Origin: Thiohalobacter thiocyanaticus
GTDB lineage: Bacteria; Pseudomonadota; Gammaproteobacteria; Thiohalobacterales; Thiohalobacteraceae
Assembly: GCF_002356355.1 (NCBI RefSeq)
Contig: NZ_AP018052.1
Coordinates: 62,001 to 126,000, forward strand
Length of the DNA: 64,000 bases
Direction of reading: 5' to 3'
Shown here: in pieces, positions 1 to 64,000 of the stretch
How positions within the stretch are numbered: position 1 is the first letter of the stretch
Layout of the letters: each line of letters starts with the position of its first letter
Made by a program: the position numbers and the translations under genes
Notes under the pieces: model-generated
Database searches by the model: none
Told to the model about the DNA's origin: nothing
What the model saw: the letters and a program-made list of their open reading frames with translations, nothing else

Positions 1-1
1 C

Positions 2-697
<696 letters not shown>

Positions 698-714
698 AGG
701 GGGAGCACAAGGAA

Positions 715-1293
715 ATGGCACGCATCAATCTATTACCCTGGCGCGAGGAACTGCGCGCTCAGCAGCAGAAGGACTTCGTGGTCCAGGTGGTGCTGGCCGC
801 CGTGTTCGGCGCCGCCATCTGGGGGCTGTGGCACATGCAGATGGCCCAGACCATCGAGAACCAGAACAGCCGCAATGGTTTCCTCCAGGCCGAGATCAAG
901 AAACTGGACAAGGAAATCAAGGAAATCAACGATCTCGAAAAGACCAAGGCCAACCTGCTGGCACGCATGAACGTGATCCAGGAACTGCAGAGCAACCGCC
1001 CCATGAGCGTCCACCTGATGGACGAACTGGTGCGCACCCTGCCCGAAGGCGTGCATCTGACCAGGCTGCAGCAGAGCGAAACCAAGCTCAGCATCGACGG
1101 CGTGGCCCAGTCCAATGCGCGGGTCTCGGCCTACATGCGCAACATCGATGCCTCTGACTGGCTCGCCAATCCGGGGCTGCAGGTCATTGAGACCAGGAAG
1201 CAGGAACGCTCCCGCTCCGCCGAGTTCACCCTCACGGCGAAGCAGAAGAACGCCGACGCGGAAGCCAACAAGGATGCCGGGGGTGATTCATGA
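715..1293 (+). CDS. pilN: Type IV pilus inner membrane protein PilN
   Basis: 192 residues. The short N-terminus carries the conserved INLLPWREE motif that binds PilM. One membrane segment lies at about residues 22-41, followed by a charged coiled-coil (about 45-90) and a small periplasmic ferredoxin-like domain. PilN pairs with PilO to form the inner membrane alignment complex. An AAGGA-type ribosome site lies just before the ATG, and the 3' end overlaps pilO by four bases (ATGA), so translation is probably coupled. Confidence 0.94.
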   Translation: MARINLLPWREELRAQQQKDFVVQVVLAAVFGAAIWGLWHMQMAQTIENQNSRNGFLQAEIKKLDKEIKEINDLEKTKANLLARMNVIQELQSNRPMSVHLMDELVRTLPEGVHLTRLQQSETKLSIDGVAQSNARVSAYMRNIDASDWLANPGLQVIETRKQERSRSAEFTLTAKQKNADAEANKDAGGDS

Positions 1294-1907
1294 ACCTGGA
1301 TCTGAGCAAGATCAATGAACTCGACTTCAGCAACATACACAACTGGCCGCTGCCGGCGCGCATCTTCGTCATTGTGTTGGTGGCCGTGGCCGTGGCCTTC
1401 CTCGGTTACTGGTTCGACATCAAGGACCAGCAGGCCAACCTGCAGAAGGTCGAGCGCAAGGAACAGGAACTGAAGTCCGAGTTCGAGACCAAGGCGGCCA
1501 AGGCGGCCAATCTCGAGGCCTACAAGCAGCAGCTCGAAGAGATGCGCCAGAGCTTCGGTACCATGCTGCGCCAGCTGCCGAACAAGACCGAGGTCGCCGA
1601 ACTGCTGGTCGATGTCTCCCAGACCGGCCTGGCCAGCGGCCTCGAGTTCGAACTGTTCAAACCCGAGAACGAGATCCCCAGGGATTTCTATGCCGAACTG
1701 CCCATCAGCATCCGCGTACGCGGCAGCTATCACGAGTTCGGCAACTTCGTCAGCGGCGTGGCCGCGCTGCCCCGCATCGTCACCATTCATGACATCGGCA
1801 TTGCGCCGTCCAAGGATGGGCAGGAAAGCCAGGGCCAGCTGATCATGGAACTGACGGCCAAGACCTATCGCTACCTGGACGAGGATGAAGAGGAGGCGGG
1901 CAAGTGA
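1290..1907 (+). CDS. pilO: Type IV pilus inner membrane protein PilO
   Basis: 205 residues with one membrane segment (about 24-42, rich in Val/Ala/Leu), a coiled-coil to about residue 90 and a C-terminal periplasmic domain. PilO heterodimerises with PilN and contacts the lipoprotein PilP. It overlaps both neighbours by four bases, as is usual in this operon. Size and position match the family. Confidence 0.94.
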   Translation: MNLDLSKINELDFSNIHNWPLPARIFVIVLVAVAVAFLGYWFDIKDQQANLQKVERKEQELKSEFETKAAKAANLEAYKQQLEEMRQSFGTMLRQLPNKTEVAELLVDVSQTGLASGLEFELFKPENEIPRDFYAELPISIRVRGSYHEFGNFVSGVAALPRIVTIHDIGIAPSKDGQESQGQLIMELTAKTYRYLDEDEEEAGK

Positions 1908-2446
1908 AATTGACTATGGAACGCCCCGCCCGGATTGCCTGGCTGCTGAGTGTATCCGCACTGGTTGCCGCCTGCAGCGGCGGCCAGACCGATGATCTGC
2001 GCCAGTACGTGGACGAGGTGCGCGCGCGGCAGAATACACGCGTGGAGCCGCTGCCGGAGTTCAAACCCTACGAGACCTTTCTCTACCAGGCGACCGATCT
2101 GCGCAGCCCGTTCCGGCCCAGTGCCGGCGGCACCCCGGAAGACATTCTGACCGAACGCAGCGACAGCGGCGTGCGGCCCGACAGCAACCGGCCCCGCGAG
2201 GCGCTGGAGGCCTTCCCGCTGGATACCCTGCGCATGGTCGGCACCCTGGATCAGGGCGGCCAGTCCTGGGGACTGGTACGCGCCAACGACGGCACCATTC
2301 ACCGGGTTCAGCCGGGCAACTATCTGGGCCAGAACCACGGCAGGATCGCCAACATAACGGAATACGAAATCGAGTTAGTGGAAATCGTTCCGGACGGGCT
2401 GGGAGGCTGGATCGAACGCCAGGCCTCACTCGCGCTCAGTGAATGA
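1904..2446 (+). CDS. pilP: Type IV pilus lipoprotein PilP
   Basis: 180 residues. The signal peptide ends in a lipobox (LVAAC, acylated Cys24), so the protein is a lipoprotein. The C-terminal half holds the beta-sandwich domain that binds the N0/N1 domains of the PilQ secretin, while the unstructured N-terminal part contacts PilN/PilO. The ATG overlaps pilO by four bases. PilP bridges the inner membrane complex to the outer membrane pore. Confidence 0.93.
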   Translation: MKLTMERPARIAWLLSVSALVAACSGGQTDDLRQYVDEVRARQNTRVEPLPEFKPYETFLYQATDLRSPFRPSAGGTPEDILTERSDSGVRPDSNRPREALEAFPLDTLRMVGTLDQGGQSWGLVRANDGTIHRVQPGNYLGQNHGRIANITEYEIELVEIVPDGLGGWIERQASLALSE

Positions 2447-2465
2447 TCCCATGGGGGGAAACAGG

Positions 2466-4637
2466 ATGATCACAATGCACTTTGCCCATAACCGTCACAG
2501 CCGTCCGCAGGCCGCGACCAGAACGGATACCATCATGACCCGCTTGCATACCCTCCTGCTCGGCCTTGCCGTCCTGGTGTTCTCTCAGACACTGGCGGCC
2601 CAGACCAACGCCCTGCAGGGCGTGGATGTCTCGTCCCTGCCCGGCAACAAGGTGCAGATCACGCTGAACATGGCCGAACCGGCGGAAAAACCGCTGAGTT
2701 TCACCATCGACAACCCGGCCCGGATTGCGCTGGACCTCCCCAACACCAGCAATCAGCTGGGCACCAAATCGCAGAACATCGGCGTCGGCCTGGCCAAGAG
2801 CCTGACCGCCATCGAGGCCCAGGGACGCACCCGCGTGGTGTTCAACCTGGTGGAGACCGCGCCTTATGACCTGAAGAGCGAAGGCAACCGCATCGTGCTG
2901 ACCATCGGCACCAGCGGCCCGATCACCACCGCCTCCGGCACGGCCGCCGCCGCCAGCGAAGCGCCGAAGCCCGCAGCACGCAGCGCTGCAGCCGGCAGTC
3001 GCATCGAGAATGTCGATTTCCGCCGCGGCCCGGACGGCGAGGCACGGGTCATGATCCAGCTGTCCAACCCCAACATCCCGGTCGATATGCGCCAGGAGGC
3101 GGGCAAGGTGGTGCTGGACATTCACAACACCCAGCTGCCCGCAGAGCTGGAGCGGCGCCTGGACGTGATCGATTTCGCGACCCCGGTGCAGACCATCGAC
3201 ACCCGCAGCCGCGGCGACAACGTCCGCGTGACCATCGCACCGGAGGGCGAGTACGAACACATCGCCTACCAGTCCGACGACCTGTTCACGGTCGAGGTGC
3301 GCCAGGTCACCAAGGAAGAGCAGGAACAGCGCCGGCGCGAGGAGGTCGGCTACACCGGCCAGCGCCTGTCACTGAACTTCCAGGACATCGAGGTCCGCTC
3401 GGTGCTGCAGCTGATCGCCGACTTCACCAATACCAACATCGTGGTCAGTGACACCGTCAGCGGCAACATCACCCTGAGGCTGCAGAATGTGCCCTGGGAC
3501 CAGGCGCTGGACATCGTGCTCAAGACCAAGGGCCTGGCCATGCGCAAGAACGATGACGTGATCCTGGTCGCCCCCAGCGAGGAGCTGGCAGCACGCGAGA
3601 AGCTGGAACTGGAATCGCAGAAGCAGATCGAGGAACTGGCGCCGCTGTTCTCCGAATTCATCCAGGTCAACTACGCCAAGGCCGCCGACCTGGCCACGCT
3701 GCTCAAGGGCGAGGGCGGCGGGGAAGGCGCCAGCATCCTGTCCGAGCGCGGCTCGGTCACCATCGATCAGCGCACCAACACCCTGCTGGTCAAGGACACG
3801 GCCGAGCGGCTGGAGGACATCCGCCGGCTGATCACCAGCCTGGACATCCCGGTGCGGCAGGTGATGATCGAATCGCGCATCGTGATCGCCAATGACGACT
3901 TCGCCCGCGATCTCGGCGTCAAGCTCGGACTGACCAAGAACGACGTCTACCAGAACGAGACCCGCGGCATCATCGGCGGCGGCCTGCCCGGCGACCTGGC
4001 CCCTCCGGGCGGCGTGGTCGGCATCGAGAACCCCGCCGGCAGCGGCAACGAGGCCCTGATGGTCGACCTGCCTGTCGGCGATGCGGCAGGCGCACTCAAC
4101 CTGCTGGTCGGGCGCGTCGGCCGGGATCTCCTGCGCCTGGAACTGTCCGCCATGCAGGCCGAGGGTCGCGGCGAGGTGCTTTCCAACCCGCGCGTGATCA
4201 CCTCCAACCAGCATGAGGCCACCATTCAGCAGGGTGTTGAGATCCCCTACCAGGAGGCCTCTTCCAGCGGCGCGACCTCGGTCAGCTTCAAAGAAGCCGT
4301 GCTGGAACTCAACGTCACCCCGCAGATCACGCCCGACGACCGCATCATCATGGATCTGCGGGTGAGCAAGGACAGCGTCGGCCAGGTCTTCGCCGGCGTA
4401 CCCAGCATCAACACCCGCAATGTCGAAACCCAGGTGCTGGTCGACAACGGCGACACCGTGGTGCTCGGCGGAATCTATGAGCAGACCCTGCTCAACGAGG
4501 TCGACAAGGTGCCGTTCTTCGGCGACCTGCCCGGCGTGGGCGTGCTGTTCCGCCAGACCCGCAAGCAGGACGACAAGTCCGAACTGCTGATCTTCGTCAC
4601 CCCCAAGATCATCAAGCAGAGTCTGCGCGTCAACTGA
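2466..4637 (+). CDS. pilQ: Type IV pilus secretin PilQ
   Basis: Outer membrane secretin pore of the type IV pilus. From the ATG at 2466 the product is 723 residues: a long signal region, two AMIN domains that bind peptidoglycan (roughly 45-280), an STN/N0 domain (from about 297), an N1 domain, and the secretin barrel domain (about 460-720). The start is uncertain. 2466 follows a GGGGGGAAACAGG ribosome site. GTG 2439 would overlap pilP. ATG 2535 begins right before a textbook signal peptide ([17 protein letters not shown]) but has only a weak ribosome site. Confidence 0.93.
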
Positions 4638-4669
4638 CGCTTGCCCCTGTCAGGCTTTTCTGGCATACC

Positions 4670-4700
4670 TGCCCGGCATGAAAATGCCGGGCAATTTATT
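4670..4700 (+). terminator. Perfect hairpin at the pilQ/aroK junction
   Basis: A ten-base stem TGCCCGGCAT (4670-4679) closes on a GAAA tetraloop (4680-4683) with the exact complement at 4684-4693, followed by ATTTATTT. It could be an intrinsic terminator or attenuator for the pil operon. It also contains both possible aroK start codons (4678 and 4684), so it may control aroK translation. The stem and loop are seen directly; the function is inference. Confidence 0.6.
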
Positions 4701-5235
4701 TCTGGTCGGGCCGATGGGCGCCGGCAAATCCACCATCGGCCGCCAACTGGCGCGCAGTCTGCGCCGTGACTTTCTCGACAGCGACCGCGAGATCGAACTG
4801 CGCACCGGGGTGGACATCCCCTTCATCTTCGAAAAGGAAGGCGAGGAGGGCTTCCGCCGTCGCGAGGCGGAGGTCATCGACGAACTCACCCGCAAGCAGG
4901 GCATCGTGCTGGCCACCGGCGGCGGCGCCGTGACCCGCGAGGCCAACCGCCGCCACCTGGCCGGCCGCGGCACCGTGATCTACCTGCACACCTCCGTTGA
5001 CCAGCAACTGGCCCGCACGGCCCGCGACCGCAACCGGCCGCTGCTGCAGACCGAAGATCCGCGCGCGCGCCTGGAGGCGCTGATGGCCGAGCGCGAGCCC
5101 CTGTACCGCTCGCTGGCCAGCCTGGTGATCGAGACCGACGGGCGCAGCGTCAAGGACGTGGTACGCGAGATCGTGCAGCGGCTCGAACCCGGCTGTGGCA
5201 ACCGCCCCCGCGCCAACCACGACCGCCGCCGCTAG
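4678..5235 (+). CDS. aroK: Shikimate kinase
   Basis: Phosphorylates shikimate with ATP in the cytosolic pathway to chorismate. 185 residues, the usual size. The P-loop GPMGAGKST lies near residue 10, the shikimate-binding D-S-D and R region follows, and a GGG motif (ATGGGAV) is near residue 80. Residues 5-24 closely resemble AroK of other gammaproteobacteria. ATG 4678 gives [14 protein letters not shown] 4684 would remove two residues. Neither has a clear ribosome site and both lie in a hairpin. aroB follows after about 85 bases. Confidence 0.95.
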
Positions 5236-5321
5236 TCCCCATTGACGCGCCCAATGGCTTTACTCGCGGCCGCCTCAGTCCGTATAGTGCTGAATTCGAG
5301 CACAAAAGACAGTTTAACCCG

Positions 5322-6404
5322 ATGAAAACCCTGTACGTCGAACTCGGCGAACGCAGCTACCCCATTCATATCGGTCCCGGCCTGCTCGGGCGCGCGGATC
5401 TGCTCCAGCCCGCCATCCACGGCCGCCAGGTGATGATCGTCACCAACGAGACCATCGCCCCGCTGTATCTGGCGGCGGCGCAGGCCGGGCTGTCCGGTTA
5501 TGACCTCCAGACCGTGATCCTGCCCGATGGCGAGCAGTACAAGAATCTGGACACTCTCAACCGTATCTATGACGCCCTGCTGGAACACCGCTTCAACCGC
5601 AAGTGCACCCTGGTCGCCCTCGGCGGCGGCGTGATCGGCGACCTGGCCGGCTTCGCCGCCGCCAGCTACCAGCGCGGGGTGGATTTCATCCAGATCCCCA
5701 CCACCCTGCTGGCCCAGGTGGATTCCTCGGTCGGCGGCAAGACCGGCGTCAACCACCCGCTGGGCAAGAACATGATCGGCGCCTTCCACCAGCCCAACTG
5801 CGTGCTGGCCGACACCGATACCCTGGCTACCCTGGATGACCGGCAACTGGCCGCCGGCCTGGCCGAGATCATCAAGTACGGCCTGATCCGCGACGCCGAC
5901 TTCTTCGCCTGGCTGGAGAAGAACATGGACCTGCTCACGGCGCGCGACACCGACGCCCTGATCTTCGCCATCGCCCGCTCCTGCCTGAACAAGGCCGAGG
6001 TGGTGGCCGCCGACGAGCGCGAAAGCGGCCAGCGCGCCCTGCTCAACCTGGGCCACACCTTCGGCCACGCCATCGAGACCGGCATGGGCTACGGCACCTG
6101 GCTGCATGGCGAGGCCGTGGGAACCGGCATGCTGCTGGCGGCGCAACTCTCGGCCCGCCAGGGCTGGCTCGATGCGGGCGAGGTCGAACGCATCGAGCAG
6201 CTGCTCACCCGGGCCGGTCTGCCGACCCGCATCCCGGGCGAGATGAGCACCCGACAGTTCCTGGACCTGATGGCGGTCGACAAGAAGGTCATGGACAGTG
6301 GCCTGCGGCTGGTGCTGCTGAAAGGCATAGGTGCGGCCGTGGTGAGCGGTGATTTCGACCCCGACCTGCTGCGTGCCACCCTGGACGCCGCCCATGCCGG
6401 GTGA
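5322..6404 (+). CDS. aroB: 3-dehydroquinate synthase
   Basis: Converts DAHP to 3-dehydroquinate, the second shikimate pathway step, using NAD and a divalent metal. 360 residues, full length. The NAD-binding [12 protein letters not shown], the substrate loop [16 protein letters not shown], and the metal ligands in [17 protein letters not shown] and [10 protein letters not shown] are all present. It sits between aroK and a dGTPase-like gene with only six bases to the latter. A TATAGT hexamer at 5283-5288 could serve as a local -10 box. Confidence 0.96.
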
Positions 6405-6410
6405 GCGCAC

Positions 6411-7562
6411 ATGACCGGTTACGCCGCCTGCGCCGCCAGTGACGCCAATTCCCGCGGTCGCCGTCATCCGGAACCGCCCCCGAGCCATCGCAGCGAGTTC
6501 CAGCGCGACCGCGACCGCATCATCCACTCGGCCGCCTTCCGCCGGCTGGAATACAAGACCCAGGTCTTCGTCAATCACGAGGGCGACCTGTTCCGCACCC
6601 GCCTGACCCATTCCATCGAGGTGGCTCAGATTGCGCGCACCATCGCCCGGGCGCTGCAGCTCAACGAGGACCTGACCGAGACCATCGCCCTGGCCCATGA
6701 TCTGGGCCACACCCCCTTCGGCCATGCCGGCCAGGACGCGCTCAATGCCTGCATGAAGGACTACGGCGGCTTCGAGCACAACCTGCAATCGCTGCGGGTG
6801 GTCGATGAACTGGAGGAGCGCTATGCCGAATTCCGCGGCCTCAACCTCACCTTCGAGGCGCGCGAGGGCATCCTCAAGCACTGCTCCCTGCCGCAGGCCA
6901 GGCTGCTGGGCGAGATCGGCGAACGCTTTCTGAACAGACGCCAGCCCGGCCTGGAGGCCCAGCTGACCAACCTGGCCGACGAGATCGCCTACAACAGCCA
7001 CGACGTCGACGACGGCCTGCGCGCCGGCCTGATCACGCTGGAGCAGCTCAACGCCATCGACCTGTTCCGCGAACAGTATGAAGAAGTCCGGCGCCGCTAC
7101 CCGCAACTGCCCGAACGGCGCAGCATTCACGAGGTGGTCCGCCGCCTGATCAATTGCCAGGCCGTGGACCTGATCGAAACCAGCCGGGCCCGCCTGGACG
7201 CCGCCGCGCCGGCCGACATCGAGGCGGTGCGCGCACAGCCCGAGCCGCTGGTCGCCTTCAGCGACGGCATGCGCGAGAAGAACCTGGAACTCAAGCGGTT
7301 CCTGCGCAGCCAGCTCTACCGGCATTACCGCGTACATCGCATGACAGCCAAGGCCACGCGCGTGATCCAGGCATTGTTCACCGCCTTTTTCGACGACGTC
7401 CGCCTGATGCCGCAGGAAGCGCAGCACGCCTCCGCCGAACTGGCCGACCGGCAGGGCGAAGCCGGCCGCGCCCGCGCCGTGGCCGATTACATCGCCGGCA
7501 TGACCGACCGTTTCGCCATTGCGGAATACGAGAGGGTGTATAATCCCAAGGAACTCACGTGA
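6411..7562 (+). CDS. dgt: Deoxyguanosinetriphosphate triphosphohydrolase-like HD protein
   Basis: 383 residues, the length of the shorter dGTPase-like family rather than E. coli Dgt (about 505). The HD-domain metal ligands are seen in [12 protein letters not shown] and [13 protein letters not shown] (H...HD), with a later D in the NSHDVDDGL segment. Family members hydrolyse dNTPs to deoxynucleosides and triphosphate; the specificity here cannot be read. It starts six bases after aroB and is likely co-transcribed with it. Confidence 0.88.
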
Positions 7563-7635
7563 GACGTGAGCAAGCATGCGCACTGAAGCCGGGCCGTCAA
7601 CTATAATTCCGCTTCACGCTCAACAACATCAAACC

Positions 7636-7887
7636 ATGCGCCTGTACATGCAGATACCCGCCGCCGACGGCAGCGCCCCGCGCTATTATCACCTGCACCT
7701 GCAGGAGGACCTGCTCGAGGGCTGGAACCTGGTGCGCGAATGGGGTCACCAGGGCGCCGGGGGCCGCGTGATCAAGGATCATTACCCCGACCACGATCAG
7801 GCCATGGAGGCGCTCATGCGCCTGCGTGACGAGCAGATCAGGCGCGGCTACCGCATTGTTTTCATCCAGGGACAGGAGCAGCCTTGA
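7636..7887 (+). CDS. Small WGR-domain protein
   Basis: 83 residues from ATG 7636; an ATG at 7576 would add 20 residues that do not look conserved. Nearly the whole protein is one WGR domain, with the hallmark VREWGHQGAGGRV, in which His replaces Arg of the W-G-R signature. WGR domains occur in PARPs and in bacterial MolR-type or stand-alone proteins and can bind nucleic acid. A TATAAT hexamer lies at 7602-7607, giving a possible own promoter. The stop overlaps the TTG start of the next gene, so the two are coupled. The exact role is unknown. Confidence 0.8.
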   Translation: MRLYMQIPAADGSAPRYYHLHLQEDLLEGWNLVREWGHQGAGGRVIKDHYPDHDQAMEALMRLRDEQIRRGYRIVFIQGQEQP

Positions 7888-9500
7888 ACGCGGACGCCTC
7901 ACAGCCGGACACACCGCCCGATTACGTCGCCGCACTGGACCTCGACTGCGACCCCTTTCAGGACCGCCATGAGGCGCGCTTCTTTTATGCCGACCCGGCA
8001 CTGATGCAGCGCCTGGACCTGCTCCAGCACCTGACACGCTTCAGCGAGCAACTGCTGTATGTGCGTGCACCGGCGGGCGCCGGCAAGACCATGCTGCGGC
8101 AGCAGCTGCAGCTGCGGGCCGCCGAACACTGGCGCCTGTGCCAGCTCGACGGCGCAGCGGTGAACACAGCCGCCGAGCTCTATGTGCAACTCTCACACTG
8201 CTACCCCGATGCCGCCGCCGAGAACACCGAACACTTCGGCTCCGACCTGATCCACTACTGTCTCGGGCTGCAGCAGGTCGGACAGCTGGCCGTGCTGGTC
8301 ATCGACAACGCCGAGCGCCTGCCCGCACCCGTACTCGAGGCCCTGCTGGGACTGGCCCGCTCCCCTGCCGAAACCCTCAAGGCCCTGCGCATCCTGATCT
8401 TCGCCACGCCCGAGCTCGATCCGACCCTGCAGTCGCTCAGCCTGAAAAGCCCGGGCGAGTCGCTGGTGCACACCCTGGACCTGCCGCCCTTCGACGAGCA
8501 GCAGAGCGCGGCCTACCTGATGTACCAGCTGGCCATCGCCGGCTATTCCGGCGACAGCCCCTTCAGCGCGACCGAGGTGCGGGCCATGCACAAGACGGCT
8601 GACGGCCGCCCCGGCGAACTCAACCGCCTGGCGCACGAAACCCTGCTGGAACAGGGGCTGCAGCGCGCTGCTGCCCGGCGGCCGGCCGGCCCGTCCCGGT
8701 CGCGGCGCGGGCGCTGGCTCACCGGGTACGCCCTGCTCGCCGTCGCCGGCATCGCCATCGGTCTCTGGCAGCTCGACACCCGCGCGCCGGCGCTGCCGGG
8801 CCTGGAGGAACAGACCCTGCAGCTGCCACCGGCCAACCCGCTCGCCGCCGGCATGGACACCCCGGCTCCGGGTCCGGATCCCGCCACCCCGAGTCCGCCG
8901 GACACGGAATCCGTATCCGAACCCGCGGATCCGGCGCAGGTCCCTGCGGCCGGTGAGACAACGGCCCTGGAGGCCGAGCCATCCCCGGCAGTACCGGCGC
9001 CTTCCGTCGGGGAGACACCGGCCGAGGCACCAGCGGCGCCCGCCCCGGAAGCCGCTGAGCCCGCGCCACCAGCGCCCCCGGAGCAGGCGACAGCACCCGC
9101 GCCGGAACCCCCGGCTGCGCAGGCCGCCCCGGCGCAAACACAGACCGAGGCTGCACCCGCGGCCGCTGCCCGGACGCGCGCATCCACCGATACTGACACC
9201 ACGCCTGCACCGGACTGGCTGACCGACCAGCCCGCGGGCCACTACACCCTGCAGCTGCTGGGCGCCCGCGACCCGGAGACGGTCGAGCGCTTCCTCGCCC
9301 GCCATGGGGACGAGGCCGAACTGCACGCGATTCGCACCTGGCGCAAGGCTGCCGCCTGGCACATCGTGGTCACGGGAAGCTACCCGGATCGCGCCGCCGC
9401 CACGGCGGCCCGCGAGGCCCTGCCCGCAGCGCTGCGCCAACTCCAGCCCTGGCCGCGGCGCTTCGATCAGATCCGCGCGGAACTGCCCCCGGACGAGTGA
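7884..9500 (+). CDS. damX: DamX-like AAA/SPOR-domain cell division protein
   Basis: 538 residues from a TTG start overlapping the previous stop (TTGA). The N-terminal part is an ExeA/AAA-type ATPase with Walker [11 protein letters not shown] (about residue 57) and Walker [12 protein letters not shown] membrane segment lies at about 277-295. A long Pro/Ala/Glu linker covers about 300-440, and a C-terminal SPOR domain covers about 458-535. SPOR domains bind denuded septal peptidoglycan. Position between aroB and gltB is the usual damX site, though E. coli DamX differs in its N-terminal domain. Confidence 0.85.
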
Positions 9501-9556
9501 GGCGCCGGCCGGATTCCCCGCGCCACCGCGTCCGCCCATCCCTGCTCAATGTCGGT

Positions 9557-9585
9557 TTGAACCGCCTGATCGGCGGCGCTATACT
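9557..9585 (+). promoter_or_regulatory. Likely gltBD sigma-70 promoter
   Basis: TTGAAC (9557-9562) and TATACT (9580-9585) are separated by 17 bases, with four of six and five of six consensus matches. They lie about 155 bases before the gltB ATG in a 240-base gap after damX. The spacing makes this the best promoter in the region, but no start site is known. Confidence 0.6.
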
Positions 9586-9741
9586 TGCCGACCGCTCGGG
9601 GTTTGCCTATCGAATCAGGGCACAGGCAGACCCGTGTCCACGGATCCTGGCCCGCGTCGCTCACCCCAATCCAGAGCGATGCGGGCTTACCCCGCCGCGG
9701 TCATTCCACAGTCTTCGAATTGGATTGAGAGAGGTTCTGAC

Positions 9742-14376
<4,635 letters not shown>

Positions 14377-14380
14377 GTCT

Positions 14381-15832
<1,452 letters not shown>

Positions 15833-15839
15833 ATTTTTG

Positions 15840-16043
15840 AACCGCCAAGACGCCAAGATGGAGACCTAAACCGCCAAGGCGCCAAGCACGCCAAGGAATA
15901 CTGATCAATGCAGACTGGACCGATTAAACGCGGCTGACTGCACTGCGAATCACATACATGCTCTTGTTTTATAGTCTCCTGGCGTCCTTGGCGCCTTGGC
16001 GGTTTATCCATTTTCCTTGGCGCACTTGGCGTCTTGGCGGTTA
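15840..16043. repeat. Long inverted repeat of the CGCCAAG type
   Basis: Left block 15840-15896 carries repeated CCGCCAAG/ACGCCAAG units. Right block 15977-16043 carries the inverse (CTTGGCG) units. They enclose about 80 AT-richer bases. The right arm ends about ten bases before the hemE ATG. Similar unit-repeat inverted pairs, in a CGCAGAG version, occur at three other places in the window. The arms could fold into a large RNA or DNA hairpin. Confidence 0.75.
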
Positions 16044-16052
16044 ACTCACATT

Positions 16053-17117
16053 ATGTCAGAACTCAAGAACGATCGACTCATCAGGGCCCTGCTGCGCCAG
16101 CCGGTGGATGTCACGCCGGTATGGATGATGCGCCAGGCCGGGCGTTATCTGCCGGAGTACCGCGCCACGCGCGAGAAGGCGGGGGATTTTCTCACCCTGT
16201 GCAAGACGCCGGAACTGGCCTGCGAGGTCACCCTGCAGCCGCTGGAGCGGTTCCCGCTGGATGCCGCCATCCTGTTCTCCGATATCCTCACTGTCCCGGA
16301 CGCCATGGGACTGGGGCTGTATTTCGAGGAAGGCGAAGGCCCGCGCTTCAGCCGTCCGGTGCGCGACCAGGCCGCGGTCGAAGCATTGGGCGTACCCGAT
16401 CCGGAGCAGGAACTGGGCTATGTCATGGATGCCGTGCGGCTGATCCATCGCGAACTCGACGGCCGGGTTCCACTGATCGGCTTCAGCGGCAGCCCCTGGA
16501 CCCTGGCCACCTACATGGTGGAAGGCGGCACCAGCAAGGACTTCGCCCACATCAAGGGCATGATGTACGACCGTCCCGACCTGATGCATCAGCTGCTGGG
16601 TACGACGGCCGATGCCGTCACCCTCTATCTCAATGCCCAGATCCGGGCCGGCGCCCAGGCGGTGATGATCTTCGACACCTGGGGCGGCGCACTCAGCCCG
16701 GCCTGCTATCGCGAGTTCTCGCTCGGGTACATGGCGCGCATCGTTCAGGGCCTGGAGCGCAACCACGCCGGTCAGACCATCCCCGTGATCCTGTTCACCA
16801 AGAACGGCGGTCAGTGGCTCGAAGCCATGGCCGCTGCCGGCCCCGACGCCCTCGGCCTGGACTGGACCACCGATCTCGGCGAGGCGCGCCGGCGGGTGGG
16901 CGACCGGGTCGCCCTGCAGGGCAACATGGATCCGGCGGTGCTCTATGCCGCGCCCGCACGCATCGAAGCCGAAGTGGAACGGATACTGGCCGATTACGGC
17001 TCGGGCAGCGGCCATGTCTTCAACCTCGGCCACGGCATTCATCCCCGGATCGACCCGGACCACGCCGCCGCCATGATCGAGGCCGTGCACCGGCTCAGCC
17101 CCGCCTACCACAGCTGA
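16053..17117 (+). CDS. hemE: Uroporphyrinogen decarboxylase
   Basis: Decarboxylates uroporphyrinogen III to coproporphyrinogen III in cytosolic haem synthesis. 354 residues, full length. The family signature [12 protein letters not shown] and the substrate-binding [17 protein letters not shown] are present, as is the active-site Asp region ILFSDIL. ATG 16053 is chosen because the family begins just before [10 protein letters not shown]; upstream sequence in the frame is repeat DNA. No clear ribosome site precedes it. Confidence 0.96.
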
Positions 17118-17160
17118 CACCCGCCATCGTACGCACGGACCACAACCACATAAAACATGT

Positions 17161-17182
17161 CTGTAAAAGGCCTTTTATACAG
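17161..17182. promoter_or_regulatory. Palindrome between hemE and the GGDEF-EAL gene
   Basis: AAAAGGCCTTTT (17165-17176) is a perfect palindrome flanked by CTGT and ACAG with a two-base asymmetry. A TACAAT hexamer follows at 17203-17208, about 45 bases before the next gene. It may be an operator or a weak hairpin at the end of hemE. The function is not shown by the sequence. Confidence 0.35.
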
Positions 17183-17252
17183 CCAACTGCCCGAAAAGCC
17201 ATTACAATCTGGTGACTCCTGCAGCAGAACCCACTGACAGCGGAAATCCGTT

Positions 17253-19811
17253 TTGGCCAGAACCACTACAAGCCGCTTCTCGACCTGGCTGAACCGCTCC
17301 AGCCTGCGTCAGCGCTATCTGGGCGCGGCGCTGGCCGTCTCGGCAACCATCCTGGCCGCTTCGCTGTACACCGACTATCACATCCGTCAGGCACAGGAAC
17401 GCAGTACCCGCAATATCGAACATCGCAACCAGGTCCAGCTGGTCACCCGCTCCCTGCGCAATGACGTCTGGGGCACGGAATACGCGCTGCAGGCCTTTAT
17501 CCTCACCCCGACCGCCTGGTACCGCGAAACCGTGCAGCTGCGCATCCGCTCGGCCCTGACGACCACGGAAAAACTCCAGGGACTGGAATGGCCGCAGCAG
17601 CAGGGGCTGGGCAGGACCCTCGACGAGATCGATCATGCCCTGCTCGAATTGAGTTCCGCGGCCAACCGGCTGATGGATATCCGTTCCGATGTCGAGCAGC
17701 TGTTCCCGGCCGCCCGCCTGATGGACGAGACCCTGGCCCCGGCCCGCACCGAATTCCTCACGGCGGTCCAACTCGCGTTGCAGGAACTGGAAACCGCCGT
17801 CCCGGATGCCGCGCGGCGTGAAATCCGCGACGAATTCGAGGCCGCTCAACTCTCCTGGCTGCAGATGGTCGGCGCCTTCCGCCTGTACGTGGTACGCCAG
17901 GCCGGCATCTACAGCGACACGGAAAAGGGGCTCAACGACGCCGCCCATGACATCAGCCTGCACCATGGCCAGGTACTCAAAACCCTGGAACGGCTGCATC
18001 AACTCAGATCGCAGCCGCAGTTCTCCCTGCAGGCAACGGAATCGCTGGAGCAGATGACCCGCAACGCCAGTGTCTGGTATCGGGCCTTCGAGCGCTTCCG
18101 CAGCCTGCGCCAGACCGGCCACTGGCGCGCCGACTTCCCCCTGATCAAGGACGAGATCCAGCCGTTGTTCGCCAGCATCTGGGACAACCTGGACCATATC
18201 GATGCCAGGGTGGAGGAAGCGGCCGTACGCGACGTCACCCACTGGAGCGCGCTGACGCACAACCTGCGCAACGGCATCATGCTGCTGGTTGCGCTGGTGC
18301 TGATCACCTTCGCCGTGGGCTACATCTTCTTCCAGCGCACCGTGCTCAGCCCGCTGTCCACGCTGACCCGGGCCATGAACCAGGTCGCCCACGGCCAGTA
18401 CCAGGAACGCCTCCCCGCGCCCCGTAACCGCGAGACACGCAATCTGCTTGATGCCTTCCAGCACATGCAGCACATGATCGAACAGCGCCAGAACGAACTG
18501 CGCCATCAGACCCTGCATGACGGCCTGACCGGCCTGCCCAACCGCCTCCTGCTCAACGACCGCATGCAGCAGGCCCTGCTGATCTCGGCCCGCGACGGCA
18601 ACCCCTTCTGCCTGCTGATGATGGATCTGGACCGGTTCAAGGAAATCAACGACACCCTCGGTCACCATGTCGGGGACGAGGTCCTGCGCGAGATCAGCCG
18701 CCGTCTCCACGATCTGCTGCGCCGCTCCGACACCGTTGCCCGTCTCGGCGGTGACGAGTTCGCCGTCCTCCTGCCCGAGACCGGCATACCCGAGGCCCAG
18801 GCCATTGCCGGCAAGATCGCCCAGTGCCTGGATCGAGCGATCAGCATCAACGACCAGCAACTGCTGGTGGATACCAGCATCGGCATCGCCGCCTACCCCG
18901 ATCACGGCAGTGATATCGACACCCTGGTCAAACGCGCCGACGTGGCCATGTATGTCGCCAAGAACAACGGCCTGACGCACTCGGTCTACAGCTCCGAGCA
19001 CGACCCGCACAGCGTCAGCCGGCTGGCCATGATCAGCGAACTGCGCCACAGCTTTCAGCACGACGAACTGGAGCTGCACTACCAGCCCAAGGTCGCCATC
19101 AGCAGCGGTGAACTGGTCGGCGTGGAGGCCCTGCTGCGCTGGCCGCGCTGGAACGATGTCAGCACCGACTACATCATCACCACCGCCGAGCAGACCGGAT
19201 TGATTCGCCCACTCACCCAGTGGGTCATACGCCGCGCCCTGGAACAGCACCTGGCCTGGCAACGACTCAACATCAATCTGCCGATCGCCATCAACCTGTC
19301 GACCTGGAATCTGGAACACGCCGACATCGACGCCAACATCGGCGAACTGCTCGATGAGCTCGGCGTCCCGCCCGAATACCTGGAGTTGGAAATCACCGAG
19401 AACGCGATGCTCAAGAACCCGGAGCGCGCGCAGGAAATCCTGCAACGGCTCAGCCAGCGCGGCATCCGTCTGTCCATCGACGATTACGGCACCGGCTTCT
19501 CCTCACTGGCCTACCTCAAGCAGATGCCGGTGCGCGAAATCAAGATCGACCGCTCCTTCGTCTCAGATATGCTGGAAGACGAGAACGACGCGGTCATCGT
19601 CCGCTCCACCATCGACCTGGCCCATAACCTGGGACTCAAGGTGGTCGCCGAGGGGGTGGAAACCGCCGATATCTGGGATATGCTGCAGATTCTCGACTGC
19701 GATATCGCCCAGGGCCATTACATCGCCCGCCCCATGTCCGCCGCCCGGTTCACCGACTGGCTGCGCGAGCGGGCCCAGAAGCGCGCGGACACCCATCAGG
19801 ACTCGGCATGA
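17253..19811 (+). CDS. Membrane-bound GGDEF-EAL cyclic-di-GMP protein
   Basis: 852 residues from a TTG start. Membrane segments at about 23-43 and 340-362 enclose a helical periplasmic sensor domain, followed by a HAMP-like linker. The GGDEF domain keeps GGDEF (about residue 498) and an RxxD inhibitory site five residues before it. The EAL domain keeps EALLRW, EITE, DDYGTGFSS and AEGVET, so both synthesis and hydrolysis of c-di-GMP look possible. It stands alone with no sensor kinase nearby; the signal is unknown. It overlaps the next start by four bases. Confidence 0.92.
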   Translation: MARTTTSRFSTWLNRSSLRQRYLGAALAVSATILAASLYTDYHIRQAQERSTRNIEHRNQVQLVTRSLRNDVWGTEYALQAFILTPTAWYRETVQLRIRSALTTTEKLQGLEWPQQQGLGRTLDEIDHALLELSSAANRLMDIRSDVEQLFPAARLMDETLAPARTEFLTAVQLALQELETAVPDAARREIRDEFEAAQLSWLQMVGAFRLYVVRQAGIYSDTEKGLNDAAHDISLHHGQVLKTLERLHQLRSQPQFSLQATESLEQMTRNASVWYRAFERFRSLRQTGHWRADFPLIKDEIQPLFASIWDNLDHIDARVEEAAVRDVTHWSALTHNLRNGIMLLVALVLITFAVGYIFFQRTVLSPLSTLTRAMNQVAHGQYQERLPAPRNRETRNLLDAFQHMQHMIEQRQNELRHQTLHDGLTGLPNRLLLNDRMQQALLISARDGNPFCLLMMDLDRFKEINDTLGHHVGDEVLREISRRLHDLLRRSDTVARLGGDEFAVLLPETGIPEAQAIAGKIAQCLDRAISINDQQLLVDTSIGIAAYPDHGSDIDTLVKRADVAMYVAKNNGLTHSVYSSEHDPHSVSRLAMISELRHSFQHDELELHYQPKVAISSGELVGVEALLRWPRWNDVSTDYIITTAEQTGLIRPLTQWVIRRALEQHLAWQRLNINLPIAINLSTWNLEHADIDANIGELLDELGVPPEYLELEITENAMLKNPERAQEILQRLSQRGIRLSIDDYGTGFSSLAYLKQMPVREIKIDRSFVSDMLEDENDAVIVRSTIDLAHNLGLKVVAEGVETADIWDMLQILDCDIAQGHYIARPMSAARFTDWLRERAQKRADTHQDSA

Positions 19812-20257
19812 TGCACTACACAGCACCCGGCGGACTCGGCATTGCACTCGCCCTTGCGCTGGCCGCTGCACCGGCAGCCGCGCGGGACGTCAACGGCAAC
19901 TATGCCGTCTTCGGCAGCGGCAGCGGCGACTGCGAGGATTACCTGGACGCCCGCTACCGGGGCGGGGCGGATGAGCTGCTGTACGTGGAGTGGACCGCCG
20001 GCCACCTGTCCGCCTACAACCTGCTGCTGGACAATACCTACAACATTCTCGGCACCACCAATCCCTTCGACTTCATGGCCCGGCTGGATGCCTGGTGTCG
20101 CCAGCACCGTGACGCAGCCTTCACCGTGGCGGTGGCCCGGCAGATGGAAGATCTGTTCGACGAACGCCAGAACCTCGCTCCGCAGGAAGACGGCGGCTGG
20201 GAGAACTGGATCGAGCAGTTCGGCGGCAGGGGGCAGACACAGGAAGAGGCGGAGTGA
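19808..20257 (+). CDS. Small secreted protein of unknown function
   Basis: 149 residues with a signal peptide (Ala/Leu-rich, cleavage near AAAR-D at about 26). The mature protein is acidic, with two cysteines that could form one disulphide, and has a Trp-rich tail. Its ATG overlaps the stop of the GGDEF-EAL gene by four bases, so it is translated with it and could be a periplasmic partner of that sensor. I do not recognise the family. The size and Cys pattern loosely recall small Rap1a/HdeA-like periplasmic proteins, but this is weak. Confidence 0.7.
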   Translation: MMHYTAPGGLGIALALALAAAPAAARDVNGNYAVFGSGSGDCEDYLDARYRGGADELLYVEWTAGHLSAYNLLLDNTYNILGTTNPFDFMARLDAWCRQHRDAAFTVAVARQMEDLFDERQNLAPQEDGGWENWIEQFGGRGQTQEEAE

Positions 20258-20320
20258 ACACCCTCATCACATAAGCGGGTTACACTGCAGTCAGGTATTT
20301 TGACACGCCCACCAATACAC

Positions 20321-20392
20321 CGTCATTCCCGCGAAGGCGGGAATCCATATCCCGCCGCGGCTTCTGGATCCCCGCCTTCGCGGGGATGACGG
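20321..20392. repeat. GTCATTCCCGC palindromic repeat, full element
   Basis: About 72 bases with outer inverted ends CGTCATTCCCGC and GGGGATGACGG and an inner perfect hairpin ATTCCCGC-GAAG-GCGGGAAT. This type of element is common between genes in proteobacteria. It sits between two convergent genes and could stop transcription from both sides. A related element lies at 31237-31309 and partial ones near 55765 and 56723. Confidence 0.8.
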
Positions 20393-20398
20393 AGTCCA

Positions 20399-21283
20399 TT
20401 AGCGCAGTTCTGCCAGCAGGCTCTCCATCATGCGCACGGCCTGGCCGTGATAGCCGCCGCCGAACAGGTTGAGGTGGTTGAGGACGTGATAGAGGTTGTA
20501 GAGCTGCTTGCGCACCGGGTAACCGGCATCCAGCGGCCAGGCATCCTCGTAGGCGGCGTAGAAATCCCGCCCGAAGCCGCCGAACAACTCGGTCATGGCC
20601 AGATCGGCCTCCCTGTCTCCAAAGTAGACCGCCGGATCGAAGATCACCGGCTCACCCGAGTCGAGCACAGCATGATTGCCGCCCCAGAGATCGCCGTGAA
20701 GCAGGCTGGGCACCGGCGTGTAATCCACGAACAGGGCAGGGAAGCGATCCATGAGTTGTGCACCCAGCCGCTGCAGTTCACCCCCGTGACCCTCGCGCCC
20801 GGCCTGTTCCAGCTGGAAGCCCAGCCGCCTGTCGCGCCAGAAAGCAATCCAGTCACTGTCCTGCGGCGTGTTGATCTGCGGCGTGGAGCCGATGGTGTTG
20901 TCGCGATGCCAGCCGAAGGCCTCCCGCGTGGTACGGTGCATCCGCGCCAGCTGTTCACCCAGCCGACCCGCGGCCCCGCTACCGCGGCCGAATTCCAGAT
21001 ACTCCATGACCAGGTAACAGTGCCCGCCGGCCACTCCCCAGCACACCGGCGCCGGCGCCCGCACCGTGTTGCTGGCGACGATCTCGTTCAGGCCCTCGGC
21101 CTCGGCCTCGAACATGCCGGCCAACCCGGCGCGGTTGGTCTTGACGAAAAAGGCGCAGCCGTCGCCCTCCACCCGGAAGGCCTGGCTGATGCAGCCGCCG
21201 CCGACGCCGCGGCCGGCATCGGTGCCGACATCCACGCCGGTGTGCTCACGGATATCGGACTGGATCTGCTGCCACAGGGACAT
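20399..21283 (-). CDS. Fructosamine kinase family protein
   Basis: 294 residues. It shows the family hallmark LLHGDLWGGN, the downstream DPAVYFGDREADLAM, and the glycine-rich nucleotide loop GGGCISQAF near the N-terminus. Family members phosphorylate ketoamines or ribulosamines to remove sugar adducts from proteins (deglycation). The substrate cannot be read from sequence. The gene is alone; its upstream region is filled with interspersed repeats and no promoter stands out. Confidence 0.9.
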   Translation of the reverse strand: MSLWQQIQSDIREHTGVDVGTDAGRGVGGGCISQAFRVEGDGCAFFVKTNRAGLAGMFEAEAEGLNEIVASNTVRAPAPVCWGVAGGHCYLVMEYLEFGRGSGAAGRLGEQLARMHRTTREAFGWHRDNTIGSTPQINTPQDSDWIAFWRDRRLGFQLEQAGREGHGGELQRLGAQLMDRFPALFVDYTPVPSLLHGDLWGGNHAVLDSGEPVIFDPAVYFGDREADLAMTELFGGFGRDFYAAYEDAWPLDAGYPVRKQLYNLYHVLNHLNLFGGGYHGQAVRMMESLLAELR

Positions 21284-21360
21284 GGAACTGGAAGCGGGTC
21301 ATGGGCGAGCCACGAGGATAACGTGACGCTGGCGGTCGCTCAACAGTGAGGGCGGCTTAC

Positions 21361-21648
21361 AACGCAGAGGTCGCAGAGGCGCACAGATAATTATGCAATG
21401 CAGGTTGGGCTGGACAAATTGGAGTCCAGCCCACGAAGCTGTTTGTCAGCGTCATTGCGATGCCCAGATCCGAAGGGTGGAGCACCCATAATGAAGCCTG
21501 AAGGGATTCTATGGGAGCGGCGCGGCAATCGCGTACGGTGGGTTCAGTCGTTCAGGGATTGCCACGTCACTTCGCTCCTCGCAATGACGATCCCATCAGA
21601 ACCAACTTAAAAACTTTGCGTCTCCGCGCCTTTGCGTCCTCTGCGTTA
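21361..21648. repeat. CGCAGAG-type inverted repeat pair (outer arms)
   Basis: Left block begins AACGCAGAGGTCGCAGAGGC. The right block is its inverse in style (TTTGCGTC..CTCTGCGTT). The pair encloses a different repeat family. Similar pairs occur at 29215-29285 and 31163-31340, and a CGCCAAG variant at 15840-16043. Confidence 0.7.
21450..21589. repeat. 140-base CGTCATTGCGA repeat, copy 1
   Basis: The ends are CGTCATTGCGATGCCC and CCTCGCAATGACG, inverted relative to each other. A copy of exactly the same length lies at 44567-44706, with conserved internal GAAGCC.GAAGGG and GCGCGGCAATC motifs. It is a dispersed non-coding palindromic element of a type common in proteobacteria. Confidence 0.8.
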
Positions 21649-21668
21649 TTGCCACAACAGCAAAGGAA

Positions 21669-22277
21669 TCACCCCGCCATCGCGGCGGCCAGGCGCTGGT
21701 GCAGCGGGCTGTGGCGGGGGAAATGGGCGCGCAGGAACTCCATCTGGTCGGCCATCACCCGTTTGCCCTGCAGGTAGATGTACTCGGCATGGGTGGGAAT
21801 GAAGGGCACTGCCAGCAGTTCCATGTTGGCCTCTTCGGGACGGCGGCCGGCCTTGTGATTGTTGCAGCGCTTGCAGGCGGTGACCACATTGTTCCAGGTA
21901 TCGGCCCCGCCCTGGCTGATGGGCGTGACATGATCGCGCGACAACTCCCGGGTGGGAAACTGTTCGCCGCAGTACAGGCACAACTGGGCATCGCGTTTGA
22001 ACAGGGTACGGTTGTTGAGGGGCGGGGTGTAGCTGTCGCGGTTCTTCTGCAGCGCGGTGTGATTGCCGTGGGTGGCGATGATGGAATTGACCTCGACCAG
22101 GCTCTGCCTCCGGGTCCGGGCGTTGATGCCGCCGCGGATGCGGAAGATCACACTGCCGCAGGCGTAGGCGACCTGACCGAGATGATAGAGTCGGACCGCC
22201 TCGCGATAGTCGACCCACTCCAGCGGCATGCCGCCGGCGTCGGTCCTGAGTACCTGATGCGACAAATCCTGCGACAT
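21669..22277 (-). CDS. HNH endonuclease family protein
   Basis: 202 residues. The HNH nuclease core is complete: CLYCG, then SRDHV.P, NNVVTACKRCN and HKAGR, giving two zinc-binding Cys pairs and the catalytic His. The N-terminal third is a separate domain seen with this nuclease type (WVDYREAVRLYHLGQVAY). It resembles McrA-like stand-alone nucleases common in proteobacteria; the target is unknown. A hairpin in the leader covers its ribosome site. Confidence 0.88.
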   Translation of the reverse strand: MSQDLSHQVLRTDAGGMPLEWVDYREAVRLYHLGQVAYACGSVIFRIRGGINARTRRQSLVEVNSIIATHGNHTALQKNRDSYTPPLNNRTLFKRDAQLCLYCGEQFPTRELSRDHVTPISQGGADTWNNVVTACKRCNNHKAGRRPEEANMELLAVPFIPTHAEYIYLQGKRVMADQMEFLRAHFPRHSPLHQRLAAAMAG

Positions 22278-22281
22278 GGTC

Positions 22282-22306
22282 GAGTCCTCGTCATACCGGA
22301 GGACTC
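22282..22306 (-). promoter_or_regulatory. Hairpin over the ribosome site of the HNH gene
   Basis: GAGTCCTC (22282-22289) and GAGGACTC (22299-22306) form a perfect eight-base stem with a nine-base loop. In the mRNA read on the minus strand, the arm nearest the ATG contains the only GAGGA-type ribosome site, so the hairpin would hide it. This is seen in sequence; translational control is inferred. Confidence 0.5.
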
Positions 22307-22471
22307 TTTATCTCAGAAGTCCCCGGAAAAGTAAACTGCTTCAACCCGGTCTTTGCTTTTGAACCGGCTGATATTACTGAGTTTATTTGCGCCGACATTG
22401 CTGCACGGCGCTACCGATTGAAGCATCGTGGCATGACACCCATGTGTCCACGGGGGAATTTTTCCCCGATA

Positions 22472-22500
22472 TTCAATCGCTCAGCTGAATCCGTTATCAT
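22472..22500 (+). promoter_or_regulatory. Possible pnt operon promoter
   Basis: TTCAAT (22472-22477) and TATCAT (22495-22500) with a 17-base spacer lie about 78 bases before the pntA start. The -10 matches five of six and the -35 only three of six. No other candidate is better. Confidence 0.4.
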
Positions 22501-22577
22501 GGCGTGCTTTTGGGGAAGGGACAAAGCCGGCCCTTCCCGCCCGTGACAACCGGACAGCCGGAGACGGAGAGACAACA

Positions 22578-23711
22578 ATGCCGATACGCGTGGCCGTACC
22601 CAAGGAAACCCTCGAAGGCGAATGCCGGGTGGCGCTCGATCCGGTCGTGGCCAAGCGCTTTGCCGCGCTGGGCTGCGAGGTCCGGATGGAGCACGACGCC
22701 GGGGCCGGCGCCCATTATGTGGATGACGACTACGAGGACGTCGGTTTCGTCACCGACAAGGCCGAACTGCTTGCCAGTGCCGATGTGGTCCTCAAGGTCC
22801 AGCCGCCGACCGAGGACGAGATCAAGCAGATGGCCGAGGGCAGCATCGTCGTCGGCTTCATGTCCCCGTACCGGTTCCCGGACCGGGTCAAGCTGATGCG
22901 CGACCGGAAAATCACCAGCTTCGCCATGGAACTGATCCCCCGCATCTCGCGCGCCCAGAGCATGGACGCATTGTCCTCCCAGGCCGCCGTAGCCGGCTAC
23001 AAGGCCGCCATCATGGCCGCCGACCGTACCGGGCGCTTCTTTCCCATGCTGACCACCGCCGCCGGCACCATCCGGCCGGCGAAAGTACTGGTCATCGGCG
23101 CCGGTGTCGCCGGCCTGCAGGCCATCGCCACGGCCAAGCGCCTGGGCGCGGTGGTCGAGGCCTACGACGTGCGTTCGGCCACCCGCGAGCAGGTACAGTC
23201 GCTGGGCGCGAAGTACATCGAAACCGGTGTCGCCGCCGAGGGCGAGGGCGGCTATGCCCGCGAACTGACCGAGGAGGAGAAGCGCAAGCAGCTGGAGGTC
23301 CTGGCCAAGCACATCACCCAGGCCGATGCCGTGATCACCACCGCCGCCATCCCCGGCAAGCCCTCGCCGAAGATCATCAGCCAGGAAATGGTCGACAACA
23401 TGAAGGTCGGCTCGGTCATCATCGACCTGGCCGCCGAGGGCGGCGGCAACTGCGAAGTCACCAAACCGGGCGAGGACTACGTCTACGGCTGCGTGCGCGT
23501 CTACGGCCCCTTCAACGTGCCCGCCATGCTGCCGGTACACGCCTCCGACATGTACGCCAAGAACCTGCTCAACTTCCTCACCCCCATGATCGAGGAAGGC
23601 GAACTCAAGCTCGACTGGGAAGATCAGGTCATCCACGACTCGGCGCTGACCCACGACGGCGAAATCAGGCACGAACCCACCCGCGCCCTAGTGGAAGGAG
23701 ACGCGTCATGA
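22578..23711 (+). CDS. pntAA: NAD(P) transhydrogenase alpha subunit, part 1 (NAD-binding domain I)
   Basis: 377 residues forming the soluble NAD(H)-binding domain I of proton-translocating transhydrogenase. The family N-terminus (VPKETLEGECRVALDP) and the dinucleotide fold VIGAGVAGLQAIATAKRLG are present. Here the alpha subunit is split in two, as in Rhodospirillum, rather than fused as in E. coli. The enzyme uses proton-motive force to make NADPH from NADH. It overlaps the next gene by four bases. Confidence 0.95.
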   Translation: MPIRVAVPKETLEGECRVALDPVVAKRFAALGCEVRMEHDAGAGAHYVDDDYEDVGFVTDKAELLASADVVLKVQPPTEDEIKQMAEGSIVVGFMSPYRFPDRVKLMRDRKITSFAMELIPRISRAQSMDALSSQAAVAGYKAAIMAADRTGRFFPMLTTAAGTIRPAKVLVIGAGVAGLQAIATAKRLGAVVEAYDVRSATREQVQSLGAKYIETGVAAEGEGGYARELTEEEKRKQLEVLAKHITQADAVITTAAIPGKPSPKIISQEMVDNMKVGSVIIDLAAEGGGNCEVTKPGEDYVYGCVRVYGPFNVPAMLPVHASDMYAKNLLNFLTPMIEEGELKLDWEDQVIHDSALTHDGEIRHEPTRALVEGDAS

Positions 23712-24001
23712 TCGAAGGCTTCACCGCACTCTACATCTTCATGCTGGCCGCCTTTACCGGCTACGAGGTCATCGCCCGGGTTCCGGTCATCCTCCACACT
23801 CCGCTGATGTCGGGCTCGAACTTCGTCCACGGCATCGTGCTGGTGGGTGCCATGGTGGCCATGGGCCACGCCGACACCGACATGGAGCGCTTCATCGGCT
23901 TCATCGGCGTGATGCTGGCCGCGGGCAACGCGGTCGGCGGCTACGTGGTCACCGAGCGCATGCTCGAGATGTTCAAGAGCAGCAAGGAGGACCGCAAATG
24001 A
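23708..24001 (+). CDS. pntAB: NAD(P) transhydrogenase alpha subunit, part 2 (membrane)
   Basis: 97 residues with three hydrophobic segments (about 5-25, 35-55, 62-80). They form part of the proton channel domain II. It overlaps both its neighbours by four bases (ATGA), so the three subunits are made from one message. The size matches the small alpha-2 subunit of three-gene transhydrogenases. Confidence 0.94.
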   Translation: MIEGFTALYIFMLAAFTGYEVIARVPVILHTPLMSGSNFVHGIVLVGAMVAMGHADTDMERFIGFIGVMLAAGNAVGGYVVTERMLEMFKSSKEDRK

Positions 24002-25356
24002 TCGAGCTGAGTTATTTCGCGGCCGCGGTCCTGTTCATCCTCGGCCTCAAGCGCATGAGCTCGCCGAAGACGGCGCGCGGCGGCATCGTCTGGGCCGGCG
24101 CCGGCATGGTGGTGGCCACCTTCGCCACCTTCTTCATGCCGGGCATGGGCAACTACGGCCTGATGATCCTGGCCATGCTGATCGGCGGCGGCGCGGCCTG
24201 GTATACCGGCAAGAAGGTCGCCATGACCGACATGCCGCAGATGATCGCCATCTATAACGGCATGGGCGGCGGTGCGGCCGCCGCCATCGCCGCGGTGGAA
24301 CTGCTCAAGGGCCACTTCGACAACAGCACCTTCCAGGTGCTGGCCGTTGCCGGCGCCCTGATCGGTTCGGTGGCCTTCTCCGGCTCCATGATCGCCTTCG
24401 CCAAGCTGCAGGGGCTGATGAAGAAGTCCTTCCACTTCCCCAGCCAGCAGATGATAAACCTGGTCGTGTTCGGCCTGGCCATCGCCTTCGGCCTCTACGT
24501 GATGTTCGCCGAGGCCCCGGGCGGCTTCGCGCTGTTCATGTTCTTCGCCCTGGCACTGGCCTTCGGCGTGCTCATGACCCTGCCCATCGGCGGCGCCGAC
24601 ATGCCGGTGGTGATCTCGCTGTACAACGCCCTGACCGGACTGGCCGTGGCCTTCGAGGGTTTCGTGCTCGGCAATGCCGCCATGATCATCGCCGGCACCG
24701 TGGTCGGCTCGGCCGGCACCCTGCTCACCCAGCTGATGGCCAGGGCGATGAACCGGCCGCTGTCCAACGTGCTGTTCTCCGGCTTCGGCGCGGTCGAGGC
24801 CGAGAGCAGCGCCGGCCCCGAGGGCGAGATGAAGGAGATCGGCGCCTCCGATGCCGCGGTGATGATGGCCTTCGCCAACAAGGTGATCATCGTGCCCGGC
24901 TACGGCCTGGCCGTGGCCCAGGCCCAGCACAAGATCTGGGAGCTGACCGAGATGCTGGAGGAGCACGGAGTGGACGTGAAGTTCGCCATCCATCCTGTGG
25001 CCGGCCGCATGCCGGGCCACATGAACGTGCTGCTGGCCGAGGCCGGCGTGCCCTACGACAAGATCTACGACCTGGAGGAAATCAACGCCGAGTTCCCGCA
25101 GGCCGACGTGGCCCTGGTGATCGGCGCCAACGACGTGGTCAACCCGGTGGCACGCAACGACAAGTCCAGCCCCATCTACGGCATGCCAATCCTCAATGCC
25201 GACCAGGCGAAGAACGTGATCGTGGTCAAGCGCGGCCGCGGCCGCGGCTTCTCCGGCATCGAGAACGGGCTGTTCTTCCTCGACAACACGCGTATGCTCT
25301 ATGGCGACGGCCAGGAGGTAGCGGCCAAGCTGATTGCCGAGGTCAAACAGCTGTAA
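23998..25356 (+). CDS. pntB: NAD(P) transhydrogenase beta subunit
   Basis: 452 residues. The N-terminal 260 residues hold several membrane helices of domain II. The C-terminal part is the NADP(H)-binding domain III, with VPGYGLAVAQAQHK, the HPVAGRMPGHMNVLLAEA motif and the GANDVVNP loop. It completes the enzyme and ends just before a strong terminator. Confidence 0.96.
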   Translation: MIELSYFAAAVLFILGLKRMSSPKTARGGIVWAGAGMVVATFATFFMPGMGNYGLMILAMLIGGGAAWYTGKKVAMTDMPQMIAIYNGMGGGAAAAIAAVELLKGHFDNSTFQVLAVAGALIGSVAFSGSMIAFAKLQGLMKKSFHFPSQQMINLVVFGLAIAFGLYVMFAEAPGGFALFMFFALALAFGVLMTLPIGGADMPVVISLYNALTGLAVAFEGFVLGNAAMIIAGTVVGSAGTLLTQLMARAMNRPLSNVLFSGFGAVEAESSAGPEGEMKEIGASDAAVMMAFANKVIIVPGYGLAVAQAQHKIWELTEMLEEHGVDVKFAIHPVAGRMPGHMNVLLAEAGVPYDKIYDLEEINAEFPQADVALVIGANDVVNPVARNDKSSPIYGMPILNADQAKNVIVVKRGRGRGFSGIENGLFFLDNTRMLYGDGQEVAAKLIAEVKQL

Positions 25357-25389
25357 CTGCAGCCGCAACTGCAGTCACGACCCGACAGA

Positions 25390-25413
25390 AAGCTCGGCCG
25401 CGCCGGGCTTTTT
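25390..25413 (+). terminator. Intrinsic terminator of the pnt operon
   Basis: AAGCTCGG (25390-25397) pairs with CCGGGCTT (25403-25410), with one wobble and a five-base loop, and runs into TTTTTG. It lies about 35 bases after the pntB stop. Confidence 0.8.
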
Positions 25414-25445
25414 GTTTCTGCAACCCCAATGACGGAACAGGCGCC

Positions 25446-26522
25446 ATGGCAACCCCCACATCAGTCGCGCGCTACACCTGCATCCTTGCCGGCTGGCTGA
25501 CCGCCGCTGCTGCCCACGCCTTTCCCACCGATCTTGACCAGTGCCTGCTCGAACAGTTGAAGACCGCGCCTGACGAAGCCACCGTGGCCGAGCTCAAGGC
25601 CGTCTGCCTGGAGTCGCTCCTGCCGCTGACCGGGCAGGGGCCGGATACGCCGGCTGCCGCGACGGCCGCACCGTCGCCCGCCGCCGGGGAAAAGGCCGCC
25701 GCCGAATCGCACACCTCCCCGCTGGAGACCCGCATCACCCTGGAGCGCGCCACGGCGGCGAACCCCTTCGTCATCACGCCGCACCGGCCCAACTACCTGC
25801 TGCCGGCCACCTACAGCTTCTCGCCCAACAGTGATCCCTTCGACATCAGTTCGGGCGAACTGCAGAAGTGGGAGATCAAGTTCCAACTCAGCTTCAAGTT
25901 CCCCCTGGTCCGCGGCCTGTTCAATGACCGCGGCACCCTGTTCATGGCCTATACCAACCAGTCCTACTGGCAGGCCTACAACCGCAAGTTCTCCTCGCCC
26001 TTCCGCGAGACCAATCACGAGCCCGAGCTGTTCCTGACCTACCTGCCGGATTATTCGCTGCTGGGCTTCGATGCCCGCGTCCTTCAGTTCGGCGTTTCGC
26101 ACCAGTCCAACGGCCAGAGCAACGAGCTCTCACGCAGCTGGAACCGCGTCTACGCCGATCTGGTATTCGAGCGCGGCAACTTCGCCTTCAGCCTCAAACC
26201 CTGGTACCGCATCCCGGAACAGAAGAAGAGCAGCCCGACCGATGCCACCGGTGACGACAACCCCGACATCGAGGACTACATGGGCTACGGCGAATTCCGC
26301 CTCGCCTACAAGCTGGACGGCCATTCCCTGAGCCTGATGCTGCGCAGCAATCTCAGCCGCAGCGATCCGCGCGGGGCGCTCGAACTGGGCTGGTCCTTCC
26401 CCCTGACCCGCAAGCTCAAGGGCTACGCCCAGTACTTCGACGGCTACGGCGAGAGCCTGATCGACTACGATGCCCACATCCGCCGCATCGGCATCGGCAT
26501 CGCGCTGACCGACTGGTTGTAG
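25446..26522 (+). CDS. pldA: Outer membrane phospholipase A
   Basis: 358 residues with a signal peptide, an acidic/Ala linker and a 12-strand barrel domain (from about residue 100). The catalytic His and Ser lie in VSHQSNGQSN, and the conserved YTNQSYWQAYN and FRETNHEPE motifs precede it. OMPLA is a calcium-dependent outer membrane lipase activated by dimerisation when lipid asymmetry is lost. It follows the pnt terminator and probably has its own promoter. The N-terminal region before the barrel is longer than in E. coli PldA. Confidence 0.92.
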   Translation: MATPTSVARYTCILAGWLTAAAAHAFPTDLDQCLLEQLKTAPDEATVAELKAVCLESLLPLTGQGPDTPAAATAAPSPAAGEKAAAESHTSPLETRITLERATAANPFVITPHRPNYLLPATYSFSPNSDPFDISSGELQKWEIKFQLSFKFPLVRGLFNDRGTLFMAYTNQSYWQAYNRKFSSPFRETNHEPELFLTYLPDYSLLGFDARVLQFGVSHQSNGQSNELSRSWNRVYADLVFERGNFAFSLKPWYRIPEQKKSSPTDATGDDNPDIEDYMGYGEFRLAYKLDGHSLSLMLRSNLSRSDPRGALELGWSFPLTRKLKGYAQYFDGYGESLIDYDAHIRRIGIGIALTDWL

Positions 26523-26993
26523 ACTGGCTGTTAGCCCGCCACCGGCCGGATATGATGCGCTAACCCCGAGTACACGCCCGGCGGAGCGCCGGTTTATAAC
26601 CGGGTTATACACCGGTCGGCCTCGCCCCCGGAGGGCACGCAAAAGGAACAGGGATCAGCGGTGATTTCAAGCTTGATTTTTCTTTCCCGCCCGGTTTATA
26701 CACAAGCTGCAAGCAAACCCGACCCTTTCGCGTCAGACGCCCGTCGCCACTCCGGCCCAACGGCGGGATTTTTACAACACACTGTTTTATAACAATAAAA
26801 ATCACTGGTGACAAAATGAGCAAATTAACACAAATGCAACAAATACAGGCCCTGGACCCCTTTAGCCCCATTCGTTCCACAAAGTTATCCACAGTTTTTG
26901 TGGATAAGGAAAATACCGCTTCCAGATTAGCCGGTTAACACCGTTTTGTGACAATCAGAGTCAAGTAACTGCGATAACCGCCTGGACAATCCA
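26523..26993. other. AT-rich gap with DnaA boxes before priA
   Basis: The 471 non-coding bases differ from the rest of the window. Positions about 26766-26845 are only about one quarter G+C by hand count. There are two perfect TTATCCACA boxes in inverted orientation (26885-26893 and 26899-26907), one perfect TTATACACA (26696-26704), a near match TTATACACC (26605-26613), and a 15-base palindrome TATAACC-G-GGTTATA (26595-26609). They could form a DnaA-controlled promoter for priA or an origin-like site. Confidence 0.6.
26885..26907. promoter_or_regulatory. Inverted pair of perfect DnaA boxes
   Basis: TTATCCACA at 26885-26893 and its exact inverse TGTGGATAA at 26899-26907, separated by five bases. 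Both match the strong DnaA box consensus. The pair is about 87 bases before the priA start. As RNA it could also form a nine-base stem with a short loop, but no U-tract follows. Confidence 0.65.
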
Positions 26994-29198
26994 TTGCCCA
27001 CAACATCCACACCCATCTACGCCAGGGTGGCCCTGCCCTGCCCCCTGTACCGGGTCTTCGATTACCGCCTGGCGCAGCCCGGCCGCATCGCCCCCGGCAG
27101 CCGGGTGCGGGTCCCGTTCGGCCGCCGCAATCTGGTCGGCGTGGTGGTTGAACTCAGTCCCGACACGGAGTTGCCCCCGGCGCAGATCCGGCCCCTGTCC
27201 GAATTGCTCGATGCCCAGCCGGTCGTCCCGCCCGACCTGCTGGCCCTGCTGCGCTGGGCCGCCGGCTATTACCACCATCCGATCGGGGAGGTCCTGGCCC
27301 AGGCCCTGCCGGCCCTGCTGCGTCAGGGACGGCCCGCCCGGATCGAACAGACCCGCCACTGGCAACTGAGCGCTGCGGGCCGGGCGGTGGATCCCGCCGA
27401 CCTGGCCCGGGCGCCGCGCCAGGCCGCCCTGCTCAGCGTCCTGGCCCGCTGCCCGGAGGGCGCCGACCGCGACCGGCTGCAGCGTGAGGGTCTGTACCGG
27501 CGCGACAGCCTCAGGGCCCTGGTCGACAAGGGTTGGGTGGAGGAACGCCTGGAGACGCCGGGACTGGATACCCCGGGTGCGGGTGCCGCAGCCCCGTCAC
27601 TCAACCCCGCCCAGGCCGACGCCGTCCAGGCCGTGGCGGAGCACGCCGGCTTCGGCTGCTTCCTGCTCGACGGAGTGACCGGCAGCGGCAAAACCGAAGT
27701 CTATATCCGCGCCATCGAACAGGCCCTGGCGGCCGGCCGCCAGACCCTGCTGCTGGTACCCGAGATCGGCCTGACTCCGCAGCTGATGCAGCGGCTGCGG
27801 GCGCGGCTGGCAGCACCCATGGTGATCCTGCATTCGGGGCTGAGCGAGCGCGAGCGCCTCAATGCCTGGGTGGCGGCGCGCGACGGCGCTGCGCGGATCG
27901 TGGTCGGCACCCGCTCGGCCGTGTTCACCCCGCTGCCGGCGCCGGGGCTGTTCATTGTGGACGAGGAACACGACCCCTCGCTCAAGCAGCAGGACGGGTT
28001 TCGCTACTCGGCCCGCGACCTGTTGATCTGGCGCGCCCGGCAGCAGGACGTTCCCGTCCTGCTGGGTTCGGCCACGCCTTCGCTGGAAAGCCTCTACAAC
28101 GCCGATCAGGGACGCTATCAGCGCCTGCATCTGCCGAACCGCGCCGGCGCCGCCAGCGCGCCCGAACTCAAGCTGCTGGACATCCGCGGCCAGCCGCTGC
28201 GCGAGGGACTGGCCGAACCGCTGCTGGGCGCCATGCGCCGGCACCTGGCGCGCGGCGAACAGGTGCTGCTGTTTCTCAACCGGCGCGGGTTCGCCCCGAC
28301 ACTGATCTGCCATGAGTGCGGCTGGGTGGCGACCTGCCGGCGCTGCGACAGCCACCTCACCCTGCACCAGCGCCGCGGCCGGCTGCACTGCCATCACTGC
28401 GACGCCAGCCAGGAGGTGCCGGTGCAGTGCCCCGAGTGCGGCAGTCCGGATCTGCGCGGCCTGGGCTACGGCACCGAGCGCATCGAGCAGACCCTGCAGC
28501 AGCTGTTCCCCGACCATCCCTGTCTGCGCATCGACCGCGACAGCACCCGGCGCAAGGGCCAACTCGAGGCCCTGCTGGAACAGGCCCACAGCGGCGCGGC
28601 GCGCATCCTGCTCGGCACCCAGATGCTGGCCAAGGGCCATCATTTTCCCGGCGTGACCCTGGTCGGCATCCTGGAGGCCGACCAGCGCCTGTTCTCCAGC
28701 GACTTCCGCGCCAGCGAACGCCTGGCCCAGCTGATCGTCCAGGTCGCCGGCCGCGCCGGGCGGGCCGAACGGCCGGGCACGGTGCTGATCCAGACCCACC
28801 ACCCGGACCACCCGCTGCTGCGGCGGCTGGTCACCGAGGGCTACGCCGCCTTCGCCGCGGCGGCCCTGGCCGAACGCCGGGACACCGGCCTGCCGCCCTA
28901 TGCCAGCCTGGCCCTGCTGCGGGCCGAGGCCACCGACCGCGAAGCGCCGCGGGAATTTCTGGAACAGGCCCATGCCCTGGCGCTGCAGCAGTCGGGCCCG
29001 GAGATCGAGTTCTGGGGTCCGGTGCCGGCGCCGATGGAAAAACGCGCCGGCCGCTACCGGGCCCAGCTGCTGGTGCAGTCCGCGGCGCGGGCCGCCCTGC
29101 ACCGGCTGCTCGATGCCTGGATCCCGGTCCTGGCCGAGTCGCCCGCGGCCCGGCGCATCCGCTGGTCGGTGGACGTGGACCCGGTGGATACCTTTTAG
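26994..29198 (+). CDS. priA: Primosomal protein N' (replication restart helicase)
   Basis: 734 residues from a TTG start. The N-terminal DNA-binding domain (about 1-200) precedes a helicase core with Walker [12 protein letters not shown] and the DEEHD box. The zinc-binding insert is complete (CHECG, CRRCD, CHHCD, CPECG). PriA recognises stalled forks and loads the replicative helicase. ATG starts are absent near the conserved N-terminus, so TTG 26994 is taken. DnaA boxes lie in front of it. Confidence 0.95.
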
Positions 29199-29214
29199 CC
29201 TGCCTCCGCGGGAC

Positions 29215-29285
29215 AACCGCAGAGACGCAAAGATTTTTATATTATTTCGCCTCTGCGTCGCTGCGCCTCTGCGTCCCTGGCGTTA
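29215..29285. repeat. CGCAGAG-type inverted repeat after priA
   Basis: Left block AACCGCAGAGACGCAAAGA (29215-29233) and right block with CCTCTGCGTC units (29246-29285) are separated by only about a dozen AT-rich bases. This is the shortest and probably the bare form of the family seen at 21361-21648 and 31163-31340. Confidence 0.7.
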
Positions 29286-29321
29286 CTGTCGCCGGCGTTG
29301 GGCAAAACCCATAAACCGCCC

Positions 29322-29349
29322 TTGCAACCCATCCGCAACACCGGATAAT
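29322..29349 (+). promoter_or_regulatory. Possible argS promoter
   Basis: TTGCAA (29322-29327) and GATAAT (29344-29349) are spaced by 16 bases, about 50 bases before the argS ATG. The match is moderate. Confidence 0.45.
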
Positions 29350-29397
29350 AGCCGGCTTCGAGCCGCATCCCGGCCCTGTACAATCTCCAGGAAGATC

Positions 29398-31155
29398 ATG
29401 AAACACCTGCTCCAGGACCTGCTCCAGCACAGCCTCGCCGCCCTGCAGGGCGACGGCACCCTGCCCGGGGATCTCGAGGCCGAGATCCACCTGGAACGCA
29501 CCCGTGATGCCGCCCATGGCGACTTCGCCACCAACCTGGCCATGACCCTGTGCAAGCCGGCCGGCAGCAAGCCGCGCGATCTGGCCGGGAAGCTGGTTGC
29601 CGCCCTGCCGCCCTCCGAATTCGTCAAGCGGGTGGAAATCGCCGGCCCGGGCTTCATCAACTTCACCCTCACCGCCGATGCCTGGCACCGAACCCTCGAC
29701 CAGATACTCGAAGCGGGCGACGCCTACGGCCGCTCGGACCTCGGCGGGAAACAGCCGGTGCAGGTGGAATTCGTCTCCGCCAACCCGACCGGTCCGCTGC
29801 ACGTCGGCCACGGCCGCGGCGCGGCCTACGGTGCGGCCGTCGCCGACCTGCTCGCCGCGGTCGGCTTCAGCGTGCACCGCGAATACTACGTCAATGACGC
29901 CGGCCGCCAGATGGACATCCTGGCCGCCAGCGTCTATCTGCGCTACCTCGAGTTGTGCGGGGAGGAATTCGCCTTCCCCAGCAACGGCTACAAGGGCGAC
30001 TATGTCTGGGACATCGGCGCGACCCTGCATCGCAATCACGGCGATGCCTGGCGCGTCAGCACGGACGAACTCTATGCAGACGTCCCCGCCGATGCGCCCG
30101 AGGGGGACAAGGAGGCGCACATCGATGGCCTGATCGCGCGCATCCAGTCGCGGCTCGGCCCCGAGCGCTATCGCGAGGTGTTCGATGCGGGGCTGAACGA
30201 GATCCTGGCCAACATCCGTCAGGACCTGAAGGAGTTCGGCGTCGAGTACGACGAGTGGTTCTCCGAACGCTCGCTGACCGAACAATCCCTGGTCGAGGCC
30301 GCCATCGCGCGGCTGCAGGAGGCCGGCTACCTGTACCAGCAGGAGGGCGCGACCTGGTTCCGCTCCACCGACTTCGGCGACGAGAAGGACCGGGTGGTGG
30401 TGCGCGACAACGGCCAGAAGACCTACTTCGCCTCCGACATCGCCTATCACATGAACAAGCTCGAGCGCGGCTTTGCCCGCGTGATCGATGTCTGGGGTGC
30501 CGACCACCACGGCTATGTGCCGCGGGTGAAGGCCGCGCTGCAGGCGCTGGGCGACGACATCGACCGCCTCGATGTGCTGCTGGTGCAGTTCGCCATTCTC
30601 TACCGCGGCGGCGAGAAGGTGCAGATGTCGACCCGCTCCGGCGAGTTCGTCACCCTGCGCGAACTGCGTCAGGAGGTCGGCAACGACGCCGCCCGCTTCT
30701 TCTATGTCATGCGCAAGTGCGAGCAGCACCTGGACTTCGACCTGGACCTGGCCAAGTCCCAGTCCAGCGACAACCCGGTCTACTACATTCAGTATGCCCA
30801 TGCGCGGGTGTGCAGCGTGCTGCGCCAGATGCAGGAAAAGGGTATGCAGTGGGACCGCGCACGCGGCCGCGACCACCTGCACCTGTTGCACGAGTCGCAC
30901 GAGCAGTCGCTGATGATCAACCTGTCGCGCTATCCGGAGGTTGTCGAGACCGCCGCGCTCAATCACGAACCGCACCAGCTGGCGCACTATCTGCGCGACC
31001 TGGCCAACGACTTCCACACCTACTACAACGCACACCAGTTCCTGGTCGGCGACGATAAGCTGCGCGATGCGCGCCTGAACCTGATCCTGGCCACGCGCCA
31101 GGTGATCGCCAACGGCCTGGGGCTGCTGGGCGTGTCGGCGCCGGAGTCGATGTGA
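29398..31155 (+). CDS. argS: Arginyl-tRNA synthetase
   Basis: 585 residues, a class I enzyme charging tRNA-Arg. The HIGH motif appears in [15 protein letters not shown] and the KMSK-like loop in [11 protein letters not shown]. An N-terminal Add-1 domain and a C-terminal DALR helical domain ending in the usual [12 protein letters not shown] are present. ATG 29398 fits the family start; an open frame upstream overlaps priA and is not protein-like. priA-argS-SPOR protein is the usual order. Confidence 0.97.
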
Positions 31156-31162
31156 ATTCCTT

Positions 31163-31340
31163 AACGCAGAGACGCCAGGGCGCAGGGAACGCAGAGATAT
31201 TCAGGCATTGTGCAGTCATTACATCGCCAACCAACCCCGTCATCCCGGCGTATGCCGGGATCCAGGAGCCGCCGCGGTAAATGGATTCCGGCCTGCGCCG
31301 GAATGACGGAAGTATTCTGCGCCACTGCGTCTTTGCGTTG
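31163..31340. repeat. Nested repeats between argS and the FtsN-like gene
   Basis: Outer CGCAGAG-type blocks (31163-31198 and 31316-31340) enclose a 73-base element (31237-31309) with inverted ends CCGTCATCCCGG and CCGGAATGACGG. The inner element is related to that at 20321-20392. This is a second case of one repeat family sitting inside the other. Confidence 0.7.
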
Positions 31341-31354
31341 AAGCACTTGATCTT

Positions 31355-31927
31355 ATGCCACGAGACTACAAACACCGCGCCAACCCCAAACGCCGCAAAC
31401 AGTCCGTGCCCGGCTGGTTGTGGCTGCTGGCCGGTCTGCTGATCGGCCTGTTCGTGGCCTTTCTGGTCTATCTCAAGCAGCCTGCCGATCCGGACACGCC
31501 GCGGCCGAACCCGGTGGTCACCACCGATGAGGACGCACGCGCCGTGCGCCGGCCGCAGCAGCGCGAGATCCCGCCGCCGCCCAAGCCCCGCTTCGACTTC
31601 TATCAGATCCTGCCGGAGATGGAGGTGGTAGTGCCGGAGGAGTCCATCACCGGCAGCCGCAAGGAGGGCGTGCGCCAGGTCGAGACCCCCGGCACCTATC
31701 TGCTGCAGGCCGGTTCCTTCAAGTCCGCCGAACAGGCCGACCAGCTCAAGGCCCGACTGGCCCTGCTGGGACTGGAGACGCATGTGCAGACCGTGCGCAT
31801 CAACGAGTCCGAGACCTGGCACCGGGTGCGGGTCGGCCCGTTTGACGACCTGCGCAGTCTGAACCGGGCCCGGGCCCGCCTGCGCGAGCACGACGTCGAG
31901 GCCATCCTGCTCAAGGTCAGGGGCTGA
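31355..31927 (+). CDS. ftsN: FtsN-like SPOR-domain protein
   Basis: 190 residues. The short basic cytoplasmic N-terminus (KHRANPKRRK) precedes one membrane segment (about 24-43), a Pro-rich linker, and a C-terminal SPOR domain (about 112-190) with the GTYLLQAGSFKSAEQA start. FtsN activates septal peptidoglycan synthesis and the SPOR domain binds denuded glycan. Placement after priA-argS supports FtsN, although the family is poorly conserved outside the SPOR domain. The usual downstream hslVU genes are not here. Confidence 0.82.
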   Translation: MPRDYKHRANPKRRKQSVPGWLWLLAGLLIGLFVAFLVYLKQPADPDTPRPNPVVTTDEDARAVRRPQQREIPPPPKPRFDFYQILPEMEVVVPEESITGSRKEGVRQVETPGTYLLQAGSFKSAEQADQLKARLALLGLETHVQTVRINESETWHRVRVGPFDDLRSLNRARARLREHDVEAILLKVRG

Positions 31928-31995
31928 CGCGGGCGCGGCGTCGCTTACCTGTCGCAGGCATCCATCGCCCCGGCGTGCACACAGGGCAATCCGCC

Positions 31996-34062
31996 ATGTC
32001 CACGCAACGACCAGACACCCGCCGCAACACACGACCCCTGCTGATCTGCTGCGCCCTGCTCCTGGCCTCACCGGCGCCGGCCCAGGAGCGGCAGGACACC
32101 GTCGAACCGATCACCATCACCATCACGGCCCCGCGCCTGCCCCGCACGCTCCAGCACACACCGGCCGCCGTCACGGTGGCGGACGAACGGGACCTGCGCC
32201 AGGCCCGGCAGGGGCTGGCGCTGGACGCGGCGCTCAACCGCAGTCCCGGCGTGCTGTTCCAGAACCGCTACAATTTCGCCCAGAACCTGCGCCTGTCCAT
32301 CCGCGGCTTCGGCGCCCGCGCCCCCTTCGGCATCCGCGGCGTGCGCATCTTCGTCGACGGCTTCCCCGAGACCCTGCCCGATGGCCAGTCCCAGATCGAC
32401 AGCATCGATCTCGACTCGGTGGAACGGGTGGAACTCATCCGCGGCCCGTCCTCGGCCCTGTACGGCAACGCCGCCGGCGGCGTACTGCAGGTCACCACGG
32501 CCGCGCCGCCGCCGGCCCCCTTTGCCGAACTCACGGCACGGGCCGGCAGTCATGACCTGCGCAAGCTGTCACTGCGCGGCGGCGCACGCCACGACGCCTG
32601 GGGCGCCCACCTGAGCGCCTCGCGGCTGGACTATGGCGGCTACCGCGACCAGAGCCGCACCCGCAAGGCACTGCTGAACGCGAAACTGACCCATGACATC
32701 GACGCCCGGCGCAGTGTCAGCGCGGTATTGACCGCACTGGATCAACCCTACGGCGAAGACCCGGGCGGCCTGACCCGCGCCGAGGTCGCGGCCGACCGCC
32801 GCCAGGCCGCCCCCAACGCGCTGGCGCTGGACAGCGGCCAGCAGGTGCGCCAGCAGCGTCTGGGCCTGCACTACCGCGACCGCGGCATCGGCCCCGGGGA
32901 AGCCAGCGCGCGGCTGTTCTACACCCGCCGCGACTTCGAACAGCAACTGCCCTTCCCCGGCCCGAGCCGGCTGCAGTACGAACGCGACTTCTACGGCACC
33001 GGCCTGGACTACACCGCCAACGCCGGACTCGGTGGGCGGCCGCTGCGCTTCACTCTGGGGATCGAAGCCGCACGCCAGCGCGATGACCGCCAGCGCTTCC
33101 TGGTCGACGGCAGCGGCGGCGTCACCGGCCAGATCCAGGACGCGACCGAGACCGCGACCGAGATCGGTGTTTATGGTCAGGCCGATCTGGCATTGATGGA
33201 TCGACTCGATCTCACCCTGGGCGGACGCTACGACCGGGTGGCGTTCGACATCGACGACCGCTTCACCCCGGACGGCGCCGCCTCGGGCAGCCGCCGCTTC
33301 GACGAACTGAGTTTCACCCTGGGCCTGGGCCATCAGCTGCATCCCGACCACCGCCTGTATGCCGCGGCCGGCTCGGCCTTCGAAACCCCGACCTTCACCG
33401 AGTTCTCCGACCCGACCGAACCGCAGCAGGGCTTCGACCCCGGGCTCGATCCGCAGCAGGCACTCAATCTCGAACTCGGCGCCAAGGGTTTCATCGGCCC
33501 GGGATTGCGCTACGAACTGGCACTGTTCCGGGTGGAGACCCGTGACGAGATCGTGCAGGTGGCGAGCGAACCCGACCGCTTCGCCAATGCCGCCCGCACC
33601 CGCCGCACGGGGCTGGAGGCCGCGCTGGTCTATGCCATCAGCGACCGCCTCACCGCGACGGCCGCCTACACCCGCGCACGCTACCGGTTCCGGGAGTTCG
33701 TCGATGCCTCCGGCACCGATCTGGCCGGCCGCCGCCTGCCGGGTCTGCCGCAGCAGACCCTGTTCGCCGAACTGGCCTGGCGCGACCCGGGCGGCCCCTA
33801 TGTCATCCTGGACGGCCTGGGCGTCGACCGCGTCTATGCGGACAACGCCAACCGCGAGCCGGTCGCCGGCTATGCCGTGTTCAATCTGCGCGCCGGCATG
33901 CGGGGCGCATGGCAGGGAACGGAACTGGAGATTTTCGCCGGGATCAACAATCTCACCGACCGGGACTACTTCAGCAACGTGCGCATCAACGCCGCCGCCG
34001 GGCGTTACTTCGAGCCGGCGCCGCAGCGCAATCTCCATGCCGGGGTCCGGATTCGTCATTGA
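31996..34062 (+). CDS. TonB-dependent outer membrane receptor
   Basis: 688 residues from ATG 31996; a GTG at 31975 would add seven. A signal peptide ends near PAPAQE, and a TonB-box-like TITITAPR stretch follows. The plug domain (about 40-155) contains LRLSIRGFGARA and RIFVDGFPETLPDGQ, and the barrel ends in the typical aromatic-rich C-terminus (NLHAGVRIRH). Such receptors take up iron chelates, vitamins or other large solutes. No Fur box or partner ABC genes are adjacent, so the substrate is unknown. Confidence 0.9.
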   Translation: MSTQRPDTRRNTRPLLICCALLLASPAPAQERQDTVEPITITITAPRLPRTLQHTPAAVTVADERDLRQARQGLALDAALNRSPGVLFQNRYNFAQNLRLSIRGFGARAPFGIRGVRIFVDGFPETLPDGQSQIDSIDLDSVERVELIRGPSSALYGNAAGGVLQVTTAAPPPAPFAELTARAGSHDLRKLSLRGGARHDAWGAHLSASRLDYGGYRDQSRTRKALLNAKLTHDIDARRSVSAVLTALDQPYGEDPGGLTRAEVAADRRQAAPNALALDSGQQVRQQRLGLHYRDRGIGPGEASARLFYTRRDFEQQLPFPGPSRLQYERDFYGTGLDYTANAGLGGRPLRFTLGIEAARQRDDRQRFLVDGSGGVTGQIQDATETATEIGVYGQADLALMDRLDLTLGGRYDRVAFDIDDRFTPDGAASGSRRFDELSFTLGLGHQLHPDHRLYAAAGSAFETPTFTEFSDPTEPQQGFDPGLDPQQALNLELGAKGFIGPGLRYELALFRVETRDEIVQVASEPDRFANAARTRRTGLEAALVYAISDRLTATAAYTRARYRFREFVDASGTDLAGRRLPGLPQQTLFAELAWRDPGGPYVILDGLGVDRVYADNANREPVAGYAVFNLRAGMRGAWQGTELEIFAGINNLTDRDYFSNVRINAAAGRYFEPAPQRNLHAGVRIRH

Positions 34063-34147
34063 AGCTGGTCATCCGGCACACGAACTGCATAATGGTGATA
34101 CGGGGATCCGCTTCCCCGCCCCGCAACGACCTCGAAGGAGGCGCACC

Positions 34148-34372
34148 ATGAGCAAGCTGAAACTGCAGTTGGTGACGGTGGACCTGGACAACGGACAGAG
34201 CGGCGTCTTCATCGGCCTGCCGCTGATCACGGACGAGCACAGCGATGACGAATGCCAGGTCGAGGATATCTGGTTTTCGGATCTGCAGGACTTGCCCGAG
34301 GCCATGTCGCTGGCGCAGGTCATCCGGATGATCCGGGAGCAGCTGCGCTGCTCTCAGATGCGGCTGCAGTAG
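34148..34372 (+). CDS. Small acidic protein of unknown function
   Basis: 74 residues starting at ATG 34148 behind a near-perfect ribosome site (GAAGGAGG, seven bases away). The protein is acidic in the middle (DEHSDDECQVEDIWF) with a predicted helix at the C-terminus. There is no signal peptide or membrane segment. I do not recognise the family. It is followed by convergent genes, so it is probably expressed alone or from the TonB receptor message 85 bases upstream. Confidence 0.75.
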   Translation: MSKLKLQLVTVDLDNGQSGVFIGLPLITDEHSDDECQVEDIWFSDLQDLPEAMSLAQVIRMIREQLRCSQMRLQ

Positions 34373-34383
34373 CTCAGCGCGGG

Positions 34384-34656
34384 TTATTCGAACCGGTAGT
34401 GCTTGCGCACGGCGGCACGGATCTGCCAGGTGCAGTCCATGCCGGCCGGGAAGGTGACCAGGTCGCCGGCCTGGATCTGCACCGGCTCGCCGCCGTCGGG
34501 GGTGACCACCACGTCGCCTTCCAGCAGGTAGCAGGTCTCGGTGGCGTCATAGCTCCAGGGGAAGGTGGAGCTCTCCTTTTCCCAGATGGGCCAGTCGTAC
34601 ACGCCCAGTTCGTCCAGCCGCTGCGCGCCGGGATTGCGGGTCACCTGTATCTGCAT
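34384..34656 (-). CDS. Cupin-domain protein
   Basis: 90 residues forming a single small cupin barrel of the DUF861/EutQ-like type: ATETCYLLEGDVVVTPDGG, then IQAGDLVTFPAGMDCTW. The second motif lacks the usual metal-binding histidine, so enzyme activity is doubtful. It lies two bases after the dehydrogenase gene and is likely in one message with it and speA. Confidence 0.85.
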   Translation of the reverse strand: MQIQVTRNPGAQRLDELGVYDWPIWEKESSTFPWSYDATETCYLLEGDVVVTPDGGEPVQIQAGDLVTFPAGMDCTWQIRAAVRKHYRFE

Positions 34657-34658
34657 GC

Positions 34659-35540
34659 TCAGTCTCCGTGTTTGTTCGGTCTGCGCTTCATCCGGTAGAG
34701 CGCGGAGATGTCCTCATCGCCGAAGCCGTCCTGCATCAGTTGCCGATAATCCGCCAGCGTCCGGTTCACCAGCGGCAACTCCATGCCCAGCGCCTCGGCC
34801 ATGGCCCGGCAGATGGCGAGATCCTTGTGATGCAGGCCCAGTCTGAACCCGGGCTCGAAACGGCCCTGCGTCATGCTCGGGCCGCGGTGGCTGAGGAACC
34901 AGTTGCCGGCCGCGCCGGCGCCGACCACCTCGATGACCTGCTCCAGCGGCAGGGCGTGGGCCTCGGCAAACGCCAGCGCTTCGGTCACCGCCTGGTTGAT
35001 GCCGGCGGCCATGATCTGGTTCACCGCCTTGGTGGCCTGGCCGCTGCCCACCGGGCCCATGTGTTCGATGCGCTGACCCAGCGCCTGCAGCAGGGGCCGG
35101 ACCCGTTCCAGCACCCCGGCCTCGCCGCCCACCATCAGCGCGAGCGTACCCCGGCGCGCGCCCTCGACGCCGCCGGAGACGGGCGCGTCGAGGAAATCCA
35201 CGCCCCGTGCCGCCAGCCGCGCCGCCGCGGTCTGTGCGGTCTGCGGCTGCACGGTGGAATGATCGATCACCACCTGGCCCGGCCGCAGGCCGGGTTCCAG
35301 CGCCTCGATCACGGCCAGCACATCGGCATCGGCCGAGACGCACAGCACAACGACATCGACCTGCCGCGCCAGCGCGGCCGGCGACGCCGCCACTGCCACA
35401 GCCAATTCAGCCGCGACGGACTGCGCCTTTGCCGGCGTACGGTTCCAGACCGCGGCCAGCGCCCCGGCCCGGTTGAGATTGGCGGCCATGGGCGCGCCCA
35501 TCGCGCCCAGGCCGATGTAGCCTGTCGCCGGCAGCGTCAC
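34659..35540 (-). CDS. 3-hydroxyisobutyrate dehydrogenase family NAD(P)-dependent oxidoreductase
   Basis: 293 residues from GTG 35540, which has a GGAGGT ribosome site. A TTG at 35564, overlapping the speA stop, is an alternative. The Rossmann motif [16 protein letters not shown], the substrate loop [15 protein letters not shown] and the catalytic lysine in GQATKAVNQ are all present. Family members reduce or oxidise beta-hydroxy acids such as tartronate or succinate semialdehydes. The substrate is not determined; context with speA and a cupin does not settle it. Confidence 0.88.
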
Positions 35541-35560
35541 CACCCCACCTCCCGCCTCAC

Positions 35561-37435
<1,875 letters not shown>

Positions 37436-37440
37436 GGTCG

Positions 37441-37537
37441 GAAAGATACAAGTTGCAAGCAAACGGATACAAGGCGCGGCGCGCCTCACCTGCCCGAATT
37501 GTAACTTGTCTCCCGCCGCTTGTATCTTGTATCTTTC
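37441..37537. repeat. Inverted repeat between speA and speE
   Basis: GAAAGATACAAGTTGCAAGC (37441-37460) and GCTTGTATCTTGTATCTTTC (37518-37537) are inverted copies matching at about 17 of 20 positions, separated by about 57 bases. A further GGATACAAG lies inside. The repeat begins five bases upstream of the speA start codon. It could be regulatory or a dispersed element. Confidence 0.6.
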
Positions 37538-37587
37538 GCGTTCAACCGGAGATCCACTCCCCCAACGCCCTGCCAAAGGCCAGACTC

Positions 37588-38445
37588 ATGACCACCCTGG
37601 ACACCCACTGGTTCACCGAAATCTGCGAGGAAGGCGGCTCGGCCTTCTCGCTCAGGATCAAGCGCAAGCTGCACGAGGAACAGAGCCCGTATCAGCGCAT
37701 CGAGATCTTCGAGACCGAGAAATTCGGCAACCTGATGGTCATCGACGGCTTCGTGATGCTCACCGGGCGCGACAATTTTCTCTATCACGAAATGATGTCG
37801 CATCCGGCCCTGTTCACCCACCCGGATCCGAAGCGTGTGGTCATCATCGGCGGCGGCGATTGCGGCACCCTGCGCGAGGTGCTGCGCCATGACGGCATCG
37901 AGCATGCCCTGCAGGTGGAGATCGACGAGCGGGTCACCCGCATCTCGGAGAAGTTCTTCCCGGAGCTGTGCGAATCCAACAACGACCCGCGCGCCGAGTT
38001 CTATTTCGGGGACGGCATCAAATGGATGGCCGAGGCCGCGCCCGGCAGCGTGGACGTGGTGATCGTCGACAGCACCGACCCGATCGGGCCGGCCAAGGGG
38101 CTGTTCACCGAGGCCTTCTATCGCGATTGCTTCAATGCCATGGGCGGGCACGGGGTGCTGGTGCAGCAGAGCGAATCGCCGCTGTATCACATGCGCATCC
38201 TCAAACCCATGCACGCGGCCATGCGCGCCGCCGGCTTCGACGATACCGCCAGCCTGTTCTATCCGCAGCCGGTGTATCCCTCCGGCTGGTGGACCGCCAC
38301 CCTGGCGGTCAAGGGCGGCCCGGCGGGCGAATTCCGCGAGCAGGCCGCGGCGGACAAGTCCTTCGAGACGGTCTACTACAACGCCGGGCTGCATCGCGGC
38401 GCGCTGGCGATGCCGGAATTCTTCCGCAAGGCGCTGGAGGATTAG
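37588..38445 (+). CDS. speE: Spermidine synthase
   Basis: 285 residues. Transfers an aminopropyl group from decarboxylated S-adenosylmethionine to putrescine. The Rossmann motif VVIIGGGDCGTLREVLRH, the YHEM active-site segment and the catalytic-type loop VIVDSTDPIGPAKGLF are present. ATG 37588 is chosen from the family start (TLDTHWFTE); upstream open frame lies in the repeat. The divergent speA supplies the agmatine route to putrescine. Confidence 0.95.
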   Translation: MTTLDTHWFTEICEEGGSAFSLRIKRKLHEEQSPYQRIEIFETEKFGNLMVIDGFVMLTGRDNFLYHEMMSHPALFTHPDPKRVVIIGGGDCGTLREVLRHDGIEHALQVEIDERVTRISEKFFPELCESNNDPRAEFYFGDGIKWMAEAAPGSVDVVIVDSTDPIGPAKGLFTEAFYRDCFNAMGGHGVLVQQSESPLYHMRILKPMHAAMRAAGFDDTASLFYPQPVYPSGWWTATLAVKGGPAGEFREQAAADKSFETVYYNAGLHRGALAMPEFFRKALED

Positions 38446-38477
38446 CCGACCTGCATAGTGCAGTGCACCGCTGCAGC

Positions 38478-38616
38478 GTAGGATGGGTGAAGCGAAGCGT
38501 AACCCATCATGCCGTCTGCCCTGAAGGGTTACGGCGCAAAGCGCCTGCACCCATCCTACAACACTACCAGCCCCGGCGATGGGTTGCGGCGCTAAGCGCC
38601 TCCACCCATCCTACAA
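38478..38616. repeat. GGATGGGT-type palindromic repeat cluster
   Basis: The outer ends GTAGGATGGGTGAAGCG and CACCCATCCTAC are inverted. Internal copies of the same motifs (ACCCATCATG, CACCCATCCTACAA, GATGGGTTGCGGCGC) show two or more units in tandem. This is a common dispersed element in gammaproteobacteria. It sits between the convergent speE and the FetB-like gene. Confidence 0.75.
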
Positions 38617-38623
38617 TGCCCCC

Positions 38624-39436
38624 TCAACTGGCGTGGCGTCCGCCGGTGTCCACCTGCAGCCGGTCCAGCCGCAGCCGGTGGCGCTCGTCGAACAGCCGCC
38701 TCGAGACCAGCGCCAGGCTGGCCAGCGTACCCAGCCCCGTCCCCACCGAGATCAGGAACATGATCATGATCTGGTATTTCACCGCCTCCACCGGCTCGGC
38801 GCCGGCCAGGATCTGACCGGTCATCATTCCCGGCAGGCTGACCAGACCGGCCGCGGCCATGGCGTTGATGATGGGGATCAGGCCGCTGCGCGCAGCCTCG
38901 CGCTTGAGGTCGCAGATGGCCTCGGTCGCGCTCGCACCCAGCATCAGCCGGCCCTCGATCTGCTGGCGCTGCTGCCAGGCAGACTGGGTCAGCCGGTCCA
39001 TGGCGATGGAGATGCCGTTCATGGTGTTGCCCAGCAGCATGCCAAGCAGCGGGATGGCGTACTGGGGCGCGTACCAGGGCTGGTTGCCGATAATCACCCA
39101 CAGGGCGAACAGGGTGACAGTGAACGACGACAGGAACATGGAGAAGGTCCCCACCCCGAAGCTCCACCAGCCGGTCAGGCGCCGGCCCTGACGGACCATG
39201 ACCTCGCGCCCGGCCACGGTGAGCATGACCAGCGATATCAGGCCGATGAAGACCGGGTGGGCGATATCGAACAGCCATTTCAGCACCAGACCGATGAGCA
39301 GCAGCTGCACCGTGGTGCGCAGGGCGGCGACCAGGATCTGGTTGCGCAGCTGACGCTGCAGCCGCCCCGACAGAAAGGCCAGCAGCAGCACCAGCAGCGC
39401 GGACAAGCCCAGGTCCCAGTGGCTGAGATGGATCAT
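38624..39436 (-). CDS. fetB: FetB-like iron export ABC transporter permease
   Basis: 270 residues with about seven hydrophobic segments and the UPF0014 family signature around LLGMLLGNTMNGISIAMDRL and GLVSLPGMMTGQILAGAEP. It works with the adjacent ATPase, overlapping it by four bases. E. coli FetAB exports iron and protects from oxidative stress; the same function here is inferred from homology and pairing. Confidence 0.88.
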   Translation of the reverse strand: MIHLSHWDLGLSALLVLLLAFLSGRLQRQLRNQILVAALRTTVQLLLIGLVLKWLFDIAHPVFIGLISLVMLTVAGREVMVRQGRRLTGWWSFGVGTFSMFLSSFTVTLFALWVIIGNQPWYAPQYAIPLLGMLLGNTMNGISIAMDRLTQSAWQQRQQIEGRLMLGASATEAICDLKREAARSGLIPIINAMAAAGLVSLPGMMTGQILAGAEPVEAVKYQIMIMFLISVGTGLGTLASLALVSRRLFDERHRLRLDRLQVDTGGRHAS

Positions 39437-40059
39437 GCGGCCTGATCCTCACGCACAGCTCCACCCGCCTCCACCCGGTAGCAGCGCACCGCCACCTTCT
39501 GCAGCTGCGCCTGGTCGTGCCCGACCCAGATCGCCGCCGCGCCGCTTTCGTCCAGGTAAGCGCGGATCAGTGCCTCGGCCCGCTCGGCATTGTCCCGATC
39601 CAGGTTGGCGGTGGGCTCATCCAGCAACAGCACCCGCGGCCGCAGGGTGAGCACCCGCAGCAGGGCCAGACGCTGCTTCTCGCCGCTGGACAGGCGATCG
39701 ATGCGCCACTCCAGCACGGCCGGCTCGAACCCCAGCGCCGCCAGCGCCGTCGCGCTCGGCACGGCAGGAAAATGCGGCCCGACGGTGTCATGCCACCAGG
39801 CGCTCTCGGCCGGCAGCAGCGCCACCCGCCGCCGCCAGTCCCAGGGCATGAGTGCGGCGGCGGGTTCACCGTCCAGCCACATCTGCCCGGCATGCGGATC
39901 CAGGTCGGCCAGGGCGCGCAGCAGCCGGCTCTTGCCGCTGCCGGAGGCCCCGCTCAGTCCCACGCATTCCCCCGGCTGCAGCGTCAGTTCCAGCGGGCCG
40001 ATTTCGCCCACCGCCAGGCCCTGCGCCCGGAACAGTTCCGATGAATGGCTCAATTGCAC
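39433..40059 (-). CDS. fetA: FetA-like ABC transporter ATP-binding protein
   Basis: 208 residues from a GTG start with an AGGGGA ribosome site. Walker A SGASGSGKSRLL, signature LSSGEKQRLALLR and Walker B VLLLDEPTANLD are intact. A short ATPase of this size next to a UPF0014 permease matches FetA. The pair forms a two-gene operon. Confidence 0.88.
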   Translation of the reverse strand: MQLSHSSELFRAQGLAVGEIGPLELTLQPGECVGLSGASGSGKSRLLRALADLDPHAGQMWLDGEPAAALMPWDWRRRVALLPAESAWWHDTVGPHFPAVPSATALAALGFEPAVLEWRIDRLSSGEKQRLALLRVLTLRPRVLLLDEPTANLDRDNAERAEALIRAYLDESGAAAIWVGHDQAQLQKVAVRCYRVEAGGAVREDQAA

Positions 40060-40234
40060 AATTCCCCTGGGATGTTCAACCGTTTCCGCCAGGCTTTTCC
40101 GGCTGCCGGCCGCCCTGCTCCATTGCGCGTCCGCGCAGCGGATTCAATCCGGTGAAGCTGGAGATGAGCGGTGCGCTCGCAGGCACGGCACCGACCCGCC
40201 GATGAAACGGCTCATACAAATGTTATGAACCGCT

Positions 40235-41338
40235 TCAGCAGCGCGTGGGTGCGGCTGTGCCGGCGCGGGCATTCAGATAGGCACGCTCCGAGACATCGTG
40301 CCAGGCCTTGACCTGGTCGCGGAACCTGACGAAGGATTCGTACACCTTACGTGCCTGCGGATCCTTGTCCGCGATCTCGGCCACCACCTCGTCGGACACC
40401 GCCTTCAACTTCTCGATGACCGGATCGGGCAGGCGGCGCAGGTCCACCTGGTGTTCGTTGACCAGGGTATGCAGGGCATCGTTGTTGCGGGCCGTATACT
40501 CGGCCAGCATGTCCTGGTTCGCCACCCGACAGGCGTTGGTCACGATCTGCTGCAGGTCCTTCGGCAGCGCCTCGAAGGCCGCCTTGTTGATGAAGGATTC
40601 GAGCGTCGTGCCGGGCTCGTGCCAGCCGGGATAATAGTAGTATTTCGCCGCCTTGTGCAGGCCGAAGGCCAGATCATTGTAGGGCCCGACCCACTCGGTG
40701 GCGTCGATGTTGCCCGACTGCAGCGAGGTGAAGATCTCGCCGCCGGGCAGGCTCACCGGGGTGCCGCCGGCCCGCTGCAGCACCTCGCCGCCCAGCCCGG
40801 GGATGCGCATCTTCAGACCCTCCAGATCCTCGACGCGGTTGATCTCCTTGTTGAACCACCCCGCCATCTGCACGCCGGTATTGCCGGCCGCCGTCGGGAC
40901 CAGGCCGAATTCAGCATAGATTTCCTGCCACAGCTGCATGCCGCCGCCATGATAGAGCCAGCCGTTCATCTCCTGTGCGGTCAGGCCGAAGGGTACGGCC
41001 GAGAAGAACTGCGCGGCCTGGGACTTGCCCTTCCAGTAATAGGCCGCGCCGTGGCCCATCTCGGCCGTGCCGCGGGAGACGGCGTCGAAGATCTCGAAGG
41101 CCGGCACCAGTTCGCCGGCACCGTAGACCTTGACCTGCAGCCGGCCATCGCTCATTTCAGTGATCAGGCGGGCCAGATGATTGGCCCCTGTCCCCAGGCC
41201 GGGAAAATTCTTGGGCCAGGTGGTGACCATCTTCCAACGCAGCTTTTTGCCGGCCGCGACGGCCGGCGCGCCGGCGAGCAGCGAACCGGCGGCCATCGCA
41301 CCGGCGCCGGCGCTGCGAACGAAATCACGACGTTTCAT
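40235..41338 (-). CDS. TRAP transporter solute-binding protein (solo)
   Basis: 367 residues. The N-terminus MKRRDFVRSAGAGAMAAG is a twin-arginine signal, so it is probably exported folded. The DctP-family fold is clear (WKMVTTWPKNFPGLG, the central RIPGLGGEVLQRAGG and the conserved EWVGPYNDLAFG). It resembles the TakP/keto-acid binding subgroup. No DctQ or DctM membrane genes are adjacent, so it must use permeases encoded elsewhere. Confidence 0.9.
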   Translation of the reverse strand: MKRRDFVRSAGAGAMAAGSLLAGAPAVAAGKKLRWKMVTTWPKNFPGLGTGANHLARLITEMSDGRLQVKVYGAGELVPAFEIFDAVSRGTAEMGHGAAYYWKGKSQAAQFFSAVPFGLTAQEMNGWLYHGGGMQLWQEIYAEFGLVPTAAGNTGVQMAGWFNKEINRVEDLEGLKMRIPGLGGEVLQRAGGTPVSLPGGEIFTSLQSGNIDATEWVGPYNDLAFGLHKAAKYYYYPGWHEPGTTLESFINKAAFEALPKDLQQIVTNACRVANQDMLAEYTARNNDALHTLVNEHQVDLRRLPDPVIEKLKAVSDEVVAEIADKDPQARKVYESFVRFRDQVKAWHDVSERAYLNARAGTAAPTRC

Positions 41339-41462
41339 GCATCCCCCTGTGGATATCCGGAATCCGTAAAGTGGGGGAATTGAACCATAAAGGGTGTGAA
41401 GGGCACAAAGCTGCGGTCGGCCGGTGAAGCATGCCGAGAAATCACTTGCAATCGATGAAAGT

Positions 41463-41511
41463 TATGACATTATACTCTCAAGCAACATTCACAAGATTGC
41501 TTAATGTCATA
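41463..41511. promoter_or_regulatory. Symmetric operator between TRAP and GGDEF-EAL genes
   Basis: Perfect inverted arms TATGACATTA (41463-41472) and TAATGTCATA (41502-41511), plus inner arms AAGCAA (41480-41485) and TTGCTT (41497-41502). The arms overlap -10 boxes of two divergent promoters. This looks like a binding site for a regulator that controls both genes, or a cruciform/hairpin. Confidence 0.5.
41469..41474 (-). promoter_or_regulatory. -10 box facing the TRAP gene
   Basis: ATTATA on the plus strand reads as perfect TATAAT toward the TRAP binding-protein gene. No good -35 is found at normal spacing, so this half is less certain than the one facing right. Confidence 0.4.
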
Positions 41512-41515
41512 TAAT
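41488..41515 (+). promoter_or_regulatory. Promoter of the second GGDEF-EAL gene
   Basis: TTCACA (41488-41493) and a perfect TATAAT (41510-41515) are spaced by 16 bases, about 47 bases before the GTG start. Confidence 0.6.
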
Positions 41516-41561
41516 ATAAAGAATATTGAAATTCCCAGTGCCGCCTCGAGGAAGCGGGTTC

Positions 41562-44438
41562 GTGAATAATGCCGAATTGAGCGCACTGCACCGGCGCTTC
41601 GGTCTGGGCATCGGCCTGGGGTTGGTCGCCACTCCCGTTTTCGGGCTCGGATTCGGCTACCTGTTCAATCTGCTCTCCACCGATCAGGCCATCACCGCGG
41701 TCAGCGCCGGGGTGCTGCCGGGCCTGCTGCTGGCACTGCTGGCCTTCGCCGGCCTGCATTTCAGCCGTTATATCCAGCCCTTTCTCGCCTGGGTGCACCG
41801 GAACGAGAGCGGCCATTCCACCAGTCACCTGCAGCGCCGGCTGGCGCGGTTTCCGCGCGAGTACTGGGGCCTGTTCCTGATCATCGCCCTGGCCACGCCC
41901 AGCCTGTTCCTGGCCTCGCTGCCGGGTGGGCTGGCCGCCCGTCCCGAGACCTTCCTGCACCTGCTGCTGCTCCAACTCGGGGTAGCGGTGATCGCCGGCA
42001 TGCCGGGCTACCTGGTGGCCCTGGACGGGCTGGGCCGCCTGGTGGCCCGGCTGGGCCTGAACCGGGTACAGGTCAGCATGAAATCCAAGCTCATGCTGCT
42101 CGGCGGCCTGGTGCCGTTGCTCTCCTACACGCTCATCATGCAGTACTTCTGGCTCGAGACCCGCGGCCTGGATACCGGCCTGCTGCTGATCTGGGCCCTG
42201 CTGGCCGCGGCCACCCTGGCCCTGACCCTGCTCTCCATCCAGAGCCTGTCGCAGTCACTGCAGCCGGTCGAGGAGGTACTGCACCGCAGCGGCGCCTCCA
42301 CCCATGCGGATCTGGCGCGGCTCGAGCCGCAGTCCACTGACGAAATCGGTTATCTGACGCAAACCCTGGGCAAACTCTTTCGCCGGCTCGGCGATCAGGA
42401 GTCCTATATGCGTGCCGTTGTCGACACCGCCGCCGAAGGCATCATCGTGGTCGATGAGCAGGGCAACATCGACACCTTCAACCCGGCTGCCGAACGCCTG
42501 TTCGGGTTCCTGGCCATGGAGATCCGCGGCAAACCGCTGGCCTGGCTGCTGCCGGAAATCGCCGGCCCCGACACCGCCCCGGCGCTCACGCCCAGCGAAG
42601 AGGAAACCACCGGCCTGCACCGCAACGGCAAGCCGCTGCCGGTCTCGATCCGGGTCAGCCGCATGGAGATCTCACACCGCACCATGTACACCTGCCTGGT
42701 GGCCGACATCACCCAGCGCAAGCGCGCCGAAGACAACCTGATCGCCGCCGAGGCGCGCTACCGCGACCTGGTCGAAACCGCGCACGACCTGGTCTGGAGC
42801 ATGGACCCCGAGGGCCGCTGGACCTACCTCAACGGCGCCTGTCAGTCCATTTACGGTTATACCCCGCAGGAGATGACCGGCCGCCACCTGCGCGAATTCC
42901 AGGTGGCCAGCCACGCCGAGATGGACAGCGAGGCCTTCCAGGCGATTCTTGCCGGCAAGGAACTGGTGCAGCACGAGACGGTGCACCTGGACCGCGAGGG
43001 ACGTCAGCATCATCTGAGCTTCAACGCCCGCGCTCACTTCGACGACGCAGGCAGGGTGCTGCACATCAGCGGCACAGCGCGCGACATCAGCGAGCAGAAG
43101 GCCTTCCAGCAGCAGCTCAGCTACCAGGCCGAGCACGATTCGCTCACCGGGCTGTTCAACCGCCACTACTTCCAGCAGGAACTGGAGCGCACCGTGGCCC
43201 GCACCGCCCGCAACGGCGCCGAGTGCGCGCTGTTCTACATCGACCTGGACCAGTTCAAGTACATCAACGACACCCTCGGACACGCCGCCGGCGATCAGTT
43301 GCTGGTCGAGATCAGCGGCCTGCTCTCCAGCCATGTGCGCGAGGGCGACCTGGTGGCCCGCTTCGGCGGCGACGAGTTCACCCTGCTGGTCTACAACGTC
43401 GGCCACGACCAGGCCCCGCGCGTGGCCGAGAACTTCCGCCAGCTGTTCGAGGCCTACAAGTTCTACCACGACGGCAAGAGCTTCAATGTCACCTGCTCCA
43501 TCGGCGGTGCGGTGATCGACCACGCCGTGGACTCGGCCGACGAGGTGATGTCGCACGCGGATCTCGCCTGCAACATGGCCAAGACCGGAGGCCGCAACCG
43601 GGTGCATTTCTACAACCCGGCCGACCGCGACAAGGCCGGCATGGCCGAGGACATGGGCTGGGCCGCGCGGGTGCGCGAGATGCTGGAGGAGGACCGCTTC
43701 CAGCTGGTCTACCAGCCCATCGCCGATGTGCGCACCGGGGCGGTGACGGATTACGAGGTACTGGTGCGGATGGTGTGCGATGACGGCGACGTCATCCTGC
43801 CCGGCGGCTTCATGCCGGCAGCGGAACGCTTCGGCCTGATCCATGCCGTGGACCGCTGGATCGTCGCCCGCGCCATTCAACAGCTCACGCAGCTGCGTGA
43901 ACAGGGCAAGGAGGTATGCTTCTCCATCAACCTCTCGGCCAAGGCCTTCGAGGACCACACCCTGCTGCCCATGATCCAGGCCCAGTTGGCCGATACCGGC
44001 CTGGACCCGAGCTGGCTCACCTTCGAGATCACCGAGACCGCCGCCATCGCCAACCTGGGCGCGGCCGAACGCTTCATCGGCGAACTCAAGACCATCGGCT
44101 GTCAGTTCGCGCTGGACGATTTCGGCTCCGGCTTCAGTTCCTTCTCCTATCTCAAGCACCTGCCGGTGGACAAACTCAAGATCGACGGTTCCTTCGTCCA
44201 GGGCATGGCCCAGGCCGAGGTGGACCAGGCCATGGTGCAGTCCATGAACCAGGTCGCCCATGCCCTGGGCAAGGCCACCATCGCCGAGTACGTGGAATCG
44301 GAAGCCATTCTGAAGCTGCTGCAACAGTACGGCGTGGACTACGCCCAGGGCAACTACATCGGCCGTCCCAACGAATCACTGATCAACCTGGCTGCGACCC
44401 GGCCCCTCTACAGCAATGTCACACAGCTGAAGACATAG
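41562..44438 (+). CDS. Membrane PAS-GGDEF-EAL cyclic-di-GMP protein
   Basis: 958 residues from GTG 41562, which has a GAGGAAG ribosome site; a TTG at 41526 is less likely. Six or so membrane segments (about 10-225) form an integral sensor, followed by a HAMP-like stretch, two PAS domains (from about 279 and 397), GGDEF (about 600) with an RxxD inhibitory site, and an EAL domain from about 720. The EAL signature is EVL, but other catalytic motifs (NLSAK, EITET, DDFGSGFSS, AEYVES) remain. It may make or degrade c-di-GMP. Confidence 0.92.
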   Translation: MNNAELSALHRRFGLGIGLGLVATPVFGLGFGYLFNLLSTDQAITAVSAGVLPGLLLALLAFAGLHFSRYIQPFLAWVHRNESGHSTSHLQRRLARFPREYWGLFLIIALATPSLFLASLPGGLAARPETFLHLLLLQLGVAVIAGMPGYLVALDGLGRLVARLGLNRVQVSMKSKLMLLGGLVPLLSYTLIMQYFWLETRGLDTGLLLIWALLAAATLALTLLSIQSLSQSLQPVEEVLHRSGASTHADLARLEPQSTDEIGYLTQTLGKLFRRLGDQESYMRAVVDTAAEGIIVVDEQGNIDTFNPAAERLFGFLAMEIRGKPLAWLLPEIAGPDTAPALTPSEEETTGLHRNGKPLPVSIRVSRMEISHRTMYTCLVADITQRKRAEDNLIAAEARYRDLVETAHDLVWSMDPEGRWTYLNGACQSIYGYTPQEMTGRHLREFQVASHAEMDSEAFQAILAGKELVQHETVHLDREGRQHHLSFNARAHFDDAGRVLHISGTARDISEQKAFQQQLSYQAEHDSLTGLFNRHYFQQELERTVARTARNGAECALFYIDLDQFKYINDTLGHAAGDQLLVEISGLLSSHVREGDLVARFGGDEFTLLVYNVGHDQAPRVAENFRQLFEAYKFYHDGKSFNVTCSIGGAVIDHAVDSADEVMSHADLACNMAKTGGRNRVHFYNPADRDKAGMAEDMGWAARVREMLEEDRFQLVYQPIADVRTGAVTDYEVLVRMVCDDGDVILPGGFMPAAERFGLIHAVDRWIVARAIQQLTQLREQGKEVCFSINLSAKAFEDHTLLPMIQAQLADTGLDPSWLTFEITETAAIANLGAAERFIGELKTIGCQFALDDFGSGFSSFSYLKHLPVDKLKIDGSFVQGMAQAEVDQAMVQSMNQVAHALGKATIAEYVESEAILKLLQQYGVDYAQGNYIGRPNESLINLAATRPLYSNVTQLKT

Positions 44439-44504
44439 CCGCTTTCAACACCGCCAAATAAAACCATGGACGGCGAAATGTCACGGAAGACAGCCCCACC
44501 CCTG

Positions 44505-44531
44505 CCCCTCTGGATGAGGGGTTCTTTTTTT
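44505..44531 (+). terminator. Intrinsic terminator after the GGDEF-EAL gene
   Basis: CCCCTC (44505-44510) pairs with GAGGGG (44516-44521) around TGGAT and is followed by TTCTTTTTTT. It lies about 65 bases after the stop. Confidence 0.8.
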
Positions 44532-44566
44532 GTAGATTCGGAAATGCCCTTGTGGTTACATGAACC

Positions 44567-44706
44567 CGTCATTGCGATGCCCTGACCCGGAGGGTAGGGT
44601 ACGCATACTGAAGCCCGAAGGGCTTCTATGCGAGAAGCGCGGCAATCTCGTAACGCCATAGCACGCCGGACGAGATTGCCGCGGCGCTACGCGCCTCGCA
44701 ATGACG
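44567..44706. repeat. 140-base CGTCATTGCGA repeat, copy 2
   Basis: Same length and ends as the element at 21450-21589, with conserved interior motifs. It is a dispersed non-coding element with inverted ends, located between two convergent genes. Confidence 0.8.
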
Positions 44707-44729
44707 GCACTGGGGACGGCCCTGCGAGC

Positions 44730-45335
44730 CTAGAACCGCGCCGACAACCCCAGGTTCCCCTCCAGCTGTCCGAAGCCGCTGCTCTCCACCCTCGCCACGC
44801 AGGCGCCGCCGGCGCAGAAGATCGCCGCATCCGAATCCATGAAGGTGGTATAGCCGCGCAGTTCCAGCCGCAAACCGATGTTGCGGGTCAGCCAGATCTT
44901 GTAGCCGCCATTGAGCTGGAACATCAGCCGGGTCTCGTCGTCGTAGGCGGAATCATCGGGCGACATGTGGGTGACGCCGAAGCCTGCGCCGATGAAGGGC
45001 TCGACCTTCTCGTCCCGCCACACATAGATGCCGCCGGCCGAGAAGTGGGTGACATCCAGATCGAAGTCCGGCACGGCGGTCGGCCCCGGGTCCAGCGAGG
45101 TGGACTGGCGGCTCAACATGAACTCCCACTGGGTGTTGGCGTCGTGGTCGATGTTCAGGATCAGGCCATAGCTGCCGGCCTCGTCCAGATCCAGCGAGTC
45201 GCCGCTGACGTTGTCGTCGAAGCTGCCGCCGCCGCGGTAGCCGGCGATGGGGGTGAGTTCGATATCACGCGCCGGCGGCGCCGCGGCGGCCGGCAGTGTC
45301 AACGCAAGCAGGGGAAGTACACACAGATAGCGCAT
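44730..45335 (-). CDS. Small outer membrane beta-barrel protein
   Basis: 201 residues with a signal peptide (ALTLPAAAA) and a C-terminal aromatic ending (LGLSARF), typical of eight-stranded barrels. Repeating strands alternate polar and hydrophobic residues (VEPFIGAGFGVTHM, LMFQLNGGYKIWL, GLRLELRGYTTF). It contains two cysteines in one loop (FCAGGACV). OmpW/OmpA-like folds are possible; no function can be given. Confidence 0.8.
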   Translation of the reverse strand: MRYLCVLPLLALTLPAAAAPPARDIELTPIAGYRGGGSFDDNVSGDSLDLDEAGSYGLILNIDHDANTQWEFMLSRQSTSLDPGPTAVPDFDLDVTHFSAGGIYVWRDEKVEPFIGAGFGVTHMSPDDSAYDDETRLMFQLNGGYKIWLTRNIGLRLELRGYTTFMDSDAAIFCAGGACVARVESSGFGQLEGNLGLSARF

Positions 45336-45393
45336 AAGGGTCAGGTCCGGTCGGTTTCGGTCTTACCGAAGAGTGTAGACAACCCATATCATT

Positions 45394-45418
45394 CCCTCTC
45401 CCCCTCAGGGGGAGAGGG
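45394..45418. repeat. Perfect C/G-rich palindrome near the uvrD end
   Basis: CCCTCTCCCCCT (45394-45405) and AGGGGGAGAGGG (45407-45418) form a twelve-base perfect stem around one base. It lies just after the uvrD stop on the minus strand. It may block transcription read-through but lacks a U-tract. Confidence 0.6.
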
Positions 45419-45442
45419 GCAGGGGTGAGGGGGGAATTGAAA

Positions 45443-47647
<2,205 letters not shown>

Positions 47648-47953
47648 GTGGGTATTTTACCAGATCAGACGGCCTGCATCGCGGTGAAGCGGAAATCCAG
47701 GGGCAGAGGCAAAAGCTCCGGGCAGGCATGACGCACGACCACAGTTCCGGGTTTACTACCCGGCCCATGAAATCTCCATATTCTTTCCTATACTCAGGAC
47801 GATCCGTCCTGAGCGACCGCAGAGAAAGGTATAAGGGCGCTTGCCCATCGGCATCTCCCTGTTCTCGCATTGCCTGTGATTAATAATGCAGGCTGCAGGA
47901 ATGGTCACTGCTTTCAATTTCACTGCCCTGCCATCTCACACAGGAGGCACATC
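47648..47953. other. Gap between uvrD and a lipoprotein gene
   Basis: The 306 bases are the shared upstream region of divergent genes. A perfect hairpin CTCAGGAC-GATCC-GTCCTGAG lies at 47793-47813, and a TATACT hexamer at 47789-47794 overlaps it. No coding sequence and no convincing -35 were found. Confidence 0.5.
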
Positions 47954-48367
47954 ATGCGCATTTTTCTGACAACGTGGGTCGCGCTGGCACTGTTGATACT
48001 CAGCGGTTGCGGCGACGAGTCTGCAACATCGGGCGGGCAACCTCCCAACGGCGGCGAGCAGAGCAGTCAGGTCATCGCCCCATCAAAGGAGGGCGTCATC
48101 GGAAAATGGCGCGACAACGTAACGAACCCGATCTTCCACAGCAACGTCACCATTCTCGCCAAGGACGGCAAACTGTATTACGTCAACGAATACGACGACG
48201 GCAGTGAAAAGCGGATGGAGGTGGTCGAAAATAAGTCAGATCTCGGCCGCCGGTTCGATCCGGTAATTCCGTCGCGACTTGAAGACCACTGGGTGATTGA
48301 CGAGAACGGAGACCTTCTGATGCGCGACAAGCACGGCACGGCCGCAGTCGCCAAAAAGATCGAATAG
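47954..48367 (+). CDS. Small lipoprotein of unknown function
   Basis: 137 residues starting at ATG 47954 with an AGGAGG ribosome site. The lipobox LILSGC gives an acylated cysteine near residue 19, so the protein is membrane anchored. The mature part (KWRDNVTNPIFHSNVTILAK) suggests a small beta-rich domain. I do not recognise a family. Composition is less G+C-rich than the housekeeping genes, which fits the accessory region. Confidence 0.75.
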   Translation: MRIFLTTWVALALLILSGCGDESATSGGQPPNGGEQSSQVIAPSKEGVIGKWRDNVTNPIFHSNVTILAKDGKLYYVNEYDDGSEKRMEVVENKSDLGRRFDPVIPSRLEDHWVIDENGDLLMRDKHGTAAVAKKIE

Positions 48368-48383
48368 TGAGTAAAGGACGCCT

Positions 48384-48566
48384 GTAATAAATACAATTAT
48401 TATCAACTGCGACGAGCCGCGGGTTCTCGATTTCTCTCTCATCGAGGCCATCCGGGTTCACGAATTTGAGCGGACGAATCTGATCGACCAGGCGATCTTT
48501 CTCATGTCGTATTCACCTTGGAATGGTTGCTGCCCATACGTCGACCTAAAGACGATCGATGTCTAA
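48384..48566 (+). other. Start-less open frame, possible cassette remnant
   Basis: A frame of about 60 codons runs to a TAA at 48564 with protein-like composition (e.g. EAIRVHEFERTNLIDQAIF) but no normal start codon. It may be the 3' part of a lost gene. Its stop lies inside GTCTAAT (48561-48567), the left edge of an attC-like segment. Confidence 0.3.
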
Positions 48567-48641
48567 TCACCGCAGTGAATTCGCGCCACTATGTGGTGCC
48601 GGTGCTCGCCACAGCTCGGCCGTTCATCCGGGGCGTTAAGC
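48561..48641 (+). repeat. Weak attC-like segment
   Basis: GTCTAAT (48561-48567) resembles the left RYYYAAC core of integron attC sites with one mismatch. GTTAAGC (48635-48641) matches the right GTTRRRY core, and the next gene's ATG follows at once. The interior has a hairpin GCGCCAC-TAT-GTGGTGC rather than full-arm symmetry, so this is tentative. Confidence 0.25.
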
Positions 48642-49137
48642 ATGACACTTGCCACTAACCCAACATCACAGCCCATTATAGACTCGTACGAAATGAAATT
48701 TACGGCATACACAGAGTCCGACAAACAGGAAATTCAGCATCTGTTTACCGAGACATTCTCTGATTCGGCAAACCGGGCAGAGGGAGAGCTGATCGGCCAG
48801 CTGGTACTCGATTTGATGAATAATACCGGCGCTCGGGATATTTCCGGTTTTGTCGTCACTGAACATGAACGGATCATCGGCTGCATCTTCTTCACCCGGC
48901 TGACCTTCGACACACCTGTCGAGGCCTTTCTTCTGTCACCAGTAGCCGTTGATACAAAATACCAGGGCCGGGGGATCGGTCAACGCCTCATCAATTTCGG
49001 CCTTGACCAATATGAAGGCACAGGGCGTGAAACTGGTCTTCACCTATGGTGATCCGGGCTTTTATTCCAGGGGATTAAAGGGGTCGGCGACAAAACGCAA
49101 TCATTCTCACTTGTCACCGACACATTTTAACACTTAG
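48642..49137 (+). pseudogene. Broken GNAT acetyltransferase
   Basis: The first frame encodes a GNAT domain to LINFGLDQ, including the acetyl-CoA loop YQGRGIGQRL, then runs off into unrelated residues and stops at 49052. The expected continuation (MKAQGVKLVFTYGDPGFYSR) is present in another frame from about 49010. After this, similarity ends at FYSR and the C-terminal third is missing. So there is one frameshift plus a truncation. ATG 48693 is an alternative start. The intact gene at 56824 is a diverged relative. Confidence 0.8.
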
Positions 49138-49150
49138 CTCATTCCCTTCC

Positions 49151-50272
49151 TCAGACCGACAAATGCCGCCGAAACAGCACCAGCGCCACCGAGAAAAACA
49201 CCCCGGCAATCGCCACCAGCGCCAGCATCTGCGGCCACACCACTTCCATCCCCGCACCCCGGTAGAGAATGGCTTGGGCCATGCTCACGAAGTGAGTGGT
49301 GGGTGCGGCCAGCATCAGGTTCTGCACCAGCTCGGGCATGCTTTCCCGGGGGGTAATGCCGCCAGATAATAACTGCAAGGGCAGGATGGTGAGGATCAGC
49401 AGCAGGCCGAACTGGGGCATGGTGCGGGCCACGGTGCCGATCAGGATGCCGATGGCGGTGGTCGAAAACAGGTGAATCAGTGCCCCAAGCAGGAACAGCC
49501 ATACGGAGCCGGCAATGGGTACGTCCAGCCAGCCCTGAATCACCAGGGTGATCGACACAGACGCCGCCAGCAACACCACCAGGCCGTTGGCCCATACCTT
49601 GGACGCCATGATCTCGAACGGTCGTAGCGGCATGACCATCAGGTGTTCCACGGTGCCGTGTTCCCGCTCGCGAATCAGGGCGGCACCGGTCAGTATGATG
49701 CTGATCATGGTGACCTGGCTGATCAGCTCCATCACGCCACCAAACCAGGTGCCGTCCAGATTGGGGTTGAAGCTGGCGCGGCTCACCAGGGTCACCGGCA
49801 GGTTGTCATTGGCACTGCCGGGCTGCAGAAACTCGGCCACTTCGGTCATGGCTAAGCGCTGAATGTAGGTGGTGCCGATAAAGGCCTGGCTCATGCGGGT
49901 GGCGTCGATGTTCAGCTGCAGGCTCACCGGCTGGCCCTGGCGCACCTTGCGCTCGAAGCCCTCCGGGATCACCAGGGCAAAGGTGTGGCTGCCCTTGTCA
50001 AGCAACTCATCGATCTCGCCGTAGTCCACCATGTCCGGGGTCAGGAACCAGGGCGGCTGCAGGGCGTTGATGACCCGGTTCGAGAGCACGGTCCGGTCTT
50101 CATCCACCACCGCCACCGGGGCGTTGTGCAGCTCCATGGAGCCGGCGGACCCGGCGGTGTAGATCATCACGCTGAAGGCCATCAGCACAAAGATCATCAG
50201 CACCTTGTCCTGCCACAGGCTGCGCAGTTCCTTGATGCCCAGGTGCCAGATGTTGCCGAGGGATTCCATCAT
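49151..50272 (-). CDS. ABC-2 type permease, YhhJ-like
   Basis: 373 residues. One N-terminal membrane segment (about 25-45), a periplasmic domain of about 120 residues and five C-terminal membrane segments fit the ABC-2 export permease family. Its start overlaps the RbbA-like stop. The three-gene order matches E. coli yhiI-rbbA-yhhJ. The exported substrate is unknown; drug or envelope component export is possible. Confidence 0.88.
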   Translation of the reverse strand: MMESLGNIWHLGIKELRSLWQDKVLMIFVLMAFSVMIYTAGSAGSMELHNAPVAVVDEDRTVLSNRVINALQPPWFLTPDMVDYGEIDELLDKGSHTFALVIPEGFERKVRQGQPVSLQLNIDATRMSQAFIGTTYIQRLAMTEVAEFLQPGSANDNLPVTLVSRASFNPNLDGTWFGGVMELISQVTMISIILTGAALIREREHGTVEHLMVMPLRPFEIMASKVWANGLVVLLAASVSITLVIQGWLDVPIAGSVWLFLLGALIHLFSTTAIGILIGTVARTMPQFGLLLILTILPLQLLSGGITPRESMPELVQNLMLAAPTTHFVSMAQAILYRGAGMEVVWPQMLALVAIAGVFFSVALVLFRRHLSV

Positions 50273-53019
50273 CAGCGCCCCTGTTTCCGCAGCAGCACCA
50301 TGGCCAGGCCGGTGAGCACCGGGATAAACGCCGCCAGGGCCAGGAAGGCCCCCTGCAGGTCGGCCAGGGTCAGGCCCTTGGTGAATACACCGCGGCTGAT
50401 CTGCAAAAACCAGGTGGCCGGCCAGAGGGGGCCGATCCAGGCGCCGGCGCCGCTGAGGGAGGACACCGGTTCGGTGAGGCCCGAGAACTGCACGGTGGGC
50501 AGGATACTGATGATGGCGGTAGCGGCCAGTGCGGCAATCTGGGTGGAGGCGAAGGTGGACATCACCTGACCCAGGGCGGTGGTGGCGGTGACGAAGAGCA
50601 GCGCGCCCAGGCTGAGGGAGAGCAGGCCACCCTTGAGCGGCACGTCAAACAGGTACACCGCCAGCAGGACCAGGCTGGCGTAGCTGACCATGCTGAAGAC
50701 GATGTAGGGCAGCTGCTTGCCGAGCAGGAACTCCAGCCGGGTCACCGGGGTGACGTAGAGGTTGGTGATGGAGCCGAGCTCCTTCTCGCGCACGATACCC
50801 AGGGCCATCAGGATGGCAGGAATAAAGATCAGCAGGATCGGGATCACCGCCGGCACCATGGCGTCCAAGCTGCGGAAATCCTGGTTGTAGCGGTAGCGGT
50901 CCTCCAGGCTGACCAGGCTCAGGCGGGGCGCCTCGCCCCAGGCGCGCCGGGCCTGCTCGCTCAGGTAGCTGACGTGCATGCCCTGCACATACCCCATGAT
51001 GGTCTCGCCGCGAAAGGGCATGGCGCCATCCACCCACACCGCCAGCTCGGTGTCGCGACCGCGTTTCATGTCGCGGCCGAAGCCGGCGGGGATCTCGATG
51101 GCCAGGCTCAGCTCCCCCGAACGCATGCGCCGCTCCAGCTCCTCGGCAGTGGACAGGGCATGGCGCTCGACAAAATAGCGGGAGCCGGAGAGGGCGGCGA
51201 CGTAGTCCCGGCTCTGGGGCGTCTGGTCCCGGTCCAGCACGGCAAAGGGCAGATTTTCCACATCCATGGTGATGCCGTAGCCGAGGATCAGCATCAGCAG
51301 TGCCGAACCGAGGAAGGCGAAGGCCATGCGGATCGGGTCGCGCAGCAGCTCCCGCGCCTCGCGCCGGGCGTAGGCCAGCAGCCGTTGCGGGCTGAAGGCC
51401 CTGGGGCGTTCCGGCTGCCCGCTGTTGCCCTGGCTCAGCAGCTTGCCGCCGTTCTGGCGCTCCGGTTCCTTGTCCACCGCTTCCAGGGTGGTCATGAAGG
51501 CGCCTTCCAGGCTGTCGCTGCCGGTCTGTTCGATCAGGGCCGCCGGGGTGTCGCAGGCCAGCACTTCGCCGGCGTGCATCAGCGAGATGCGGTCGCAGCG
51601 CTCGCCCTCGTTCATGAAGTGGGTGGAGATGAAGATGGTCACCCCGTCCTCCCGGGACAGGCGCATCAGCAATTCCCAGAAGCGGTTGCGCGCCCCCGGG
51701 TCCACCCCCGAGGTGGGTTCGTCCAGAATCAGCAGCTCCGGTTCGTGTACCACCGCGACCGCCAGGGACAGGCGCTGGCGCACGCCCAGGGGCAGGGCAC
51801 CGGCGGGGTGGTCGAGCACATTCTCCAGGCCGAACTCCCGGGTCAGGGTGGTGATGCGCCCGGCAATTTTCTCCGCCGGCAGATGAAACAGGCGGGCGTG
51901 CAGGTCGAGGTTCTGGCGCACGCTCAGCTCGCCGTAGAGCGAGAACGACTGCGACATGTAGCCGACCCGGCGGCGGGTGGCCAGATCTTTGGCATCCAGC
52001 GGCTCGCCGAACAGCGCCACCGCTCCTTCGGTCGGGGTGAGCAGGCCGGTGAGCATTTTCATGGTGGTGGTCTTGCCGCAGCCGTTGGAGCCCAGGAAGC
52101 CGAAGATCTCGCCCTTGGGGATGGCAAAGCTGACGTCCCGCACCGCGGTGAAGTGGCCGAATTTCAGGGTCAGGTGTTCGGCCACGATGGCCGGGCTGCC
52201 ATTGCCATTGTTGCTGCCGGTGGGTGGTGCTGCCGCTTGTGCCGCTGTCGACCTGCCCGGCTCCTGTTCCTGGCGGCTGTCCGGCAGCAGGGCGATAAAG
52301 GCATCATCCAGGGTGTCGGTGCCGGTCTGCCGGTGCAGCTCGGCGGGGGAACCGGTGGCCAGCACCTTCCCGGCGTCCATCGCCACCAGCCAGTCGTAGC
52401 GTTCCGCCTCTTCCATGTAGGCGGTGGCCACCAGCACACTCATGCCGGCTCGCTGCTGGCGGATAGTGTCGATCAGGTCCCAGAAGCGTTTGCGGGAGAG
52501 CGGGTCGACGCCGGTGGTGGGCTCGTCCAGGATCAACAGGTCGGGGTGGTGGATCAGCGCGCAGCACAGGCCCAGCTTCTGCTTCATGCCACCGGAGAGC
52601 TTGCCGGCGGGGCGGTCGCGGAATTCCAGCAGGCCGGTGGCCTCCAGCAGGCGATCGATCTGCTGCCGGCGGGAAGGGCCGCTGAGCCCGAACAGGTCGG
52701 CGAAGAAGGCGAGGTTCTCGTCCACTGTCAGGCTGTGGTAGAGATTGCCGCCCAGGCCCTGGGGCATATAGGCGATGCGCGGGGCGGCGCGGGTGCGCAC
52801 GCGGTGGCTGGCCATATCGCCGCCCAGTACCTGCAGGCGTCCCGCTTGCAGCTGGCGGGCGCCGGCAATCAGCCCCAGCAGGGTGGACTTGCCCACCCCG
52901 TCCGGGCCGATCAGGCCCACCATGCAGCCCGCGGGGATGGCCAGCGTGATATCGCGCAGCGCGGTGGTGTCCCCGTAGCGGTGACAGATGCCCTCCAGCC
53001 GGGCTGCGGCCTCAGCCAT
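50272..53019 (-). CDS. RbbA-like fused double ABC ATPase and permease
   Basis: 915 residues. The first ATPase has Walker [12 protein letters not shown] (38-48) and the second [11 protein letters not shown] near 313, each with signature and Walker B ([13 protein letters not shown] and [13 protein letters not shown]). The C-terminal part from about 560 is an ABC-2 permease with a periplasmic domain and five membrane segments. E. coli RbbA has been linked to ribosomes, but its location with HlyD and YhhJ partners points to export. Confidence 0.9.
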
Positions 53020-54010
53020 TGGGCAGCTTGACCGTCAGGCTGTCCGGCCAGGGCTGACTCTCGTCCAGGCGCACATAGGCCTCGCCCGGCACACCGGTCT
53101 TGACCCGGTCGCGATAGGTCTTGAGCAGGTCCGGGTTGATGCGGACACGCACCCGGAACATCAGCTTCTCCCGTTCGCTGCGGGTTTCGACCGACTTGGG
53201 CGTGAACTGCGCCTCCGCCGCGACAAAGCTGACCTCCGCCGGCACCACATAGTCCGGCAGGGCGTCCAGCGTAATGCGCGCGTCCGAACCCACCCGCACC
53301 CGGCCGGCCTGGGCCGTGGGCAGGAAGATGGTCATGTAGACGTCGGTGACATCGAGCACCGTGGCCACCTTGCCGCCGGCCGCCAGCACCTCACCGGGCT
53401 CCGCCAGCCGGTAGAGAACGCGGCCGCCCACCGGGGTGGTAAGCCGGCTGTCGTCGATGTTGGTCTGGATCTGGTGGATCGCCTCCCGGGCCGCCTCGAT
53501 ACCGGCGTCGGCGGAGGCCACCTGGGCCCGCGCGGCCTGCAGGGCGGCATCGGTGGTCTCCGCCGCGGTACGGGCGCGGTCCAGCTGCTCCCGGGAAGCG
53601 TGGCCCCGCTCCACCAGGGTCTGCATGCGGGCCAACTCGCTGTAGGCATAGCGCCGCTCGCTCTCCCGCTGGGCCACCACCGCCTCCGCCAGGTGGCGGG
53701 TCTGCTCCGCCTGGTGCAGATTGGCTTCGCCCGCCGCCAGGCGCGCCTGCAGCTCGTCGGTGTCCATGACGGCCAGCAACTGCCCGGTTTCCACCAGGTC
53801 GCCTTCGCGCACGGAAAACGATTCCAGCCGGCCAGGCAGGCGGGTGGCGATGTCCACTTCCGTGGCTTCAATGCGGCCGTTGCCGGAGGCGATGTGCGCG
53901 GGCAGCGCATCGCCGTCGGGTAGCAAGTACCAGGCGGCGAGGCCGGCGACCGCCAGGATCAGGAGGGCAGGGAGGAAGCGGGCGGCGGTTTTGGCGGCTT
54001 TTCCAGCCAT
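53012..54010 (-). CDS. HlyD-family membrane fusion protein, YhiI-like
   Basis: 332 residues with an N-terminal membrane anchor (about 12-30), a lipoyl-like half ([16 protein letters not shown]), a long coiled-coil hairpin (about 90-170) and the second lipoyl and barrel parts. It is the periplasmic adaptor for the RbbA/YhhJ transporter and overlaps that gene by eight bases. The gene leads the operon, and an AGTATA at 54053-54058 reads as a TATACT -10 on this strand. Confidence 0.88.
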
Positions 54011-54154
54011 GTTCAGTCCTTGGGTCAGTCTTGGGAGTCGGGAGAGCGTTTCAGTATAGAAGAACTGGTCGCCGCGATGGTAACGCCGATTAAGATGGTT
54101 TCGAATTCCGGAGTTCGTGCCAGTGGGCCTGCAGCCGTTCTACCTGTCCGTTGA

Positions 54155-54304
54155 TTCCTCCAGGACGATATCTCCGGCGACCCATATTTACAGGTGGCGT
54201 GGGCTCGTCAGTATTTGGTATGGGAGGGGGCTGTTAGATTCATCAAAGCACGGCACTTGGACTCTTACCGAAAAGGGTCGTAAAGCGCATATTTCCTATC
54301 CAGA
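54155..54304 (+). pseudogene. Remnant of an Mrr-like winged-helix domain
   Basis: One frame reads VAWARQYLVWEG and, after a one-base slip in the G5 run at 54226-54230, another reads GLLDSSKHGTWTLTEKGR. Together they resemble the N-terminal winged-helix domain of Mrr-type restriction endonucleases (WARTYL..GL...G.W.LT.KG). The rest of the gene is missing and an insertion element starts at 54305. The domain match is from memory of the family and is tentative. Confidence 0.5.
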
Positions 54305-54353
54305 TGACCGTACCCCTGAACCCGAGCCAGTCTGAACGTGGGAAATGAGCATA

Positions 54354-54760
54354 TCAGGCCACCTCTCGAGCGAACACTGCGGGTGGTTTCCTGCCAAGTG
54401 AACGGCGTGCCCGGACATGGTTGTAATACCCTCGCCAGTCTTCGATCGCGGATCGCGCGTCCGCCAGGCTGGCGAACCAATGCAGGTTGAGGCAGTAGTC
54501 GCGGAACTTGCCATTGAAGCTCTCGACAAAGGCATTCTGGGTCGGCTTGCCGGGCTGAATGAAATGCAGCGTCGGGTAGCCATAGCGGGGATACTGCTGG
54601 GCGAGCGCCTTGAATCGGGATCTCAGCTCACTGTCGTCGCGACCCTTGGGTCGATACCAGGCGGCGGAGCGGCTGCACCGGGTCAGCCGGCAGGCGCGTC
54701 GTTCGCTGACATGGCGGGCTTGAGGTGCTCCACGGCCCGGCGCCGCTGCGCGGCCGTCAC
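54354..54760 (-). pseudogene. IS3-family transposase orfB, deleted and frameshifted
   Basis: Begins in frame LVTAAQRRRAVEHLKPA, then shifts frame to SERRACRLTRCSRSAAWYR. After YPRYGYPTLH the sequence jumps directly to FIQPGKPTQNAFVESFNG near the C-terminus. The two catalytic aspartates of the DDE domain are lost and only the glutamate segment remains, so it cannot be an active transposase. Confidence 0.8.
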
Positions 54761-55023
54761 CAGTTTCCCTCGACAAGCTCCTTGAGCGCGGCCTTGTCGA
54801 GCTCCGCCTCGGCCAGCAGCCGCTTGAGGTGGGCGTTCTGCTGCTCCAGGTCACGCAATCGGCTGGTCTCGCTGACCTCCAGCCCGCCGAACTTCGACTT
54901 CCAGCGGTAAATCGTGTTCTCACAGACCCCGTGGCGGCGCGCCAGATCTTCCACCCGGGCGCCAGTCTCATGCTCTTTCAGGATCGCGATGATCTGCTCT
55001 TCCGTATATCGCTTGCGCTTCAT
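54757..55023 (-). CDS. IS3-family transposase orfA
   Basis: 88 residues from ATG 55023 (MKRKRYTEEQIIAILKEHE). A helix-turn-helix DNA-binding domain is followed by a leucine-zipper-like tail (LRDLEQQNAHLKRLLAEAEL). This is the usual first ORF of the IS3 family (IS407-like subgroup by appearance). It appears intact, but its partner orfB is not. Confidence 0.85.
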   Translation of the reverse strand: MKRKRYTEEQIIAILKEHETGARVEDLARRHGVCENTIYRWKSKFGGLEVSETSRLRDLEQQNAHLKRLLAEAELDKAALKELVEGNW

Positions 55024-55225
55024 CTTGGGACCTCCCTCGGTCATAATCATAGGGAGATCCCACATGCCATGGGGCTCGGATTACGGGGGTACGGTCACCA
55101 GATTAAACACTCGACAGGCCTGTCGCAAAACGCGATCGGTTATATCTGCTGCAAAACCCTACCGGGCCATTTTTCGGGCCAGGCCCGCAGCAGGCCCACA
55201 ACATTCGTGACAAAAGCAGGATGAC

Positions 55226-55711
55226 ATGCAAGAGAATGACTTTGAAATAGATCCGGAAAAAATGCACACCCCCAGCCATAAACTGCTGGTCACAACCCCC
55301 ATGGCCGCAATCATGGTGAGCGGGAAGGCCAACAGCGAATGGGCGGACCTGCTGGAATCCATCGGGCCGATCTACAGTTCAGCGGCGGAGGATACCGGCG
55401 GCGAGGTCAACGAGGCGCTCAGAACCGTGGCGTTCATGCTCCAGGGCGGTGACAGGCTGATCAGAAAGTATTTTGAAAATGAAGAGCTGACGTTCGACCG
55501 GATGATGGAACTCTCCGCTACCGGCGCCGATGTCTGGATCTGCAAATTGAGTGACGGCGAGATTGCAAAGCCCGATGCGATCAAACTGTTCAAGGCCATC
55601 CAGGCCGGGTTGGTCGGGGCGCTTGGCGATCTGCGCGATGAAAATGAAATGATCGATCAACTCATCCGGATCCAGGACAAGGCGGTTGAACACATTGCGT
55701 CATTGAACTGA
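55226..55711 (+). CDS. Orphan cytosolic protein of unknown function
   Basis: 161 residues, acidic, predicted mostly helical, without signal peptide or membrane segment. The central part (WADLLESIGPIYSSAAEDTG and MMELSATGADVWICKL) is not a fold I recognise. It starts 128 bases after the insertion element. Lower G+C than the core genes suggests it belongs to the accessory region. Confidence 0.65.
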   Translation: MQENDFEIDPEKMHTPSHKLLVTTPMAAIMVSGKANSEWADLLESIGPIYSSAAEDTGGEVNEALRTVAFMLQGGDRLIRKYFENEELTFDRMMELSATGADVWICKLSDGEIAKPDAIKLFKAIQAGLVGALGDLRDENEMIDQLIRIQDKAVEHIASLN

Positions 55712-55916
55712 GGCAGCTTATGGTGTCTTTCTCTACACCGCTTGTGAACGCGCAAGCCATGGCCCTGGATCCTGGCATGCGCCGGGATGCCGCGGTCAAA
55801 CCGGGCGTCATCCGGGCGGCCACGGGGAAAGGATGCGGAGCACGAACGGTAACGGCCACATTCTGTTGCCGTACCCTGTCTGCAATACTCCGGGTTCCGC
55901 GCACCGGAGACCCCCT

Positions 55917-56720
55917 GTGAGCAATCAACGGCGGGCCCTGTTCCTGTCACATGGCGGCGGCCCCCTGCCGCTGCTGGGGGACGGCGCGCATGCCGAGATG
56001 GTCGCGCAGCTGAAGGCGATTGCAGCGACCATAAAACGCCCCGCGGCCATCATCGTGGTCAGCGCTCACTGGGAGGCGCCCAAACCGACCATCACCTCCG
56101 GCGCCGGTCCGGAACTGATATACGACTACAGCGGCTTTCCGGCGGAATCCTACGCTATCGAATACCCCTGCCCGGGTGAGCCGCGGCTGGCGCGCGCCAT
56201 CGCCGATCAACTGAAAACGTCCGGCATCAGCGCACAGCTGGACGAGGCCCGTGGCTTTGATCACGGCCTGTTCGTGCCCCTCAAGATCATGTATCCGGAG
56301 GCGGACATCCCCTGCGTTCAGCTGTCGCTGGTCGACAGCCTCGATCCCGCCGAGCACATCCGGCTCGGGCGTGCGCTGCTGGGCCTGGGCGATCCATCAC
56401 TGCTCCTGATCGGCTCCGGATTCTCCTTCCACAACATGCGGGCCTTCTTCGCGTCCGAGACCGCCGAAGCAAGGTCGATGAACACATCCTTCGAGCAGTG
56501 GCTGCTCTCGACCTGCAGCGACCGGTCCATTGGCGAGGAGGAACGATGCCAGCGGCTGGAGAACTGGGAATCCGCGCCTTTCGCGCGTTACTGCCATCCC
56601 CGGGAGGAACACCTGCTGCCCCTGCATGTGTGTTACGGGTTTGCCGGTGCCGCCTGCTCGAATTCCTATGAATTGCAGATCCTCAACAAGCAATCGAGCA
56701 TGTACCTGTGGGACGCCTGA
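55917..56720 (+). CDS. DODA-type extradiol dioxygenase family protein
   Basis: 267 residues from GTG 55917, with a GGAGA ribosome site. The LigB/YgiD-type fold shows the metal ligands in LFLSHGGGP, VVSAHWEAPKPTI and GFDHGLFVPLKIM. Family members open catechol rings (DOPA dioxygenase) with non-haem iron, but substrates of bacterial YgiD-type proteins are mostly unproven. It is a single gene between repeat fragments. Confidence 0.87.
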   Translation: MSNQRRALFLSHGGGPLPLLGDGAHAEMVAQLKAIAATIKRPAAIIVVSAHWEAPKPTITSGAGPELIYDYSGFPAESYAIEYPCPGEPRLARAIADQLKTSGISAQLDEARGFDHGLFVPLKIMYPEADIPCVQLSLVDSLDPAEHIRLGRALLGLGDPSLLLIGSGFSFHNMRAFFASETAEARSMNTSFEQWLLSTCSDRSIGEEERCQRLENWESAPFARYCHPREEHLLPLHVCYGFAGAACSNSYELQILNKQSSMYLWDA

Positions 56721-56823
56721 TGCCGCCGCGGCCTCTTGATTCCGGACTGCGCCGGGATGACGGTTCCGGCGAACCGCGCATCCGACCCCGCCCTCGTCTC
56801 ATCTATCTGAGCGCTGCTTCCGC

Positions 56824-57375
56824 ATGGACATAAGGATACGCACAACCACCGATGCCGACACGGCGGCCATCGCCGCTTTGCTCAATGCCGCCTTCGGCCC
56901 GGACCAGGGTCCGGAGATCGCCGCCCTGGTCGCCGATCTGCTGCATGACCCCAGCGCGCGTCCGCTGTTGTCGCTGGCCGCGACCCGGGAGGGCCGCATG
57001 GTCGGTTATATCCTGTTCACGCACACGCAGATCGCTGGCGCGGAGCCTACCGTTTCCTCGGCCATCCTCGCGCCCATGGCCGTCCACCCGGACCATCAGG
57101 GCCAGGGCATCGGCGGGCGTCTCATCGCGGCAGGACTGGAGCAGCTGAAAGCGGCCGGGGTACAGCTGGTGTTCGTACTCGGCCATCCCGGCTACTACCC
57201 CAGGTACGGCTTCGATCCCGCCGGAGAGCGTGGCCTGGAGGCGCCGCACCCCATCCCGGGCGAACAGGCTGCCGCCTGGATGGTGCAGGAACTGCAGCCG
57301 AGCGTGATCGGCAATGTGAGCGGGCGAGTGGTGTGCGCGGATACGCTCAATGATCCGAAGCACTGGCAGGAGTGA
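56824..57375 (+). CDS. GNAT family N-acetyltransferase, YhbS-like
   Basis: 183 residues. The acetyl-CoA loop HPDHQGQGIGGRLI and the later QLVFVLGHPGYYPRYGF match the YhbS/putative acetyltransferase branch. The domain is complete, in contrast to the broken relative at 48642. The substrate is unknown. A half repeat of the GGATGACGG type lies just upstream. Confidence 0.88.
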   Translation: MDIRIRTTTDADTAAIAALLNAAFGPDQGPEIAALVADLLHDPSARPLLSLAATREGRMVGYILFTHTQIAGAEPTVSSAILAPMAVHPDHQGQGIGGRLIAAGLEQLKAAGVQLVFVLGHPGYYPRYGFDPAGERGLEAPHPIPGEQAAAWMVQELQPSVIGNVSGRVVCADTLNDPKHWQE

Positions 57376-57495
57376 GTCGACGGCCCTTCGGTACTGAATC
57401 AGCGGCCAGCCTGCCTTGCGGATGGCTGCGAAACTTTCGCGACGGTATGCTGATCTCATTCATGTGTTTCACCTGACGCCAACCTGGAATCGCCC

Positions 57496-59043
57496 ATGAC
57501 CAAACCCATCATCGCCAACAACCAACCTGTCCGCGTCGATCTGACCGAGGGCGAGGAATACTATTTCTGCGTCTGCGGCCGCTCCGCCAATCAGCCGTTC
57601 TGCGATGGCTCCCACGCCGGGACCGACTTCACGCCGCTTGCCTTCACGGCCGAGGAGACCGGCGAGGCCTGGCTGTGCGCCTGCAAGCACACGGGCAACC
57701 GACCCTACTGCGACGGCACCCATCAGCAGTTCTCCGATGACCAGGTGGGCCAGGAAGGAGCGGGCGTCGACGCGGCCTCGGACGACACCATGCCCGCGCC
57801 GCAGGCAACGGCGGAGGAACCCCAGGTCGAGTTCATCCACCGGCTGGCCGAGGAAGGGCTGGACGCCATGGGCCAGCACGGTCCGGTCGCGGCGATGGGC
57901 GTGCCGCGCGAGCGCCTGCCGAAGTGGGACGACATCCAGATCATGGTGGCCCAGCTGGACCGCCGGCCACTGGCCGAGGATGTCGGGGTGGCGACCGAAC
58001 TGGTGATCGGCCCCGAGAGCCGCAAGCCGCTGCGGCTCGACATCCCGCTGCTGGTCTCGGACATGAGCTTCGGTTCCCTGTCGGAGGAGGCCAAGATCGC
58101 CCTGGCCACCGGGGCGGAGCTGGCCGGCACCGGCATCTGCTCCGGCGAGGGCGGCATGCTGCCGGAGGAGCAGGCCGCCAACCGCCGCTACTTCTACGAG
58201 CTGGCCTCGGCCAGGTTCGGCTACCGGGAGGAGTTGCTGGAGCGGGTCCAGGCCTTTCACTTCAAAGGCGGCCAGGCCGCCAAGACCGGCACCGGCGGAC
58301 ACCTGCCGGCGGCCAAGAACACCGGCCGCATCCCCGAGGTGCGCGGCATTCCGGCGGGCGAGCCGGCGATCTCGCCGCCGACCTTCGAGGACCTGGCCAC
58401 GCCGAAGGATTTCCGCCGCTTCGCCGAGCGGGTGCGCGAGATCAGCGGCGGCATCCCGGTCGGCTTCAAGCTCAGCGCCAACCGCATCGAACACGACCTC
58501 GGCTTCGCGCTGGAGGCGGGCGCCGATTATGTCATCCTCGACGGCCGCGGCGGGGGCACCGGCGCCGCGCCGCTGCTGTTCCGCGATCACATCAGCGTGC
58601 CCACCATTCCGGCGCTGGCGCGCGCCCGGCGCTACCTGGACGAGAACGGCGCCAGCGGGCGGGTGACCCTGATCGTCACCGGCGGCCTGCGGGTACCGGC
58701 CGATTTCATCAAGGCGCTGGCCCTGGGCGCCGATGGGATCGCCCTGGCCAACAGCGCCATGCAGGCCATCGGCTGCGTGGGGGCGCGCATCTGCCACACC
58801 AACAACTGCCCCTCCGGCATCGCCACCCAGAAGCCGGAACTGCGCCGGCGCCTGGACGTCGATCACGCCGCCCGGCGGCTGGCGCGTTTCTTCGCGGCCT
58901 CGGTGGAACTGATGCAGGTGATGGCGCGGGCCTGCGGGCATGCGCGCCTGGCGGATTTCAGCCGCGAGGATCTGGCGACCTTCGATCGCGACATGGCACG
59001 ACTGTCGGGCATCGTCTACGCCGGCCTCGACGCCTCGGACTGA
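57496..59043 (+). CDS. Double CDGSH iron-sulfur domain fused to FMN-binding glutamate synthase domain
   Basis: 515 residues. Two mitoNEET-type motifs (CVCGRSANQPFCDGSH and CACKHTGNRPYCDGTH, within the first 75 residues) each can bind a [2Fe-2S] cluster. From about residue 115 follows a glutamate-synthase-type FMN barrel (DMSFGSLSEEAKIA, GGQAAKTGTGGHLP, LDGRGGGTGAAPL) with the [3Fe-4S] cysteines CVGARICHTNNCP. There is no glutamine amidotransferase domain, so it cannot be a normal glutamate synthase. TspO follows 12 bases later. The physiological reaction is unknown. Confidence 0.9.
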   Translation: MTKPIIANNQPVRVDLTEGEEYYFCVCGRSANQPFCDGSHAGTDFTPLAFTAEETGEAWLCACKHTGNRPYCDGTHQQFSDDQVGQEGAGVDAASDDTMPAPQATAEEPQVEFIHRLAEEGLDAMGQHGPVAAMGVPRERLPKWDDIQIMVAQLDRRPLAEDVGVATELVIGPESRKPLRLDIPLLVSDMSFGSLSEEAKIALATGAELAGTGICSGEGGMLPEEQAANRRYFYELASARFGYREELLERVQAFHFKGGQAAKTGTGGHLPAAKNTGRIPEVRGIPAGEPAISPPTFEDLATPKDFRRFAERVREISGGIPVGFKLSANRIEHDLGFALEAGADYVILDGRGGGTGAAPLLFRDHISVPTIPALARARRYLDENGASGRVTLIVTGGLRVPADFIKALALGADGIALANSAMQAIGCVGARICHTNNCPSGIATQKPELRRRLDVDHAARRLARFFAASVELMQVMARACGHARLADFSREDLATFDRDMARLSGIVYAGLDASD

Positions 59044-59054
59044 GGCGCCCGCGA

Positions 59055-59552
59055 ATGTCCGCACCCCGCGCCGGACGCCAATTCTTCGGCCTGGTCGCCT
59101 GGCTGGGCATCAGTTACCTGGCCGCGGCTGCAGGCGCAATCGCCTCGATCGATGCAGGCGCATTCTATGCGCAGCTGGCGCGCCCGGCCTGGGCGCCGCC
59201 GGGCGGGGTGTTCGGGCCGGTGTGGACCCTGCTCTACGGCCTGATGGGGGTTGCCGCCTGGCTGGTCTGGCGCGCTGGCGACTCGCGCCGTGGGCGGCCG
59301 GCACTGACGCTGTTCCTGGTCCAGCTCGCGCTGAATGCACTCTGGAGCTGGCTGTTCTTCGCCTGGCATCTGGGCGGGGCGGCGTTTGCGAATATCCTGC
59401 TGCTGTGGCCCCTGATCCTGCTGACAACGCTCGGTTTCTGGCGGCTGCGGCCGCTGGCGGGCCTGCTGCTGCTGCCCTATCTGGCCTGGGTCGGTTTCGC
59501 GGCCCTGCTCAATCTTGCGGTGTGGCGGCTGAACCCCGTTCTGCTTGGCTGA
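59055..59552 (+). CDS. tspO: TspO/MBR family protein
   Basis: 165 residues with five membrane segments and the family motifs ARPAWAPPGGVFGPVW, LYGLMGVAAWLVW and LNALWSWLFF. TspO proteins bind tetrapyrroles and may act in haem or porphyrin handling and oxidative stress. The start is 12 bases after the CDGSH-fusion gene, so they are probably one operon. Confidence 0.92.
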   Translation: MSAPRAGRQFFGLVAWLGISYLAAAAGAIASIDAGAFYAQLARPAWAPPGGVFGPVWTLLYGLMGVAAWLVWRAGDSRRGRPALTLFLVQLALNALWSWLFFAWHLGGAAFANILLLWPLILLTTLGFWRLRPLAGLLLLPYLAWVGFAALLNLAVWRLNPVLLG

Positions 59553-59668
59553 GCGCCGGCCGTAGCCGGGGATCATGCACGGGCAACGCGGCCGCTGCCG
59601 GCCCGTGATTGACTTTAGCTGCCTTACGGTCAAGGATAGCGATAACAGTTAATGACTGATCAACGGGT

Positions 59669-59721
59669 CGCCCCCGGGTAGCTGCCGAGTCACAGGCACT
59701 GCACCGGGGGCGGCCTTTTTT
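59669..59721 (+). terminator. Strong hairpin before the rnk-like gene
   Basis: CGCCCCCGG (59669-59677) pairs with CCGGGGGCG (59704-59712), with an inner TGCC/GGCA stem in the loop and a T-run at 59716-59721. It lies about 115 bases after tspO and 20 bases before the rnk-like start. It may end the tspO message, act as an attenuator of rnk, or be the 3' end of a small RNA. Confidence 0.65.
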
Positions 59722-59742
59722 ACTCAGGCACAGGAAACCGCC

Positions 59743-60156
59743 ATGTCCATGAAGCCCAATCTCGTCATTTCCTCCCTCGATGTGGAGCGGCTGGAGAAAC
59801 TGCTCGATTCGATTTCCGACAAGACCTTTCCGGGCAGGGACGCACTCGAGGCCGAACTGGCGCGGGCCGAGGTCGTCGAGCCCACGGATGTTCCGCCGAC
59901 CGTGGTCACCATGAATTCCACCGTCCGCTTCGAGGTCGAGTCGTCGGCCGAGACGTTCCAGCTGACGCTGGTGTACCCCAAGGATGTCGACACCTCCGGT
60001 CAGACCATCTCCATCCTGGCCCCCGTGGGCAGTGCGCTGCTGGGCCTGTCCCAGGGGGATGAGATCGAGTGGCCGAAGCCGGGCGGAGGCACCCTGCGGG
60101 TGCGCATCAAGGAGGTCATCTACCAGCCCGAACGGGCCGGCGAGTATCATCGCTAG
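59743..60156 (+). CDS. rnk: Rnk-like regulator of nucleoside diphosphate kinase
   Basis: 137 residues. A short N-terminal helical hairpin is followed by a GreA/GreB C-terminal-type domain (TFQLTLVYPKDVDTSG, ILAPVGSALLGLSQGDEI). Rnk binds RNA polymerase like Gre factors but with a shorter coiled-coil. The start may be 59743 or 59749. A terminator-like hairpin lies directly upstream. Confidence 0.9.
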   Translation: MSMKPNLVISSLDVERLEKLLDSISDKTFPGRDALEAELARAEVVEPTDVPPTVVTMNSTVRFEVESSAETFQLTLVYPKDVDTSGQTISILAPVGSALLGLSQGDEIEWPKPGGGTLRVRIKEVIYQPERAGEYHR

Positions 60157-60160
60157 ACGG

Positions 60161-60679
60161 TCACCGCCGCGCCTGGGCCGAAACCCGCAGCAACAACCGG
60201 ATACTGCGCGCATCGGCATGGACGGCATCGATGCGCACCCGGTCGCGCACCGCGGCGGGGATGCGCCGGCCCCACTGGTGCTCCTCCATGAAGTGGTCCA
60301 GGTTCAGACGCAGGCGCTCGCCCTGACGGTCCACGCCGTCGAGCGCGGCCAGCGCCGCGAGCATAGGGGATTTCACCGGAAAGGGCTGGATCTTCTCGGG
60401 CACCAGCACAAGGCCGCGGGGCGGATCGTCCGGACCGGGCGCCTCCAGCCGGAAGCGGGCGTTGAATTCGATCCAGACACCGGCCTTTCTGCGGCCGCTG
60501 ATGCTCAGATGCGTGGGCGCGCCGGGCCGGATCCGCAGGTCCTCGAGGCTGTCCCCGGCCAGCCGCCGGCACAACCGCTCCAGGACCGCGCCGGGCACGG
60601 GCAGGCCGATACCCTCGCGCGCTGCCCGGTAGGACCACCAGGCCACGGTCATCAATCCCTTTGTCCACAATCGTGCCAT
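60161..60679 (-). CDS. Conserved-looking protein of unknown function
   Basis: 172 residues, convergent with rnk. It is basic, has no clear signal peptide, and shows alternating hydrophobic strands (THLSISGRRKAGVWIEFNARF, RLRLNLDHFMEEHQWG). An overlapping frame of similar length on the same strand looks less protein-like. No family is recognised; it may be a lipid- or membrane-associated beta protein. Confidence 0.65.
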   Translation of the reverse strand: MARLWTKGLMTVAWWSYRAAREGIGLPVPGAVLERLCRRLAGDSLEDLRIRPGAPTHLSISGRRKAGVWIEFNARFRLEAPGPDDPPRGLVLVPEKIQPFPVKSPMLAALAALDGVDRQGERLRLNLDHFMEEHQWGRRIPAAVRDRVRIDAVHADARSIRLLLRVSAQARR

Positions 60680-60851
60680 GGCGTTACCCCTCGCGGCGGA
60701 GCGCCAGCTTAGCCCATTTCTCCGCCCGGGTCAGGCCGCGCAGCAGCCAAATCCAACGGAACGCGCAGGGTCTTCGGGGGCCCGCCGTTCGCGACGGTTG
60801 TTATACTCCTGGTGCGACTCCGAAACGAATCAGGCAACAGGCGAGGCCACC

Positions 60852-61181
60852 ATGGGTGAAGTCATCGAATTCAGACGCGCCAAATTCAGCGTCGGCGACA
60901 TCATCCACCACACGCGCTTCGACTATCGCGGCGTGGTGGTGGACGTGGACCCGACCTTCCAGTCCACCGACGCATGGTACGAACAGGTAGCGAAATCCCG
61001 GCCGCCCAGGGACAAGCCCTGGTACCATGTGCTGGTGCACGGCTCCGACCACATGACCTACGTCGCCGAGCGCCACCTGGAAGCGGACACGAGCGGCGAG
61101 CCGGTCCAGCATCCACTGCTGGAGTTGTATTTCTCGCGGCTGGAGAACGGGCGGTATGTGCAGGAGGGGAAGGCGAACTAG
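60852..61181 (+). CDS. hspQ: Heat shock protein HspQ
   Basis: 109 residues. The YccV/hemimethylated-DNA-binding-type domain is clear: KFSVGDIIHHTRFDYRGVVV, PWYHVLVHGSDHMTYVAE and LELYFSRLENGRY. HspQ in enterobacteria binds DNA and modulates Lon protease. ATG 60852 is chosen from the family start; an upstream extension in frame lacks conservation. Confidence 0.92.
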   Translation: MGEVIEFRRAKFSVGDIIHHTRFDYRGVVVDVDPTFQSTDAWYEQVAKSRPPRDKPWYHVLVHGSDHMTYVAERHLEADTSGEPVQHPLLELYFSRLENGRYVQEGKAN

Positions 61182-61286
61182 TCGGCGGCTGTATTCTCAC
61201 CCCCTCCCATCCTTGTTATGCCCTATGGGTAACCCCGTCAAGGGGGAGGAGACAGGGTTAAATAATCTTTTCAACCGGGGCATGCG

Positions 61287-61730
61287 ATGGATATCTGGGT
61301 CGATGCGGATGCATGCCCTGCGGTAATCAAGGACATCCTGTTCCGGGCGGCCATGCGCACGGAGACACGACTCACCCTGGTCGCCAACCAGGCCCTGCGG
61401 GTGCCGAAATCGCCCTGCATTCATACCCTGCAGGTCGGTGCCGGTTTCGACGTGGCGGATGATGCCATCGTCGAGCGGGTTCAACCCGGCGATCTGGTCA
61501 TCACCGCCGACATCCCGCTGGCCGACGCCGTCATCAGCAAGGGGGCGCGCGCGCTCAACCCGCGCGGTGAGCTCTACACTGAGGACAACATCAAGGCGAC
61601 GCTGAACATGCGTGACTTCATGGACACCCTGCGCTCCAGCGGCATCCAGACCGGCGGCGCCGCCGCCCTGAGCCAGCGCGACCGCCAGCAATTCGCCAAC
61701 CAGCTCGACCGCCTGCTGGCCCATAGCTGA
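61287..61730 (+). CDS. YaiI/YqxD (DUF188) family protein
   Basis: 147 residues. The start [19 protein letters not shown] and the [19 protein letters not shown] motif are characteristic. The fold is PIN-like with conserved aspartates, suggesting a nuclease-type site, but no activity is established for the family. It stands alone between hspQ and the ATP-grasp gene. Confidence 0.9.
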
Positions 61731-61809
61731 TCTGTGTCATTGCCTGCCGGCTACGCGGCACCAATGATGGGGCTGTACAGGGTGCCAGCGAAACAGGGAG
61801 TCGGGCGCG

Positions 61810-63087
61810 GTGAAGAACATCTTTGTCCTCGGTGCGGATGAGTTCAACCTGGCCCAGATGCGCGCACTGCCGGACGCACGCGATTACCGCTTCCATACAC
61901 TGTTCAGCCATGAGGAGATCCGTGGCGGCGCGGCGATCCCGGCCCGGTGGCTGCACGAGGCGGGCCTGCAGCGGCTGCATGACTTTGCCGGCAGCATCGA
62001 TGCCATCGTCGGCTACTGGGATTTTCCGGTCAGCACCCTGCTGCCGCTGCTGCGCCAGCCCTTCGGCCTGCCCTCGCCGAGCTTCGCGGCAATGCTGAAG
62101 TGCGAGCACAAGTACTGGAGCCGGCTGGAACAGCAGCAGGTCGTCGCCGATCACATCCCGCCCTTCTGCGCCGTCGATCCCTTCGCCGACAATCCGCGCA
62201 GCCGGATACCGCTGGATTACCCCTTCTGGATCAAGCCGGTGAAGGCCGCCTCCTCGCACCTGGCCTTCCGGGTGGATAATGGCCGCATGCTGGAGTCGGT
62301 GCTGTCCCGCATCCGCGCCAGCCTGTTCCGCTTCGCCGAACCGTTCAACTATCTGCTGCACTTCGCCGAGCTGCCGCCGGCGGTCGCCGCCATCGACGGT
62401 TTCCACTGCATCGCCGAGGGCGTGATCTCACGCGGACGTCAGTGCACGCTGGAAGGGTATGTATTCCAGGGCGAGGTGGTGATCTACGGCGCGGTGGATT
62501 CCATCCGCGAGGGCCGGCACCGTTCCAGCTTCGCCCGCTACGAGTATCCGTCAAACATCCCGCACCGGGTGCAGCAGCGGATGATCGCGCTGACCGCACG
62601 CTTCATGCGCCACATCGGCTTCGACAACGGGCCCTTCAACATCGAGTACTACTGGGAATCGGGCAACGACCGGCTGTGGCTGCTGGAGGTCAACACCCGC
62701 ATCTCCAAGTCCCATTGCCCGCTGTTCCGGGCGGTGGACGGGTTGAGCCATCATCAGGTGATGCTGGACCTCGGCCTGGGCCGGCAGCCGCGCTTCCCGC
62801 AGCGCCAGGGCCGGTGGCGCCATGCGGCCAAGTTCATGTGGCGTGTGCATGAAGATGCTATGGTTGAACGAGTGCCAACGGAGCAGGAGATCGCCGCCGT
62901 ATGCGAGCGTTTCCCGGGGACCGACATCCAGCTGCACGTGGAGCCCGGCATGCGGCTGTCCAAGTTGCGCGACCAGGACAGCTACAGCTACGAAATCGCG
63001 GTCATCTTCACCGGGGCGCAGAACCGTCGGGCGCTGCTGCCGAAGTACCGCGCCATTCAGCAGGCGTTGGTCCTGAAACTCCAATGA
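61810..63087 (+). CDS. ATP-grasp family protein
   Basis: 425 residues from GTG 61810. The N-terminal Rossmann-like part (NIFVLGADEFNLAQMR) precedes an ATP-grasp domain with the nucleotide lysine in PFWIKPVKAASSHLAF and the metal-binding LLEVNTRISKSH. ATP-grasp enzymes join a carboxylate to an amine or thiol through an acyl phosphate. The extra C-terminal domain of about 90 residues is unassigned. The hydrolase gene starts 12 bases downstream, so the two are likely one unit. Confidence 0.82.
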   Translation: MKNIFVLGADEFNLAQMRALPDARDYRFHTLFSHEEIRGGAAIPARWLHEAGLQRLHDFAGSIDAIVGYWDFPVSTLLPLLRQPFGLPSPSFAAMLKCEHKYWSRLEQQQVVADHIPPFCAVDPFADNPRSRIPLDYPFWIKPVKAASSHLAFRVDNGRMLESVLSRIRASLFRFAEPFNYLLHFAELPPAVAAIDGFHCIAEGVISRGRQCTLEGYVFQGEVVIYGAVDSIREGRHRSSFARYEYPSNIPHRVQQRMIALTARFMRHIGFDNGPFNIEYYWESGNDRLWLLEVNTRISKSHCPLFRAVDGLSHHQVMLDLGLGRQPRFPQRQGRWRHAAKFMWRVHEDAMVERVPTEQEIAAVCERFPGTDIQLHVEPGMRLSKLRDQDSYSYEIAVIFTGAQNRRALLPKYRAIQQALVLKLQ

Positions 63088-63099
63088 CAGGGGGCAGGG

Positions 63100-64000
63100 A
63101 TGAAGATTGTTGACCGCTTTCCCCACCACCTCCGCCACATCGAACACACCTGGATACCGATGCCGGACGGCACCCGTCTGGCCGCGCGCATCTGGATGCC
63201 GGCGGACGCCGAGTCCAGCCCGGTACCGGCCATCCTGGAATACATCCCCTACCGCAAGCGCGACGGTGTGCGGCTGCGCGACGAGACCATGCACCCTTAC
63301 TTCGCCGGCCACGGCTACGCCAGTGTACGCGTGGACATCCGCGGCAGCGGCGACTCCGAGGGTGTACTGACCGATGAATATCTGCAGCAGGAACTCGACG
63401 ACGGTGTCGCCATCATCGAGTGGCTGGCGAAACAGCCCTGGTGCAGCGGCCGGGTCGGCATGATCGGCATCTCCTGGGGCGGCTTCAACGGCCTGCAGAT
63501 CGCCGCCCTGCAGCCGGCCGCGCTGGGTGCGGTGGTCAGCGTCTGTTCCACCGACGACCGTTATGCCGACGACGTGCACTACATGGGCGGCTGCCTGCTG
63601 GGCGACAACCTGTCCTGGGCCTCAACCATGTTCGCCTACAACTCGCTGCCGCCGGATCCCGAGATCGTCGGCGAGCAGTGGCGCGACCTGTGGTTCCAGC
63701 GCCTGGAGCATAGCGGGCTGTGGCTGGATACCTGGCTGCAGCATCAGCACCGCGACGACTACTGGGAGCACGGCTCCATCTGCGAGGACTACTCGCGGAT
63801 GCACACACCCGTGATGGCGGTCAGCGGCTGGGCCGACGGCTACAGCAACGCGGTGCTCCGGCTGCTGGCCAACCTGCCGGGACCGCGCCTGGGCCTGATC
63901 GGCCCCTGGAGTCACAAGTACCCCCACCTCGGTGTGCCCGGCCCGGCCATCGGCTTTCTACAGGAATGCCTGCGCTGGTGGGATCACTGGCTGAAGGGCC
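63100..64000 (+). CDS. CocE/NonD (S15-type) hydrolase, 3' end outside window
   Basis: The frame is open from ATG 63100 to the window edge (300 residues seen). The alpha/beta-hydrolase nucleophile lies in MIGISWGGF, preceded by RVDIRGSGDSEG, as in cocaine esterase and X-Pro dipeptidyl peptidases. A later Asp in SGWADGYSN fits the catalytic acid; the His probably lies at GPWSHKYPH. The family cleaves esters or amides. It has a GGGGCAGGG ribosome region and follows the ATP-grasp gene. Confidence 0.9.
   Translation, partial: MKIVDRFPHHLRHIEHTWIPMPDGTRLAARIWMPADAESSPVPAILEYIPYRKRDGVRLRDETMHPYFAGHGYASVRVDIRGSGDSEGVLTDEYLQQELDDGVAIIEWLAKQPWCSGRVGMIGISWGGFNGLQIAALQPAALGAVVSVCSTDDRYADDVHYMGGCLLGDNLSWASTMFAYNSLPPDPEIVGEQWRDLWFQRLEHSGLWLDTWLQHQHRDDYWEHGSICEDYSRMHTPVMAVSGWADGYSNAVLRLLANLPGPRLGLIGPWSHKYPHLGVPGPAIGFLQECLRWWDHWLKG

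Follow-up and report, generated by a model that had tools for sequence, protein, structure and literature searches.

What is known of the function of DARS, the DnaA reactivation sites, comes from E. coli: a DARS promotes the release of ADP from ADP-DnaA, and its loss lowers ATP-DnaA and initiation. DARS1 lies at 17.5 min and DARS2 at 64.0 min on the map of that species (PMC4585315), and the available portions of three papers describe both as having a DnaA box I whose orientation is the reverse of that of boxes II and III, spaced alike in DARS1 and DARS2, and as releasing ADP through head-to-head contact of the DnaA molecules on boxes I and II (PMC5742627, PMC8682772, PMC10380432). DARS1 is reported to be 101 bp long with minimal accessory regions (PMC5742627, PMC8682772), and the opposite activity, a stimulation of ATP hydrolysis, has been reported for datA (PMC10950094, PMC10380432). 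Sequences resembling DARS1 and DARS2 are stated to be conserved in many proteobacterial species (PMC10380432), and DARS2 in the relatives of E. coli (PMC4245941, PMC8682772). DARS as such are known; what appears to be new in the element described here is its order of core, Fis-like site (+86), IHF-like site (+120) and distal DnaA box (+203) and its linkage to priA, which we did not meet in the open-access literature, as far as the partial texts available reach.

The window analysed here is a 64 kb stretch of DNA (positions 62001-126000 of contig C1, a single-contig chromosome of 3,233,441 bases), and the element lies in a gap of 471 bases (88.5-89.0 kb on the chromosome) between a phospholipase A-like gene (25446..26522, plus strand; NCBIfam NF008031, 249.5 bits, under the cut-off of 369) and priA, which codes for primosomal protein N', the replication restart helicase (26994..29198, plus strand; NCBIfam NF004067, 1039.6 bits, exceeding the cut-off of 763). 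The initial annotation had placed the gap at 26523-26993 and had described an AT-rich segment and three perfect DnaA boxes within it, all of which our results bear out, the flanking open reading frame ending at 26522 and priA starting at 26994. The G+C content is 65.6% in the window, 51.4% in the gap, 41.6% at 26761-26993 and 30.3% at 26765-26840, and every perfect match to TTATNCACA in the 64 kb falls within the gap (26696-26704 and 26885-26893 on the plus strand, 26899-26907 on the minus strand). Shuffling gives an expectation of 0.28 perfect boxes per window, and a count of three was never reached in 100 shuffles; the DnaA boxes in the gap are real and far above chance. The near match that had been noted beside them is also present (TTATACACC, 26605-26613). 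It is missing at the corresponding place in a relative whose PriA is 95% identical (G009) and, judging by this comparison, probably does not belong to the element; it was rejected as such. An inverted repeat of 13 bp (26589-26615; 92% complementary, 1-bp loop) contains this near match and sits directly past the phospholipase A-like gene.

When the gap is read on the minus strand, which we use as the DARS orientation, it presents a three-box core. Box I (TTATCCACA, 26899..26907, minus strand) is a perfect consensus match and defines offset 0, in plus sense. Box II (TTATCCACA, 26885..26893, plus strand) follows at +14, inverted relative to box I and separated from it by a 5-bp spacer, and a degenerate box III (CGTTCCACA, 26873..26881, plus strand, two mismatches to TTWTNCACA) stands at +26, in minus sense like box II. 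Scanning of the DARS1 (bioD-uvrB) and DARS2 (rppH-mutH) intervals of E. coli K-12 returned the core at exactly 0/+14/+26 in both, box I being inverted in DARS1 as it is here. The core scan gave one match in the window (26907, minus strand) and one at a second locus near 444 kb, with no match in the other 39 sampled stretches of the genome and none in six simulated windows. The arrangement by which a DARS is recognised, a box I opposite to boxes II and III at the spacing of DARS1 and DARS2, was thus found in both the window copy and the second copy, and the window copy also has the setting of a DARS, a non-coding interval (between the phospholipase A-like gene and priA) away from oriC, 116 kb from dnaA and from the GC-skew switch. 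Taken as a whole, the gap is best explained as a DARS-type element, a reading to which we assign a probability of roughly 0.8, and its DARS function would follow by analogy with the work in E. coli. Since many related bacteria share this layout, the element is probably a conserved replication-timing switch rather than a replication origin.

Three further sites follow the core: a Fis-like site at +86 (GCTCATTTTGTCACC in DARS orientation, 26807..26821, one of six informative positions off), an IHF-like site at +120 (AAACAGTGTGTTG, 26775..26787, minus strand, two mismatches to WATCAANNNNTTR) and, at +203, the perfect distal DnaA box A (TTATACACA, 26696..26704, plus strand), oriented as boxes II and III. 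The weaknesses of the window copy are box III and the IHF-like site, with two mismatches each. DARS2 has the same core geometry, IHF and Fis sites and a perfect distal DnaA box, but there the core is followed by IHF-like sites (+93 and +109), a Fis-like site (+145) and a distal box on the opposite strand (+211), so that relative to DARS2 the Fis and IHF sites have changed places in the element described here and the distal box is flipped. The offsets +93 and +109 agree with the 3 bp that separate the IHF sites of DARS2 in the published account, as far as its available text goes (PMC4245941). DARS1 differs from our element in that its distal box lies 20 bp further out and in that the K-12 copy has no Fis-like match at +86. 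The distal box of DARS1 (TTATCCCCA) stands at +223/+224 in six of six sequences, K-12 and five members of family f172, which appears to be enteric, and has the orientation seen in the layout beside priA; at +121 there is an IHF-like site, with at most one mismatch in four of these five relatives and two mismatches in the remaining one and in K-12 (L092). The accessible descriptions of DARS1 mention neither the IHF-like site at +121 nor the box at +223.

Comparison of the gap in relatives, a check proposed with the initial annotation, showed that the inverted pair with its 5-bp spacer is present in all 11 genomes sampled from the order, with one pair just before priA in each. When spacers of 0 to 30 were allowed in 37 relatives, pairs were found in 21 of them, 32 pairs having a spacer of 5, and the sole other match (spacer 17) joins boxes III and I within one of the spacer-5 elements. 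At up to two mismatches, the core was detected in 228 of the 274 class genomes sampled and is absent from the other 46, with no match for the reversed-pattern control; 123 of 369 genomes and 93 of 272 genera have core and distal box together, both exact, again with none in the control. A sample of the phylum gave the core in 139 of 249 genomes; counted by hand, these comprise 58 of the 67 that belong to the class and 81 of the 182 that do not, and the core therefore reaches beyond the class.

DARS2 requires its IHF and Fis sites. The Fis and IHF sites of our element, which are consensus matches only, are locked in position in those elements of the class where the distal box is present, and much less so in other families. 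Among 18 elements of the order, the distal box lies at +202..+205 in every one, a Fis-like match with at most one mismatch lies at exactly +86 in 14, and an IHF consensus match at the same threshold lies at +120/+121 in eight. In 30 class elements, pre-selected by a search for core and distal box, Fis-like matches with at most one mismatch number 24 at +86, where the average over all offsets is 0.43, and IHF matches at the same threshold number 19 at +119..+121, with two others on that strand and nine dispersed over the opposite one. At one step, two of 30 loci fell outside a length condition. Of 150 class elements among the matches listed, 136 have the distal box within +200..+207, where anything from +187 to +217 was allowed. 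A further set of 17 priA-side elements served for IHF and Fis offsets that had been derived elsewhere, their DnaA boxes having partly been seen beforehand; it leaves out L071, L072, L084 and L093, which belong to the order of the window, and L154, with two weak matches 3' of the priA start. In this set, with at most one mismatch allowed throughout, the distal box lies at +200..+207 in 14 elements, IHF at +120/+121 in 13 and Fis at +86 in eight (the histogram shows three at +85), and the Fis position is held only weakly outside the discovery sets, less well than that of IHF.

Twenty elements from other families, hand-picked from those that look enteric, Vibrio-like or Pseudomonas-like, matched less often, with the distal box at +200..+207 in one and, at up to one mismatch, IHF at +119..+121 in seven and Fis at +86 in six; the full layout is therefore characteristic of much of the class but does not extend to all its members. 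Two elements of family f160 have the distal box at +192 and +194 and IHF at +120 and +121, and two of family f173 show no more than a box with one mismatch at +186. The distal-box positions +192, +203 and +223 may reflect helical turns. The element is probably a DARS of distinct layout, one that is fixed in the order of the window and widespread in its class.

The second copy came from a whole-genome list of DnaA boxes, which holds 30 sites (12 in the reversed control) and includes, at 444214-444425, a mirror-image cluster whose spacings are identical to those in the window. Alignment of the two copies places their longest shared runs on the boxes. The IHF-like site is degenerate in the window copy and perfect in the 444 kb copy, while the Fis match has one mismatch in the former and two in the latter. 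The second copy sits between convergent nosL-like and dsbB-like genes and is therefore not a promoter site for either of them. A second pair was found in seven of the 11 genomes of the order, beside a gene for a two-domain ABC ATPase in four of the seven (G001, G004, G005 and G006) and with dsbB as a neighbour in G000 and G010, G009 having been outside the neighbour search. In G004 a sigma-70 gene lies on the side opposite the ABC ATPase gene. Near the second copy of our genome (L023, ~9040-15575), a 619-aa open reading frame at 13716-15575 resembles a sigma-70 factor, as judged from the list of open reading frames. The strength of the IHF site was considered as a rule that separates priA copies from second copies, and was dropped, as only the three genomes that belong to the window's genus follow it.

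The position directly before priA raises the alternative that the boxes form a DnaA operator, which would repress or activate transcription of priA and so couple replication restart to initiation. The element ends 86 bp from the priA start codon, box I is on the priA side in all 11 genomes of the order, and priA lies alongside the element in 12 of the 30 class loci. Second copies, however, stand elsewhere in seven of the 11 genomes, in ours between convergent genes, and a core within 1,200 bases upstream was found in only 10 of 80 named priA loci, among them those of Methylomonas, Methylovulum and Candidatus Methylobacter; the 70 loci with none in that range (five of the 80 contigs end sooner) include nine titled Pseudomonas and three titled Acinetobacter. 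A simple operator also needs no fixed positions for IHF, Fis and a distal box, and a scan of 26450-27050 for sigma-70-like promoters gave no match, which weighs little; 0.6 are expected in shuffles. Because second copies lie away from priA and most named priA loci have no core, we consider it unlikely that control of priA is the main role of the element. The link between DnaA and priA that the initial annotation had found worth attention holds as gene order, in 11 of 11 genomes of the order. The boxes form a DARS core and are best not read as control of priA by DnaA, although they could have some effect on priA transcription. The adjacency to priA seems to be of old standing and need not imply that priA is regulated. 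Two tandem copies of the element, on the minus strand and both before priA, were observed in G015 (L069), and tandem copies also occur at G242:C209:4937 and 5317.

Somewhat less likely still is a datA-like element, in which boxes around an IHF bend would stimulate the hydrolysis of DnaA-bound ATP, or would titrate DnaA. In E. coli datA, as here, DnaA boxes flank an IHF site, and datA read in reverse (L190, 1745-1927) has a similar strand topology, with an inverted pair, an IHF site on the same strand and a distal box in the same orientation. The distances differ: the pair is 12 apart in datA and 14 here, and from the second box of the pair the IHF site and the distal box lie at 93 and 162 in datA as against 106 and 189 in our element. 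The distance to dnaA is 116 kb for the priA copy and 239 kb for the second copy, or 7% and 15% of an arm, whereas DARS1 and DARS2 of E. coli lie 66% and 41% along the arm. Both copies are nearer to dnaA than DARS1 and DARS2 of E. coli are to oriC, which speaks slightly against a simple equivalence with these and is a datA-like location. Against such an element, the scan of E. coli datA for the DARS core gave no match, and the box layout of datA around its one IHF site does not recur here, the topology being similar and the offsets different.

An origin of replication, oriC, is found at the switch of GC skew and usually close to dnaA. The perfect boxes and the AT-rich stretch could be taken for oriC or for a second origin, a proposal that the initial annotation had raised and itself doubted, naming the skew, the place of dnaA and the state of the gap in relatives among the checks. 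The doubt was justified. GC skew, calculated from 858 kb of the chromosome sampled in 20-kb stretches, window included, stays negative through the gap and up to ~186 kb and is positive from there to ~1.8 Mb, apart from one near-zero negative stretch at 380 kb. The switch, at ~186-206 kb, is beside dnaA (204529-205857, that is, at 204.5 kb), which has four perfect boxes of its own around it (204376-205981), and the gap is 116 kb inside the left arm, with neither the switch nor dnaA. The sampled skew and the position of dnaA rule the gap out as oriC, and an origin of either kind is very improbable. An origin elsewhere together with boxes that are not conserved in related genomes was to refute the initial reading; the origin is indeed elsewhere, and the boxes are conserved in relatives. 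Least credible of all is a chance cluster of boxes that has no function, for which it could be said that one of the four boxes first named (26605) is missing at its place in G009, and against which the spacing is fixed in many families, diverged relatives included, and the reversed-pattern controls are empty.

In keeping with a DARS-type element, the genome has dnaA, hda, fis (above the cut-off) and four matches to the IHF/HU family. DnaA is identical to that of E. coli at 314 of 444 aligned residues, among them both Asp269 and Leu290 (E. coli numbering), of which the former is reported as needed for DARS1 and the latter for DARS2 in the part of the source available (PMC5742627). Because the same source describes Leu290 as highly conserved among DnaA proteins, the retention of the two residues is weak evidence. 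By analogy with E. coli, ADP-DnaA would bind the core, and the AAA+ domains of the two DnaA molecules on boxes I and II would come into head-to-head contact, upon which ADP would leave; the apo-DnaA released could then take up ATP, so that initiation-competent DnaA is regained. IHF and Fis would bend the DNA and fold the distal box back onto the core, and such bending may tie the activity of the element to growth phase and cell cycle. In DARS2, ATP-DnaA that assembles from box V is reported to displace Fis and to switch the site off (PMC8682772). The distal box might act in the same way, with accumulating ATP-DnaA shutting the element off, or it might help assembly. The 444 kb copy, with its perfect IHF consensus, may work alongside the priA-side copy.

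A layout that keeps its register across many families points to candidate essential parts, namely the spacer of 5, the IHF site at about +120, the Fis-like site at +86 and the distal box at about +203. It also predicts further functional parts of E. coli DARS1, offers a handle for locating DnaA reactivation sites beyond the close relatives of E. coli, and raises the question of a common origin of DARS and datA. In this regard, it is conceivable, though doubtful, that the ancestral DARS of the class was a four-part loop before priA (core, Fis at +86, IHF at +120 and a distal box at about +203, in helical register) and that DARS1 (IHF-like site at +121, distal box at +223), DARS2 (IHF and Fis exchanged, distal box on the opposite strand) and possibly datA (the topology without the core) are its rearranged descendants. 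We give this reading a lower weight because only one of the 20 elements from other families fits +200..+207. If it were true, a single DNA layout would serve both to activate and to inactivate DnaA, and DARS1 of E. coli would also be an IHF-dependent loop.

The positions of the core along whole chromosomes were also compared. In 22 chromosomes with two core places, none of the 44 places lies within 30 kb of dnaA. One DARS on each replication arm is not claimed as a general rule: the two places lie on opposite arms in 16 of 23 chromosomes, with a binomial p of 0.047 for cases that are not independent. These 23 were chosen for having two core places on contig C1 and include E. coli and three members of the window's family; three of the chromosome lengths used were rounded, and the dnaA of G075 is a broken match under the cut-off. 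The window's family is represented by three complete genomes, and in each of them the two copies are oriented away from dnaA.
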